A stretch of DNA of 54,239 bases from Bacteroidales bacterium. Lineage in GTDB: Bacteria; Bacteroidota; Bacteroidia; Bacteroidales; Bacteroidaceae. Positions 1 through 54,239 of this stretch are shown here, piece by piece. The position numbers and the translations under genes are program-made. The stretch covers positions 1 to 54,239 of the forward strand of contig SUXT01000007.1 of NCBI GenBank assembly GCA_015060835.1, in the 5' to 3' direction. Position 1 is the stretch's first letter. Every line of letters starts with the position of its first letter. The notes under the pieces were generated by a model. The model did no database searches, was not told the DNA's origin, and saw only the letters and a program-made list of their open reading frames with translations.

Positions 1-452
1 CATTTATTTTAAATCAATATATGCTATGCTTTTAAATATCAGCAAAAAAGCTTATTAAAAAAGCTCCTGCCCTTAAAGGGGAGGTGGATTCAAAAAACGA
101 AGTTTTTTGAAGACGGAGGGGTTTTCCTCGCGTAGTACGGTTTATTGCAATACGATGGGTTAAGAACCCCCTCCGAACTTTTTTCCGAAAAAAAGAGGAA
201 GACCTCACATGCGTTCGGCACTCCTTTGGGAATATAAATATTCCGTCGTCGCAAGCAACGCTCCATTCCGCGTTGCCCCCCTTTAAGAGGGACAGCTTTT
301 TAAGTTTCTTATTTTGAAGAGATTAGCAAAATATAAAAACTGAAAGATGTGTCAAAAGATTAGCTTAAAGTGGGACAACTTTTCAAGTTACTTATTTCCA
401 CCGACATTGCAATGCAACGTTGCATTTTAGGTAATATATTTGATAATCATTT
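1..452 (-). repeat. Composite intergenic repeat, left copy (inverted relative to 50716-51211)
   Basis: This gene-free stretch is a composite repeat. Bases 1-44 match the reverse complement of about 51168-51211. Bases about 54-304 form a MITE-like element with imperfect terminal inverted repeats (taaaaaagctcctgccctta at the left; ccctttaagaggg-acagcttttt at the right). Bases 327-452 are nearly identical to the reverse complement of 54114-54239. Compared with the copy at 50767-51161, one arm has lost its two outer hairpins by deletion between the terminal repeat and the central ggaggtggattcaaaaaacg. The match reaches base 1, so the element probably continues beyond the window. No transposase is encoded, and the ORFs predicted here are shadows. 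Confidence 0.8.
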
Positions 453-497
453 ATTTTTATATCATAATCCTGATTGGCATAACGACAAACAGCAACA

Positions 498-541
498 AAA
501 GTAAGAGGGCTGTCGCAAATTTGCGACAGCCCTCTTACTTT
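498..541 (-). terminator. Rho-independent terminator of purL
   Basis: An almost perfect hairpin (aagtaagagggctgtcgcaa / ttgcgacagccctcttactt) lies 20 bases beyond the purL stop. On the minus strand the stem is followed by tttgttgctg. The symmetrical stem could also stop transcription coming from the repeat on the other side. Confidence 0.8.
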
Positions 542-560
542 TGTATACAACCGAAACGGT

Positions 561-3500
561 TTACTTGGTCTTATTCTCAACCCATGTATATGCGTTGCGG
601 AAAATCTCAATCCACGGAGTAACATCCTCTGCAAGACGCTCTGCGGGGTAATTAGCACACTGCCAGGGGAAGATTGCACGTTCGGGGTGAGGCATCATTG
701 CCACGTGACGGCCATTGGCACTTGCAAGAGCTGCTACATTGTAGTCAGAGCCATTGGGGTTGCCGGGATAGCCCTCGTATGAGTACTGTGCGACAATGTT
801 GTACTTCTCCTGCTCGTAGGGAAGTTCGAAGCGTCCTTCGCCGTGAGCCACCCATACACCGAGACGACTGCCTGAGAGTGAACCGAAGAGCACAGAATTG
901 TTCTGAGGAACATTTACGCCAACGAATGTTGACTCAAACTTGTGAGAGTTATTGTGGCGCATATAGCCTCTCTTCTCGAATTCAGGATTGATTAGGTTGA
1001 GCTCCATCATCAACTGACAACCGTTGCAGATACCGAGTGAGAGTGTATCCTCACGGGCATAGAAGCGGTCGAGAGCAGCCTTCGCCTTAGGATTGTAAAG
1101 GAATCCTCCTGCCCAACCTTTGGCTGAACCGAGTACGTCGGAGTTGGAGAATCCACCACAGAATACAATGAAGTTAACCTCGTCGAGTGTCTCGCGGCCG
1201 CTGATAAGGTCTGTCATTGTAACATCCTTTACATCGAAGCCTGCAAGATACATTGCGTATGCCATTTCGCGCTCACCGTTTGTACCCTTCTCGCGGATGA
1301 TTGCAGCGCGTACGCCTGACTTTTCGCGGCGGTTAGCGTCAATGCCGTATTTAGAAAGCATTCCGGTGAATTCAGATGCGAAGCGGTAACGCAAGGGCTG
1401 GTTCTTGTAGTTCTGCAATCTCTCATCGGCACAGCCGTTGAAGCTCTGCTTGCGATCCATCAGATAAGAACTGTCGAACCATACATCACGCATATAGTCG
1501 ATATCAAAGAGACGGGTGCGCTTGCCATGAGCAACTGCAATCTGGCGTTTCTTCGAGGGAACACCGATCTTCATGTAGCATACGCCTGCCTCTTCGAATA
1601 TAGCCTCCATCTTTGTCTTGTTTGCATCGGCTACCTGTATCACAAGACCAGGGTTCTCGGCAAAGAGCAGTTTAACAATATCTGTCTCTGCAATGCCGTT
1701 AAAGTCTATCTCCATACCTCCCTCAACGTTTGCGAAGCACATTTCGAGGAGTGTTGTAATGAGACCGCCGGCCGAAATATCGTGTCCTGCAAGGATAAGG
1801 CCTTCATTCACGAGCATCTGCACTGCATTGAAAGCCGCTGCAAAATATTCTGAATTTACGGTAGGAACATCGTCACCTACGCGATTAAGTGTCTGCGCAA
1901 ACGCAGAACCACCCAAACGCAGGGCATCATAGCTGAAGTCGATGTGGTAGAATGAACTCTTCGCATTGTTCACCATTACGGGAGAAACAACCTTGCGTAC
2001 ATCTGAAACCTCGCCACCTGCCGACACAATCACTGTACCCGGGCTTATAACCTTTGTACCGTCGGGATACTTCTGTGTCATCGAGAGCGAGTCTTTACCG
2101 GTAGGTACGTTTATGTGGAGATCGCAGCAGAAGTCTGAAAGTCCTTTCACACCCTTGTAGAGACGGGCATCCTCACCCTCCTGTGAGCGGCAGGGCCACA
2201 TCCAGTTTGCGCTGAGTGAAATTGATTCGAGACCATCGGCAAGAGGTGCAAGCACGATGTTTGTGAGTGCTTCGGAAACGGCAAGCACTGAGCCCTTCGC
2301 AGGGTCGGCAAGGCCGGCCTGAGGTGCGTGACCTATTGAGGTTGCAATACCTTTATTGCCTCTGAAGTCGAGTGTAACTACACCGCAGTCGCTCAAGGGA
2401 AGCTGTATTTCACCCTGACACTGCTGACGGGCGATGCGACCTGTTACCGAACGGTCAACCTTGTTTGTCAACCAATCCTTACAAGCAACAGCTTCGAGAC
2501 GAAGTACATTTATGAGGTAATCGTTTATCTGTTCTGCATCGTACTCTGCATCCTTATAGCGGCGCTCTTTTGTGCTGTCGACCATATATGTCTTGGGCGA
2601 AGAACCGAACATCTGGCTTACGGAGAGGTCGAAGGGACGCTTGCCGTCGGCCTGTTCGAATGCGAAGCGGGCGTCGCCTGTTGTCTCACCGACAACATAC
2701 ATGGGGGCACGTTCGCGTTCCGCAACCTTTCTTACATATTCGATTGCATCTTCCTTGATAAGCAATCCCATACGTTCCTGAGACTCGTTGGCGATAATCT
2801 CCTTTGCAGAGAGTGTCTTGTCGCCTACGGGGAGCTTGCTCATATCTATAAGACCTCCGCACTCCTCAACAAGCTCGGAAAGACAGTTTACATGACCTGC
2901 CGAACCGTGGTCGTGGATTGAAACTACAGGGTTGGTGTCATCCTCGCAAAGTGCACGCACCACGTTGTATGCACGCTTCTGCATTTCGGCATTTGCACGC
3001 TGTACTGCATTAAGTTCGATACCCGATGAGTAACGGCCTGTATCTACAGACGACACTGAACCGCCACCGAGACCGATGCGGTAGTTGTCGCCACCCATCA
3101 CAATCACCTTGTTGCCCTTTTCGGGAGCACCCTTAAGGCAGTCGCGGCGTGTGCCGTAGCCTACACCACCGGCGAGCATTATCACCTTGTCGTATCCATA
3201 TGTCTCTTCATTCTCCTTGTGCTCGAATGTGAGTACAGAACCGCAGATAAGGGGCTGACCGAATTTGTTTCCGAAGTCTGATGCACCGTTCGATGCCTTG
3301 ATAAGTATCTGCTCGGGTGTTTGGTAGAGCCATTTGCGCACAGGAAGCATCTCCTCCCATTTGCGGTCGTTGTATGTACGGGGGTATGATGTCATATATA
3401 CGGCTGTACCTGCGATGGGCCATGAGCCTTTACCGCCACCCATACGGTCGCGGATTTCGCCACCGGTACCGGTTGACGCACCGTTGAAAGGTTCAACTGT

Positions 3501-4259
3501 TGTGGGGAAGTTGTGTGTCTCGGCCTTAAGCGAGATTACAGTCTCGATATCTTTTATAACGAAATAGTCGGGGATTGAATGATCGGCGGGTGCAAACTGC
3601 TCCACTACGGGACCCTGCGCAAATGCCACATTATCCTTGTAAGCAGAGATTATCTTGTTGGGGTTCTCTTGTGTTGTACGTTTGATCATCTGGAAAAGTG
3701 ACGAGGGCATCTCCTCACCATCAATGATGAATGTTCCGCCGAATATCTTGTGGCGGCAGTGCTCTGAGTTAATCTGCGCAAAACCGAACACCTCAGAGTC
3801 GGTAAGTTTGCGTCCAAGTTCGCCCTCTACCTTGTGGAGATACTCTATCTCCTCGGCTGAGAGTGCAAGTCCCTCCTGCTCGTTGTAGCTTTCGAGGTCC
3901 TCAATGAATTCTATGGGCTTGGGAGCAATGTCTACTGTGAAGACATCCTGATCGAGACCTTTGTAGAGACGCTGGAGCATGGGGTCGTAGTCGGCATTCT
4001 CGTCCTCTACGGCAAAATACTCCTCGATGCGCTGAACGCCCGAAATTCCCATATTCTGGGTAATCTCAACGGCGTTGGTGCTCCACGGAGTAATCATTTC
4101 GCGGCGGGGACCGACGAAACAGCCTTCGATTTTCTCGGCATCGACAAGTGATGCTTCGCTGTAGAGCCAGCACAGTTTTTCTATATCCTCTTTGTTTAAT
4201 GCAGTTTCCGTAGCGGTTGCAATGATGCTACGGCTGGAGGTTGTGAAAAAGTAAACCAT
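561..4259 (-). CDS. purL: Phosphoribosylformylglycinamidine synthase, single-chain (PurL)
   Basis: PurL makes FGAM from FGAR, glutamine and ATP, the fourth step of de novo purine synthesis in the cytoplasm. At 1232 aa it is the long single-chain form. It has an N-terminal PurS-like region, then the two-fold synthase core (for example AETHNFPTTVEPFNG near residue 245 and the FGQPLICGS region). It ends in a class I glutamine amidotransferase domain with nucleophile GICNGCQ near residue 1080 and the His/Glu pair in MMPHPERA near 1195. The start MVYFFTTSSRS is the only sensible ATG. The gene stands alone between the accessory block and a terminator. A second purine gene, purB, lies at 18842-20188, but not in the same operon. 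Confidence 0.97.
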   Translation of the reverse strand: MVYFFTTSSRSIIATATETALNKEDIEKLCWLYSEASLVDAEKIEGCFVGPRREMITPWSTNAVEITQNMGISGVQRIEEYFAVEDENADYDPMLQRLYKGLDQDVFTVDIAPKPIEFIEDLESYNEQEGLALSAEEIEYLHKVEGELGRKLTDSEVFGFAQINSEHCRHKIFGGTFIIDGEEMPSSLFQMIKRTTQENPNKIISAYKDNVAFAQGPVVEQFAPADHSIPDYFVIKDIETVISLKAETHNFPTTVEPFNGASTGTGGEIRDRMGGGKGSWPIAGTAVYMTSYPRTYNDRKWEEMLPVRKWLYQTPEQILIKASNGASDFGNKFGQPLICGSVLTFEHKENEETYGYDKVIMLAGGVGYGTRRDCLKGAPEKGNKVIVMGGDNYRIGLGGGSVSSVDTGRYSSGIELNAVQRANAEMQKRAYNVVRALCEDDTNPVVSIHDHGSAGHVNCLSELVEECGGLIDMSKLPVGDKTLSAKEIIANESQERMGLLIKEDAIEYVRKVAERERAPMYVVGETTGDARFAFEQADGKRPFDLSVSQMFGSSPKTYMVDSTKERRYKDAEYDAEQINDYLINVLRLEAVACKDWLTNKVDRSVTGRIARQQCQGEIQLPLSDCGVVTLDFRGNKGIATSIGHAPQAGLADPAKGSVLAVSEALTNIVLAPLADGLESISLSANWMWPCRSQEGEDARLYKGVKGLSDFCCDLHINVPTGKDSLSMTQKYPDGTKVISPGTVIVSAGGEVSDVRKVVSPVMVNNAKSSFYHIDFSYDALRLGGSAFAQTLNRVGDDVPTVNSEYFAAAFNAVQMLVNEGLILAGHDISAGGLITTLLEMCFANVEGGMEIDFNGIAETDIVKLLFAENPGLVIQVADANKTKMEAIFEEAGVCYMKIGVPSKKRQIAVAHGKRTRLFDIDYMRDVWFDSSYLMDRKQSFNGCADERLQNYKNQPLRYRFASEFTGMLSKYGIDANRREKSGVRAAIIREKGTNGEREMAYAMYLAGFDVKDVTMTDLISGRETLDEVNFIVFCGGFSNSDVLGSAKGWAGGFLYNPKAKAALDRFYAREDTLSLGICNGCQLMMELNLINPEFEKRGYMRHNNSHKFESTFVGVNVPQNNSVLFGSLSGSRLGVWVAHGEGRFELPYEQEKYNIVAQYSYEGYPGNPNGSDYNVAALASANGRHVAMMPHPERAIFPWQCANYPAERLAEDVTPWIEIFRNAYTWVENKTK

Positions 4260-4410
4260 TTTCTGATGTTTATCTTATGTTATAAATAATTCTTAATCAC
4301 TCGATTGTCTGCGTACAAATACACAAAAGACAATTTAATTGCAAAATTAAAAAAAAATCTCAGAAACGGCTTGAATTTTACAATAAATATTTCGTATTAG
4401 ACAAAGAAGA

Positions 4411-4452
4411 GCACCACCAACGGATTTCCATATAATCCGGGCAGTGCTCACT
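4411..4452 (-). terminator. Probable terminator after the lipoprotein gene
   Basis: An imperfect hairpin (gagcac...cggatt / aatccg...gtgctc) begins 18 bases after the stop of the 4470-5219 gene and before purL. On the minus strand it is followed by a T-containing stretch. It would separate the accessory operon from purL. Confidence 0.55.
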
Positions 4453-4469
4453 ACTTAACTGCAAGCAAG

Positions 4470-5219
4470 CTATTCTACAGCATTCTTACTCATTATTGCC
4501 GCATTTATTTCACGTGTACAGTCGGCATAGCCGCAATTCTGTGCATCCCGATATCGAATGATAGCACTTTCGTAAAATTTTTTCTGCAACGCCCGACTAT
4601 CCTTTTTCCGTAGATCGTGAAAATTTATCCTGCCGAACTCCGTATAATCTTCAGCTACCACATACAATATCCTTGCCATCTTTTTTTGTTGCTCGACAAT
4701 TTTATTATGTTGCTGCTGTAAACGCAGATAATTTTTTTCAAGTTCCGCATTACGATCAGCAAGTTCTTTATTCATTTCATCGATTTTCTTACCCTGCCCC
4801 TTCACTTCTGCCTTCAATCTTCGTATCTGATTTTCTTTATCCTCCAACAAAACCAGCAGATTCCTGGCCATTACGCGGTCAGTCGAATCGGCAGCCATCG
4901 TCTCAAGAGTGTGTATTTTTTTCTTAAGCATCGATATTTTTTTGTTCAGTTCCTCGGCATGACTCATTTTTTTAGTCTCCTGCATATTGTCTATCGGACC
5001 GGTAAGTTCTGCAAGTTCCTTGAGCGTAGCTTTTATAAGCTGCGTTTTTTCAATATTCTGCCTGTTGAGGTCTTCCAATGCCGCCTCGCTTGCAGCCTCG
5101 GTAAATCCCCCATTTTCGGAATCCGAAACTCCACAGCCGGTTACAGACAGAAGCACTGACATTGCGAGGCTGACACTAATAAACCACATAAAGTTCATTG
5201 ACAAACAATATTTTCTCAT
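4470..5219 (-). CDS. Coiled-coil lipoprotein, last gene of the HerA/SPFH module
   Basis: This is a lipoprotein with no recognised family. I place the start at ATG 5219 (MRKYCLSMNF), not the upstream 5246, because it gives a 4-base ATGA overlap with the preceding gene; the product is then 249 aa. A hydrophobic signal segment ends in a lipobox (LLSVTGC), so the mature protein should begin at that Cys and be lipid-anchored facing the periplasm. Residues of about 50-190 are rich in heptad-like charged repeats (two or three coiled-coil stretches, e.g. LKKKIHTLETM, LEDKENQIRRLKAEVK). The C-terminal ~60 residues look globular (YTEFGRINFHDLRKK). It is translationally coupled to the one-TM protein upstream, so it probably works with the ATPase and SPFH-like protein. 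The function is unknown. Confidence 0.75.
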   Translation of the reverse strand: MRKYCLSMNFMWFISVSLAMSVLLSVTGCGVSDSENGGFTEAASEAALEDLNRQNIEKTQLIKATLKELAELTGPIDNMQETKKMSHAEELNKKISMLKKKIHTLETMAADSTDRVMARNLLVLLEDKENQIRRLKAEVKGQGKKIDEMNKELADRNAELEKNYLRLQQQHNKIVEQQKKMARILYVVAEDYTEFGRINFHDLRKKDSRALQKKFYESAIIRYRDAQNCGYADCTREINAAIMSKNAVE

Positions 5220-5632
5220 TCTGCACTTGTTCTTTTCAGTATCCATTTCTTTCGTCCTTTTTTGAATTTTATAACCAGATTCTTGTTACTTTCGAAAATA
5301 ACCCCCTTACCCAATGTCTCCGATGCAAGCGAGTCGTTTGTAAAAAACCAGAACAAATGACGTGAATCATAACCTGACGCCGAACAATCGACTATGTATA
5401 TCGAGTCGTTATACAGAACTAAAGCAGATTGCCATTCTCCGCTCCCGTCCATTGTCTCTTCGGCAAACACATAACTGCCGGTTATATTTCGTCCCGCATT
5501 GTGCACGTCATATTCGAGTTTCTCTTCTCTGAAGCTCATCAAGTACGACACCAGAACGCCTATCAATATCACCGCAGTAATCAACAACAGCAATATTGGG
5601 ACATTTATTGATATTTTTCTTAAATCTATCAT
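5216..5632 (-). CDS. Small one-TM protein of the HerA/SPFH module
   Basis: This 138-aa protein has a single strong membrane segment near the N-terminus (VPILLLLITAVILIGVLVSYL, about residues 10-32). About 100 residues of predicted beta-rich sequence follow, containing SALVLYNDSIYIVDCSASGYDS and a basic C-terminus (KFKKGRKKWILKR). No family is recognised. It overlaps both neighbours by ATGA (start 5632-5629; stop at 5216-5218), which is strong evidence for a translationally coupled operon. It may be the membrane link between the cytoplasmic ATPase/SPFH proteins and the lipoprotein, but that is inference from context. Confidence 0.75.
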   Translation of the reverse strand: MIDLRKISINVPILLLLITAVILIGVLVSYLMSFREEKLEYDVHNAGRNITGSYVFAEETMDGSGEWQSALVLYNDSIYIVDCSASGYDSRHLFWFFTNDSLASETLGKGVIFESNKNLVIKFKKGRKKWILKRTSAE

Positions 5633-6714
5633 ACCAAACGTCTTGTAATATCATCAGGCATAGAGTCGGAGACCTCTACATCTCCGTTTGCCGCATAACG
5701 CGTAAGCACATCTTTCACTTCCAACATTTGGGGCATAGCATTTTTCATAGCCTCAATCAGTTGCAGCAAGCCTTTTCTTTCGGCATCCGCACCAATCCAC
5801 ACACCACCGTCTATACCTGAGTCAATAATCTTTTCTATCAACTCCTTATTATTGACAATAGTGTTTATCAGATCTATAGACGGAGCAAAGGTTATAATTT
5901 TTCTGTCTCTTTCTGTCACAGACTCTATAATTTTTCTGTCCCGTTCTATCATAGACTCTATCTGCGACATATTCCGTTTATGATTTTCCTCGTCCTTCTC
6001 CTTATCCTGTCTCTCTTTGTTCTTTACTTTGTCATTGTGCTTTTTCTGTTCTTCGTTCAAATTGCTCTCATGCAATGTCGCATAAATGGATACAGATTTT
6101 ATTTCTATTCCGTATTCCTGAAAGCGCTTCTCAATGTCCTGCCTTATCACCTCGATGATCGATCTGCTTGTTGCATTCGTTAAGTCATTATTGGATCGTC
6201 CTCGCACAATAGTTTGGATAGTCGGAATAGAATTTGAAGCACATTTCTCGACTATGCATCTATTGCCCAGGTTGCTTGAATCATCTATTTTTTCCAACAA
6301 CAATTCAGGGGCACTGACCATGTATCGCACATCAGAAATTGTAATTGTGGGCATACGGTACAGTCCATCTTTGCACCGCACTGCTTGTTCTGTGTCTTTA
6401 CCGTTTATTACGACATCAAGATCTGAGAGCTGAATCTCGCCTGTATATACTGCCGCAAAACTGACATTATATTCATTATTGAACCCCCAACACAAACTAG
6501 GACGAGCCTGCAATTTTTCAAATTTATTAAGTTCTATATTTTCATTAAGCAACTCACCACCTCTGTACGAATTTTCCAACTGATATACCGACATATTTTT
6601 ACCAATTTTCACCTCGCTACCACGCGTTGCGGTGGTAACTTTTTCATCACAATAATAGAACTTAACCAGGTTTTCTCTATCGTATTTAAATTCAAATTTA
6701 TCAAAGCTTTTCAT
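5629..6714 (-). CDS. SPFH/band-7-like protein with charged coiled coil
   Basis: This 361-aa protein has no signal peptide and no clear TM segment. Residues of about 183-215 (SIIEVIRQDIEKRFQEYGIEIKS) resemble the conserved end of SPFH/band-7 (prohibitin-like) domains, where a helix leads into GI-x-V-x-x-V-x-I. The preceding 180 residues would be the beta-rich part of that domain, as in soluble 'SPFH/virion-core' proteins. A highly charged coiled coil follows (KKHNDKVKNKERQDKEKDEE), then a helical C-terminus. Within the coil an 11-residue unit (ERDRKIIESVT) is duplicated, encoded by a 33-bp tandem repeat. SPFH proteins usually form membrane-associated oligomers, so a scaffold role beside the HerA-like ATPase is plausible. 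The family assignment is tentative. Confidence 0.65.
   Translation of the reverse strand: MKSFDKFEFKYDRENLVKFYYCDEKVTTATRGSEVKIGKNMSVYQLENSYRGGELLNENIELNKFEKLQARPSLCWGFNNEYNVSFAAVYTGEIQLSDLDVVINGKDTEQAVRCKDGLYRMPTITISDVRYMVSAPELLLEKIDDSSNLGNRCIVEKCASNSIPTIQTIVRGRSNNDLTNATSRSIIEVIRQDIEKRFQEYGIEIKSVSIYATLHESNLNEEQKKHNDKVKNKERQDKEKDEENHKRNMSQIESMIERDRKIIESVTERDRKIITFAPSIDLINTIVNNKELIEKIIDSGIDGGVWIGADAERKGLLQLIEAMKNAMPQMLEVKDVLTRYAANGDVEVSDSMPDDITRRLV
5893..5958. repeat. Two-copy 33-bp in-frame tandem repeat
   Basis: Two adjacent 33-bp units start with tataatttttctgtc and end in agactc, differing at a few positions. They encode two copies of an 11-residue charged helix segment in the SPFH-like protein. 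Length variation by 33 bp would keep the frame. Confidence 0.85.
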
Positions 6715-6786
6715 ATTCTGTTCTCTATTTAGTATTGTTTATAAATATCTATTGTTTATTCATAATCCCGCTTACAAAAACAAGGA

Positions 6787-9309
6787 CTACTTATTTATTA
6801 TCTTGGACATAATTTCCGCACAACCGCCATAGCCTTTTATAATTTTTACATAATTCCTTAAGAATTCTGCCAAAGCCATTGTGCTGACATCTGCTAAAGT
6901 CTTTGTACTGACATCTGCCGACCCCGCCCATTGCTTTTTTAAATCTTCTACCAATGTTATTATCTCCACATTCTGACCGCTCGTAGCACGTCCGATAATA
7001 TAATCCCCTATCTGTTGTAACTTGTTTCTTAATGACTTATTTCCGATAGCATAAAAAACCGTCTCATCGCGGTATTTTAAATCGCCTAAATCTCTTTTGA
7101 TATGAGCCCAGCAACAGTATCTATACTTCATCAAAAGCTTTGGCTCTGAACAGTTTTCTTTTCCTATATATTTATCAATGAGTTCAAAGCCGTTTTTCCC
7201 GGTCTCTTCATAAAGATTTTTAAGACACACATCATTTTTATCTTTTATTCTATAGTAACCATTTCTCCCCACTGTTCTTATATGTGAATCGCATACGATG
7301 CAAGGACAACATCTGCATATTGGATATGGTTTTCTCAGATGCGCATACTCCGTCCAGAAGCCACTCATCATTCGTGCAGCCTCTGCATCGGAGACATCCT
7401 TCAGGCGGGAGAGTCGCGGAGGGGTCTTCACCTGTATCGGGGTTGAGACACGCGTATCCTTCACAAACGCTTCGCCCGGTTGCAGTTTGCGCAACTTTTC
7501 GTGTTTTTCCAATCCTATTATTTCGCCTACATCCTTGTTGCCCAACTGTAGGTTCATTACTATCTGCGTGTGAGTCTTTGCCATTATACTGAGAAGTACA
7601 CTCGCTGTCTGGTCGGCAAAGACCATTGAGAGACCATACTTGCGTATTTCGTCGAGCATATTCTTTATCATGCCTATAACCGATTTTTGGGCATTGTTCA
7701 TATTTTCACCACTCTCCAATGCATTCAGTATACAGTGAGCCTCGTCCATCACAAAAAGCAGGCGGGTGCGGTTGTCGTCCATCGGCTTTAGCACAGTCTG
7801 TTCTTCCACATAGAGACGTACAAGTTTCAATATATATATCAAAATCGTACTTTTTACCTCAGGTTGCTGCATATACCCCAATTCTACGACTGTAGGACGA
7901 GAGCATATCCTGTCCAACGGAATTTCGGCATATGTATCGAAATATGGCAGCAGGCTATTTAACCGAACTTTGGCTGCCGAGAGCATATTGCGGGATTCTC
8001 CTACATAATTGAGGCCGTTGAATACCTTTTCGAAGCAAACAATAAAATCAGAGAGGTTGAAGGTTATTCCAGGATTGCGTGTTTTTGTCGAATCGTCCAA
8101 CCAACGGAATTTCCTATAGGCATAATCGATTGCTTGGCTCAAGAACAGATTGAGAGGGCTGACCAACTGCATTGAGTTACACAATAAGTCATTAAGTATG
8201 CTTTTGTAAGACTGTACCGTTATATTCTCTGTCGGCAAAGCAAACGGATTGAACATAAACGGGGATATACTGTCGTTTCCCGGTGTAAATAATTGCAGTC
8301 CGTCTATCACATGCGTCAATTGGCGGTATTCTGTGCTTATGGGGTCGACCACCAAAAAGGGTATCTTATGTTCCTGCCACACTCCATGCAGCAGGTTCAG
8401 CAGAAAGGTCGATTTTCCTGAGCCCGACATACCCAGCACCGACAGATGGGAGGTCTTTTCGTGCAGAGGCAATCTGAAGAGTGATTGCCCATGTCCGCAA
8501 ATGGTACCAATCGGCACTCCGTCAGCGCCATTTAGCATTTCTTTAGGAAGTAATGGTAATTTCTGGGGTTGCGCTACGGTTCTTATGTCGTAGCCTATAC
8601 CTTTAGGTAGAGCTATCAACTTTTTCAGCGTTTCATCGTCAATGTAAGTCTTGTGTGCCTTATTGCTGCAATACAATCTCATAACGCAGTAATAGGAAAA
8701 ACTACCTTGAATGAGGTTTTCAGTCGGGGGCGAACAAAGGCACAGAGTAGAATAGAATACCCTCATCAGATGCGCTCCCACTGCTTTGTCAGGTGCCATG
8801 AAAAGCGCATCGAAACATATCTCGCTTTTTGGTTTATCAAGGGAGTACATCATAGAGATTCCGCAATCCTTGTATTGCACCACTGCCGGTAGAAGTTGCT
8901 GGAGGACCTCGTTGCTTACAGAGATTCTATCTGTGCCATTCAGCACTACGATGCTGCGCCAGCATGCAGTTGCAAGGTAGTCATCAAGGGGGACGCGCTG
9001 CTTGTGCTCGCAAAATTCATAGTTCATTGCAGACAACGATATTTTTACAAAGTCAAACAATCCATCCGTACACCCCTCTGTCGAATAGAGTATTATAAAT
9101 ATATGTGGCTGAATGTATTCGCTGTCGCTGGTGGACATGAGCAATATTTCGAATTTTGCTACGACATTTTTCTCCGCATATGAAAAGATTGTCTTCACGC
9201 AGTTACTCAGGTCGTCTGCGTGCCGTTTGAGCAATTCTACATATTCGCCATCATAATCCCCATAATCAGGCAGGCCGGTTATTTCCAATATTCTAAATTT
9301 CACTGACAT
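6787..9309 (-). CDS. HerA/DUF87-type ATPase with C-terminal Cys cluster
   Basis: A RecA-fold hexameric-type ATPase of 840 aa. I use ATG 9309 (MSVKFRILEITG) rather than the TTG at 9315. The first ~280 residues are poorly recognisable. Walker A is GMSGSGKSTF near residue 295 and Walker B is LLFVMDEAHCIL near 516. A sensor-like GLSMVFADQTASVL follows near 560. This order and the VVDPISTEYRQL segment after Walker A fit the HerA/DUF87 (VirB4/FtsK-like) superfamily. Near 666 a Cys-rich cluster (CRCCPCIVC) suggests a zinc site. The last 150 residues are unfamiliar and contain a short internal repeat (ADVSTKTLADVSTMA). HerA enzymes translocate DNA or work with nucleases, many in phage defence, but no NurA, SIR2 or nuclease partner is next door. 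Downstream partners are SPFH-like, TM and lipoprotein genes, 72 bases away. Confidence 0.85.
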   Translation of the reverse strand: MSVKFRILEITGLPDYGDYDGEYVELLKRHADDLSNCVKTIFSYAEKNVVAKFEILLMSTSDSEYIQPHIFIILYSTEGCTDGLFDFVKISLSAMNYEFCEHKQRVPLDDYLATACWRSIVVLNGTDRISVSNEVLQQLLPAVVQYKDCGISMMYSLDKPKSEICFDALFMAPDKAVGAHLMRVFYSTLCLCSPPTENLIQGSFSYYCVMRLYCSNKAHKTYIDDETLKKLIALPKGIGYDIRTVAQPQKLPLLPKEMLNGADGVPIGTICGHGQSLFRLPLHEKTSHLSVLGMSGSGKSTFLLNLLHGVWQEHKIPFLVVDPISTEYRQLTHVIDGLQLFTPGNDSISPFMFNPFALPTENITVQSYKSILNDLLCNSMQLVSPLNLFLSQAIDYAYRKFRWLDDSTKTRNPGITFNLSDFIVCFEKVFNGLNYVGESRNMLSAAKVRLNSLLPYFDTYAEIPLDRICSRPTVVELGYMQQPEVKSTILIYILKLVRLYVEEQTVLKPMDDNRTRLLFVMDEAHCILNALESGENMNNAQKSVIGMIKNMLDEIRKYGLSMVFADQTASVLLSIMAKTHTQIVMNLQLGNKDVGEIIGLEKHEKLRKLQPGEAFVKDTRVSTPIQVKTPPRLSRLKDVSDAEAARMMSGFWTEYAHLRKPYPICRCCPCIVCDSHIRTVGRNGYYRIKDKNDVCLKNLYEETGKNGFELIDKYIGKENCSEPKLLMKYRYCCWAHIKRDLGDLKYRDETVFYAIGNKSLRNKLQQIGDYIIGRATSGQNVEIITLVEDLKKQWAGSADVSTKTLADVSTMALAEFLRNYVKIIKGYGGCAEIMSKIINK

Positions 9310-9345
9310 ACTCAAAGTTATTATATAAACCTATAAAATATAAAT

Positions 9346-9395
9346 TTTTATCTAAAAATGATTATCAAATTTATTACCTAATTGAAATGTTGTTG
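9346..9395 (+). repeat. Degenerate copy of the composite-repeat end
   Basis: The stretch aatgattatcaaatttatta followed by cctaattgaaatgttgttg closely matches 50716-50760 and 54114-54150 in the same orientation. It lies between the HerA-like gene and the IS3 remnant. Confidence 0.65.
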
Positions 9396-9467
9396 AAATT
9401 TAACGTGAATTCGATATTGGACACTCCATCCTTCAACAATTTATACAAACTCCTCCTCTTGTCCAAG

Positions 9468-9580
9468 TGAAGTGCTCCCCAAAAGTTGGACGAGTTAATA
9501 AATAATTTTATTGGTGAAGGGTTCGGTATTCCACCGGGCTCTTTCCTTTTAACCGATATTTTATTCTTTTATTGTTTTAA
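9468..9580 (-). mobile_element. IS3-family insertion sequence remnant (one end)
   Basis: Reading the minus strand, an open frame encodes NNKRIKYRLKGKSPVEYRT then LHQ-stop, the typical C-terminus of IS3-family orfB transposases. Seventeen bases after the stop comes gtccaacttttggggagcac-ttca (9491-9468), a typical IS3-family terminal inverted repeat. In-frame stops appear just upstream of the conserved tail, so only about 110 bp of one end survives. It marks an old insertion beside the HerA module. Confidence 0.75.
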
Positions 9581-9624
9581 ATTCAATAGTTTAAAGAGTT
9601 AAAACTATTCTTTTAGGTAAGGCT

Positions 9625-9810
9625 TTATCGTTCCCTTGTCCTTGCGCCACGCCCTTCTCCACCACCACCACAATCATCATCATCATCTTCACCCCAAACA
9701 GCTTCATTCACATCATCCTGAACAGTTTCATTAATTACATCATCTATCAAGTCATTGATACCTTCAATATTTTGTTCACGACCTTCCGGATAAAATTCTG
9801 AATTACACAT
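9625..9810 (-). CDS. Small acidic protein with Cys/Gly-rich tail (hypothetical)
   Basis: This 61-aa ORF starts at ATG 9810. It has an acidic N-terminal part (INDLIDDVINETVQDDVNEA), then a run of Asp, a single Cys, four Gly and a basic end (CGGGGEGRGARTRER). The Asp and Gly runs come from simple repeats (atc and cca triplets). The split into an acidic helical leader and a Gly/Cys tail is reminiscent of small precursor or tagged peptides, but no modifying enzyme lies nearby. It could also be a chance ORF in a decayed region next to the IS remnant. It is on the same strand as the HerA module, about 315 bases upstream of it. Confidence 0.35.
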   Translation of the reverse strand: MCNSEFYPEGREQNIEGINDLIDDVINETVQDDVNEAVWGEDDDDDCGGGGEGRGARTRER

Positions 9811-10109
9811 AGTATTATTTATTTTAAGTTAATAATAGTTAATTAGAGATAGATAAACCATCAGTTGGTCAGGTGTAGAAATCATTTTATTTCATGGCAA
9901 ATATAATACTTTTAATCGGTTGAACAAAATATTTTTTAACGAACGTAAAATTAAAACGACCGACAAAATTCTCGAACTTTGTGAATGCAAAGATACATTA
10001 CCATTACGCAGTCTTTCTGCGTAGTTCAAAAAAAAATCTGTTTTTTTATTGTTTCTTCAACATTTTCCCGAAAAATAATCGTACATTCGCATTATCAACA
10101 GAGACTACA
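9811..10109. other. Intergenic region upstream of dnaX
   Basis: About 300 AT-rich bases between the small ORF and dnaX. I see no RNA gene. A weak -7-like GAACTTTG occurs at about 9975, but I could not pair it with a convincing -33 box. The ORF track extends dnaX back to 9981 in frame, but that part has no family resemblance. Confidence 0.5.
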
Positions 10110-11930
10110 ATGGGAAACTACATAGTATCGGCGCGTAAATACCGCCCGGACACATTCGACACAGTGGTTGCACAGAAAGCGCTGACCACGACACTGAAAA
10201 ACGCCATACTCACCGGCAAGCTTGCACATGCCTATCTGTTCTGCGGCCCCCGCGGAGTGGGAAAGACCACTTGTGCACGCATATTCGCAAAGACAATCAA
10301 CTGCGAACACCCTACCGCCGCAGGCGAGCCTTGCAACTGTTGCGAATCGTGCCTCGCATTCAACGAGCAGCGTTCGTTCACCATACATGAACTTGATGCT
10401 GCCAGCAACAACTCAGTGGACGACATCAGACAACTGAACGATCTGGTAAGAATCCCGCCACAGGTAGGACGCTACAAAGTGTTCATAATAGACGAGGTGC
10501 ATATGCTTTCACAAGCGGCATTCAACGCTTTCCTCAAAACGTTGGAGGAACCGCCCGCACATGCAATCTTCATCCTCGCCACCACTGAGAAGCACAAGAT
10601 AATCCCCACGATTCTTTCGCGTTGTCAGATATACGACTTCAGCCGCATATCGGGTAGCGACATTATAGAGCACCTGAAAAGCATCGCCGACCGCGAAGGA
10701 ATCAACAGCGAATATGACGCTCTACGCATAATAGCTCAAAAATCAGACGGTTGCATGCGAGACGCCCTCTCACTGTTCGACCAGATGAGCAGTTTCACAC
10801 AGGGCAATCTCACATACGAAAAGGTAATAGAAAGCCTCAACATACTCGACTACGACTGCTACTTCAGATTCACCGAGCAGATACTTGCAGCCGAAACGGC
10901 ACAGTTGCTATTGATGTTCAACAACATACTCGGAAGAGGATTCGAGGGCAACATTTTCATTGCAGGACTCGCATCGCACTTCCGCGACCTTCTTGTAGCC
11001 TGCGACAGTGCAACGCACCGTCTGCTCGAATGTGGCGAGGAGTTGCGCAAAAAATATATAGAACAGGCGGCTAAATGCACACCGCGTTTTCTATTCAAGG
11101 CCATCAAGTTGTGCACCGACTGCGAAATGAATTTCCGCGCGAGCCGCAACAAAAGGCTTCTTGTGGAACTGACAATAATACAGTTGTCACAAATCAACAG
11201 CGAAAACGGCGACGACTCTTCGGGGCGTAGCCCCAAACAGCTTAAACCAATATTCAACAAGATAGCAGCAAGCGAGGGCAACACCCCTCAACAGGCTCCG
11301 GCGACAACAACAGTAACAGCGACCGCAGTAAACACACCGCCCCACGCAGCACAGGAACCGCAAACAGTGAAGCCGACACAAGAAGTACCTCAGCCAACTG
11401 TACTTAGCGGACGACCCGATACACTAAAAAGGGCCGGCGGCAATGGAGCAACCCCATTTGGCGGTATGTTCCGCAGGACGCACAACAACCATTCACAGGA
11501 AAAGCCAGCCGAAGAACAGCATAAAACAATCGGCACAGCGGCAACAGCAGCACCGGAAGCAAAGGTAGCAACTCTGACAAGCGAACAACTGCAGCAAAAA
11601 TGGATGGAATATGCACTGCGCCTGCCGGAGAACGAGCGCGCACTTGCCGACAGAATGAAGATAATCACTCCCGAAATCATCGGAGAGAATCAGTTTGTAA
11701 TAAAGGTAGGCAACAGTCTTGTGATGGAGTTTTTCACAAAGGAGATAAAGGCTATCACACAATACATTGAAGATGGGACAAAATGCCGCAACGTTACCAT
11801 GAAAATAGAGATTGAGGAGCAGCAGACACGCCGTCGCATTTACGACAGAACCGAGCAGTTCAAACTGTTGACAGAGAAGAATCCTACCCTTGAGAAATTG
11901 CGCAAGAATCTCAATCTTGATTTTGCATAA
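10110..11930 (+). CDS. dnaX: DNA polymerase III subunit gamma/tau
   Basis: The clamp-loader ATPase of the replisome, 606 aa. I place the start at ATG 10110 (MGNYIVSARKYRPDTF), the usual N-terminus of the family. The track's 43-residue extension is Phe/Lys-rich and unlike the family. Walker A is GPRGVGKTT near residue 43, followed by the zinc-binding Cys cluster (CEHP...CNCCESC). The DEVHML Walker B is near residue 125 and a sensor LATTEKHKI follows. Domain III follows. Residues of about 390-500 are a Pro/Thr/Ala-rich linker, and the last ~100 resemble the tau C-terminus. I see no obvious slippery site to produce a separate gamma form. It is convergent with the DUF4435 gene, separated by a shared terminator. 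Confidence 0.95.
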   Translation: MGNYIVSARKYRPDTFDTVVAQKALTTTLKNAILTGKLAHAYLFCGPRGVGKTTCARIFAKTINCEHPTAAGEPCNCCESCLAFNEQRSFTIHELDAASNNSVDDIRQLNDLVRIPPQVGRYKVFIIDEVHMLSQAAFNAFLKTLEEPPAHAIFILATTEKHKIIPTILSRCQIYDFSRISGSDIIEHLKSIADREGINSEYDALRIIAQKSDGCMRDALSLFDQMSSFTQGNLTYEKVIESLNILDYDCYFRFTEQILAAETAQLLLMFNNILGRGFEGNIFIAGLASHFRDLLVACDSATHRLLECGEELRKKYIEQAAKCTPRFLFKAIKLCTDCEMNFRASRNKRLLVELTIIQLSQINSENGDDSSGRSPKQLKPIFNKIAASEGNTPQQAPATTTVTATAVNTPPHAAQEPQTVKPTQEVPQPTVLSGRPDTLKRAGGNGATPFGGMFRRTHNNHSQEKPAEEQHKTIGTAATAAPEAKVATLTSEQLQQKWMEYALRLPENERALADRMKIITPEIIGENQFVIKVGNSLVMEFFTKEIKAITQYIEDGTKCRNVTMKIEIEEQQTRRRIYDRTEQFKLLTEKNPTLEKLRKNLNLDFA

Positions 11931-11945
11931 GCCACTATAAAAGAG

Positions 11946-11987
11946 AATGCACCGTGCTTCATCAATGAGCTACGGTGCATTTTTTTC
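11946..11987 (+). terminator. Terminator between dnaX and the convergent operon
   Basis: The hairpin aatgcaccgt / acggtgcatt is followed by a run of T on the plus strand. It lies just after the dnaX stop and just before the end of the DUF4435 gene. Confidence 0.8.
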
Positions 11988-13010
11988 TACATCCCTTTTC
12001 GTTTCATTTTTCTGCAATCCTTCGAGCAGTTTTTCAACATCTGCCCGCAGTTTTTTGTACGGTGCCGAATTCTTATAATTAAGGTTTCTGCGCAGCGCCG
12101 TCATTATATCGCATTGACTGTTCCTATATGCAGATATTTCATTTGTGTACTGCACACGATGATAGGCCAATCTCTGTATCTCATCTTCGCGTGAATGGCG
12201 CAAGGAGCGACAGATGGGGTTAAGGATACGCATCACTACACCATCGACCAGATGATGGCCCTGCATATATAAATAGGTATCCTCTTCGGTTACGCCAAGG
12301 GTTTTTATGTCGTTTTTAAGTTTTTCGTACTTGCCTTTAAGGTCGGGGCGGCGGCGCGATAGAAGGGCTACATTGTGGTCTACTCTGCCGGCAAGCTGCT
12401 TCAAAGCGTGGTCGGGACGACCTATGCTGAATGAGGTAAGGCGCACTATTTCGCAGAATTTAAGCAGCGGCATTGTGGTGAGGTCATGCTCACGATAAAG
12501 GAGCACACTCCACACAAATAGCGGGAAGCAGATGCGGGAATAGAGATGCATCAATTGGGCAATGTCTATCAGTTTTGTGTCATTTAGGGTAGACTGAACG
12601 CATATCTGATGAAGACTTTCGGCGTAGCACTGATAGTTTTCTATGGCGTATGTGTAGGTGTGGAGTATGTAGGGGTTCTCTATCATATTGCGGGAGGTAG
12701 AGGTTGCTCCCTGCAACAGATAATCGTAGTCGCTGTCGACGCAGGCTATCATATTCTTGCCGAATGCTTTACCGAGCATATTCATCATAGCCTGCTTCTT
12801 GCCTTTGGAGAGGTTTGAGCGGGCGGGAAGCATCACTTCGAAGTGGTATTTTTCATTTTCGTACTCATCGAAGAGAGCGCGCCAGAAAGAGATGTCGTCG
12901 TAGCTTTCCACGTAGGCCACTATGCGGTGCTTGGCACTCTTGGGACGGAGTGCATTTGCCGCAGCAACAAATTCGGAGTTCAAGTATGTTGTAAGTGGTT
13001 TGTGCTTCAT
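11970..13010 (-). CDS. DUF4435 (TOPRIM-like) protein, AriB-like
   Basis: I place the start at ATG 13010 (MKHKPLTTYLNSEF), giving 346 aa. The track's 57-residue extension overlaps the ATPase gene and looks non-coding. The N-terminal ~120 residues carry a TOPRIM-like pattern: acidic E in VAYVESYDD (near 35) and the DxD pair in CVDSDYD (92-96). This fits DUF4435, which in the PARIS defence system (AriB) is a nuclease partner of an ABC-type ATPase (AriA). The remaining 200 residues are helical. The gene follows an ABC-type ATPase after 35 bases, in the AriA-AriB order. PARIS activity is not proved: DUF4435 pairs may also be stable chromosomal genes in Bacteroidales, and here the pair sits behind divIC. 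Confidence 0.75.
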   Translation of the reverse strand: MKHKPLTTYLNSEFVAAANALRPKSAKHRIVAYVESYDDISFWRALFDEYENEKYHFEVMLPARSNLSKGKKQAMMNMLGKAFGKNMIACVDSDYDYLLQGATSTSRNMIENPYILHTYTYAIENYQCYAESLHQICVQSTLNDTKLIDIAQLMHLYSRICFPLFVWSVLLYREHDLTTMPLLKFCEIVRLTSFSIGRPDHALKQLAGRVDHNVALLSRRRPDLKGKYEKLKNDIKTLGVTEEDTYLYMQGHHLVDGVVMRILNPICRSLRHSREDEIQRLAYHRVQYTNEISAYRNSQCDIMTALRRNLNYKNSAPYKKLRADVEKLLEGLQKNETKRDVEKNAP

Positions 13011-13045
13011 TGCATCTGCGCGGGCTACGATGTTTAACGAAAAGG

Positions 13046-13870
13046 TTACTGTGTAATATCTGCTATTTCCGTAACTGCATCTATCCACCCATCCATGATT
13101 ATTGCAGGAGAGTGGGTGCAGAGGATTATCTGCACATTGGGGTTCAGGGTGCGTATAAGGGTTATCAACCGCTTTTGCCATTCGATGTGCAGTGATATTT
13201 CGGGTTCATCCATAAAGAGGACTCCCGGTCTATTGTCCTGCACAAGCGCCGTGAGGAGTATCACAAGCAACTGTTTCTCACCTGAAGAAAGTACGTAAGG
13301 GGAAATCCTTTCGCCATACTGCATGAAGTATATTTCGTTGCTGTCGCGGACGATGGTCTTTCCTGTCTCGCTGAACAGTTCGTCTATTAGATCCTGAAAA
13401 AGTCTTTTGGGGCGGGAGAGTTCGGCTGCGGCCTTCTGTTCTTCGGGCGACGGGCTTGTGAGCATTGCTATTATGCGGTTGCCTATGTTCAACTGGTAGT
13501 TGAGGTAGCGGCGTTGCAGTTGGTAGAGTTGCCAGTCGAGTTCGGTGCGCACATTGGCATCGGACATCTTTTCGAGCAGTTCGCTATTGAGTACCGGCCG
13601 GTCGATACTACGTATTACATCAAAGTTTATTATAGTAGCATCAGACGGATGGAATATGAAACGTACGCCATCCTCGGGACGGGCGGTGAGCTTGTGGCTT
13701 CGCAGTATATCGAGCTGCGATGCGGAGCGGTTGATTATGGTACTTTTACCCAATCCGTTGCTGCCGCTGAGAATGTTTACATCGGGACGGAGATTCCACA
13801 GGATGTGCTTGCGGTTGTTCCACAGGGAATCAATCTCTATGCTTTGTATGTATTCGGCTTGCTTTTCCAT
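13046..13870 (-). CDS. ABC-type (SMC/OLD-like) ATPase, AriA-like partner of DUF4435
   Basis: A compact 274-aa ATPase. Walker A is SGSNGLGKST (35-44), the ABC signature LSSGEKQLL (195-203), Walker B VLFMDEPEISL (218-227) and the H-loop ILCTHSPAI (249-257). The N-terminal IQSIEIDSLWNNRKHI is the usual beta-strand start of SMC/AAA_15 proteins. Only about 100 residues lie between the motifs, so it lacks a long coiled-coil arm and is smaller than AriA of described PARIS systems. It likely senses or gates the DUF4435 protein downstream, as in AriA-AriB. It is third in an operon after divIC and a small membrane protein, with 24-base spacing. Confidence 0.8.
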   Translation of the reverse strand: MEKQAEYIQSIEIDSLWNNRKHILWNLRPDVNILSGSNGLGKSTIINRSASQLDILRSHKLTARPEDGVRFIFHPSDATIINFDVIRSIDRPVLNSELLEKMSDANVRTELDWQLYQLQRRYLNYQLNIGNRIIAMLTSPSPEEQKAAAELSRPKRLFQDLIDELFSETGKTIVRDSNEIYFMQYGERISPYVLSSGEKQLLVILLTALVQDNRPGVLFMDEPEISLHIEWQKRLITLIRTLNPNVQIILCTHSPAIIMDGWIDAVTEIADITQ

Positions 13871-13894
13871 AATCTTACCGGTATTAAGGATTGG

Positions 13895-14224
13895 TTATTT
13901 TTCCATTTCTGCGGGGATGCGGAACGAAGTATAGAGCTGCAACAATGCGCCAACAGTCATCGCAACTATCCATTCGTTACGGTGATGGGTAAACATGAGC
14001 ACTCCGGCTGCTATCAGCGCCAATGAACCTATTGTCTGCATGGTTACAAGACGACGCACAACAAAGGTCTTGCCCTTTACCCTGCCGAGGAACTGCATTA
14101 TGGCGAACAGTACGGCACCTGCTGTGTAGAGGTATGAGGCCTCGTTGCTCATGGTCATTTTAAGCATTGCTCCTGCCAGCAGCATTATGGCTCCTGTCAT
14201 TGTCAAGATTCCGCGTATTTTCAT
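13895..14224 (-). CDS. Small four-TM membrane protein
   Basis: This 109-aa hydrophobic protein has four predicted membrane segments (ILTMTGAIMLLAGAML; YTAGAVLFAIMQFLG; TIGSLALIAAGVLMF; IVAMTVGALLQLYTS). It ends in a short charged tail. I do not recognise a functional family; similar short membrane proteins beside divIC seem usual for the order, but I cannot verify this. It follows divIC after 14 bases, so it should be cotranscribed. Confidence 0.75.
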   Translation of the reverse strand: MKIRGILTMTGAIMLLAGAMLKMTMSNEASYLYTAGAVLFAIMQFLGRVKGKTFVVRRLVTMQTIGSLALIAAGVLMFTHHRNEWIVAMTVGALLQLYTSFRIPAEMEK

Positions 14225-14238
14225 TGTCTCTTGCTTTA

Positions 14239-14538
14239 TCAGTCGTCAAATATAAATATCTCTTCGCCCTCTTTGTGCATCTTGTACCGGTCGCGTGCTA
14301 TCTTTTCCATATATACAGGATCGGCATTGAGTTCGTCAAGCTTACGCGAGAGAACATCGTACTCTTCAAGCAGGTCGGACTTTTGGGATTCAAGGGACAT
14401 TATCTCTCTTCGGTTCTGTATGTGCTTCATCATATTGTTTTCGTCAAGAAAGACGATTATTATTAGGAAGGCAATTGTTACAAAGAGGTATTTATGCCTG
14501 AATATCCATATTTTAAGCTGTTCTATACTGTCGTTCAT
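14239..14538 (-). CDS. divIC: Septum formation initiator family protein (DivIC/FtsB)
   Basis: A small bitopic division protein. I use ATG 14538 (MNDSIEQLKIWIFRHKY), giving 99 aa; the 12-residue extension in the track is unlikely. A short cytoplasmic end is followed by one TM (FVTIAFLIIIVFLDE). A periplasmic coiled coil follows (LESQKSDLLEEYDVLSRKLDEL), then the typical YMEKIARDRYKMHKEGEEIF end of the DivIC/FtsB family. These proteins bridge FtsQ and FtsL in the divisome. It is the first gene of an operon running to the DUF4435 gene. Confidence 0.9.
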   Translation of the reverse strand: MNDSIEQLKIWIFRHKYLFVTIAFLIIIVFLDENNMMKHIQNRREIMSLESQKSDLLEEYDVLSRKLDELNADPVYMEKIARDRYKMHKEGEEIFIFDD

Positions 14539-14582
14539 ATTGAAAAGAAACTTTAGGGTGTGCTCTACAGACAAGAGGAATG

Positions 14583-14608
14583 TATCTTTGTCGTTAACGA
14601 CAAAGATA
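14583..14608. promoter_or_regulatory. Perfect 26-bp palindrome with -7 boxes on both strands
   Basis: The sequence reads TATCTTTGTCGTT and continues as its exact reverse complement. Each end is a TATCTTTG, matching the Bacteroidetes -7 consensus TAnnTTTG, so each strand carries one. It lies 45-70 bases upstream of divIC. It could be an operator overlapping the divIC promoter; no clear -33 box was found. Confidence 0.55.
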
Positions 14609-14663
14609 GTATAAAATTTTGGATAAATGGGATTTTTAGAAAATATTGTAAGAAGAGAGAATA

Positions 14664-14745
14664 AAGTCTTTAAGGTCTTTAGAGTCCTTAGGGACCTTAA
14701 AGACCTTAAAGACCCTAAAGACTCTAAAGGCCCTAAAGACCTTAG
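14664..14745. repeat. Inverted arrays of a 9-bp repeat forming a long hairpin
   Basis: About six copies of a 9-bp unit (ACCTTAAAG, ACCCTAAAG, ACTCTAAAG and variants) run from 14694. About three copies in inverted orientation (CTTTAAGGT type) precede them. The halves can pair: GGTCTTTAGAGTCCTTAGGG (14674-14693) with 14713-14732 over about 20 bp with two mismatches. It lies after the manC stop and may end manC transcription. Confidence 0.8.
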
Positions 14746-14756
14746 TTCAAACTGTT

Positions 14757-15851
14757 CTACATAAACTCGTCGCCGAACTTCATGCGGGCATCATTGAGGA
14801 ATTTTCTTATATCTCCCTCCTTACCCTTTTTACATACAAGAAGTACATTTCCGGCATCGGCAATGAGGAGGTCTTCGACATCCTGCATTATTATCAGTTT
14901 ATCCTTAGGAAGAACCACTACGTTGTTGCGGCTGTTGTATGAGATTGTGCGTGTCTTTACAATTACATTACCGTCGCGGTCTTTAGGGATTGTCGTGTAG
15001 AGGGAATCCCATGTTCCGAGGTCGGTCCAACCGAATTTTCCTATCTGCAAATATACATTGTCGGCCTTTTCCATCACCGCATAGTCCATTGATACATTGG
15101 GGAAGGAGGTATAGGCGCTGTATATACGCTTGCGGCGTTCGTCCCTGTCGGGATGCTCTTTGAAGAGATGTTCGAGTGTACCCATCATCTCCGGAAGCAT
15201 TTCTGTCATTGTATCTATTATGGTCTGTACGTTCCATATATATATACCTGAGTTCCAGTAGAATTCGCCACTCTCCATGAATATTTCGGCAAATTCGCGG
15301 ATGGGTTTCTCTGTAAATGTGCGGACTTTATGGAATGTGCCATTTTCGGAGGGCTCAAGCTCCGCTTCGGCCTGTATGTATCCGTATCTTGTTTCGGGAC
15401 AGGTGGGTTTGATGCCTACCACTACCAGCTTTTTGTTTTTCCCCACAAAGTCGAGGCCGTGGTTGATTGTCTCCACGAACATATTTTCATCGAGTATCAA
15501 CTGGTCGGACTGCGCGACAACTATATTGGCATTTGCATTCAGGTTGCGCACATGACAGGCAGCGTAGGCTATGCTGGGTGCAGTACCACGATAGGTAGGT
15601 TCGTGCAGTATCTGCTCCGATGATATTTCGGGGAGCTGCTCCTTTACAAGGTCGGAGTAGTCGCTATTGGTGGATACTATTATATTCTGCCGCGGAACAA
15701 TGCGGCTGTATCGGTCGAATGTCTGCTGCAAAAGTGTTCTGCCACATCCCAACAAGTCCTGAAACTGCTTGGGATATGCCTTCTTGCTCAATGGCCACAG
15801 GCGGCTGCCGATACCTCCTGCCATTATAACACAATACCTGTTGTTATCCAT
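14757..15851 (-). CDS. manC: Mannose-1-phosphate guanylyltransferase
   Basis: It makes GDP-mannose from mannose-1-phosphate and GTP, feeding fucose/mannose-containing glycans and capsule. At 364 aa it is the single-domain form without the C-terminal phosphomannose isomerase cupin. The nucleotide-binding signature AGGIGSRLWPLS is at residues 11-22, followed by KKAYPKQFQDL. Further family landmarks are VVAQSDQLI near 115, ETRYGYI near 155, FTEKP near 178 and FYWNSGIYIW near 198. It lies downstream of asnS (57-base gap) and probably shares its transcript; the 9-bp repeat hairpin follows. Confidence 0.93.
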   Translation of the reverse strand: MDNNRYCVIMAGGIGSRLWPLSKKAYPKQFQDLLGCGRTLLQQTFDRYSRIVPRQNIIVSTNSDYSDLVKEQLPEISSEQILHEPTYRGTAPSIAYAACHVRNLNANANIVVAQSDQLILDENMFVETINHGLDFVGKNKKLVVVGIKPTCPETRYGYIQAEAELEPSENGTFHKVRTFTEKPIREFAEIFMESGEFYWNSGIYIWNVQTIIDTMTEMLPEMMGTLEHLFKEHPDRDERRKRIYSAYTSFPNVSMDYAVMEKADNVYLQIGKFGWTDLGTWDSLYTTIPKDRDGNVIVKTRTISYNSRNNVVVLPKDKLIIMQDVEDLLIADAGNVLLVCKKGKEGDIRKFLNDARMKFGDEFM

Positions 15852-15908
15852 CTTTTCGAAGATATATAGTCTCCTGCGCTCTGCGCAGGAGACCGGGAGA
15901 AATTTATG

Positions 15909-17312
15909 TTAGAATTCTGCGTTGTTGGGGGTACGGGGGAAAGGTATAACATCGCGGATGTTTGACATACCCGTAACGAAGAGGAGGAGACGCTCGAAGC
16001 CGAGTCCGAAGCCTGAGTGGGGGCATGAACCGTAGCGGCGTGTGTCGAGGTACCACCACATATCCTTCATAGGAATGCCGAGTTCCTCAATGCGAGTGAG
16101 CAGTTTGTTATAGTCTGCCTCACGCTCGGAACCACCGATGATTTCACCAATTTTGGGGAAGAGTACGTCCATTGCGCGTACTGTCTTTCCATCCTCGTTC
16201 TGCTTCATGTAGAAGGCTTTTATCTCTTTGGGATAGTCGGTGAGGATTACAGGACGTTTGAAGTGGTGCTCGACGAGGTATCTCTCGTGCTCTGAAGCAA
16301 GATCTACACCCCAATATACGGGGAATTCGAACTTGTGGCCGTCTGCTACTGCCTTTTCGAGTATTTCGATACCCTCTGTGTACTTGAGGCGTACAAACTC
16401 TGTATTCACGATTGAACGCAAGCGCTCGATAAGTTCCTTGTCAATCATATCATTAAGGAACTTGATATCATCCATACAGTTGTCAAGTGCCCATGATACG
16501 CAATATTTTATAAACTCCTCGGCGAGATCCATGTTGTCGACAATGTCGTTGAAGGCAACTTCGGGCTCAATCATCCAGAACTCCGCGAGGTGGCGGGGTG
16601 TGTTTGAATTTTCGGCACGGAATGTGGGACCGAAGGTGTAGATGGCGCCAAGTGCTGTCGCTGCAAGTTCGCCTTCGAGCTGTCCTGATACGGTAAGACT
16701 TGCCTGCTTGCCGAAGAAGTCGTCGTCGTATTTAATAGAACCGTTCTCGTCTTTCTTAAGGTCGTAGAGGTTCATGGTTGTTACCTGGAACATCTGTCCT
16801 GCACCCTCACAGTCTGATGCTGTGATGATGGGTGTGTGGAAGTAGTAGAAGCCTTTGTCGTGGAAGAACTTGTGGATGGCGTATGCCATGTTGTGGCGTA
16901 TGCGGAAGATGGCACCGAAGGTGTTGGTACGGGGACGGAGGTGCGCTACAGAGCGCATGAATTCCATTGTCTGGCCCTTCTTCTGCAAGGGGTAGGTGTT
17001 GTCGCATTCGCCAAGTATTTCGATGGTTGTAGCCTGTATTTCAACACTCTGACCACCGCCGATTGATTCTACGAGTGTACCGTTTACTGAAAGGCAGGTA
17101 CCGGTAGATATTTTCTTTACAAGTTCTTCATCGATTTTTTCAAGGTCGATTACTATCTGTACGTTTTTGATTGTGGAGCCGTCGTTGAGGGCAACGAATG
17201 CAACCTGCTTGCTGCCGCGGCGGGTTCTCACCCAGCCTTTTACGTTTACTTCGGCACCGTATGTGGTGAGACCGAGAAGGTCTGAGATTTTTGTTCGTTT
17301 AATCGTTTCCAT
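15909..17312 (-). CDS. asnS: Asparagine--tRNA ligase
   Basis: A class IIb aminoacyl-tRNA synthetase, 467 aa, charging tRNA-Asn. The N-terminal OB-fold anticodon-binding domain ([20 protein letters not shown]) spans about residues 15-105. The catalytic core follows with motif 2 around [17 protein letters not shown]. Motif 3 is [15 protein letters not shown] near the end. The C-terminus [17 protein letters not shown] is typical of AsnRS. It starts at ATG 17312. About 258 bases of AT-rich sequence without a recognised feature separate it from the rluB-type gene upstream. Confidence 0.96.
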
Positions 17313-17570
17313 CTGTTGTTTGTTTTAGGCCGGCACCGTCCGTAGAATAGCGCCGGCCATAAGGGTTGTTCTATAAATTACTAATCTATATTTCTTTTCC
17401 GGGTGTATTCTATTTCGGTCGCTTTTTGTTTTATTTCGGCATCTTCTTCATTTTTACTCAGTTGCAACACAATGGTTGCGCCCTCGTAAAAATAAACAAT
17501 ATACTCAAAATAAACTCAAAAATCGCCTCGAACTAATTTATAGAACCACCCTTAAGGGTTTATTTGTTTA

Positions 17571-18797
17571 TTATTCGTATGCTCCCATGCGCAACATGTT
17601 CACCTCTTTTTCTGTAAGGTAACGCCAGTCGCCGCGTTTGAGGTTCTTCTTTGTGAGTCCGGCAAAGAGCACACGGTCGAGTTTCACTACCTTGTAGCCG
17701 AGGTGCTCCATCATGCGGCGCACGATGCGGTTTTTGCCGGAGTGTATCTCCAGACCTATCTGCGAACGGTCGGCATCGTTGACATATGTTACTTCGTCGG
17801 CGTATGCCTTGCCATCTTCGAGGTCGAGACCGTTGACGAGAAGTGTCATGTCAGACATTGCCACATTCTTGTCGCAGTAGACATGGTAGATTTTCTTTTT
17901 CAAGAACTTGGGGTGTGTCAACTTTGAGGCAAGGTCGCCGTCGTTGGTCAACAGGAGTACGCCTGTGGTATTACGGTCGAGACGGCCTACGGGATAGATG
18001 CGTTCCTTGCAGGCTCCGCGCAGACAATCGAGTACGGTCTTGCGCTCCTGAGGATCGTCTACGGTTGTTACGCAGTCTTTGGGCTTATTGAGCAGGATGT
18101 AGACTTTGCGTTCGGGGTTTATGCGTTCGCCGTTGAAACGGACATCGTCATTACGGGTTATCTTAGTACCGAGTTCTGTTACAATGGCACCGTTTACGGT
18201 TACAAGACCTGCCTGTATGAAGTTGTCGGCTTCGCGGCGTGAGCATACACCGGCATTGGCAAGGTATTTGTTAAGACGCATAGGTGCATCGGGGTCGGCA
18301 AGGGCCTCCTTGTACTCGATGCGTTTTTTCTTGCTGTACTTTGCTGATGCGTCATAATTGCCGCGCTGTGAGTATGCGGGCTTTCTGTCGCCGCCATGAC
18401 CGTTGTATTTTTCGGTACGGGGTGCATTGCCTCCATCGCGATAGGGACGTGCGCCGCTGTTCTGCTCCGATTCACGGGCATTGTTGAAGCGGGGACGACG
18501 ATCATTCTGCTCATCACCGAAGCGTCCGCGGTTGTTGCGGCTGTTGCCATAACGGTCGTTGTCGCGATTGTTTCCGTAACGGTCATTGTCGCGGTTATTG
18601 CGGTTATTGAAGCGGAAACGGTTTCCGTTTTCTTCGCTATTGCCGCCAAAATCTTCTCTTCCACCATAGCGGTTGCCACGCTGAGCGGGACGTCTGCCAC
18701 TCTCGGTCTCGTTGTTACGATTGTAGGAACGTCCTCTGTCGTTTCTGTTCGAAGAGTTGTTCTTGTCGAATCGTTTGTCTCTGTAATTGTTCATCAT
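17571..18797 (-). CDS. rluB: rRNA pseudouridine synthase (RsuA/RluB family) with Asn/Arg/Gly-rich N-terminus
   Basis: It isomerises uridine in 23S or 16S rRNA. The C-terminal ~240 residues are a standard enzyme: an S4 RNA-binding domain (MRLNKYLANAGVCSRREADN), then the catalytic GRLDRNTTGVLLLTNDGDL with the active-site Asp. The GKNRIVRRMMEHLGYKV motif follows. The first ~165 residues are a low-complexity Asn/Arg/Asp/Gly stretch with repeats such as NNRDNDRYGN. Similar RGG/RN-like extensions may help bind RNA. Length (408 aa) is well above the ~240-aa bacterial norm because of it. The track start is one of two consecutive Met codons. It follows purB after 44 bases. Confidence 0.9.
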   Translation of the reverse strand: MMNNYRDKRFDKNNSSNRNDRGRSYNRNNETESGRRPAQRGNRYGGREDFGGNSEENGNRFRFNNRNNRDNDRYGNNRDNDRYGNSRNNRGRFGDEQNDRRPRFNNARESEQNSGARPYRDGGNAPRTEKYNGHGGDRKPAYSQRGNYDASAKYSKKKRIEYKEALADPDAPMRLNKYLANAGVCSRREADNFIQAGLVTVNGAIVTELGTKITRNDDVRFNGERINPERKVYILLNKPKDCVTTVDDPQERKTVLDCLRGACKERIYPVGRLDRNTTGVLLLTNDGDLASKLTHPKFLKKKIYHVYCDKNVAMSDMTLLVNGLDLEDGKAYADEVTYVNDADRSQIGLEIHSGKNRIVRRMMEHLGYKVVKLDRVLFAGLTKKNLKRGDWRYLTEKEVNMLRMGAYE

Positions 18798-18841
18798 TAT
18801 CTATTTTACGAACCTCACGGTCCATGTTATTCATTGTTGTC

Positions 18842-20188
18842 TTACACTCCTGTATATGTATGGGGAGTGATACTGCGGAGTTCCTCCTTTACGCTATCCG
18901 ACACGTTGAGTCCTTCGATAAATTCGAGGAGAGATTCACGGGTAATCTTGCTGTTGGTACGTGTGAGTGCCTTGAGCGCCTCGTAAGGATTGGGGTAGCT
19001 TTCGCGGCGAAGGATTGTCTGTATACCCTCGGCGCATACATTCCACATATTGTCAAGTTCATCGTAGATTGCTGTCTCATTGAGCAGGAGCTTGCGCAAA
19101 CCAACCATTGTGCTCTTGATTGCGATGATGATGTGTCCGAAAGGAACACCTACATTACGAAGCACGGTCGAGTCGGTAAGGTCGCGTTGCAAACGTGAGA
19201 TGGGAAGTTTGGTAGCAAGGTGAGCGAGGATGGCATTTGCTATACCTAAGTTGCCTTCGCTGTTCTCAAAGTCGATGGGGTTTACCTTATGGGGCATTGC
19301 GCTTGAACCTACTTCGCCTGCCTTTATCTTCTGCTTGAAGAACTCCATTGAGATATACTGCCAGAAGTCTCTGTCCATGTCTATGATGATGGTGTTGATG
19401 CGTGCGAGAGCATCGAAGAGGGCAGCCATATTGTCGTAGTTGGAAATCTGTGTGGTGTACTGCTCACGCTGAAGTCCGAGCTTTTCGCTGACAAACTTGT
19501 TTCCGAACTCCTTCCAGTCGATTGAGGGATAAGCAACATGGTGTGCATTGAAGTTACCTGTTGCACCACCGAATTTTGCGGAGATAGTGCAACGCTTGAG
19601 TTCCTGCAACTGTGTCTCCAGACGATACACGAATACCATAACCTCTTTACCCAATCGTGTGGGCGAAGCGGGCTGTCCGTGTGTGCGGGCAAGCAATGCA
19701 ATATCTTTCCATGCCTCGGCATACTCCTTGAGTATCGCAAGCATTTCGTCAATCACAGGATAGTAAACCTCTTCGAGAGCAGCCTTCACTGTGCAGGGGA
19801 TTGAGGTATTGTTGATATCCTGCGATGTGAGACCGAAGTGTATAAATTCCTTGTATGCGTCAAGTCCGCCGATTGCATCGAAACGTTCCTTTATGAAATA
19901 TTCTACAGCCTTAACATCGTGGTTGGTAACCTTTTCAATATCTTTGATGCGTGTTGCGTCCTCTACGGTGAATTCGCTGTATATCTTGCGGAATTCAGGG
20001 AAAAGAGAAGCATCCACCCCTTTAAGCTGAGGCAAGGGAAGCTCGCACAATGCTATGAAATACTCAATCTCCACGAATACGCGATATTTCATCAGCGCGT
20101 ACTCCGAGAAATAGTTTGCCAAAGACTCTGTTTTACCCCTATATCTGCCGTCTATAGGTGAAATTGCTGTTAGAATGTCAAGTTTCAT
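18842..20188 (-). CDS. purB: Adenylosuccinate lyase
   Basis: PurB acts twice in purine synthesis, releasing fumarate from SAICAR and from adenylosuccinate. At 448 aa it is the longer E. coli-like type, beginning MKLDILTAISPIDGRYRGKT. Landmarks are FIHFGLTSQDINNTS (His near 115), LARTHGQPASPTRLGKE with the catalytic His, and the fumarase-superfamily signature GSSAMPHKVNPIDFEN near 288. Transcription continues into the pseudouridine synthase gene. A possible -7 box (TATTTTTG, minus strand, 20272-20265) lies upstream, without a clear -33 partner. Confidence 0.97.
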   Translation of the reverse strand: MKLDILTAISPIDGRYRGKTESLANYFSEYALMKYRVFVEIEYFIALCELPLPQLKGVDASLFPEFRKIYSEFTVEDATRIKDIEKVTNHDVKAVEYFIKERFDAIGGLDAYKEFIHFGLTSQDINNTSIPCTVKAALEEVYYPVIDEMLAILKEYAEAWKDIALLARTHGQPASPTRLGKEVMVFVYRLETQLQELKRCTISAKFGGATGNFNAHHVAYPSIDWKEFGNKFVSEKLGLQREQYTTQISNYDNMAALFDALARINTIIIDMDRDFWQYISMEFFKQKIKAGEVGSSAMPHKVNPIDFENSEGNLGIANAILAHLATKLPISRLQRDLTDSTVLRNVGVPFGHIIIAIKSTMVGLRKLLLNETAIYDELDNMWNVCAEGIQTILRRESYPNPYEALKALTRTNSKITRESLLEFIEGLNVSDSVKEELRSITPHTYTGV

Positions 20189-20401
20189 TATTTGTGAGTA
20201 TAAAATTTAGTCCTAATTTTTATAAATTTATTTTATAAGGTAAACCCCATAAAAAAATCGGGTACAAAAATAGCACTTTTTACCCATAAACACATTATAA
20301 TAAGGAAAAGTTTATTTAAAAATAGAAGATTTTTAATGCAAACAGCAAAGATGAGGCGTATAAAAACAAAAAGAGCCTGCTTTCGGCAGACTTCTTATCG
20401 G

Positions 20402-20476
20402 TGGGCGTTGACGGATTCGAACCGCCGACCCTCTGCTTGTAAGGCAGATGCTCTGAACCAGCTGAGCTAAACGCCC
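20402..20476 (-). tRNA. tRNA-Val (anticodon TAC), copy 1
   Basis: A 75-nt cloverleaf on the minus strand. The acceptor is GGGCGTT/AACGCCC and the D stem GCTC/GAGC. The anticodon stem-loop TCTGC-CTTACAA-GCAGA gives TAC, and the T arm is GGCGG-TTCGAAT-CCGTC. The discriminator is A; no CCA is encoded. Confidence 0.96.
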
Positions 20477-20501
20477 GATTTACGGTTGCTTTTGAGGAGA
20501 G

Positions 20502-20576
20502 TGGGCGTTGACGGATTCGAACCGCCGACCCTCTGCTTGTAAGGCAGATGCTCTGAACCAGCTGAGCTAAACGCCC
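20502..20576 (-). tRNA. tRNA-Val (anticodon TAC), copy 2
   Basis: Identical in sequence to the copy at 20402-20476, separated from it by 25 bases. The two are likely cotranscribed on the minus strand, with this copy first. Confidence 0.96.
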
Positions 20577-20654
20577 CTTCAGTAGGGCTCAACCCTCAAT
20601 TGCGATGCAAAGGTAATGCTTATTTTTACACCCACCAAATATTTTCGCAATTAT

Positions 20655-20686
20655 TTTTCATAAAAGCGCAAAAAAAGTTATCTTTG
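20655..20686 (+). promoter_or_regulatory. Probable trpS promoter
   Basis: A -7 box TATCTTTG (20679-20686) matches TAnnTTTG. A T-rich -33-like TTTTC lies 19 bases upstream. It is about 90 bases before the trpS start. Confidence 0.5.
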
Positions 20687-20775
20687 CAGAAAATTACAGT
20701 GGTTTTCAACCTCAGAAAACTGCGACATAGAAGAAAAAGGAGAATATTAACAAAGCAAACAAACAGCATTACAAT

Positions 20776-21765
20776 ATGGAAACAGTAGTGAGCGGCATCC
20801 GCCCCACCGGCAACCTACACTTGGGAAATTATTTTGGAGCAGTAACAAACTTTGTAAAGATGCAGGAGGATTACAACTGCCTCTTCTTCATCGCCGATTG
20901 GCACTCATTGACTACTCACCCTAAACCCGAAGACATACGCAAGAGCGCATACACTATCCTTGCCGAGTATCTCGCATGCGGCATCGACCCCGAAAAATCG
21001 ACCATATACATACAGAGCGATGTAAAGGAGGTGCTTGAGCTCTACCTTTATCTTAATATGAACGCATACCTCGGCGAGCTTGAGCGCGTAACATCTTTCA
21101 AAGAAAAGGCTCGCAAACAGCCCGACAACGTAAATGCCGGACTGCTCACCTACCCCACCCTGATGGCTGCAGACATTCTTATCCACAAAGCTGTAAAGGT
21201 ACCTGTAGGAAAGGATCAGGAGCAGAACATGGAAATGGCACGCAAATTCGCACGCCGCTTCAACAATATATACGGTGTAGAATATTTCCCCGAACCCCAA
21301 TCCTACTCACTCGCGGGCAAGGGTATAAAAATCCCCGGACTCGACGGTTCGGGCAAGATGGGAAAATCGGAAGGAAACTGCATTTACCTTATAGATGATG
21401 CAGCGACCATACGCAAGAAGGTGATGAAGGCTGTTACCGACAGCGGCCCCACAGAGCCCAACTCAGAAAAGCCCGAAGTAATACAAAACCTTTTCACTCT
21501 CCTCGAAGTGGCATCTACCCCCGACACTTATCAGTATTTCAACGAAAAGTGGAACGACTGTTCGATAAGATACGGCGAACTTAAAAAACAACTTGCCGAG
21601 GACATTGTAAACAAAATTGCCCCCATCCGCGAAAGAATTGTGGAATACTCTTCAAATACAGAGCTTTTGAGAAAAATCGCCGCAGAGGGCGCAGAGAAGG
21701 CACGCGTCAGCGCAGCAAAGACTCTCAGCGAGGTACAAAAAATCATCGGATTCACAAATATGTAA
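20776..21765 (+). CDS. trpS: Tryptophan--tRNA ligase
   Basis: A class Ic synthetase of 329 aa, charging tRNA-Trp. It begins METVVSGIRPTGNLHLGNY, which contains the HIGH-class motif as HLGN. The substrate-specificity region FIADWHSLTTH is near residue 38. The GKDQEQNMEMAR segment binds tryptophan/ATP, and the KMSKS motif appears as GKMGKSEGN near residue 193. It is a single-gene unit between a promoter and a strong terminator. No T-box leader is visible, as expected for this phylum. Confidence 0.96.
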   Translation: METVVSGIRPTGNLHLGNYFGAVTNFVKMQEDYNCLFFIADWHSLTTHPKPEDIRKSAYTILAEYLACGIDPEKSTIYIQSDVKEVLELYLYLNMNAYLGELERVTSFKEKARKQPDNVNAGLLTYPTLMAADILIHKAVKVPVGKDQEQNMEMARKFARRFNNIYGVEYFPEPQSYSLAGKGIKIPGLDGSGKMGKSEGNCIYLIDDAATIRKKVMKAVTDSGPTEPNSEKPEVIQNLFTLLEVASTPDTYQYFNEKWNDCSIRYGELKKQLAEDIVNKIAPIRERIVEYSSNTELLRKIAAEGAEKARVSAAKTLSEVQKIIGFTNM

Positions 21766-21780
21766 TACATTGCATATCAA

Positions 21781-21828
21781 CAACAAAAGACAAGAATTGA
21801 CTGATTCTTGTCTTTTGTTGTTTTTTAA
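21781..21828 (+). terminator. Strong terminator after trpS
   Basis: A perfect 17-bp stem (caacaaaagacaagaat / attcttgtcttttgttg) with a 6-base loop is followed by six T. It lies between trpS and the convergent radical-SAM gene. Confidence 0.9.
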
Positions 21829-21834
21829 GCAAGC

Positions 21835-22518
21835 CTACCCTACACCAAGATCTGTATTACCCAAAAGAACCTCCGCTTTTTGCGAGCGGAGAAGCCGGGG
21901 ATACAATTCATCCATAAAGCGACCGACAAGAGCCTCATCGCGCTTCAACCCGGAACTGTTGTCGCAAAAAAGATTGACACTATAATACTCAAAATAGCGC
22001 TCGGCAATATCAACATCGGCAGCTATACGCTCGAAATCCTCGCCCTCGGTACAACAGAGCAGGCAGACACCCTGAAAATAGCGTGCGACATCCGCAGGAG
22101 TAACATCCAACGGAACGCCCTTATTCCACAGTTTACGCTGCGCTCCATCGAAACTCTCTATTCCACAGCGGAACTTTACCGCAGCAGGAGCAAACCTTGC
22201 AGCAAACTCTTCCAAGCGATGACGATACATATAGTGCGCCTCAAACCACAATGTGTGTATTCCTTTTTCCTTGACTACACTGTTTATCATTGCAATAGTC
22301 TCATCATCCAACTCCATTGCCGAACCGGAATTTATCACATCCAGTACTCCGTAGCAACCTGTTACCTTTTTCAGCACTTCACAGTTGACAGCAAAAGGAT
22401 TTTCGCTTACATCATTGTGGTAATCGCAAAAGGTGCATTTACCCCAACGACAACCGCAGCCTTGCAAAAGCACAAACTCTCGCGGCATTATTGTATGTAT
22501 GACAGAATATCTTTCCAT
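21835..22518 (-). CDS. Radical-SAM-like protein, probable queuosine-precursor salvage enzyme
   Basis: This 227-aa protein has the Cys cluster LLQGCGCRWGKCTFCDYH near residues 18-35, a spaced variant of the radical-SAM iron-sulfur motif. It continues in a partial TIM-barrel pattern (LDVINSGSAMEL, IHTLWFEAHYMYR, FRCGIESFDG). It lacks extra C-terminal domains. It directly follows a YhhQ-type transporter with a 4-base gap, so they are coexpressed. A radical-SAM-like enzyme (QueL) that frees queuine and works with YhhQ transporters has been described; this gene is a candidate for that role, but the assignment rests on context and length and could be wrong. Confidence 0.7.
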   Translation of the reverse strand: MERYSVIHTIMPREFVLLQGCGCRWGKCTFCDYHNDVSENPFAVNCEVLKKVTGCYGVLDVINSGSAMELDDETIAMINSVVKEKGIHTLWFEAHYMYRHRLEEFAARFAPAAVKFRCGIESFDGAQRKLWNKGVPLDVTPADVARYFQGVCLLCCTEGEDFERIAADVDIAERYFEYYSVNLFCDNSSGLKRDEALVGRFMDELYPRLLRSQKAEVLLGNTDLGVG

Positions 22519-22522
22519 TAGT

Positions 22523-23197
22523 CTATTTTTTACCGATTGCCTTTCTTTTCACCCAATATATCACAGCGTAAGCCATAGGAGTACCCATTGTAGCCTCTAT
22601 AATCAACTTCGCAAAATATTGGAAAGCAAGCATCAGCAGCAGTTCGCGCGTAGAGACTACTCCGGCAAAAGCTATCAGCACAAACGGAAGGGTATCAAAG
22701 ACATACCCCACCATAGAACTACCAATCGTACGCATCCACAGGCGACGGCCATGCATTTTCTTTTTCATTTTCTCCATCACCCACGCATTGGAAAGTTCGC
22801 CAAGCAAGAAGCCTGCCAACGACCCCAACACTATGCGCGGGACATATGTAAAGACATGATTGTAAGCCCCAGCCGTCTCTGCAAGATAGTCGGGCGATGG
22901 CAGCCACACACCTATCTGCGTACAGGCAACAAGCACTATGTTACAAAGGAAGGTTATCCATATTACACGTTTGGCTGTATGGAAGCCCCATAGTTCCGTA
23001 AGGACATCGCCAAGCATATATGCAAACGGGAAGGTTATTGTACCTGCATCGAAATAAAACACTCCGGCAAAGCCTATCACTTTGACCGCCATAATATTAG
23101 AGACTAAATACAGCGTAACGAACAACGCCGTAACAATCATAAGCGGCATTCCGTCCGCTTGTCGGTTTTTTAAAGGGTTTTCCGAGACCTTATCCAT
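22523..23197 (-). CDS. yhhQ: Queuosine precursor transporter (YhhQ/Vut family)
   Basis: An inner-membrane protein of 224 aa with about six TM segments that takes up queuosine precursors (preQ0/preQ1, or queuine in some types). Family signs are ALFVTLYLVSNIMAVKVI near the start, FYFDAGTITFPFAYMLGDVLTELWG near residue 55, and GSLAGFLLGELSNAWV. It is the first gene of a two-gene operon with the radical-SAM gene. A TACCTTTG -7 box on the minus strand (23224-23217) sits about 20-27 bases upstream of the start, inside the first of the hairpin repeats. Confidence 0.9.
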   Translation of the reverse strand: MDKVSENPLKNRQADGMPLMIVTALFVTLYLVSNIMAVKVIGFAGVFYFDAGTITFPFAYMLGDVLTELWGFHTAKRVIWITFLCNIVLVACTQIGVWLPSPDYLAETAGAYNHVFTYVPRIVLGSLAGFLLGELSNAWVMEKMKKKMHGRRLWMRTIGSSMVGYVFDTLPFVLIAFAGVVSTRELLLMLAFQYFAKLIIEATMGTPMAYAVIYWVKRKAIGKK

Positions 23198-23216
23198 AAA
23201 ATCTATATTTTGAGTG

Positions 23217-23375
23217 CAAAGGTAGCAACAAACGAGCGAAAAACATGAAGTACTTCAATGTTTTTCACAGCGAATACAGTCTATCTTCGCCGTTACGGTA
23301 AAGATAGTGAAAGGCCATAGAATAAAAAAAACAAGCTTGCTTGATTTTTTATTCCAAGCCGCATCCCATCTTCGA
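23217..23375. repeat. Two tandem copies of a hairpin-containing intergenic repeat (left flank of RM island)
   Basis: Copy one (about 23217-23290) and copy two (about 23295-23375) share the plan gcaaaggtag / gtaaagatagtgaaaggc, then a strong hairpin, then a g-c-rich tail. The hairpins differ in sequence: AAAAACATGAAGT/ACTTCAATGTTTTT (23239-23265) and GAATAAAAAA/TTTTTTATTC with CAAGC/GCTTG inside (23320-23354). Related copies occur at 28551-28615 and 28738-28850. Confidence 0.6.
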
Positions 23376-23514
23376 AGTCGGGATAATTAATATTTTACAA
23401 TAAAAGAACTACACTATTTTATCTTTATTGGTATAACAGACAATCAAATTCAAATTAAATAAGTACTTTTGTACCTTGGATGTGGTATATACCACTTTCA
23501 AAACAAGAAAGATA
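23376..23514. other. Region upstream of the RM operon
   Basis: AT-rich sequence with a -7 box match TACTTTTG at 23464-23471, about 44 bases before the methyltransferase start. I found no -33 box at the usual distance. Confidence 0.4.
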
Positions 23515-25257
23515 ATGGACCGCCTGACAAAAGAACAACGGTATAAGAATATGTCGGCAAACAAAGGGAAAGGTACCAAGCTTGAACTTTTGTTTGGCAA
23601 ATTGTTGTGGAATGCCGGTGTCAGATATCGCAAAAATGATAAAACCGTCTTTGGGAAACCGGACTTTGTTATTCGAAAAATGAAAATTGCGATATTTTGT
23701 GATGGTGAATTTTGGCATGGAAGAAATTGGGAAGAACGTAAAAACGACCATAAAAGTAATTGTGATTTTTGGCATTCCAAGATTAAGCGGAACATCAGGA
23801 GAGACAAAGAAGTAAATGAACAATTAAAAGCACAAGGTTGGACTGTCTTTCGGTTTTGGGAAACGGAAATAACCAAAGAATCCGATAAATGCTTAAATAG
23901 AATTTTGAACTATATGAACGCTAAAACAAAAGCAACCGATAAAATCGCCATTACACAAATGTGTGGCGGTAGCAAAGTATCGATGCAGATGTATGGTCCC
24001 CATTCATTGAATGAGGATGGAACGATTATACCGTTTGAAGAACAAATGGCGATAGTATCTCATTATCTCCATAATCAAGGATATAAATCAGCCAAGCCCT
24101 ATGAGAACATAGCTGAAGGATTAATAGAGGATATATACAATGTTCATCATAAGACCATTGAAACCAATTGCGTGTCGGATGTAAGTGTTCAATATTCATT
24201 GTTCTCAGATTTATTCTCTGTTCCGTTTTTACCAACAGATAATCCTAAATTTACATTTATAGATTTATTTGCCGGTATTGGTGGTTTCAGAATGGCAATG
24301 CAAAATCTTGGAGGTAAATGTGTGTTTTCTTCAGAATGGGATGCACAAGCTCAAAAGACATATCTTTTGAATTATGGTGAGGTTCCTTTCGGCGATATTA
24401 CCAAAGAAACTACTAAAGCATTTATTCCGGACGATTTCGATGTCTTGTGTGCAGGCTTCCCCTGTCAAGCTTTTTCTTTAGCCGGTAAAAGATTGGGATT
24501 TGAAGAAACGCGAGGTACATTGTTCTTTGATGTGGCTGAAATCATCCGTCGTAAGCGTCCTAAAGCATTCTTCTTGGAAAATGTCAAAGGATTACTCATT
24601 CATGATAAAGGGAAGACCATTCAGACTATATTAAAGGTTCTAAGGGAAGACTTGGATTACTATGTTCCTGACCCTCAGATAGTGAATGCAATGAATTTCG
24701 GCGTACCGCAACATCGGGAAAGAGTTTATATTGTTGGTTTCAGAAAAGACCAAAATGTAAACGAATTCACATATCCGTCACCGACAGATAAGACCAAGAC
24801 TTTTGCCGATATTAAGGAAGAACATACCGTTTCTGCCAAATACTATCTATCCACTCAATATGTGAAAACCCTTGTGGCACATAAGGAGAGACACGCAGCC
24901 AAAGGCAATGGTTTCGGTTATGAAATCATTCCCGATAACGGAGTGGCAAATGCCATTGTTGTTGGAGGTATGGGAAGGGAACGTAATCTCGTTATTGATA
25001 CACGTCTTGAAGATTTCACACCTGTTACCAATATTAAGGGGGAAATAAATCGAGACGGCTTACGCAGAATGACTCCGAGAGAATGGGCTCGTTTGCAAGG
25101 TTTTCCAGATAATTTTATAATCGGAGTTGCTGATGCATCTGCATATAAACAGTTCGGAAATTCTGTTGCAGTTCCTGCTATTCAAGCAACAGCTGAAGAA
25201 ATCATTAAAAGAATAAACCTATCAAAATCTATTCAATATGGCACTGACAGGAAATAA
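23515..25257 (+). CDS. Vsr endonuclease - C5 cytosine methyltransferase fusion
   Basis: I use ATG 23515 (MDRLTKEQRYKNMSANKGKG), giving 580 aa. Residues 1-135 are a Vsr (very-short-patch repair) endonuclease: NMSANKGKGTKLELLFGKLLW, KPDFVIRKMKIAIFCDGEFWHG, and a closing GWTVFRFWETEI. After a ~100-residue linker comes a C5 methyltransferase. It has motif I FIDLFAGIGGF (~246), motif IV AGFPCQAFS with catalytic Cys (~312) and motif VI ENVKG (~354). Motifs VIII QHRERV (~398) and X QFGNSVAVP (~545) complete it. The methyltransferase protects host DNA and the Vsr part would repair T:G mismatches from deaminated 5-methylcytosine. The restriction gene overlaps its 3' end. With a HpaII-type partner the target is probably CCGG. 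The DNA is AT-rich relative to neighbours, suggesting transfer. Confidence 0.92.
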   Translation: MDRLTKEQRYKNMSANKGKGTKLELLFGKLLWNAGVRYRKNDKTVFGKPDFVIRKMKIAIFCDGEFWHGRNWEERKNDHKSNCDFWHSKIKRNIRRDKEVNEQLKAQGWTVFRFWETEITKESDKCLNRILNYMNAKTKATDKIAITQMCGGSKVSMQMYGPHSLNEDGTIIPFEEQMAIVSHYLHNQGYKSAKPYENIAEGLIEDIYNVHHKTIETNCVSDVSVQYSLFSDLFSVPFLPTDNPKFTFIDLFAGIGGFRMAMQNLGGKCVFSSEWDAQAQKTYLLNYGEVPFGDITKETTKAFIPDDFDVLCAGFPCQAFSLAGKRLGFEETRGTLFFDVAEIIRRKRPKAFFLENVKGLLIHDKGKTIQTILKVLREDLDYYVPDPQIVNAMNFGVPQHRERVYIVGFRKDQNVNEFTYPSPTDKTKTFADIKEEHTVSAKYYLSTQYVKTLVAHKERHAAKGNGFGYEIIPDNGVANAIVVGGMGRERNLVIDTRLEDFTPVTNIKGEINRDGLRRMTPREWARLQGFPDNFIIGVADASAYKQFGNSVAVPAIQATAEEIIKRINLSKSIQYGTDRK

Positions 25258-26326
25258 AGGAGAATGGAGTGAAATATACACATTACTCAAATTATTGGGA
25301 GAAGGGAAAGTATATGCAGGTGACCAAAATCTGAATAAGATTCAAGACCTTTTCTACCCAATCATTATGATTCTTCGTCAAGAGAAAGACGGTAACTATA
25401 ATTACAGACTGCAAGACAAAGACGTAGTAATTCAGACACCGGCAGGTGAGGAATTGTTACGTATTCCTGCATCAGTATTCCTTGTCGAAGCAGAGAATCT
25501 GTTGAAAGCCATAAATGAAAATGACGGAGCCTTCGGAGTACCTCAAATAGAAGAATTCATGAACAGTATTTATTGCCATTCATTGAAGGCAAAATCTTCT
25601 GATAAGACAGATATTCGAATCATATTGCATGACCGCAGAACAAAAATCAACTCCGAAATGGGATTCAGTATTAAGTCTCAATTAGGAGGTGATTCGACAT
25701 TGTTGAATGCAAGTAAAGCCACCAATTTTAACTTTAAGGTAACCGGAGTAGATTTGTCAGATGATGAAATAACAGCAATCAATTCTATCAATCCAAAACG
25801 CAATAAGGTTATTGAAAGAGTGAATGCCATAAAGAAGAAAGGTGCATCATTGGTTTTCGACAAAGTGGATAATTCCACATTCCGAAACAACCTTGTTATG
25901 CTTGATGGCGATTTGCCTGCTATTATTGCAAACTTATTGTTGGAGCAGCTGAATACCGGTGTTTCAACATTGAAAGAATTGGCGGGAAAAATTACAGAAA
26001 CCAATCCTTTGAAATACGATGTGGAGCAGGCTTCTCCGTTCTATGCCTACAAAATCAAACATCTGTTAACTTCAGCAGCATTGGGTATGATGCCGGCAAC
26101 TGCATGGAGTGGCAAGTTTGATGCCAATGGTGGCTACTTGGTAGTGAAAAAGGACGGTGAAATACTTTGCTACCACTTCTATGACCGCAACCGATTTGAG
26201 GATTATTTATTCTCAAATGCATATTTGGAGCGTTCAAGTACAACTCGTCATGAGTATGCTACTATAGTAAAGGAGATAGATGGAACATTGTCGTTTAAGT
26301 TGAACTTTCAAGTCAGGTTAAAATAG
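25238..26326 (+). CDS. HpaII-family type II restriction endonuclease
   Basis: This 362-aa protein begins MALTGNKGEWSEIYTLLKLL, the characteristic N-terminus of the HpaII restriction enzyme family, which cuts CCGG. A central TDIRIILHDRRTK ... EMGFSIKSQLGG stretch (near 127-150) has a D...xxK arrangement that may be the PD-(D/E)xK active site. The C-terminus carries GGYLVVKKDGEILCYHFYDR. It overlaps the methyltransferase gene by 20 bases, so the two are translationally coupled, with the protective enzyme made first. Site specificity is inferred from the family, not seen in the sequence. Confidence 0.85.
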   Translation: MALTGNKGEWSEIYTLLKLLGEGKVYAGDQNLNKIQDLFYPIIMILRQEKDGNYNYRLQDKDVVIQTPAGEELLRIPASVFLVEAENLLKAINENDGAFGVPQIEEFMNSIYCHSLKAKSSDKTDIRIILHDRRTKINSEMGFSIKSQLGGDSTLLNASKATNFNFKVTGVDLSDDEITAINSINPKRNKVIERVNAIKKKGASLVFDKVDNSTFRNNLVMLDGDLPAIIANLLLEQLNTGVSTLKELAGKITETNPLKYDVEQASPFYAYKIKHLLTSAALGMMPATAWSGKFDANGGYLVVKKDGEILCYHFYDRNRFEDYLFSNAYLERSSTTRHEYATIVKEIDGTLSFKLNFQVRLK

Positions 26327-26462
26327 TATGTTTAATTTTATTTTTAATTATTTAGACAATATAATTACAACAAACAATGCTAGGCAACATAATTCCTCTT
26401 TGTCAATAACTAAAAAAATAATTGTTATCTGAAAATTTACTTTAAACTAGAAATAATATTAT

Positions 26463-28350
26463 ATGAGTGAACAGCTATTAACAACTTATTCTTTTTTTGC
26501 TGCACTTACAGAAAATAGTACGGATATTTATAGAACTGTCTACATTCCAATATGTAAAAGGGCTCTATCATTATACGCAAAAAAAAAGTCGTGGTTCTGA
26601 CCAAGATATACGAAATATAATATCTGATGAATACGGTATAAATGTACCGTTACTAATTATTCGTAAACTTATCAAATCTGTAGTAAATGATTTGTCACGA
26701 AAAGATAAAAGTAAATTTGATTTTCAAATTGTAGAAAGCGGTAATAATTTCTTTTTTTCTTTTAAATTATTTTCTTTTAGCAATATTGAAAATTCATATG
26801 AGGCCGAAAGACGTAAAACAAATGCATTGCAACAAGCATTTGAAACATTTACTAAAGAATCTGGCGATAAAGTAGAAAATATCCCGACCTTCTCAGAATT
26901 TATAAACAAAAACAAAAACAGAATATCCTCATTTTTATCAGGAAGAGTTAGTGATATAATAAACATAAACGATTCAGCGAGATCTTTCCTTCCACACGTT
27001 CGCTTTTTGCAATATATTGAACAATACAACGATGTGCTATATAGTACAACAAAACAAATTTTTATAGGATCTGTTATTGCATCGTATTTAGAATCTGAGC
27101 TGGATTTAGATGCAAAAATGGAACGGGGAACTTCATATTATCTAGACACGCAGATTGTTCTAGAACTTTTAGATTTACAGAGATCCGAAGACACTCTACC
27201 AACAAAAGAATTAGTCAACTTAATTCATGAAACAGGAGGTAATGTCAGAATTATGAGTATTACTCTTGAAGAAATTAGAACCAGCATAGAGAATGCTATA
27301 CATAGTTATGACCGAAAAGCTCCAACTTCCACTATTAATGAAGCGTGTAAACGTTTAAAAAAGAATAAAACGTGGTTAATTAATTTAAATGGAAAACTTG
27401 AAGAAATATTAACGAAAGATTATAAAATAAATATTGATAAAGTTTCCGATAATTATATAAATGAAATATCTGTTTCTGATGATGCGAAATTCTTGAAGGA
27501 AATACGATATAAGAAGAATACAGCCTTGCATGATGTCGTTGCTTATATGTTTGTTAGAGAAAAACGTAAGCACGATTCTAATAAAAAGTTATTACAAAAA
27601 GCAAGTTATTGGTTTATCACAGCAAATAAAAAATTGTGTGAGTTTAATATTGCAAAAAAAATAAATGGAAATGCCCCCGAAATAATATTACCAGAAGAAT
27701 TAACAAGTTTATTGTTTTTGCAAAATCCAATTAAATATTCTGGAAAAGTATCATCAATAGGTTTAAATGAATTAATCGCTCAAACTTTATCAGAAGAATA
27801 CCCTAGCAGAGATATAATAAATGAATTTGATGAAGCAATATCTACGATAAATGATATAACTAACGATGATTACAAAATATTGTTGTCATCAATATCTCAA
27901 GAATCAACTATTAATATTCAACGTTTGCTTCACACTTCAAATTCTCAGCCTGCAGAATTCAATAAAGCCATACATTCAATAATTGAAAAAGAAAGAAACA
28001 ACAAACTAGAGACAGATAACAAACATAAAGCTGAAATTCAGAGGAATAAAGAGTTACAGAAAGATAATGAAAGTTTATCAAAACGCTTATCTGCTATATC
28101 CCAACAAATTGCTAATATTCAAGAACAACAACGATTAGACAAACAATCTGAAGTTGAAAATAAAAAAAGAAATCGAAGAAATAATATTATGTACATCTCT
28201 ATTATTATTTCTTTGGTCTCAATTATCATATTACAAATCTTTCCAAACATTATTTTTTGGCTAAAAACATGTATTCAGGCAATTGGAGGATTGGGTGGAT
28301 TATGGGGATTCTGTAACTTGTTATTAAATCTTTACTCCAAATTTAAATAA
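26463..28350 (+). CDS. PIN-like nuclease-domain protein with coiled coil and membrane anchor; frameshifted at an A9 run
   Basis: The track ORF starts at TTG 26497 and has no in-frame ATG for about 200 codons. A better start is ATG 26463 in another frame (MSEQLLTTYSFFAALTENST...), which reads into gca-A-run and stops at 26600. Dropping one A from the A9 (26579-26587) joins the frames as AKKSRGSDQDI. The joined product is about 628 aa. The middle shows a PIN-like pattern: SYYLDTQIVLELLDL, IMSITLEEIRTSIENA, NTALHDVVAYMFV, SYWFITANKKLCEFN (Asn where Asp is usual). A coiled coil follows (about residues 505-575), then two C-terminal hydrophobic segments. It is very AT-rich and 136 bases after the restriction gene, so it may be a defence-island member. 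The function is unknown; whether it is expressed depends on the frameshift. Confidence 0.7.
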
Positions 28351-28484
28351 CCTTGTATAATGGACTTATTAGTTTTAATAAAACTATGTTAAAAGAATAA
28401 TATACTTATTTAGTTGCAGAATAGTGGTGAATTAATGCAAGAAGACGGAAGTTTTGCAAAGTAGGTTATTAATAAGTTATAGTA

Positions 28485-28533
28485 TAAAAGTATCCAAACT
28501 CTTTGTTCTGTCAAGGAGTTTGGATACTTTTGT
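28485..28533. terminator. Bidirectional-type terminator after the PIN-like gene
   Basis: A long hairpin (aaaagtatccaaactc / gagtttggatactttt) with a small loop ends in tttgta on the plus strand. It closes the RM island transcript. Confidence 0.85.
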
Positions 28534-28550
28534 ATCAGAGTTGTTTGAGA

Positions 28551-28850
28551 AAGACAGCGCAAACCGAGAGCAGAAAAAAAACTTGTTTTAATTATGCCGA
28601 GGTGTAGTCTGTTTTATGTAAAGCATAATGCAGAAGATTGGTGCAATTCCAAAGTCGCCAAATCGTCACCAACAACTTTCTACCATAGCATTCGATATTT
28701 GTGTATCAGTCAGATACGGAATAATTGATTATCCGCGGCAAAGATAGTAAAAGGCGAGAGAAGAAGAGTGCCGAAGTTACTTTCGCTCGCTTTGCACTAA
28801 AAATAAACGAGTTTATTTTGTATTGCGCTCGCTTATTCGTAACTTTGCCA
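28551..28850. repeat. Two further copies of the hairpin intergenic repeat (right flank of RM island)
   Basis: About 28551-28615 (gcgcaaaccgagagcagaaa...cttgtttt...gccgagg) and 28738-28850 (gcaaagatagtaaaaggcga, then a hairpin AAAATAAACGAGTTTATTTT at 28800-28819) resemble the copies at 23217-23375. The sequence between and around them (28534-28898) holds no other gene. Confidence 0.55.
28817..28847 (+). promoter_or_regulatory. Promoter of the DUF4831-ffh operon
   Basis: TTTG at 28817-28820, a 19-base spacer and TAACTTTG at 28840-28847 match the Bacteroidetes -33/-7 consensus exactly. It lies at the end of the hairpin repeat, about 52 bases before the ATG at 28899. Confidence 0.75.
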
Positions 28851-28898
28851 CGTAAATATATTGCCTTAATTGTACCCACAACAATAATATGTAAAAGT

Positions 28899-29960
28899 AT
28901 GAAAAGGAGTTTGTCTTATATTATAATAGGTATATTCGCCGCTGTTTCGGCATTTGCACAGACAGATGTAAAGAGTTACAAAGGCGGAGAGACGGAGGGA
29001 GTAACATACTATCTCCCCAACACTGCGCTCGACATAACCATAGAGGCTGTGGAGATTACACGCACACCCGGAGAATTTGCCGCATACGCAGGCAAATACC
29101 TCCACATAAACAATGCAATAACCAAAGAGGAAAAATATTGGGAATTTTCTTCTCTAAAAATAAAGCAGACAGGAGTACCCAATCCCCGGAAGATGTACAC
29201 CATAAAGTTGGTTAACGGCAGCACCGCCGCCAACGTAAGACTGACAGAGGATGGTATTCTGCACTCTATAAACACCGATGCACCCGAAGAGAAAGTGCCT
29301 GTAAAAAAGGAGACACCCAAAAAACGCATCGACGCAAAGAAGTACATGACAGAGGAGATACTGCAAGCAACATCAACAGCAAAAATGGCAGAACTCACCT
29401 CGAAAGAGATATATGAAGCACGCGAAAGCAAACTGGCAATAACCCGCGGACAGGCCGACAATATGCCTAAAGACGGTCTTTCGATGAAACTTGTGCTCGA
29501 AGAGCTCAACAATCAGGAGCAGGCACTTACCACCCTATTTACCGGCACCTGCGACACTGTAAGATACACCTGCGACATACGCCTCACACCCACCGCGGAG
29601 AGCGACACGACGAAGGCTGTGCTCTTCCGATTCTCCCGCAAGCTGGGTATTCTCAAAAGCGACGACCTTGCAGGAGCACCAATATACTACGACTTCGAGA
29701 ATCTATTTTCCGTTCCCCAGCCCACTGAGGATGGCAAGAAGAAAAAGGCTCCCAAGAACGAAGGAGTATTCGTAAACATTCCCGGAAAGGCAGCCGTGAA
29801 GATATACTCACCCAAAGAGGTATATTTCGAAGGTGAACTGCCGTTCGGACAGCTCGGCACAACCGACTGCCTGTCAAAAGTTCTGTTCAACAAGAATACA
29901 TACACCAAAGTAATCCTTGACAAAGCAACAGGCGGAGTAATCAGCATAGAAAACAATTAA
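28899..29960 (+). CDS. DUF4831 family exported protein
   Basis: I place the start at ATG 28899 (MKRSLSYIIIGIFAAVSAFAQ), giving 353 aa with a clear signal peptide cut after AFAQ. The track's upstream extension spans the repeat and promoter. The sequence (YYLPNTALDITIEAVEITRTPGEFA..., AGKYL) fits DUF4831, a Bacteroidetes-specific periplasmic or surface family of unknown function. The C-terminus has KVLFNKNTYTKVILDKATGGVISIE. It is first in a run with ffh (29-base gap), the thioredoxin-like gene, folD and a small gene. Confidence 0.85.
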   Translation: MKRSLSYIIIGIFAAVSAFAQTDVKSYKGGETEGVTYYLPNTALDITIEAVEITRTPGEFAAYAGKYLHINNAITKEEKYWEFSSLKIKQTGVPNPRKMYTIKLVNGSTAANVRLTEDGILHSINTDAPEEKVPVKKETPKKRIDAKKYMTEEILQATSTAKMAELTSKEIYEARESKLAITRGQADNMPKDGLSMKLVLEELNNQEQALTTLFTGTCDTVRYTCDIRLTPTAESDTTKAVLFRFSRKLGILKSDDLAGAPIYYDFENLFSVPQPTEDGKKKKAPKNEGVFVNIPGKAAVKIYSPKEVYFEGELPFGQLGTTDCLSKVLFNKNTYTKVILDKATGGVISIENN

Positions 29961-29989
29961 CAACAATATAACACAAAGAATAGAAGAAT

Positions 29990-31309
29990 ATGTTTGAAAA
30001 TCTAAGCGAGCGCCTTGAACGCTCATTTAAGATACTGAAGGGCGAAGGCCGAATCACAGAGATAAACGTAGCAGAAACCCTTAAGGATGTGCGCAAGGCA
30101 CTTCTCGATGCCGATGTAAACTACAAGGTGGCAAAGACATTCACCGACACAGTGAAGAACAAGGCCATCGGACAAAACGTACTCACCTCCATCCAGCCCG
30201 GACAGTTGATGGTGAAAATCGTACACGACGAACTCACAGCCCTCATGGGCGGTCAGACAGCCGAGATAAACTGCGAAGGACATCCCGCGATTATCCTCAT
30301 GTCGGGTCTTCAGGGTTCGGGTAAGACAACATTCTCGTCAAAACTCGCCCTCTTCCTCAAGAAAAAGAAGAACAGAAATCCCCTGCTCGTAGCCTGCGAC
30401 GTATACCGTCCTGCTGCCATCGACCAGTTGAAAGTTCTCGGCGAACAGATAGGAGTACCCGTATACAGCGAGCCCGACTCGAAAGACCCCGTACAGATTG
30501 CAAAGAATGCCATTCAGGAGGCTAAACAGAAGAACTACAACCTTGTAATCATAGATACCGCCGGCCGTTTGGCTGTCGACGAGGCTATGATGCAAGAGAT
30601 CAGCGCCATCAAAGAGGCCATCAACCCCACCGAGACACTCTTCGTGGTTGACTCGATGACCGGTCAGGATGCAGTGAACACAGCTAAGGAGTTCAACGAC
30701 CGTCTCGACTTCACCGGTGTAATCCTCACCAAGCTCGACGGTGATACCCGCGGTGGTGCGGCACTCTCAATACGCACAGTCGTAAACAAGCCCATCAAAT
30801 TCATCGGTACAGGCGAAAAGATGGAGGCCATCGACCAGTTCCACCCCAACCGTATGGCAGACCGTATTCTGGGCATGGGCGACGTCGTTTCACTCGTTGA
30901 GCGTGCACAGGAACAATTCGATGAAGAGGAGGCAAAGAAACTGCAACGCAAGCTCGCAAAGAACCAATTTGACTTCAACGACTTCCTTGCACAAATTGCA
31001 CAGATAAAGAAGATGGGTAACATCAAGGATCTTATGGCAATGATTCCCGGAGTGGGCAAGGCTGTAAAAGACCTCGACATCGACGACAACGCATTCAAGA
31101 GTGTAGAGGCCATCATCCACTCAATGACACCCTATGAGCGTGCAAACCCCGATGCAATCAACGCTTCGCGCCGCGAAAGAATAGCACGAGGCAGCGGTAC
31201 AAACATTCAGGAGGTCAACCGACTGATGAAGCAGTTTGAAATGATACGCAAAACCATGAAGACCGTAGCCGGCGGAAAACTACCCGGAATGCCACGTTTT
31301 AGAAGATAA
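29990..31309 (+). CDS. ffh: Signal recognition particle protein Ffh (SRP54)
   Basis: A GTPase that binds signal sequences and delivers ribosomes to the membrane with FtsY. At 439 aa it has the N domain (MFENLSERLERSFKILKGEG) and the G domain with GLQGSGKTT near residue 106. DTAGR follows near 188 and TKLDGDTRGGAALS near 246. The Met-rich M domain starts about residue 325 (MGNIKDLMAMIPGVG) and ends GGKLPGMPRF. No SRP RNA gene was found nearby. Confidence 0.97.
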   Translation: MFENLSERLERSFKILKGEGRITEINVAETLKDVRKALLDADVNYKVAKTFTDTVKNKAIGQNVLTSIQPGQLMVKIVHDELTALMGGQTAEINCEGHPAIILMSGLQGSGKTTFSSKLALFLKKKKNRNPLLVACDVYRPAAIDQLKVLGEQIGVPVYSEPDSKDPVQIAKNAIQEAKQKNYNLVIIDTAGRLAVDEAMMQEISAIKEAINPTETLFVVDSMTGQDAVNTAKEFNDRLDFTGVILTKLDGDTRGGAALSIRTVVNKPIKFIGTGEKMEAIDQFHPNRMADRILGMGDVVSLVERAQEQFDEEEAKKLQRKLAKNQFDFNDFLAQIAQIKKMGNIKDLMAMIPGVGKAVKDLDIDDNAFKSVEAIIHSMTPYERANPDAINASRRERIARGSGTNIQEVNRLMKQFEMIRKTMKTVAGGKLPGMPRFRR

Positions 31310-31322
31310 AAATAATACAACT

Positions 31323-32372
31323 ATGAAATTACTAAACAAATTAGCTGCCGTTGCAATAGCTGCAATAGCATTGTTCACTGCATGCACAGAGCCTGCGCCC
31401 ACAAGTTACACAGTAACGGGTATCCTGCCCGACTCATCATTGAACGGACAGACCATCTACATTACACAGTACGACAATAGGGCACGCATAGATACAACCA
31501 TCATCGAGGGAAATAAATTCACATTCGACGGTGTAGCAGACAGCGCATCATTATGCTTCATCTACGTAAACCGCAATACACAAGCCTTTATATTGGAGAA
31601 TGGCAACATTGCAATAGACCTCAATGAGAATAAAGTATCCGGTACGACAAACAACCAAATTATAACAGAAATAGCCATCTACGAGGATAGCGTCTACCAA
31701 GAAATAATTAACACAGCATCTGAAGATACTCGTAAAGCAATAATAGATGCCGGAAAAGCAAAATTCAACGAATGGTTCGCGCAGCACAACAATAACGAAG
31801 TAGGCTATTACCTTTTAAGAACAGAAATTTTTGACAACCTATTCGATACTGACGAGAAAATAGCAATATACGAAAAATGCGGAAGTGCGCTTGCCGAAAA
31901 TAACTCCGTAAAATCCGAGCTAAAAAGAGCTACAGCCTTAAAAGCAACAGCCGTAGGACAACATTGCGTTGATTTTCAAGGCACAGACATCGATGGCAAC
32001 CTAGTCAAACTATCGGACTACGTTGGTAAGGGCAATTATGTGGTGATAGACATGTGGGCAAGCTGGTGCGGCCCCTGCAAGCGCGAAATTCCCAACCTTG
32101 CCGAAATTCACAATCTCTACAATGACAAGGGAGTAACGGTACTCGGTGTATTTGTGTGGGACGACGTTAAGAACCTTAAGCCCACAATGGAGGCAGAAAA
32201 GGTAACATGGGCACAGATAATCGACAGCGAGAAGTGCGCCACAGACCTCTACGGCGTGAACAGCATCCCCGCCATCATGCTCATCGGCCCCGACGGAACA
32301 ATTCTTGAGCGTGGCAACAGCATGCGCGGCGAGAACATGAAAAAGACAATAGAGAAACATTTGCAGAAATAA
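31323..32372 (+). CDS. Thioredoxin-like lipoprotein (DUF4369 plus TlpA/ResA domain)
   Basis: This 349-aa lipoprotein has signal peptide and lipobox (AIALFTAC, Cys near 21). Residues of about 27-120 form a DUF4369 domain ([19 protein letters not shown] ...). A helical spacer follows, then a TlpA/ResA-type thioredoxin domain (about 205-349) with active site [13 protein letters not shown] and the cis-Pro segment NSIPAIMLI. Such proteins reduce disulphides in the envelope and may feed cytochrome maturation or sense redox state. It follows ffh after 13 bases. Confidence 0.92.
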
Positions 32373-32392
32373 CATTCAAAAAGCTGACAACC

Positions 32393-33274
32393 ATGCAGAT
32401 AATCGACGGAAAAGCAATTGCGGCTGAAATTAAGAAAGAGATTGCAGCCGAAGTAAACGAGATAATCGCAAAGGGCGGTAAGCGTCCTCATCTTGCAGCA
32501 ATCCTCGTGGGACACGACGGTGGCAGCGAAACATACGTTGCCCACAAAGTACGCGCCTGTGAGGAGTGCGGCTTTACTTCCACCCTCATCCGCTACGAGG
32601 ATGACATCACCGAGGAGACACTGCTCGCCAAAGTCGAGGAACTCAACAATGATGCAGACGTCGACGGATTCATCGTGCAGTTGCCTCTGCCAAAGCACAT
32701 TGACGAGCAGAAGGTGATAGAGGCCATCGACTACCGCAAGGATGTTGATGGATTCCACCCCATCAACGCCGGACGATTGACCATAGGCCTTCCCTGCTAC
32801 CTGTCGGCTACCCCCAACGGCATATTGGAGCTTCTGCGCCGATATAATATTGACACTAAGGGCAAGAAGTGCGTAGTTCTGGGCCGCAGCAACATCGTAG
32901 GCAAGCCCGTGGCTAACCTCATGTTACAGAAAGGCACACCCGGCGATGCTACAGTAACTGTATGCCACAGCCGCACAGCCAATATTGCTGAGGAGTGCCG
33001 TCAGGCAGATATTATAATAGCAGCGCTTGGACAACCCCACTTCGTTAAGGCCGAAATGGTGAAAGAGGGTGCAGTGATAATAGATGTAGGCACCACCCGC
33101 GTCCCCACAACAGAGACAAAATCGGGCTTCCGCCTGATGGGTGATGTTGACTTCCCCAACGTATCACCCAAATGTTCTTACATAACCCCCGTTCCCGGAG
33201 GAGTAGGCCCCATGACCATTGTATCGCTGATGCAGAACACTCTGCTTGCGGCAAAGAAAGAGATTTACAAATAA
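32393..33274 (+). CDS. folD: Methylenetetrahydrofolate dehydrogenase / methenyltetrahydrofolate cyclohydrolase
   Basis: A cytoplasmic bifunctional enzyme that interconverts 5,10-methylene- and 10-formyl-THF, supplying formyl groups for purine synthesis. At 293 aa it shows [16 protein letters not shown] (with catalytic Lys), the FolD signature [13 protein letters not shown] near residue 96, the NADP site [15 protein letters not shown] near 163, and [12 protein letters not shown] near 264. The start [14 protein letters not shown] is usual for the family. It is 20 bases after the thioredoxin-like gene. Confidence 0.97.
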
Positions 33275-33308
33275 GTCACAAGGCAATAAAAGGCAACCAT
33301 TTCTATAT

Positions 33309-33716
33309 ATGATTCCGGAAGGCAATACTTTGGAAGATATAAAACAGAGAGAGAGGATAATACGGGATTTCTACCATGAGTGGAAAGAGAAGAATCCATC
33401 GCAACGAAAATACAATCTTTCTCTTAAAGAATATATAAATATCCGCATGGTATCGATAGTGGAAACAAGCGAACACGCTGCGAAGAATTATCTATCAACC
33501 TTAGCAGTCCTACAACTCGATGCCATACTTGTGGGTGCAAAAAAAGTTTCAATAAGGAAGACCAAACCCGGCAATAAGAATCAACAGCCTTTTGAACGCA
33601 TGATGATTATGGAGTATGATATGGTAGGTATTGGTACAATAAAGATGACGGTAGGTGTACGCCGTAGAACACAAGAAAAAGTGCAATATTGTATAACAGC
33701 CATCAGTAATAAATGA
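33309..33716 (+). CDS. Conserved-looking small protein of unknown function
   Basis: I use ATG 33309 (MIPEGNTLEDIKQRERIIRD), giving 135 aa; the track's earlier start overlaps folD. The protein is soluble and basic, with an N-terminal helical part (LEDIKQRERIIRDFYHEWKE) and a beta-rich second half ending GTIKMTVGVRRRTQEKVQYCITAI. I recognise no domain. It is 34 bases after folD and ends at a terminator, so it is the last gene of the ffh operon. Confidence 0.7.
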   Translation: MIPEGNTLEDIKQRERIIRDFYHEWKEKNPSQRKYNLSLKEYINIRMVSIVETSEHAAKNYLSTLAVLQLDAILVGAKKVSIRKTKPGNKNQQPFERMMIMEYDMVGIGTIKMTVGVRRRTQEKVQYCITAISNK

Positions 33717-33750
33717 GAAAAGGATGTGCGTGCACATCCTTTTCTATATT
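33717..33750 (+). terminator. Terminator after the folD operon
   Basis: The hairpin aaaaggatgtgc / gtgcacatcctttt is followed by ctatattt. It directly abuts the stop of the preceding gene. Confidence 0.8.
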
Positions 33751-33940
33751 TGCCCCAAAAGCGCAAAAGAGGTTTACACTTACGTGTGATGCTATGCCGG
33801 CGGGGACTTGGCACTACCCATACACATCGTCTGTTCGCGACTTACATTTCTGTCTGCAAAAGTACAGCTATTTTTCTAAACAGCAAACAAATATACCGGA
33901 TTTAACATCTGTAATATAAAACATAAACAATCCAATCATT

Positions 33941-35038
33941 GTGAACCTGCGCTCCATACTTATATGCATACTGCTTGCGACGGCAACAAATGTTGCCGCG
34001 CAGGCAGTTGCGCATTTATCGAGGCTCGACATACTATTTGCGGGCGACCTTATGCAACATGAGAGCCAGTTGAATGCAGCACGGCAGAGCGACGGCACAT
34101 ACAGCTATTCACCCTGCTACGGCAAGATAAAAAGCTACATCGGCGACGCGGACATTGCCATTGCCAACCTCGAAACAACCATTGCCGGCAAACCCTACGG
34201 CGGATACCCCATGTTCTGCGCACCCGACAGTTTCCTTTACGCCGCACGCGACGCAGGCTTCGACATAATGTTGCTTGCCAACAACCACTGTCTCGACCGC
34301 GGACGACGCGGAGCACTGCGCACACTCGCCATGCTCGACTCATTGGAAATAGAGCACATAGGAGTCTACCGCGACAGCACCGACAGAGCGCAGCGCTACC
34401 CCTATATATTGGAGGAGAAAGGAATGAAAATAGCACTTCTCAACTACACCTACGGCACGAACGGCATTCCCATCCCCGCTCCACTGATAGTCAACCTAAT
34501 AGACAAGCCCACAATGGAACGCGACATTGCCGCAGCACGCAATATGCGCCCCGATGCAATAATCGTATGCATACATTGGGGCGATGAATTTACCCATCAG
34601 ACATCAAAAGAGCAGCGCAAGCTTACCGATTGGCTGTTGGCGCAAGGTGTGGACCACATAATAGGCAACCACCCCCATGTTATACAACCCTTTGAGCTTC
34701 GCCGCGAAGCAAACTCCCTCGCACGCCATGCAGTAGTATATTCGCTCGGCAACCTCATTTCGGGGATGTACGCCCGCGGACGCGACGGAGGAGCACTCGT
34801 TACACTGAAAATGCAGAAATTCGGCGGGACCACCCGCCTGCTGCGCATGAAATACCTGCTCACATGGGTGGCACGTCCACATCGCGACGGAGTAAAGAAC
34901 TTCGAAATATGGCCGGCAGCAACAGCACCACAGAATATCCCCGCCGTAACAAGGGAGAAGATAAATGAATTTCTCGACGACAGCCGCAAGTTGTTCAACG
35001 GCGAAGAAACCTACATCGAAGAGGAACTGCTGCGATGA
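33941..35038 (+). CDS. CapA-family (PGA_cap) metallophosphatase-like exported protein
   Basis: This 365-aa protein uses a GTG start and a signal peptide (ILICILLATATNVAAQA). Family landmarks are DILFAGDLMQHESQL near residue 30, IANLETTIAGKPYGGYPMF near 73, IMLLANNHCLDRGRRG near 105, CIHWGDEF near 210, IIGNHPHVIQPFE near 240 and VYSLGNLISG near 260. Together they form the metal site of CapA/PgsA proteins, related to poly-gamma-glutamate capsule synthesis. In Bacteroidales without other cap genes the substrate is unknown. It precedes tamB by 115 bases. Confidence 0.9.
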   Translation: MNLRSILICILLATATNVAAQAVAHLSRLDILFAGDLMQHESQLNAARQSDGTYSYSPCYGKIKSYIGDADIAIANLETTIAGKPYGGYPMFCAPDSFLYAARDAGFDIMLLANNHCLDRGRRGALRTLAMLDSLEIEHIGVYRDSTDRAQRYPYILEEKGMKIALLNYTYGTNGIPIPAPLIVNLIDKPTMERDIAAARNMRPDAIIVCIHWGDEFTHQTSKEQRKLTDWLLAQGVDHIIGNHPHVIQPFELRREANSLARHAVVYSLGNLISGMYARGRDGGALVTLKMQKFGGTTRLLRMKYLLTWVARPHRDGVKNFEIWPAATAPQNIPAVTREKINEFLDDSRKLFNGEETYIEEELLR

Positions 35039-35153
35039 AAAGAGAACAGAGCCCTCCCTAAATATGGTTAACAACCATTGTCGATAACAATCTTTTCTAA
35101 AAAAATCAGAAAATATAAGAAATATTCGTCCCTTTTTGGTTACTTTGTAGCAG

Positions 35154-38100
35154 ATGGAAGAAAAGAGTAAACCTAAAGGACGGATAGCAAATATAGCAGG
35201 GTTGATTATTATCATCCCTCTGATTATTGTATCCGCAGCCATAGTGTCGCTCTACCTTCCTCCTGTGCAGAAATATATTATAGAAAAGTGCTGCGAATAT
35301 ATAGCAGAGAGCAGCGGATACAACCTGACGATAGGTAGATTCAGACTCACATTTCCGCTCGACATCAATATTGAGGATTATACTCTATCGCAAGAGAGCG
35401 ACACGCTGCTGCATGGCGAAAGATTGCGACTGAGCGTGCAGTTGAGACCACTGTTCAGCGGTAAGGCCGAAGTAGATTACATAACCATAGAGGAGAGCCA
35501 CATAGACAGCCACACACTTATCGACGGAGTAAGGATAGAGGGCCTGATAGGCACACTGCGCACATCCGTACGCAGTTACGACATAAAGAACAATTCTCTG
35601 ACAATCAACCGTCTGAACCTCACAGACAGCCATACTACAATAACACTGTGCGACAAGGCAGAAGAGCCGGACACAACAAAATCATCGCCGCAAGCATGGA
35701 ACATTGCACTCAACAACGGCAAGCTGGAGAACATAGGCATTGAGATAAGAAACGACAGCACAAGCTACGCGGCACATATAGCAGAGAGCAGAATAGAAAA
35801 TGCCGAAGCAAAAATAGAGGAACAGGCATACAGCATAGAAGAGTTCATACTCGCCGGCAGCTCATTCAGATACGACAAAGGAGAGACAGCAGACACACTC
35901 TCCCCCACCGACCACCTGCATTTTGACAACATCCACGCAAATTTCAAAAATGCCGCCTACTCTCCGCAAAAAAGCAATCTGACGGTAGAGCAATTGAGAT
36001 TCGACCAGAAGCCGCGCGGCCTTTCGCTCACAAACGCCACGCTCACAGCCATCGGCGACAGCACAAAGTACACCATAAAGGAGCTTAGAATCTCCACCGG
36101 CAACGGCAGCAGTCTGAAAGCAGATGCCACAATACCGCACGAAATAAAGAGCGGGAATATCATTACCGACCTCACACTCAACCTCAGCAAAAAAGACCTG
36201 CAAGGCTTTCTCGCAGCCGAGACATACGGCAAACTCAAACTACTGCCCGACTCCACGCTGAAGCTCACCGCCGCCCTGCGTGGCACCATGCGCAAGATGC
36301 GCATTGACACGATAGACGCAAGAATCCCCCGCCTTGCACACATAGCCGTAAGCGGCGAAGCAAGCAACATCACAGAGAGGAACCGCAGTGCCGACATTTA
36401 CATAAACGGCACCGCCGACAATCTGCACAAGTTTTTGTATTCCAATGCACTGCCCGATACATTCAGGCAAGAAGCACTGTACTTAAGGAGCAAACTGGCA
36501 CTCAACGGCGGCGAATACTCCACCGTTGCATCATTGACATCCGGCAAGGGGACGATAGAGATAAAGGCAATGTACGACGAAAAGGAGGGAAGCTACGAAG
36601 CAACAGCAAGAGCTAAGGATTTTGCACTCTCAAAGTTACTGCCCGAAATTCCTCTACACGACGCAAACCTTATACTCACAGCCGAGGGTAAAGGATTCGA
36701 CATACTATCGCCCGAAACAGACTACAGATACACTCTGCTGCTCGATACGCTCACATACGACTCCCTGACATTCTACAGCATCACACTGAATGCCGGCCAG
36801 ACAAAGGGAGTGTCGGACATCCATCTGCTCTCCACCGGCAAAGGGATGGAGATAACCATGTTTGCCCACACACTGCTGAAAGATTCCACCATTAAGAACA
36901 CCACAGACATTGAACTGAAGAATGTGGAACTGCAGCGCCTCGCCGCCACCCGCAGTCCGGCACGCGCCACAATGAAACTCGCAATAAAGGCCACCACTGA
37001 CCTCAAGGATAAATATTCGCTCAATATCATAGGCGAAAATATGCGTATTGCACACGGCGGCAAGGAATATACTCCTGCAAGACTCTACCTTACAGCCTCC
37101 ACCGCAGAGGATAGCACACTACTGCACCTCACAAACGGCGACCTCAGCATCAACGGATATATGGCAGCCGGCTACGGGGCAATACTCCGAAGCATAGAAA
37201 CAACCGTTGCAGAGATACAAAAGGCCATACAGTCGGGCGACACCCTGCTCGACATACGCCGATACGAAAGGATGTTGCCCGAAACCTCGCTCGACATAAA
37301 GGCAAAAGAGAAAAACATCCTCGCAGGAATACTCTCAATGCAGGGAATAACATACAAGGAACTTAACCTTAAATTCAACCTCGACACACTAAAAGGGATA
37401 AACAGCCGTGCAAGCATACACCACTTCGAACGCGGCGAGATACACTTCGACACCCTGCGTGCCGCACTCAGCCAAGAGCAGGAGAGACTGAAATATTTTG
37501 CAGGCATCAGAAGCCGCGCGATGAGGGAAAAGAACGAAAAAGCCACTTTCGGAGCATTCCTCTATGGCGCATTGCAGGACAACAAGCTTACGGCAAACTA
37601 CGTATTCCGCGACAACAAGGACACCCCCGGTATGCGCATAGGAGTAACAGCAAAGATGACCGGCGAGGGATACAGATTCAGATTCAACCCCGATGCAATA
37701 CTATTCCGCCACCCCTTCACCTTCAACGCCGACAACACAATAGAGTTGACAAAGCGATTGAAGATCAGGGGCAACATCGACCTGCGCGACAGCACAGACA
37801 GCGGTGCCATACTGACGGCTACGACCGACTCTGCCGACAACCAGGAACTGTCGTTGGAACTGCATAGCATAGACCTCGAAGCAGCGACAAGGATGCTTCC
37901 GTTTGCCCCCAATCTATCAGGAACCGTCAATGCCGACCTCCACTACCGTGAGAGCGGTAAAGGCCTGTTGCTTGGAGGCGACATACAGAGCACAGACCTC
38001 GCATACGAAGGCACACTCATCGGCAACGAAAGTCTCGAACTTTCATACATACCCATAAACGACAAGGAGCAACACTCCTATGCCGCACTGTTGCACAACG

Positions 38101-39716
38101 GCACACAAGTTGCACAAATGACAGGAATATACAACAGCGACTCCACAAGACAGCAGAATATGGGAGAGCTCACACTCACACGACTGCCGGTATCGTTGGC
38201 AAACGCCTTCCTCAAAGAGAGCAATATCACTACAAAAGGCTACCTCGACGGCGTAATGACAATAAGCAGAAAAAATAATCGCACAATAACCGACGGACAC
38301 ATACAGTTCGACTCGGTATATGCCGACCTTCCACAATTCGGCACAAGCCTCCATCTGGTAGATGACAAGGTGGAGATAAAAGAGAGCAAGTTGCAATTCC
38401 GCGACTTCAGCATATACGCAAAGGGAAACACACCCTTTGCCATCAACGGTACGATAGACCTCAGCACCCTGCCCGACGCCATATTCGACCTGCGCATGAG
38501 AGCCGACAACTACGAAATAATCAATGCCAAACGGCAAAGGGGAGCAATGTTCTACGGCCGTATGTTCGTAAACCTCAATTCGCGCATCACAGGCCCGATA
38601 AGTTCGCTAAAGGTTGGTGGCAACGGCACCATACTCGGCAAGAGCGACTTCACATATGTATTGCAGGAAACACCGCTCGAAACCGCCAACGACCTCGATG
38701 GCCTTGTAACATTCACCAACTTCAAGGACACCACACGCACAAAGCCTTCAACAGCGGCAGAATACAATTTCGGAAACATAGAAATGAACCTCTCGCTGCA
38801 CATTGAAGAGGGGGCACGCATCAACGCCGATTTTGACGAAGAGCGAAACAGCTATATAAAATTACAGGGCGAAGGCAATCTCAACCTCACATACAACCGC
38901 GAATCGGATATGAACCTCACCGGACGCTACACACTCAGCAGCGGAGAGATGAAATACACCCTGCCCATCATTCCTCTGAAGACATTCAACATTGCACAGG
39001 GAAGCAACATCACATGGACAGGCGACATAATGAACCCCAGGCTCGACATCACAGCAACCGAACGCGTAACATCGTCTGTTACAATAGACAACAACACTCA
39101 GGCCACAGCATTCGATGTTGGGGTGAAACTGACAAACACCCTCGATAACATGGGACTCGGTTTCACACTTACCGCACCCGAAAATGCAGCCGTACAAAAT
39201 CAACTGAATTCTGTAGATGCGGAGACACTCAACAAATACGCCCTAACTATGCTCATCACCGGTGTCTACACAGGCGGAGACAACAGTCTTAACGTATCGA
39301 ACGCACTCAGTTCGTACCTCGATGCACAGATAAACAACATTGTAGGCAATGCCATGAGCAGCACAATGGACATAAACGTAGGAATCACAGATGTTGAGAA
39401 CAGCGACACCGGCGACAAATACAAGAACTACTCGTTCAGTTTCACAAAGAGGTTCTGGAACGACCGTCTTACGGTAATCGTCGGCGGCGAAGTAAACAAC
39501 AACGAACATGCCACCGGTAACGAAAGTTTCATAAACAACGTATCGCTCGAATGGAAGATAAGCAATTCGGGCAACCGCTATCTGCGACTATTCTACGACA
39601 AGAACTACGAGTCGATACTCGAAGGAGAGATTACAGAAGCCGGAGTCGGATACATATACAAACGCAAGATGAACAACCTGAACGAACTGCTCATCTTCAG
39701 AAGAAAGGAGGAATAG
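35154..39716 (+). CDS. tamB: TamB family translocation/assembly module protein
   Basis: A very long (1520 aa) inner-membrane-anchored envelope protein. One N-terminal TM (LIIIIPLIIVSAAIVSLY, about residues 17-36) is followed by repetitive beta-rich AsmA/TamB sequence with many short hydrophobic/polar strands. The conserved TamB (DUF490) domain occupies about the last 400 residues (LGKSDFTYVL, YTLSSGEMKYTLPIIPLKTF, VENSDTGDKYKNYSFSFTKRFW). TamB-like proteins are thought to form a hydrophobic groove bridging the membranes for lipid or outer-membrane protein traffic. The stop codon directly abuts the start of tamL, so the two are made together. Confidence 0.93.
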   Translation: MEEKSKPKGRIANIAGLIIIIPLIIVSAAIVSLYLPPVQKYIIEKCCEYIAESSGYNLTIGRFRLTFPLDINIEDYTLSQESDTLLHGERLRLSVQLRPLFSGKAEVDYITIEESHIDSHTLIDGVRIEGLIGTLRTSVRSYDIKNNSLTINRLNLTDSHTTITLCDKAEEPDTTKSSPQAWNIALNNGKLENIGIEIRNDSTSYAAHIAESRIENAEAKIEEQAYSIEEFILAGSSFRYDKGETADTLSPTDHLHFDNIHANFKNAAYSPQKSNLTVEQLRFDQKPRGLSLTNATLTAIGDSTKYTIKELRISTGNGSSLKADATIPHEIKSGNIITDLTLNLSKKDLQGFLAAETYGKLKLLPDSTLKLTAALRGTMRKMRIDTIDARIPRLAHIAVSGEASNITERNRSADIYINGTADNLHKFLYSNALPDTFRQEALYLRSKLALNGGEYSTVASLTSGKGTIEIKAMYDEKEGSYEATARAKDFALSKLLPEIPLHDANLILTAEGKGFDILSPETDYRYTLLLDTLTYDSLTFYSITLNAGQTKGVSDIHLLSTGKGMEITMFAHTLLKDSTIKNTTDIELKNVELQRLAATRSPARATMKLAIKATTDLKDKYSLNIIGENMRIAHGGKEYTPARLYLTASTAEDSTLLHLTNGDLSINGYMAAGYGAILRSIETTVAEIQKAIQSGDTLLDIRRYERMLPETSLDIKAKEKNILAGILSMQGITYKELNLKFNLDTLKGINSRASIHHFERGEIHFDTLRAALSQEQERLKYFAGIRSRAMREKNEKATFGAFLYGALQDNKLTANYVFRDNKDTPGMRIGVTAKMTGEGYRFRFNPDAILFRHPFTFNADNTIELTKRLKIRGNIDLRDSTDSGAILTATTDSADNQELSLELHSIDLEAATRMLPFAPNLSGTVNADLHYRESGKGLLLGGDIQSTDLAYEGTLIGNESLELSYIPINDKEQHSYAALLHNGTQVAQMTGIYNSDSTRQQNMGELTLTRLPVSLANAFLKESNITTKGYLDGVMTISRKNNRTITDGHIQFDSVYADLPQFGTSLHLVDDKVEIKESKLQFRDFSIYAKGNTPFAINGTIDLSTLPDAIFDLRMRADNYEIINAKRQRGAMFYGRMFVNLNSRITGPISSLKVGGNGTILGKSDFTYVLQETPLETANDLDGLVTFTNFKDTTRTKPSTAAEYNFGNIEMNLSLHIEEGARINADFDEERNSYIKLQGEGNLNLTYNRESDMNLTGRYTLSSGEMKYTLPIIPLKTFNIAQGSNITWTGDIMNPRLDITATERVTSSVTIDNNTQATAFDVGVKLTNTLDNMGLGFTLTAPENAAVQNQLNSVDAETLNKYALTMLITGVYTGGDNSLNVSNALSSYLDAQINNIVGNAMSSTMDINVGITDVENSDTGDKYKNYSFSFTKRFWNDRLTVIVGGEVNNNEHATGNESFINNVSLEWKISNSGNRYLRLFYDKNYESILEGEITEAGVGYIYKRKMNNLNELLIFRRKEE

Positions 39717-42020
39717 ATGAAAAAGAGACTGTTCGTAATAACAATCCTCAGCCTTACGCTCCTTTCGTGCAGCACCACCCGCAACCTGCCAGAAGGTGAG
39801 ACGCTCTACACCGGAATAAAAAAGATAACCGTCGTAGACCAAAAGACGAATGCCGCAACCCCCATAGGCGACGAAGCTGTAACAGAAATAACCGCTGCGC
39901 TATCATGCCCTCCGAATGCCTCTATTGCAGGCAGTTCGAAATACCGCGGCATACCCTTCGGCCTGTGGTGGTACAATGGTTTTGTGAACAGCAAAAGCAG
40001 GATAGGAAAATGGTTCTTCAAGACCTTCGCTTCCACGCCTGTGCTGTTGTCTGATGTAAACCCCACACTACGAACGCAGGTCGCAAGCAGCAGATTGCAA
40101 AATTACGGTTACTTCAACGGCAAAGTAACAGAAGAGATTATCCCATCCAAGAGAAACCCGCGGAAAGCAAAGGTCAGCTACACGGTAACCCTCGGCAATC
40201 CCATGCTCTACGACTCTATAGAGTACCGCAACTTCTCACCCGGAGAAGATAGATTCATAAGCGGCACAATAAGAAAGAGCAACCTTGTAAAAGGGGAACA
40301 GTTCAGCGTGCCTAACCTCACAGCCGAACGCAACAGACTGTCGGCCCTGCTGCGCGACAACGGATACTACTACTATCAAAGCAACTACATCACCTACAGC
40401 GCCGACACTATAAACAACCCCGGATATATAAGCCTGAGAGTGGAACCGCAAAAAGGACTCCCCGCCGACACAAGAAAGCCGTGGCACATAGGAGGCACCA
40501 CACTCAGAATAACAAAGCCAGGCACATCGGCATTAAACTACGACACACTGAGATTCAGGAATCTCACATACATATACAACGGCGAAAAGCCCCCCGTACG
40601 CCCCGGTACCATCCTGCGCAACATACAGCTGCGCAGAGGAGCACTATACTCGCAGGAGCGGCAGTCGATGACACTCAGCCAACTTAGCAGCCTCAACATA
40701 TTCAACGGAGTAAATCTATCCTTCGCCCCGCAGAGCGGCGACACACTCGGCATGAACATCACTGCACAATTGGGCAAGCCCTACGACTTCACATTCGAGC
40801 TGAATGCCACCACCAAGAGCAACGACCAGATAGGCCCGGGAAGCAAGATAACCCTTTCGAGAAACAACCTCTTCCGCGGCGGAGAGACACTCAAATTTTC
40901 GCTCCTCGGCTCATACGAATGGCAGACAGACAGCGAAGTACGCGGAAAAGAATCGGTAATAAATTCATGGGAAATAGGTTCGAATGTATCGCTCACCTTC
41001 CCCCGCATCTTCTTTCCCCTCATACACCGCCGTTACCTGCGCTTCCCCTCCTCTACCTCATTCAGCATCTACGGCAACCAACTCAACCGTTCAGGCTTCT
41101 TCAAGATGGTGCACGTTGGCGGCGAAGCCACATACACACTTAAGCCCAAACAAACCACCACCCACAAGATAACCCCCTTCCGCCTGACATACGACATGTT
41201 GCAGCGCACCACTGCGAAATTCGACTCTATAGTATCAAGCAACCGTTCGATAGCCAACAGTTTCCGCGACCAGTTCATACCGGCGATGCAATACAGCATC
41301 ACTTACGACAACACAGCCACTACGCATCGCAACAAGACATGGTGGGAGAACAGCATAACCTCATCGGGCAACATCGTGTCGCTCGCATTCTGCGCCTTCG
41401 GCGAAAAATGGGACGGAAAGAACAAAAACATCTTCGAAAATCCTTATGCACAATTCCTCAAATTCACCACAGAAGTGCGCAACCTGTTCCGCATAGACTC
41501 GCGCAACCACATAGCCACACGCTTCATGGCCGGCGCCATCGCCAGCTATGGTAACTCGACAACAGCACCCTACAGCGAACAGTTCTATATAGGCGGCGCC
41601 AACAGTCTCAGAGCCTTCACTGTACGTTCGTTGGGACCCGGCAGCTACCACCCTGCCGATGCCACACGATACTCCTATCTCGACGAGACAGGAACACTGA
41701 AACTCGAAGCCAACATCGAATACCGCGCCCGACTATTCGGCAACCTGCAAGGAGCACTATTCGTGGACGCAGGCAATATATGGTTGCTGCGCGAGGACAA
41801 GGAACGCCCCGGCGGTAAATTCACCCTCAAAGAGTTTGCCGACCAGATAGCGCTCAACACAGGCTTCGGCCTAAGGTACGATCTGCAATTCCTCGTACTG
41901 CGCTTCGACGTGGGCATCGCACTGCACTATCCCTACGACACAGGCAAGAGCGGATACTACAACATACCCTCTTTCGGCAAAGGCTACGCATGGCATTTTG
42001 CAATAGGTTACCCGTTCTGA
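39717..42020 (+). CDS. tamL: TamA-like lipoprotein of the Omp85/BamA superfamily (TamL)
   Basis: The outer-membrane partner of TamB, 767 aa. Unlike proteobacterial TamA it is a lipoprotein (ILSLTLLSCSTTRNLPEGE; lipobox Cys near 19), which is the Bacteroidota TamL form. POTRA-like domains cover about residues 20-360. A 16-strand Omp85 barrel follows, with the conserved FYIGGANSLRAFTVRSLGPG motif near 620 and GFGLRYDLQFLVLRFDVGI near the end. The C-terminus WHFAIGYPF ends in aromatic Phe. The start codon immediately follows the tamB stop. Confidence 0.93.
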   Translation: MKKRLFVITILSLTLLSCSTTRNLPEGETLYTGIKKITVVDQKTNAATPIGDEAVTEITAALSCPPNASIAGSSKYRGIPFGLWWYNGFVNSKSRIGKWFFKTFASTPVLLSDVNPTLRTQVASSRLQNYGYFNGKVTEEIIPSKRNPRKAKVSYTVTLGNPMLYDSIEYRNFSPGEDRFISGTIRKSNLVKGEQFSVPNLTAERNRLSALLRDNGYYYYQSNYITYSADTINNPGYISLRVEPQKGLPADTRKPWHIGGTTLRITKPGTSALNYDTLRFRNLTYIYNGEKPPVRPGTILRNIQLRRGALYSQERQSMTLSQLSSLNIFNGVNLSFAPQSGDTLGMNITAQLGKPYDFTFELNATTKSNDQIGPGSKITLSRNNLFRGGETLKFSLLGSYEWQTDSEVRGKESVINSWEIGSNVSLTFPRIFFPLIHRRYLRFPSSTSFSIYGNQLNRSGFFKMVHVGGEATYTLKPKQTTTHKITPFRLTYDMLQRTTAKFDSIVSSNRSIANSFRDQFIPAMQYSITYDNTATTHRNKTWWENSITSSGNIVSLAFCAFGEKWDGKNKNIFENPYAQFLKFTTEVRNLFRIDSRNHIATRFMAGAIASYGNSTTAPYSEQFYIGGANSLRAFTVRSLGPGSYHPADATRYSYLDETGTLKLEANIEYRARLFGNLQGALFVDAGNIWLLREDKERPGGKFTLKEFADQIALNTGFGLRYDLQFLVLRFDVGIALHYPYDTGKSGYYNIPSFGKGYAWHFAIGYPF

Positions 42021-42065
42021 TAAAACATAGTACACAATCACTGCATAAAAAAGGAATAAAACTCA

Positions 42066-42094
42066 TTGACATTAGAAAATATTAACTAACTTTG
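42066..42094 (+). promoter_or_regulatory. Promoter of the nucleotidyltransferase gene
   Basis: TTG at 42066-42068, an 18-base spacer and TAACTTTG at 42087-42094 fit the Bacteroidetes consensus. The start codon is 52 bases downstream. Confidence 0.7.
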
Positions 42095-42145
42095 TACCCG
42101 TTTATAGACAATTATTTATTTGTAACACAATAAAAACAAAAAATC

Positions 42146-43051
42146 ATGAAACCTACACTTTTTGTATTAGCAGCAGGAATGGGCAGCCGTTACGGCGGTC
42201 TGAAACAGCTCGACGGTCTTGGCCCCAACGGAGAAACCATCATGGACTACTCTATCTTTGATGCAATCCGCGGCGGCTTCGGTAAATTGGTATTCGTAAT
42301 CCGCAAGGACTTCGAACAGGACTTCCGCGAGAAAATCCTCAGCAAATACGAGGGACACCTTCCCACAGAATTGGTATTCCAGGCTATCGATGACCTTCCC
42401 GAAGGCTTCACTGCTCCCGAAGACCGCAAAAAACCCTGGGGAACAAACCACGCAGTGCTCATGGGCAAGAATGCTATCAAAGAGCCTTTTGCAGTAATCA
42501 ACGCAGACGACTTCTACGGCAAGGACGCATTCGCAGTTATGGGCAAATGGTTGTCAGAGCTTCCCGAAGGCAGCACAAACAGATACAGCATGGTAGGCTT
42601 CCGTGTATGCAACACTCTCAGCGAGAACGGTAGCGTAGCACGCGGCGTATGCGAGAAGAACGACGAGAATATGCTCACAGGCGTTGTTGAGCGCACAGAA
42701 ATCATGCGCGTTGACGGCAAAATCTGCTACAAAGACGAGAACGGCGCATGGATTGAGGTTGCTGAGAATGCACCCGTATCTATGAACTTCTGGGGCTTCA
42801 CACCCGACTACTTCAACTACTCAGAGGAGCAGTTCGTTGACTTCTTGAAGGCAAATGCAAGCAACCCCAAATCAGAGTTCTTCATTCCTTTGGTAATCGA
42901 CACACTCATCAACAGCGGCAAAGCAACTTGCGAGGTACTTGACACCACATCAAAATGGTTCGGTGTAACATACGCAGACGACCGTCAGGCTACAGTCGAC
43001 AAGATTGTTTCTTTGATTGAGGCAGGCGAATATCCCAACAAACTCTTCTAA
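42146..43051 (+). CDS. Sugar-phosphate nucleotidyltransferase family protein
   Basis: This 301-aa protein is of the NTP_transferase fold. The signature LAAGMGSRYGGLKQLDGL lies at residues 8-25 and the catalytic/metal stretch VINADDFYGKDAF near 118. The rest (PVSMNFWGFTPDYFNY, KSEFFIPLVIDTLINSG) is typical of a short form without a left-handed helix acyltransferase domain. It should transfer a nucleotide to a sugar-1-phosphate; the sugar cannot be told from sequence. Its own promoter and terminator make it a single-gene unit. Confidence 0.85.
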   Translation: MKPTLFVLAAGMGSRYGGLKQLDGLGPNGETIMDYSIFDAIRGGFGKLVFVIRKDFEQDFREKILSKYEGHLPTELVFQAIDDLPEGFTAPEDRKKPWGTNHAVLMGKNAIKEPFAVINADDFYGKDAFAVMGKWLSELPEGSTNRYSMVGFRVCNTLSENGSVARGVCEKNDENMLTGVVERTEIMRVDGKICYKDENGAWIEVAENAPVSMNFWGFTPDYFNYSEEQFVDFLKANASNPKSEFFIPLVIDTLINSGKATCEVLDTTSKWFGVTYADDRQATVDKIVSLIEAGEYPNKLF

Positions 43052-43077
43052 TAAAGAAGATTTTTTGAATAAACAAT

Positions 43078-43105
43078 AAAATAAGGGGCTGTGGCCCCTT
43101 ATTTT
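43078..43105 (+). terminator. Terminator after the nucleotidyltransferase gene
   Basis: The hairpin aaaataaggggc-tgtg-gccccttatttt is followed by gtataac. Confidence 0.85.
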
Positions 43106-43126
43106 GTATAACACAAGCATATCATT

Positions 43127-44893
43127 ATGAAAGTAGCAACAAAGATTATGATGTTTGCCGCACTGCTTCTCGTTGCGGCCTGTGCGAAGGAGACACGCAC
43201 ATTCACATACGAAGAGGTAACAGAGGCATGGCACAAGGGAACAACACTCCCCGTAGATGCATCAGCACAGTTCCCTCCCAAACCCGTAAAGCCTGCAAAG
43301 GATAACGGTATGAACGTACTTGTAGATGTATCGCACCAATGCACATTCGCCTACCTGTGGGGAATGCCTCCCCAACTCAGAGAGGACGGCTACCGTGCAA
43401 TCCCCTCAATGGCATCACTCGACAAGGTTCTTGACGAGGATGGCGTAAGCCGTATGCGTTTGCAGTTCGACGAAGAGAACAACATCTACCCCTTTGGCTG
43501 GGTACCCAACTACAAATACAACATCGTAGTAACCCAGCAACTCGACAGAAATGCCCCCGGCTATACAGAGGCCGAGTGCAAAGCCCTCGAAGAGTTTGTA
43601 GCAGACGGCGGTTCACTCTTTATCCTCACCAACCCCCAAAGCAGCGTCGAGGGATGGAGCATGAACAACCTCGCTGCACAGTTCGGCGCAAAATACACCG
43701 ACAAGCAGGACAAGTACAAAGGCTTCAACTACGCAGTGATAGAGGTTGACGACAAATGGGAAGTTCTCGCAAAGGGCGAGAACGGACAGCCCGTACGCGC
43801 ACGCCGCACCTACAAGGATGGTCGAATTATCATCAGCGGATACAGCGAAGAGATTCACTTCGAAGAGATACACGACCAGGCAAGCGACGAGGAGAAAGCC
43901 CGCAAAACAGGCATCAACAAGACACGACGCGCCATTGCAGACCAGACATTCGGATGGTTGAGCGAAAATCAGAAATCATTCGGCGAGAAGTATCGTCCCG
44001 GACAGAGCGGTTGGGGCGGCGGTGGTGCAATCTACCCCGAACTTGAGACCAACCTCGATGGTTTTGTTGTATACTACACTCCCAATATGGACGAAAAGCT
44101 CAAACAGACCGTTGTAACCGAAATGCCCCGTATCACAAAACAGATAATGGCATGGCACCCCTCGACACCCACTCCCGAGCCCATGTATCTGCTCCTTGCA
44201 GCAGGCGGTGGTGGCGGATGGGCAGTAAATGCCTACAAGCCTAAGGAGAACGGTATCATAAGCACCGACATCGAGGGCCTCATCGGCATCTATGCCCACG
44301 AACTTGCCCACACCCTCGGCGGCCCCGCAAATGCCAAAGGCGAGAAAGCCGGCGAATCACCCTTCCACAATCAGGGCGAGGCTCATGCCGGATGGTTCCA
44401 GGGCAAGATAATGGCTATGTACGACAGCGCACTGCTCGAAAGACCCAACAGAGACTGCCACTTGAACTTCACCCCCGAATATATGGATATAGACCTCAAG
44501 CGCTACACCAACGATGCGGCATATGCCGACAGTTGCGGCAAGGGTAAAGATTGGGGCAAATCATGGGTAATATGGCAGAAGATGGACGATGTATATGGCA
44601 CCACATGGTATCCTCGCTGGAGACACATACAGTACACACGCTGGATGGAGACACCCGAGAAGGTACTCACATGGGAAGAGACTGTAGAGGATATGTCTAT
44701 AGCAGTAGGCGAGGACCTTTTCCCCTTCTTCCGCGCAATCAACACCTCGCTCGACCGCGAGAAATGTGGCGAAATTGAGTTCAACGGCGAGAAACTGACA
44801 CTCCCCGTTGCACGCATCGACGCTACAACACCTCCCGGCAAGGTGAATCTGTCAAACATCGGCGATTGGTCTAAACCCCTCGAAAAGAAATAA
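43127..44893 (+). CDS. Lipoprotein with HELAH zinc-metalloprotease-like motif
   Basis: This 588-aa lipoprotein has signal/lipobox AALLLVAACAKE. Residues of about 60-270 resemble a class I amidotransferase-like or DUF4350-type sensor fold (VLVDVSHQCTFAYLWG, LEEFVADGGSLFILTNP). The C-terminal half (about 300-560) carries YAHELAHTLGG, a zinc HExxH motif, followed about 20 residues later by FHNQGEAHAGWFQ, whose Glu could be the third ligand. A Gly-rich AAGGGGGWAVN stretch precedes the motif. This looks like a surface or periplasmic gluzincin-type peptidase (possibly M60-like), but the family is not certain and the substrate is unknown. Confidence 0.7.
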   Translation: MKVATKIMMFAALLLVAACAKETRTFTYEEVTEAWHKGTTLPVDASAQFPPKPVKPAKDNGMNVLVDVSHQCTFAYLWGMPPQLREDGYRAIPSMASLDKVLDEDGVSRMRLQFDEENNIYPFGWVPNYKYNIVVTQQLDRNAPGYTEAECKALEEFVADGGSLFILTNPQSSVEGWSMNNLAAQFGAKYTDKQDKYKGFNYAVIEVDDKWEVLAKGENGQPVRARRTYKDGRIIISGYSEEIHFEEIHDQASDEEKARKTGINKTRRAIADQTFGWLSENQKSFGEKYRPGQSGWGGGGAIYPELETNLDGFVVYYTPNMDEKLKQTVVTEMPRITKQIMAWHPSTPTPEPMYLLLAAGGGGGWAVNAYKPKENGIISTDIEGLIGIYAHELAHTLGGPANAKGEKAGESPFHNQGEAHAGWFQGKIMAMYDSALLERPNRDCHLNFTPEYMDIDLKRYTNDAAYADSCGKGKDWGKSWVIWQKMDDVYGTTWYPRWRHIQYTRWMETPEKVLTWEETVEDMSIAVGEDLFPFFRAINTSLDREKCGEIEFNGEKLTLPVARIDATTPPGKVNLSNIGDWSKPLEKK

Positions 44894-44900
44894 AACAAAA

Positions 44901-44958
44901 TTGTAAAAGCCATAAAGGTGCGACATTTGTGAGTGTCGCACCTTTATGGCTTTTACAA
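44901..44958 (+). terminator. Long perfect hairpin after the metalloprotease gene
   Basis: A 25-bp perfect stem (ttgtaaaagccataaaggtg and five more bases) with an 8-base loop lies just before the thiamine promoter. It is unusually long for a simple terminator. Confidence 0.8.
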
Positions 44959-44985
44959 GCATATACAAAAAAAGCAGATAATTGC

Positions 44986-45016
44986 TTTGCTGTTAACACC
45001 GTTTGCCCTATCTTTG
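44986..45016 (+). promoter_or_regulatory. Promoter of the TPP-riboswitch operon
   Basis: TTTG (44986-44989), a 19-base spacer and TATCTTTG (45009-45016) match the -33/-7 consensus exactly. Transcription should start about 7 bases later, just before the riboswitch. Confidence 0.85.
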
Positions 45017-45032
45017 CACACAGATTTCAAAT

Positions 45033-45106
45033 ACGGGGTGCCTTAAGACATGGGCTGAGATCATACCCAAGAACCTGATCCGGATAATGCCGGCGTAGGA
45101 AAGAGC
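45033..45106 (+). promoter_or_regulatory. TPP riboswitch (THI element)
   Basis: The conserved blocks are all present: cggggtgcc, ggctgaga, acccaagaacctgatccgga and taatgccggcgtaggaa. It binds thiamine pyrophosphate. Downstream, CTTACATA/TATGTAAG forms one hairpin (about 45107-45134). ggagcatgg/cccgtgctcc forms another (about 45171-45203), just 20 bases before the ATG of the receptor gene. The segments ccaattttatg and cataaaaattgg offer an alternative pairing. This suggests control by sequestering the start region. Confidence 0.95.
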
Positions 45107-45223
45107 TTACATACACATTCCAATTTTATGTAAGCGATGCAGGAAAATCCCCATTTTCTGTTTAACGACGGAGCATGGTGGATTTATTTTTTGTCCCGTG
45201 CTCCATAAAAATTGGAGATTGCA

Positions 45224-47455
45224 ATGAAAAAAAGAACATTGCTCGGCTGCCTGCTGATGGCGGCCTTGCCCTCACTGCTCAGTGCACAGGAGGGAGTGAA
45301 AGACAGCCTGCACAACAGTTTGCAGGAAGTGGAAATAATGTCGATACGTGCGACAGAGACTACTCCGGTTGCCTACACGAACATAGGCAGGGATGAACTG
45401 AAAAAGCGCAATACAGGAGTGGATTTTCCGTATCTTGTAAAAATGACACCCTCGGCGGTAGTAACGAGCGACGCAGGTGCGGGAATAGGATACACAAGCC
45501 TGCGCATACGCGGAACCGATGCCACACGCATAAACGTAACTGCCAACGGAATACCGGTCAACGACGCAGAGAGCCATACTGTATTCTGGGTAAACATCCC
45601 CGACCTTGCCTCCTCGGTAAAGGACATACAGATACAACGCGGAGCAGGTACATCGACCAACGGTGCTGGCGCATTCGGTGCAAGCATCAATATGCAGACA
45701 AGCGAGTTCAACACACAGCCATACGCAGGCTTCAGCGGCTCGGCAGGCTCGTTCGGCACACACAAAGAGACACTGCGTGCCGGAACAGGACTTTTAGCCG
45801 ACCATTGGACATTCGATGTAAGGCTTTCGGGCATTGGCAGCGACGGATACATCGACCGCGCATCGACCGACCTTAAATCATACTACCTTCAGGGGGCATA
45901 TTACAGCGGAAGCACTACTGTGCGACTGATAAATTTTGCCGGCGTGGAGGAGACCTACCATGCATGGAACTACGCAAGCAAGGAGGAGATGGAGCTTTAC
46001 GGCCGCCGATACAACAGTTGCGGATATATGTACACCGACGACAGTGGCAAAGCTCACTACTACGACGGACAGACCGACAACTACGAACAAAACAACTGGC
46101 AACTTCTGCTCGACCACCATTTCAACAACGAGTGGAGTATGAGCACAGGCCTGCACTACACTAAGGGCGACGGTTACTATCAGGAGTACAAGGGCGAACG
46201 CAAGCTGAAGGAGTATGCCCTTGTACCCTTCACATTCGATGGCAATGAAGTGAAAAAGAGCGACCTTATACGCCGCAAGGCTATGGACAACCACTTTGGC
46301 GGGGCAATCTTCTCGCTCAACTACAAGGACGACCGTTTGAGCACATCGCTGGGCGGAGGTGCCAACCGATACTATGGTTTACACTTCGGGCGCGTGCTAT
46401 GGGTAAAGGACTACATGGGCAACCTCACCCCCGACCACGAATATTACCACAACAACGGTGCAAAAAACGACGCCAACATCTATCTTAAGGGCGACTATCG
46501 ACTCACAGACAACCTTAATATATATGCCGACCTGCAATACCGCCACATCGATTACAAGATTGACGGTAACAACGACAAATGGAACGATGCTACCGATGCA
46601 TTGCAAACACTCGCCATCGACGAGAAGTTCGACTTTTTCAACCCCAAAGCCGGAGCATCGTGGCAGATTGACAGGAACAACCGTCTGTTTGCATCGGTGA
46701 GTGTAGCCCACAAGGAGCCTACCCGCAACAACTACACCGACGGCAAACTCGACGAACATCCCAAAGCCGAGCGTCTCACCGACTATGAGCTTGGTTATAC
46801 ATTTGCCAACAAATATTTCCACGCAGGCGCAAACATCTATTATATGGACTACAAGGACCAGCTTGTGCTCACCGGCGAGCTTAACGAGATTGGTGAACCG
46901 TTGGCTGCGAACATCCCCGACAGCTACCGCACGGGCGTGGAGCTTATGGCGGGTGTGGAACTTCCCTGCGGATTCAATTGGGATGCAAATGCAACCTTCA
47001 GCCGCAACCGCATCAAGAATTTCACCGAAGTTCTGTATGACGATGACACTTACGAGCGTTGGGAAATAAATCATGGCAGTACACAGATATCATTCTCGCC
47101 GGACATTATTGTGAACAACACATTCTCGTATCGCCTCAAAGGATTCGAAGCATCGTTGCAATCAAACTATGTGAGCAAACAATATATGAGCAACACCGAG
47201 CAGAAAGAGCACAGCCTCGATGCATATTTTGTAAGTAATCTAAGCCTCTCATACACTTTCAAACTGCCAAAGACCAAGAGTGTAACCGTTGGTGCGACAA
47301 TTTACAATATCTTCAATGAAGAGTATGAGAGCAACGGGTACGCAGGCAGCGGATACTACACAGACGGTGATGGCACACGCCACCGCTACAACTATGCAGG
47401 ATACGCAGCGCAGGCAGGAACAAATATTTTGGGACACATAAACATTGACTTTTAA
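45224..47455 (+). CDS. TonB-dependent outer-membrane receptor, likely for thiamine
   Basis: I use ATG 45224 (MKKRTLLGCLLMAALPSLLSAQ) rather than the TTG at 45212, giving 743 aa with a clear signal peptide. The plug domain (about 35-150) has EVEIMSIRATETTPVAYTNI and the GIGYTSLRIRGTDATRINV and RGAGTSTNGAGAFGASINM motifs. A 22-strand barrel follows, ending NILGHINIDF with terminal Phe. There is no SusD partner or carboxypeptidase-like N-terminal domain, so it is a classic cofactor receptor. Its position behind a TPP riboswitch and ahead of pnuT makes thiamine the likely ligand. Confidence 0.92.
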   Translation: MKKRTLLGCLLMAALPSLLSAQEGVKDSLHNSLQEVEIMSIRATETTPVAYTNIGRDELKKRNTGVDFPYLVKMTPSAVVTSDAGAGIGYTSLRIRGTDATRINVTANGIPVNDAESHTVFWVNIPDLASSVKDIQIQRGAGTSTNGAGAFGASINMQTSEFNTQPYAGFSGSAGSFGTHKETLRAGTGLLADHWTFDVRLSGIGSDGYIDRASTDLKSYYLQGAYYSGSTTVRLINFAGVEETYHAWNYASKEEMELYGRRYNSCGYMYTDDSGKAHYYDGQTDNYEQNNWQLLLDHHFNNEWSMSTGLHYTKGDGYYQEYKGERKLKEYALVPFTFDGNEVKKSDLIRRKAMDNHFGGAIFSLNYKDDRLSTSLGGGANRYYGLHFGRVLWVKDYMGNLTPDHEYYHNNGAKNDANIYLKGDYRLTDNLNIYADLQYRHIDYKIDGNNDKWNDATDALQTLAIDEKFDFFNPKAGASWQIDRNNRLFASVSVAHKEPTRNNYTDGKLDEHPKAERLTDYELGYTFANKYFHAGANIYYMDYKDQLVLTGELNEIGEPLAANIPDSYRTGVELMAGVELPCGFNWDANATFSRNRIKNFTEVLYDDDTYERWEINHGSTQISFSPDIIVNNTFSYRLKGFEASLQSNYVSKQYMSNTEQKEHSLDAYFVSNLSLSYTFKLPKTKSVTVGATIYNIFNEEYESNGYAGSGYYTDGDGTRHRYNYAGYAAQAGTNILGHINIDF

Positions 47456-47496
47456 AAGGGTATTTGAAGCCCTCTAAAACCAATTACACAAGAACT

Positions 47497-48090
47497 ATGA
47501 CACTCGAAATTCTGGGAACGGCAGTAGGCATCATCTACTTGTGGCTGGAGTACCGCGCAAGCATCTATCTGTGGATAGCAGGAATCATTATGCCCGCAAT
47601 ATACATATTCATATACTACGATGCAGGGCTGTATGCCGACTTTGGCATAAACATCTACTATCTGCTTATAGCACTCTACGGATGGGTGGCGTGGAAGACC
47701 GGCTTCACACTGACAGGCAAAAAGGATGAGAGAAGCAGGGAACTCCCCATCAGCAACGCCCCCAAAAGTGTGTGGCCGAAGATTGCTGTGGCATACATCG
47801 CCGCACAGCTGTTCATCACATGGATTCTTGTGGAATACACCGATAGCACCGTACCCATTGCCGACTCGTTCACAACTGCACTGAGCATTGTAGGAATGTG
47901 GATGCTCGCACGCAAATACATCGAGCAGTGGTGGGTGTGGTGCATCGTAGATATTGCAAGCGCGGCACTGTATGTCTATAAAGGGCTATATTTCACAGCC
48001 GTTCTCTATGCAGTCTACGCTATAATTGCTATCTTTGGCTACCGCAAATGGAAAAACATGATGCAGCATGAACAACAGAGATTACCATAA
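47497..48090 (+). CDS. pnuT: PnuT-type thiamine transporter (PnuC family)
   Basis: I use ATG 47497 (MTLEILGTAVGIIYLWLEY), giving 197 aa; the track start is a TTG. The protein has about seven TM segments, with the PnuC-family pattern LYADFGINIYYLLIALYGWVAW near residue 46 and EQWWVWCIVDIASAALYVYKGLYFTAV near the end. PnuC-fold proteins move vitamins by facilitated diffusion, trapped by phosphorylation. The riboswitch and adjacent pyrophosphokinase point to thiamine. It overlaps the kinase gene by 23 bases. Confidence 0.9.
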   Translation: MTLEILGTAVGIIYLWLEYRASIYLWIAGIIMPAIYIFIYYDAGLYADFGINIYYLLIALYGWVAWKTGFTLTGKKDERSRELPISNAPKSVWPKIAVAYIAAQLFITWILVEYTDSTVPIADSFTTALSIVGMWMLARKYIEQWWVWCIVDIASAALYVYKGLYFTAVLYAVYAIIAIFGYRKWKNMMQHEQQRLP

Positions 48091-48694
48091 ATTCGATGCA
48101 GTGGTACTCGCAGGAGGCGACTACCCTACTGCCCCGCAACCGCTTGAGATATTGCACAATGCAGAATATATTGTATGTTGCGACGGCGCAGCCGACAACT
48201 ATATTTCACTCGGGCACACCCCTGATGCCATTGTGGGCGACGGCGACTCGATAAGCCCGGAGAACCGCGAGAAATATGCCGACAGACTGCACATTGTAAA
48301 CGAGCAGGAGAGCAACGACCAGACTAAGGCTGTGCGTTTCCTGCTGTCGCAGGGGAAGAGCAGGATTGCCATCGTTGGTGCTACCGGACGGCGCGAGGAC
48401 CACACAATAGGAAACATCAGCCTGCTCATAGAGTATGCCCGCGCGGGAGCCGCTGTATATTCCTTCACCAATCATGGGGTATTTGTTCCGTGCAACGGCA
48501 CTACCATACACTGTTGCCGCAAAGGACAGCAACTTTCAATCTTCAGCATCACAGCAAAAGCCCTCAGTGCCGAGGGGCTACTCTACCCTATTTACGACTT
48601 TACCAACTGGTGGCAGGGCACTCTGAACGAATGTACCGGCGAGAGTGTTACAATACACGCCGAGGGGGAGTATCTGCTCTTCTTCAACTACTGA
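48068..48694 (+). CDS. Thiamine pyrophosphokinase
   Basis: It converts imported thiamine plus ATP to TPP, which traps the vitamin and feeds back on the riboswitch. This 208-aa protein shows CDGAADNYISLGHTPDAIVGDGDS near residue 40, NEQESNDQTKAVRFLL near 80, IVGATGRREDHTIGNISLL near 98 and TNWWQGTLNECTGE near the C-terminus. Its start lies inside the pnuT gene. A hairpin (agggtaattc-caaa-gaactaccct) follows the stop. Confidence 0.92.
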   Translation: MNNRDYHKFDAVVLAGGDYPTAPQPLEILHNAEYIVCCDGAADNYISLGHTPDAIVGDGDSISPENREKYADRLHIVNEQESNDQTKAVRFLLSQGKSRIAIVGATGRREDHTIGNISLLIEYARAGAAVYSFTNHGVFVPCNGTTIHCCRKGQQLSIFSITAKALSAEGLLYPIYDFTNWWQGTLNECTGESVTIHAEGEYLLFFNY

Positions 48695-48698
48695 AAGT

Positions 48699-48722
48699 AG
48701 GGTAATTCCAAAGAACTACCCT
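48699..48722. terminator. Bidirectional terminator between converging operons
   Basis: The hairpin agggtaattc-caaa-gaactaccct (one mismatch) lies between the kinase stop and the converging small gene stop. Confidence 0.65.
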
Positions 48723-49130
48723 CTATATTTTCGATGTCTCCAGCATCAAGCGGAATCTGGAAGAAGCAATACCCACCATATTCAATGAGTGCTCAATATT
48801 ATTCTTCAAATTCTGTTCGTCGCTGTAATAGAACTCACAACTTACATTTACATTTTCCAATGATTCGTCCAGGAAGAATTTGGCAACCTTAAAATCGCGT
48901 GTCAACTTATTGCACACAAGCATTATGGCTGTTATATCATCATCTTTATCTATGGAATATGTGTGTGGTAAGAGCAACGATATAAAATCATCGTCATGTT
49001 CTGTTCCCATGACATATACAGTTTTGAGTTCATAACGCAGGAAGAGATCGCCATCCTCGTCCTCTTTAAGTGTGTAGCCAAGCGCTTCAAAAGCGTTTTT
49101 TACAATCTCTTTTTTGGATATATTTTCCAT
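48723..49130 (-). CDS. Small YbjN/TY3S-chaperone-like acidic protein 1
   Basis: This 135-aa soluble protein reads MENISKKEIVKNAFEALGYTLKEDEDG, then beta strands DLFLRYELKTVYVMGTEHDDDFISLLLP, a helix ITAIMLVCNKLTRDFKVAKFFLD, and a final strand/helix. This alpha/beta order (helix, strands, long helix) resembles YbjN-like or type III secretion chaperone folds, but this is pattern-level only. It is last in an operon with a similar protein and an AAA+ ATPase, 29 bases after the former. It may be an adaptor or cofactor of that ATPase. Confidence 0.65.
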   Translation of the reverse strand: MENISKKEIVKNAFEALGYTLKEDEDGDLFLRYELKTVYVMGTEHDDDFISLLLPHTYSIDKDDDITAIMLVCNKLTRDFKVAKFFLDESLENVNVSCEFYYSDEQNLKNNIEHSLNMVGIASSRFRLMLETSKI

Positions 49131-49159
49131 AAATATCTGTTTTAATAGTTAAGGGCGGT

Positions 49160-49597
49160 TTATTCGTCCGAATCTTCATTACTCTCTGTATTATCATTAT
49201 CAGAAGAATCGCTTTGGAGGGTTTCTATCTCCGCGATGGTCTTGCGGGCAAAATCCAATCCTCTCGAAAGGTGGACAATCATACGCAGAATTATTTTTTC
49301 CAAGTCCTCATCACCAATCAATTCACGCTCGTACATCATCCACAGACTGTCAGCTATGCTATAGGCCTTCACATACTTGAGCGTTGAATTTATTTTCTCG
49401 CTCAAACAGCAGAATTTTGCAACATCTCCATCCTCAAGTTCATAAAAACCGGGGATTGAAATACAGAGAAAATCCTCGTCCGCATCGGTCAGGTAAAGAA
49501 ACTTAGCTCCTTCGTATTTGAAAGAGTAACCATACTCTCCTACTTTTTCCAACTTGAATCCCATGTCGACTAATGTCTCCAAAATTTTTTCCTTCAT
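49160..49597 (-). CDS. Small YbjN/TY3S-chaperone-like acidic protein 2
   Basis: This 145-aa protein has the same plan as the following gene: MKEKILETLVDMGFKLEKVGEYG, then SFKYEGAKFLYLTDADEDFLCISIPG, then a long helix AKFCCLSEKINSTLKYVKAYSIA. A helical tail ends in a very acidic, Ser/Asp/Asn-rich stretch (SDSSDNDNTESNEDSDE). The two are probably divergent paralogues. It is 25 bases downstream of the AAA+ gene. The function is unknown. Confidence 0.65.
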   Translation of the reverse strand: MKEKILETLVDMGFKLEKVGEYGYSFKYEGAKFLYLTDADEDFLCISIPGFYELEDGDVAKFCCLSEKINSTLKYVKAYSIADSLWMMYERELIGDEDLEKIILRMIVHLSRGLDFARKTIAEIETLQSDSSDNDNTESNEDSDE

Positions 49598-49622
49598 ACT
49601 TTTTTGTGTTTATTGTTAATAA

Positions 49623-50591
49623 TCAGAATCCTATTCTCACTCGGGAGCACTCCTTGTCTTTCGAAGAGAACTCACACCTGAGCTGTTCATACTCACGTAT
49701 ATCCTTGCTGCTTACCGAAGGAGTTCGGCCCGCGATTATCTCCTCAAGCAAAGATTGTGTAATTGGTTGCAGACAGCCGTCATCGCTACGTATTGCCTCG
49801 TTGAATGCCTTGCGTGCTGCAACCTCTACAATATAAGTGATGTCGCTGCAATTATAGCCATTTGTAAGTTCGGCCAGATGTTCGGTATCCACCTCCTCCG
49901 CTGTAGGCAATTTGGAGAGAGCAAGATCGAATAGGTTTTTACGGGCCTCTTTGTCGGGCATATCAATATACACCAGTTCGTCTATTCTGCCGGTACGGAG
50001 CACAGCCTTGTCGATACGTTCCGGGTGATTGGTGGCAGCAAGCACATACACACCTCGTTCCGATGCATTGTTCAACATGCATAGAAACTCATTTACCTCG
50101 CTGTTGTAATGTTGGTTTGCCTCGTCGCCCGACCTGCGGGGAACCATTGCGTCAAATTCGTCGAAGAACAGAAGAGTGGGCGCTTTTTTCTCCGCATCGC
50201 GAAATACCTCTCCTATCTTCTGTTGGGTGCCATGTACCCAGGTGCAGGCTATATCATCGGGGACAATTTTCACAAAATTGATTCCCAATTCCTCGGCCAT
50301 TTTTTCGGCAAAAAAGGTCTTACCGCAACCTGCAGGGCCATAAAACAGCATAGAGGGTGGCTTTATACCGTAAGCTTTTGCAATTTCTATGTGGTTGAAT
50401 ACGTTTATAAAACTTTCTATCACCATTTTCTTCAAATTCTCCATTCCTGCAATATCGCTGAAGCCGTTGCCGGTTTTTGCTTTTTTACATCTGCCGGCAT
50501 CCGTATTTCCACTGTCAGAAGTTTTTCTTGTCTCTCCATTCTGCTTGCCTAAGTTGCGAAGCAATTCTTTTTCCACATTTGAAAATTCCAT
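49623..50591 (-). CDS. AAA+ ATPase (classical Cdc48/FtsH-like clade)
   Basis: This 322-aa ATPase has a disordered ~43-residue start, then FSDIAGMENLKKMV, the usual N-terminus of classical AAA modules. Walker A is YGPAGCGKT (84-92) and Walker B LLFFDEFDAM (140-149). A pore-loop-like TWVHG (near 117-121) has the aromatic residue used to grip substrates. The second region of homology ATNHPERIDKAVLRTGRID carries the Arg fingers. There is no TM and no protease domain, so it is an unfoldase or remodeller rather than FtsH. Upstream, AGGAGGAG sits 7-9 bases before the ATG, an unusually good Shine-Dalgarno for this phylum. It heads an operon with two small YbjN-like genes. Confidence 0.88.
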   Translation of the reverse strand: MEFSNVEKELLRNLGKQNGETRKTSDSGNTDAGRCKKAKTGNGFSDIAGMENLKKMVIESFINVFNHIEIAKAYGIKPPSMLFYGPAGCGKTFFAEKMAEELGINFVKIVPDDIACTWVHGTQQKIGEVFRDAEKKAPTLLFFDEFDAMVPRRSGDEANQHYNSEVNEFLCMLNNASERGVYVLAATNHPERIDKAVLRTGRIDELVYIDMPDKEARKNLFDLALSKLPTAEEVDTEHLAELTNGYNCSDITYIVEVAARKAFNEAIRSDDGCLQPITQSLLEEIIAGRTPSVSSKDIREYEQLRCEFSSKDKECSRVRIGF

Positions 50592-50641
50592 AATATCTCC
50601 TCCTTTTTTTATTATAGAGTATTTTTTCTTCTTTATTATAT

Positions 50642-50673
50642 CATTGAATAGAACAAAATAACGCTATTCAATG
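50642..50673 (-). promoter_or_regulatory. Operator-like inverted repeat upstream of the AAA+ operon
   Basis: CATTGAATAG and CTATTCAATG form a perfect 10-bp inverted repeat with a 12-base spacer, 51-82 bases upstream of the start. The spacer region reads TTATTTTG on the minus strand, one base off the -7 consensus. A dimeric repressor could bind here. Confidence 0.4.
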
Positions 50674-50715
50674 TTATAGAGGATTTTCGAGAGCAGAATC
50701 TATAAAAAAAATGCA

Positions 50716-51211
50716 AAATGATTATCAAATATATTACCTAAAGTGTAATGTTGTTGGAATTAGTAACTTAAAAAGTTGTCCCTCTTTAAGGGGGGCAACG
50801 CGGAATGGAGCGTTGCTTGCGACGACGGAATATTTATATTCCCAAAACTACAGCAAGCGAGTGAATGGAAGTTTACTTACATTTACAACGAGCGCAGCAT
50901 AGTTTCGATATTATCAAAGGAGTGCCGAACGCATGTGAGGTCTTCCTCTTTTTTCTAAGGAAAAAGTTCGGAGGGGGTTCTTAACCTATCGTATTGCAAT
51001 AAACCGTACTACGCGAGGAAAACCCCTCCGTCTTCAAAAAACTTCGTTTTTTGAATAGACCTCGCAAGCTCGGCACTCCTTAGGAAAGCTAAAGCTTTCG
51101 TCGTCGCAAACATTGCTTATTACGCAATGTCCCCTTTAAGGGCAGGAGCTTTTTTAATAAGCTTTTTTGCTGATATTTAAAAGCATAGCATATATTGATT
51201 TAAAATAAATG
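50716..51211 (+). repeat. Composite structured repeat, full-length copy
   Basis: Order on the plus strand: a short end motif (aatgattatcaaatatatta, 50716-50766), the two-armed element (50767-51161) and a tail (51162-51211). The whole is the reverse complement of the left-end copy. The arms are inverted repeats with three hairpins each. Arm one has GCAACGC/GCGTTGC (50795-50816), GGAATAT/ATATTCC (50827-50842) and an inner T/A-rich stem. Arm two has ACATTGC/GCAATGT (51110-51130), GAAAGC/GCTTTC (51084-51099) and CAAAAAAC/GTTTTTTG. Shared unpaired blocks are ttgcgacgacg, aaggagtgccga and cggaggggg. About 72 extra bases (50844-50915) interrupt arm one. No protein is encoded. Confidence 0.85.
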
Positions 51212-51378
51212 TGTCCAAAGATTAGCTTTAAGGGCAGCAATATTTTAGAATAGTTTTTTATCCATTGAAGGATGGGGTTGTACTTTTTAGGTATAATATC
51301 GCATAATCATTAAATGCAAAATCTTTTCCGTAAGCAGAGAAGACCTTGCATTTTTAAGAAGCTGTTTGAATTTTATTA
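51212..51378. other. Intergenic sequence after the repeat
   Basis: It begins tgtccaaagattagctttaa, which recurs at 54200-54220 (inverted) and about 350-372, so it is a further piece of the same composite repeat. Nothing else is recognised before the sulfatase stop. Confidence 0.5.
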
Positions 51379-52893
51379 TCAGCGTGAGGGAAGAGTTACG
51401 GGGAATGTAGGATTGTCTGTATGCTCCTTATATATAATATCTATAAGTTCGGAAACCTTTTCGGGATAGAGATTGGCAATGTCAATATCCTCGTGTGTAT
51501 CGAAAAGCAGATTGTAGAGACTGCATTTTCCTCTGTTAACTATCAGTTTCCAGTCGCCGTTTCTGACGGCAATGCTGTTCATGCCCGAAAATTCCCAATA
51601 AAGATAAGAGTGCTTCTCCTGCACTTTGCCATCCTTTAAGAGTGTGGGGGCAAAGGATATTCCGTCGAAATAATCATTGTATCCGGGAGAGGTGTTACGG
51701 TAGCGCTCTTCGTAGTTGTCAATGCCTGCAAGTTCGCAGAATGTGGGCATAAGGTCGTAGAAAGCACATTGATGGTCGGTGGTGGTGCCGGCGGCTATGC
51801 GGCCTTTCCAATAGGCGATGAAAGGGACTCTTATTCCACCCTCGTGCATGGAACGCTTGATGCCTCTAAGTTCACCATTCTTGTTGAAGAATTGCGGGTC
51901 GGCGCCACCTTCGGAGTGAGGGCCGTTATCGCTTGTGAAGAGCACAAGTGTATTTTCCGAGAGACCTTTCTCTTCGAGCAGGGCAAGAATTTCGCCCATG
52001 TATGTATCAAGGCGTGTAACCATTGCCGCGAACTGCGCGTGTGCCTCCTTCGTGGGGTTGTAGCGCGACCATCTGTCGCCGCCGTACTCTTTTTCCTCTT
52101 TGAATATCTTGCGGTAGTGTTGCAGCAGACTATCATCGGGCTGTGCAAGTTCGGCATGAGGGAGGGTGTAGGTAAAAAGTCCGAAGAAGGGTTGTTCGCT
52201 GCTCTGCGACTCAAGCCAGCCGAGTGCCTCGCGGTGTATTATATCCGAGGCGTACTGCGGACGCTTCTTATACTCGTCGCCGTGCATAGGATGCTTGATA
52301 TTTTCGTCGAGCGTTATTCGCACAGTACCTTTATCGCCTTTACTCCTGCTGTAACGGTTGAGGAAATTGGGGTAATAGAGATGGGCCTGAAACTGACAGA
52401 TGTATCCGAAATATTCGTCGATGCCGCGTTTGTCGGGAGTGTAGGCCGAACCTTCGTATCCCGCCGCCCACTTGCCGAACATTCCTGTAGTATAGCCGTT
52501 GTCCTTGAGTATCTGTGCTATATTTACATGCGCGGTATCGTATGGGTGCTGACCGGCAACTGCATAATCATCGTTCGCGCCATATTTTACATTGCCGCTC
52601 CAATATTCCTTGTTGCCTCGCACTTCGGTATGTCCGCAGTGCTGGCCGGTCATAAGCGAGCAGCGCGAGGGAGCGCTGACTGGACATCCACAGTAGGCTT
52701 GCGTGAAGCGCAGGCCTTCGCGTGCCATGCGGTCGAGGTTAGGGGTTTCTATCAGTTTCTGTCCATAGCAACCGACATCGCCATAGCCGAGGTCGTCGCA
52801 CAGCACAACCAATATGTTTGGCTTTTTCTCTTGGGCCTGCAGTGAGATGCCCGGCAGTATACCGGCAAGCAACAGGAGATTTCTCTTTTTCAT
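51379..52893 (-). CDS. Serine-type sulfatase (arylsulfatase family S1)
   Basis: An exported sulfatase of 504 aa with signal peptide LLLLAGILPGISLQAQ. Metal ligands are in VLCDDLGYGDVGCYG (near 31-44). The catalytic motif is SAPSRCSLMTG near residue 74: Ser in the [CS]-x-P-x-R motif, so activation to formylglycine needs an anaerobic maturase (anSME), which is not in this window. Other landmarks are FGKWAAGY near 142 and LFTSDNGPHSEGG near 322. It probably removes sulfate from host or dietary glycans. There is no SusCD pair nearby, so the substrate is unknown. Confidence 0.93.
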   Translation of the reverse strand: MKKRNLLLLAGILPGISLQAQEKKPNILVVLCDDLGYGDVGCYGQKLIETPNLDRMAREGLRFTQAYCGCPVSAPSRCSLMTGQHCGHTEVRGNKEYWSGNVKYGANDDYAVAGQHPYDTAHVNIAQILKDNGYTTGMFGKWAAGYEGSAYTPDKRGIDEYFGYICQFQAHLYYPNFLNRYSRSKGDKGTVRITLDENIKHPMHGDEYKKRPQYASDIIHREALGWLESQSSEQPFFGLFTYTLPHAELAQPDDSLLQHYRKIFKEEKEYGGDRWSRYNPTKEAHAQFAAMVTRLDTYMGEILALLEEKGLSENTLVLFTSDNGPHSEGGADPQFFNKNGELRGIKRSMHEGGIRVPFIAYWKGRIAAGTTTDHQCAFYDLMPTFCELAGIDNYEERYRNTSPGYNDYFDGISFAPTLLKDGKVQEKHSYLYWEFSGMNSIAVRNGDWKLIVNRGKCSLYNLLFDTHEDIDIANLYPEKVSELIDIIYKEHTDNPTFPVTLPSR

Positions 52894-53003
52894 AGAATTG
52901 CGTTTTGTTATTTACGCAAAAATAATTCATAAGTAAAAATTTCCAAAGCCGCGACTGAATTATCACAAAATAAATTTCATTTTTTCTTTTTTCACACATA
53001 AGG

Positions 53004-53035
53004 TTTGCATATGATTTTATGTTGCCGTATCTTAG
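53004..53035 (+). promoter_or_regulatory. Probable nadA promoter
   Basis: TTTG (53004-53007), a 20-base spacer and TATCTTAG (53028-53035, one mismatch to TAnnTTTG). It lies about 56 bases before the nadA start. Confidence 0.5.
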
Positions 53036-53091
53036 CATATTATTCAGAAACGGCACACGATGCCGTATCGTAACTTCAAACTTTTTTACAT

Positions 53092-54090
53092 ATGAATGAA
53101 TCTTGGAAAAGCATAGGCTACGCAGACGAGCCTGTACCTGTCGGCATAAACCTTAAAGAAGAAATAAGACGTATGTGCAAAGAGAAGAATGCCATAATAC
53201 TTGCGCATTACTACACAGCCGGTGAAATACAGGATGTTGCCGACTTCGTTGGAGACAGCCTTGCACTTGCACAGCAGGCGGCAAAGACTACTGCTGACAT
53301 CATTGTGATGTGTGGCGTACACTTTATGGCAGAAACAAACAAAATTCTTTGCCCTGACAAGAAGGTACTTCTGCCCGACCTCAATGCAGGCTGTTCGCTT
53401 GCCGACACCTGCAAAGCCGAGGACTTGGCGCAGTACAAGAAGGAACACCCTGAATACAAGGTGATTGCGTATGTAAACACCTCTGCTGCAGTCAAGGCGC
53501 TGACTGACATTGTTGTAACATCGTCAAATGCCCGACAGGTGGTAGAGAGCTTCCCGAAAGACGAAAAGATACTTTTTGCCCCCGACAAGAATCTTGGCGG
53601 CTATCTCAACGCAATCACAGGCCGCAAGATGGAGCTGTGGAACGGCGGTTGTCATGTGCATGAGCGTTTCTCGATAAACAAGATAGTGGAGTTGAAAGCA
53701 CAATACCCCAATGCAAAAGTATTGGCACACCCTGAGTGTAAAGCAGCAGTCGTTGCCCTTGCCGACTATGTAGGCTCTACTGCGGCGATACTTAAATTTG
53801 CCCAAAAGGACAACAGCGACACATACATTGTGGTTACAGAGAGCGGCATTCTCCACGAAATGCAGAAAAGCATGCCCGAAAAGAGGTTCATCCCCGTGCC
53901 TCCCGAAATTGCAGCAGGCGCAGTATGTTCATGCAACGAATGTGACTATATGCGCATGAACACAATGGAGAAGCTATACAACTGCCTGAAATTCGAATGG
54001 CCCTACGTGGAACTTGACGAGGAGATGCGCGAAGATGCCCTCCGTCCGATAGAAAGAATGCTTGAATTATCAGAAAGGCTGAAACTGTAA
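53092..54090 (+). CDS. nadA: Quinolinate synthase NadA
   Basis: It condenses iminoaspartate with DHAP to quinolinate in NAD synthesis, using a [4Fe-4S] cluster. This 332-aa protein shows AIILAHYYTAGEIQDVADFVGDSL near residue 32, MCGVHFMAETNKILCPDKKVLLPDLNAGCSLAD from about 80 (first cluster Cys region), LAHPEC near 203 and the final GAVCSCNECDYMRMN near 285 supplying cluster Cys. No nadB or nadC gene is adjacent; nadA appears to be a single gene divergent from the sulfatase. Confidence 0.96.
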   Translation: MNESWKSIGYADEPVPVGINLKEEIRRMCKEKNAIILAHYYTAGEIQDVADFVGDSLALAQQAAKTTADIIVMCGVHFMAETNKILCPDKKVLLPDLNAGCSLADTCKAEDLAQYKKEHPEYKVIAYVNTSAAVKALTDIVVTSSNARQVVESFPKDEKILFAPDKNLGGYLNAITGRKMELWNGGCHVHERFSINKIVELKAQYPNAKVLAHPECKAAVVALADYVGSTAAILKFAQKDNSDTYIVVTESGILHEMQKSMPEKRFIPVPPEIAAGAVCSCNECDYMRMNTMEKLYNCLKFEWPYVELDEEMREDALRPIERMLELSERLKL

Positions 54091-54113
54091 AAGCATACAA
54101 AACAAAATAAACA

Positions 54114-54239
54114 AAATGATTATCAAATATATTACCTAAAGTGCAACGTTGCATTGCAATGTCGGTGGAAATAAGTAACTTGAAAAGTTGTCCCACTTTA
54201 AGCTAATCTTTGGACACATCTTTCAGTTTTTATATTTTG
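54114..54239 (+). repeat. Third copy of the composite-repeat end, running off the window
   Basis: This stretch is the reverse complement of 327-452 with only about three differences in 126 bases, and its first part also matches 50716-50766. It continues past the window end, probably into another full element. Confidence 0.85.

Follow-up and report, generated by a model that had tools for sequence, protein, structure and literature searches.

A MITE-like element with two inverted arms

The window, the whole stretch of 54,239 nucleotides of Bacteroidaceae DNA that was analysed, carries at positions 50717-51311 a 595-bp MITE-like element without coding capacity. The element starts with AATGATTATCAAATATATTACCTAAAGTG at 50717 and its inverted counterpart ends at 51311; these AATGATTAT-type ends are the termini of the outer MITE. 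The 31-nt terminal inverted repeats (left, AATGATTATCAAATATATTACCTAAAGTGTA, 50717-50747, plus strand; right, 51281-51311, minus strand) are 77% complementary, and the left end recurs in other copies. On both sides the element is flanked by an 8-bp target-site duplication, AAATGCAA (50709-50716 and 51312-51319), which is perfect over its 8 bp. The same rule recurs at other loci: the duplication is also perfect in L237 (AAAATCAA) and L251 (AAAATTTA), it fits in L018 and L254 once the right end is set 1 nt shorter, it is imperfect in L020, and none was seen in the complete copies L023 and L241. The outermost layer is thus an element of the MITE type, with inverted ends, a duplication of fixed length, no coding capacity and multiple copies. 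With the right end as a query, at least 40 matches in the window's genome and at least 39 in a sister genome were found among the best 40 candidates scored per genome, most of them 97-100% identical. Because of these duplications and the ~40 near-identical ends in each of two genomes, the outer layer behaves like a recently active MITE.

A sequence-only reading of this DNA had described an inverted repeat with MITE-like ends that encodes nothing, and had proposed to look for target-site duplications at its copies. All of this agrees with our results, except for the extent of the element, which had been placed at 50767-51161 and therefore excluded the true ends. The BrickBuilt MITE of Porphyromonas gingivalis (PMC4596501) is likewise short and gene-less, with inverted ends and an interior composed of smaller repeats; it differs from the element studied here, whose interior consists of hairpin modules with covarying stems.

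Inside the element lie two inverted arms. Each possesses H0 and a core, and in most cases a weak hairpin D comes after the core. The core consists of hairpin A, linker J1 (TTGCGACrAC), hairpin B with the loop TTNA (TTTA in the window) and linker J2 (CAAAGGAGT). In arm one (plus strand), H0 (CCCTCTTTAAGGGGG, 50780-50794; also present without a core in L254 and L234) precedes hairpin A (GCAACGC-GGAATGGA-GCGTTGC, 50795-50816), J1 (TTGCGACGAC, 50817-50826) and hairpin B (GGAATA-TTTA-TATTCC, 50827-50842). Hairpin A is defined by a covariance-model match (L001 1555-1615, corresponding to 50794-50854 of the window) as well as by covariation, hairpin B by covariation, and the conserved linkers J1 and J2 by alignments of copies. 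The four nucleotides CAAA at 50843-50846 are the start of J2, which is completed at 50915-50923 (CAAAGGAGT, including a second CAAA). Downstream are the weak hairpin D (GCC..GGT, 50924-50941), found in most contexts though not in all, and a T-run/A-run hairpin (50948-50966) that belongs to the parental repeat and occurs in L254 without a core.

Arm two is encoded on the minus strand: a core at 51070-51131 (covariance-model match, E 3.7e-22; core-less counterpart in L004), made up of J2 (51075-51083), hairpin B (51084-51099), J1 (51100-51109) and hairpin A (51110-51130), is bordered by H0 (CCCCTTTAAGGG, 51131-51142) and by hairpin D (51059-51074). On the plus strand, this arm also carries a CGTC-tagged, REP-like hairpin C (CGTC-TTCAAAAAA-CTTCG-TTTTTTGAA-tail, 51029-51061), for which 45 related sequences were found. 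A third stem, 'stem C', had earlier been read as one covarying stem shared by the two arms. In fact, these are two different hairpins, the CGTC-tagged one in arm two and the T-run/A-run one in arm one, and position-by-position covariation between them cannot be asserted.

For the 395-nt strand, the folding energy is -160.6 kcal/mol (shuffled sequences, -98.6 +/- 4.5; z = -13.8). The blocks described as kept and unpaired are indeed conserved in both arms, but they are mutually complementary and can therefore pair over a long range in the whole element, so that only an isolated core leaves them single-stranded.

Nested insertions and mosaic structure

The two arms can be compared as inverted copies, as had been done from the sequence; arm one, however, is interrupted, and the interruption had been stepped over in that comparison. 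A 68-bp palindromic unit (GCAAGCGAGTG..CAACGAGCGCAGC, 50847-50914, plus strand) is inserted in J2 directly after CAAA, and CAAA is repeated on its far side, as a 4-bp duplication. L027 has this site occupied, whereas L107 has it empty. A related unit of ~68 bp is present at TTGC in J1 of L070, the same site being empty in L114. These units form a second palindromic family with 4-bp duplications (CAAA, TTGC) at its insertions, represented in the window (50847-50914), L027 (1571-1638), L070 (1542-1609) and L008, where copies stand in tandem with a spacing of ~76 bp. This family also seems to retain its linkers, with stems differing between copies. Furthermore, the same CAAA site holds another insertion of ~106 bp (ATTCCGAATTGCCGCGCC..) in L011 and L010 (1674-1779), and J2 has thus been hit repeatedly.

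The surroundings of the core are mosaic as well. A remnant of a second MITE family, namely its right end (ATGTGTCCAAAGATTAGCTT, 51209-51228, plus strand), known from the ends of L003 and L011, is joined via CTTTAAGGGCAG, which is duplicated at 51134 and 51226. The same parental repeats occur without a core in L254, L234, L004 and L039. A third MITE type was revealed by an orthologous filled and empty site in two species at ~93% identity: L200 (2925-3064), compared with L145, contains a 140-bp MITE (ends GGTTTGTCCACC..) that shares the CCCTTTAAGGG centre, has an 8-bp duplication and holds no core.

Stems are conserved by pairing, linkers by sequence

The earlier reading regarded the stems A (GCAACGC/GCGTTGC and ACATTGC/GCAATGT) and B (GGAATA/TATTCC and GAAAGC/GCTTTC) of the two arms as homologous and compensated, and named covariation over many copies as the test by which this view could fail. 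The view was upheld over ~100 distinct copies. Three alignments were used: 19 distinct cores, 68 matches from loci of the genus (50 distinct) collected with a covariance model built from these 19, and 77 distinct sequences from named public genomes. Pairing was found in 99.6%, 98.7% and 97.3% of the cells, respectively, percentages that lean upward, as all three alignments were found with the structure or fitted to it. Double changes affected 9 to 11 of 13 pairs over the three alignments (9 in the first, 11 in the second), and the cells with double changes numbered 57, 157 and 292 (17.8, 47 and 83 in shuffles). None of 500 shuffles reached the observed covariation score, and when the 3' partners were shifted by 1-3 columns, pairing fell to 34-52% in all three alignments. 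Linker conservation is overstated in the third alignment (A3), the copies having been sampled by search patterns and by a model made from them.

A set free of such structure-fitting bias was obtained for stem B, since its members were collected by the linker pattern only (48 distinct 16-mers, including one taken from locus L096; hairpin-less chance matches were removed by eye). Its base pairs are 266 Watson-Crick, 15 G.T, 4 A.C and 3 others; by mutual information, the six pairs of the stem rank first to sixth among 120 column pairs. The loop of hairpin B is TTNA in 111 of 112 cases, also where the loop lay outside the search pattern. In the core, therefore, the linkers and the TTNA loop of hairpin B are fixed in sequence, whereas the stems are conserved by pairing only.

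Could these stems simply have been exchanged? If the element were an ordinary MITE, its hairpins would have no role, and recombination between repeats would have exchanged entire hairpin modules. In favour of this, the mosaic make-up of the elements is clear, and certain stem types, though few, are shared by many species. Nevertheless, linkers and loop stay fixed despite tens of stem types, some of which are a single compensated step apart (e.g., GGGAGC/GCTCCC and GGGAAC/GTTCCC), and swapping would still require paired alternatives as starting material. We regard this explanation as very improbable.

Mispairs point to one folded strand

What is a G.T wobble on one strand reads as an A.C mismatch on its complement, and the two strands of the core can be told apart in this way. 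In the pooled loci, read on the strand TTGCGACrAC..CAAAGGAGT, the two stems A and B contain 30 G.T and 10 A.C pairs (distinct stems, binomial p = 0.002), and the 15 G.T and 4 A.C pairs of the stem-B set obtained from pattern searches alone give p = 0.019; both values are indicative, as the copies are related and the binomial test treats them as independent. The excess of G.T disfavours both a symmetric mutational cause and a cruciform; it favours a single folded strand, i.e., RNA or single-stranded DNA. The paired changes in ~100 distinct copies show that the folded shape of one strand has been preserved by evolution.

This bears on a mutational origin, in which the stems would be homogenised without selection by strand switching during replication (quasipalindrome correction). 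Templated correction predicts few one-sided stem changes and mostly perfect palindromes, as is observed, and this process may well contribute. However, it should act equally on both strands and does not predict the ratio of G.T to A.C, nor does it predict a TTNA loop and linkers that lie outside the stems and are fixed over four genera. As the full explanation it appears improbable.

Covariation on a defined strand is what a structured RNA displays, although it does not separate RNA from single-stranded DNA. An RNA would show the same G.U bias. The core could then be a non-coding RNA or a UTR element, its folding being selected when it is transcribed and its copies being carried by MITEs. Besides the strong covariation and the excess of G.U on one strand, its conserved linkers, which resemble binding sites, and the mostly intergenic position of its copies are in line with this proposal. 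Against it stand the low number of G.U pairs (15 of 288) and several observations on distribution and context given below, and we consider it unlikely.

Distribution and genomic context

The covariance model gave 101 matches in the window's genome and 45 in G021; since most genomes are incomplete MAGs whose contigs are often broken at these repeats, such copy numbers are lower bounds. Matches are present in 39 of 44 genomes of the same genus and in 18 of 151 genomes of the family, distributed over 4 of 30 sampled genera. This family-wide search overturned an initial restriction of the core to one genus. Among 294 other genomes of the order (best 18 candidates scored per genome), no match was found. 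A pattern scan of named genomes revealed at least 80 loci; all those listed come from MAGs labelled Bacteroidaceae, Bacteroidales, Prevotellaceae or Bacteroides, mostly of herbivore gut and rumen origin, and several of these MAGs bear the name Candidatus Colivivens caballi. A viral carrier was also considered, and 0 exact pattern matches were obtained in the IMG/VR viral contigs.

Of 83 sampled cores, 79 lie outside long ORFs. Their neighbouring genes run in the direction of the core on both sides in 11 cases, opposite to it on both sides in 14, convergently in 11 and divergently in 5. This lack of a sense preference (11 vs 14) speaks against a structured RNA, as does the variation in copy number within the genus, from 101 to none.

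The core occurs in several different outer contexts, one of which adjoins a 5S rRNA gene. In four species (L098, 443-807; L086, 1501-1868; L104; L091) it is located within a degenerate second 5S rRNA 3' end. In L098 and L086 it is closely preceded by an intact 5S gene, and none was matched in L104 and L091. Insertion inside a functional 5S gene was rejected, as in L098 and L086 the intact gene precedes the degenerate 3' end that holds the core. In these contexts, it is the opposite strand that would be transcribed, a further point against a structured RNA.

No clean empty site of a bare core was found in unique DNA, the core-less counterparts lying inside repeats. We infer from the varied contexts, therefore, that the core may be independently mobile; the boundaries of the bare core are uncertain.

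Comparison with known repeats and search for an enzyme

The core resembles the group-3 REPs of the TnpA-REP systems of Marinomonas and Stenotrophomonas (PMC8266576) in its short perfect stem, conserved unpaired 5' motif, high copy number and strand-specific folded form, and it shares the TTNA loop with Marinomonas. For the Marinomonas REP, TnpA-REP cleaves the single-stranded repeat, the loop must be TTNA, and a mismatch in the stem is damaging, whereas the effect of replacing the entire stem by its complement is only moderate (PMC8266576). Indeed, J1, hairpin B and J2 form a short (35 nt), high-copy intergenic palindrome typical of REPs. The core differs from group-3 REPs in its second hairpin and its long 3' linker CAAAGGAGT, and in the GTAG tag, in place of which GACrAC is found directly 5' of hairpin B in nearly all copies; a GTAG or CGTC tag is absent from this position, which speaks against classing the core as a REP.

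CGTC REPs have no known dedicated transposase, form dimers with different stems and occur also in Bacteroidetes (Di Nocera et al. 2013, PMC3733652). They are recognised by the CGTC tag, a stem of 8-9 bp with A/T in the first two positions, a 4-5 nt loop and a CCA tail. Hairpin C of arm two has the tag, a 9-bp stem starting with two T-A pairs and a 5-nt loop; its tail is TAGACC in the window, the CCA tail is seen in most relatives, and tails CCACC or TGACC predominate among the 45 related sequences. The likeness is confined to this hairpin, as in the covarying core hairpin B is not immediately preceded by CGTC on its 5' side.

The spread of REP-like repeats is ascribed to TnpA-REP enzymes. In contrast to group-3 REPs, and as a further point against a REP, no cognate gene was found in the core-rich genomes: Y1 transposase (PF01797) is missing in G000, G021 and G007 (94% complete), and no hit was obtained in the window's own, incomplete genome. 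In the genus, PF01797 is present in 3 of 16 genomes, never beside a core, and no RAYT/TnpA-REP gene is associated with a core in these 16. As a reverse transcriptase (PF00078) is missing in G021, G029 and G007, neither enzyme qualifies as a shared driver, although these absences are weak evidence, since the genomes are incomplete.

No known RNA family was recognised either: Rfam gave no match at the gathering score, which disfavours a structured RNA, and the weak hits below that score were confined to two microRNA families of eukaryotes and one Yersinia sRNA. A search of open-access literature text with core sequence strings returned unrelated papers only, and within that text the core is undescribed.

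A nested element with a probable REP-like core

With some reservation, we conclude that the element is probably a nested, non-autonomous mobile element whose core is a REP-like repeat recognised as folded single-stranded DNA. Folded DNA is favoured over RNA by the small number of G.T pairs, by the TTNA loop and by a stem/loop rule that matches that of the Marinomonas REP (PMC8266576). The sequence-only reading had offered a non-autonomous transposon with a structured DNA intermediate or a structured RNA; the former is the better-supported half, given the target duplications, the ~40 near-identical ends per genome and the TTNA loop, and its DNA intermediate is the part that we infer.

The core would be handled as folded single-stranded DNA of the one strand, in the manner of REPs. 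A putative protein would read the linkers and the TTNA loop and would need an intact stem of any sequence; as the stem would only have to pair, it could drift by paired changes. Part of the core's spread might have taken place as cargo within MITEs and parental repeats, and part through entry into other palindromic repeats. More tentatively, and with less likelihood, the unit A-J1-B-J2 could be a folded-strand motif not described before and recognised by a dedicated non-Y1 enzyme or a host factor, allowing it to enter and ride on other palindromic repeats in at least four genera of gut Bacteroidaceae.

The core thus bears the structural signature expected of a TnpA-REP-type enzyme, i.e., fixed linkers and loop combined with stems that may vary pairwise, in genomes that yielded no such enzyme. 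As the core exists in many natural variants, its recognition rule can be tested directly, and these variants provide a data set for separating selection on folded DNA from selection on folded RNA.
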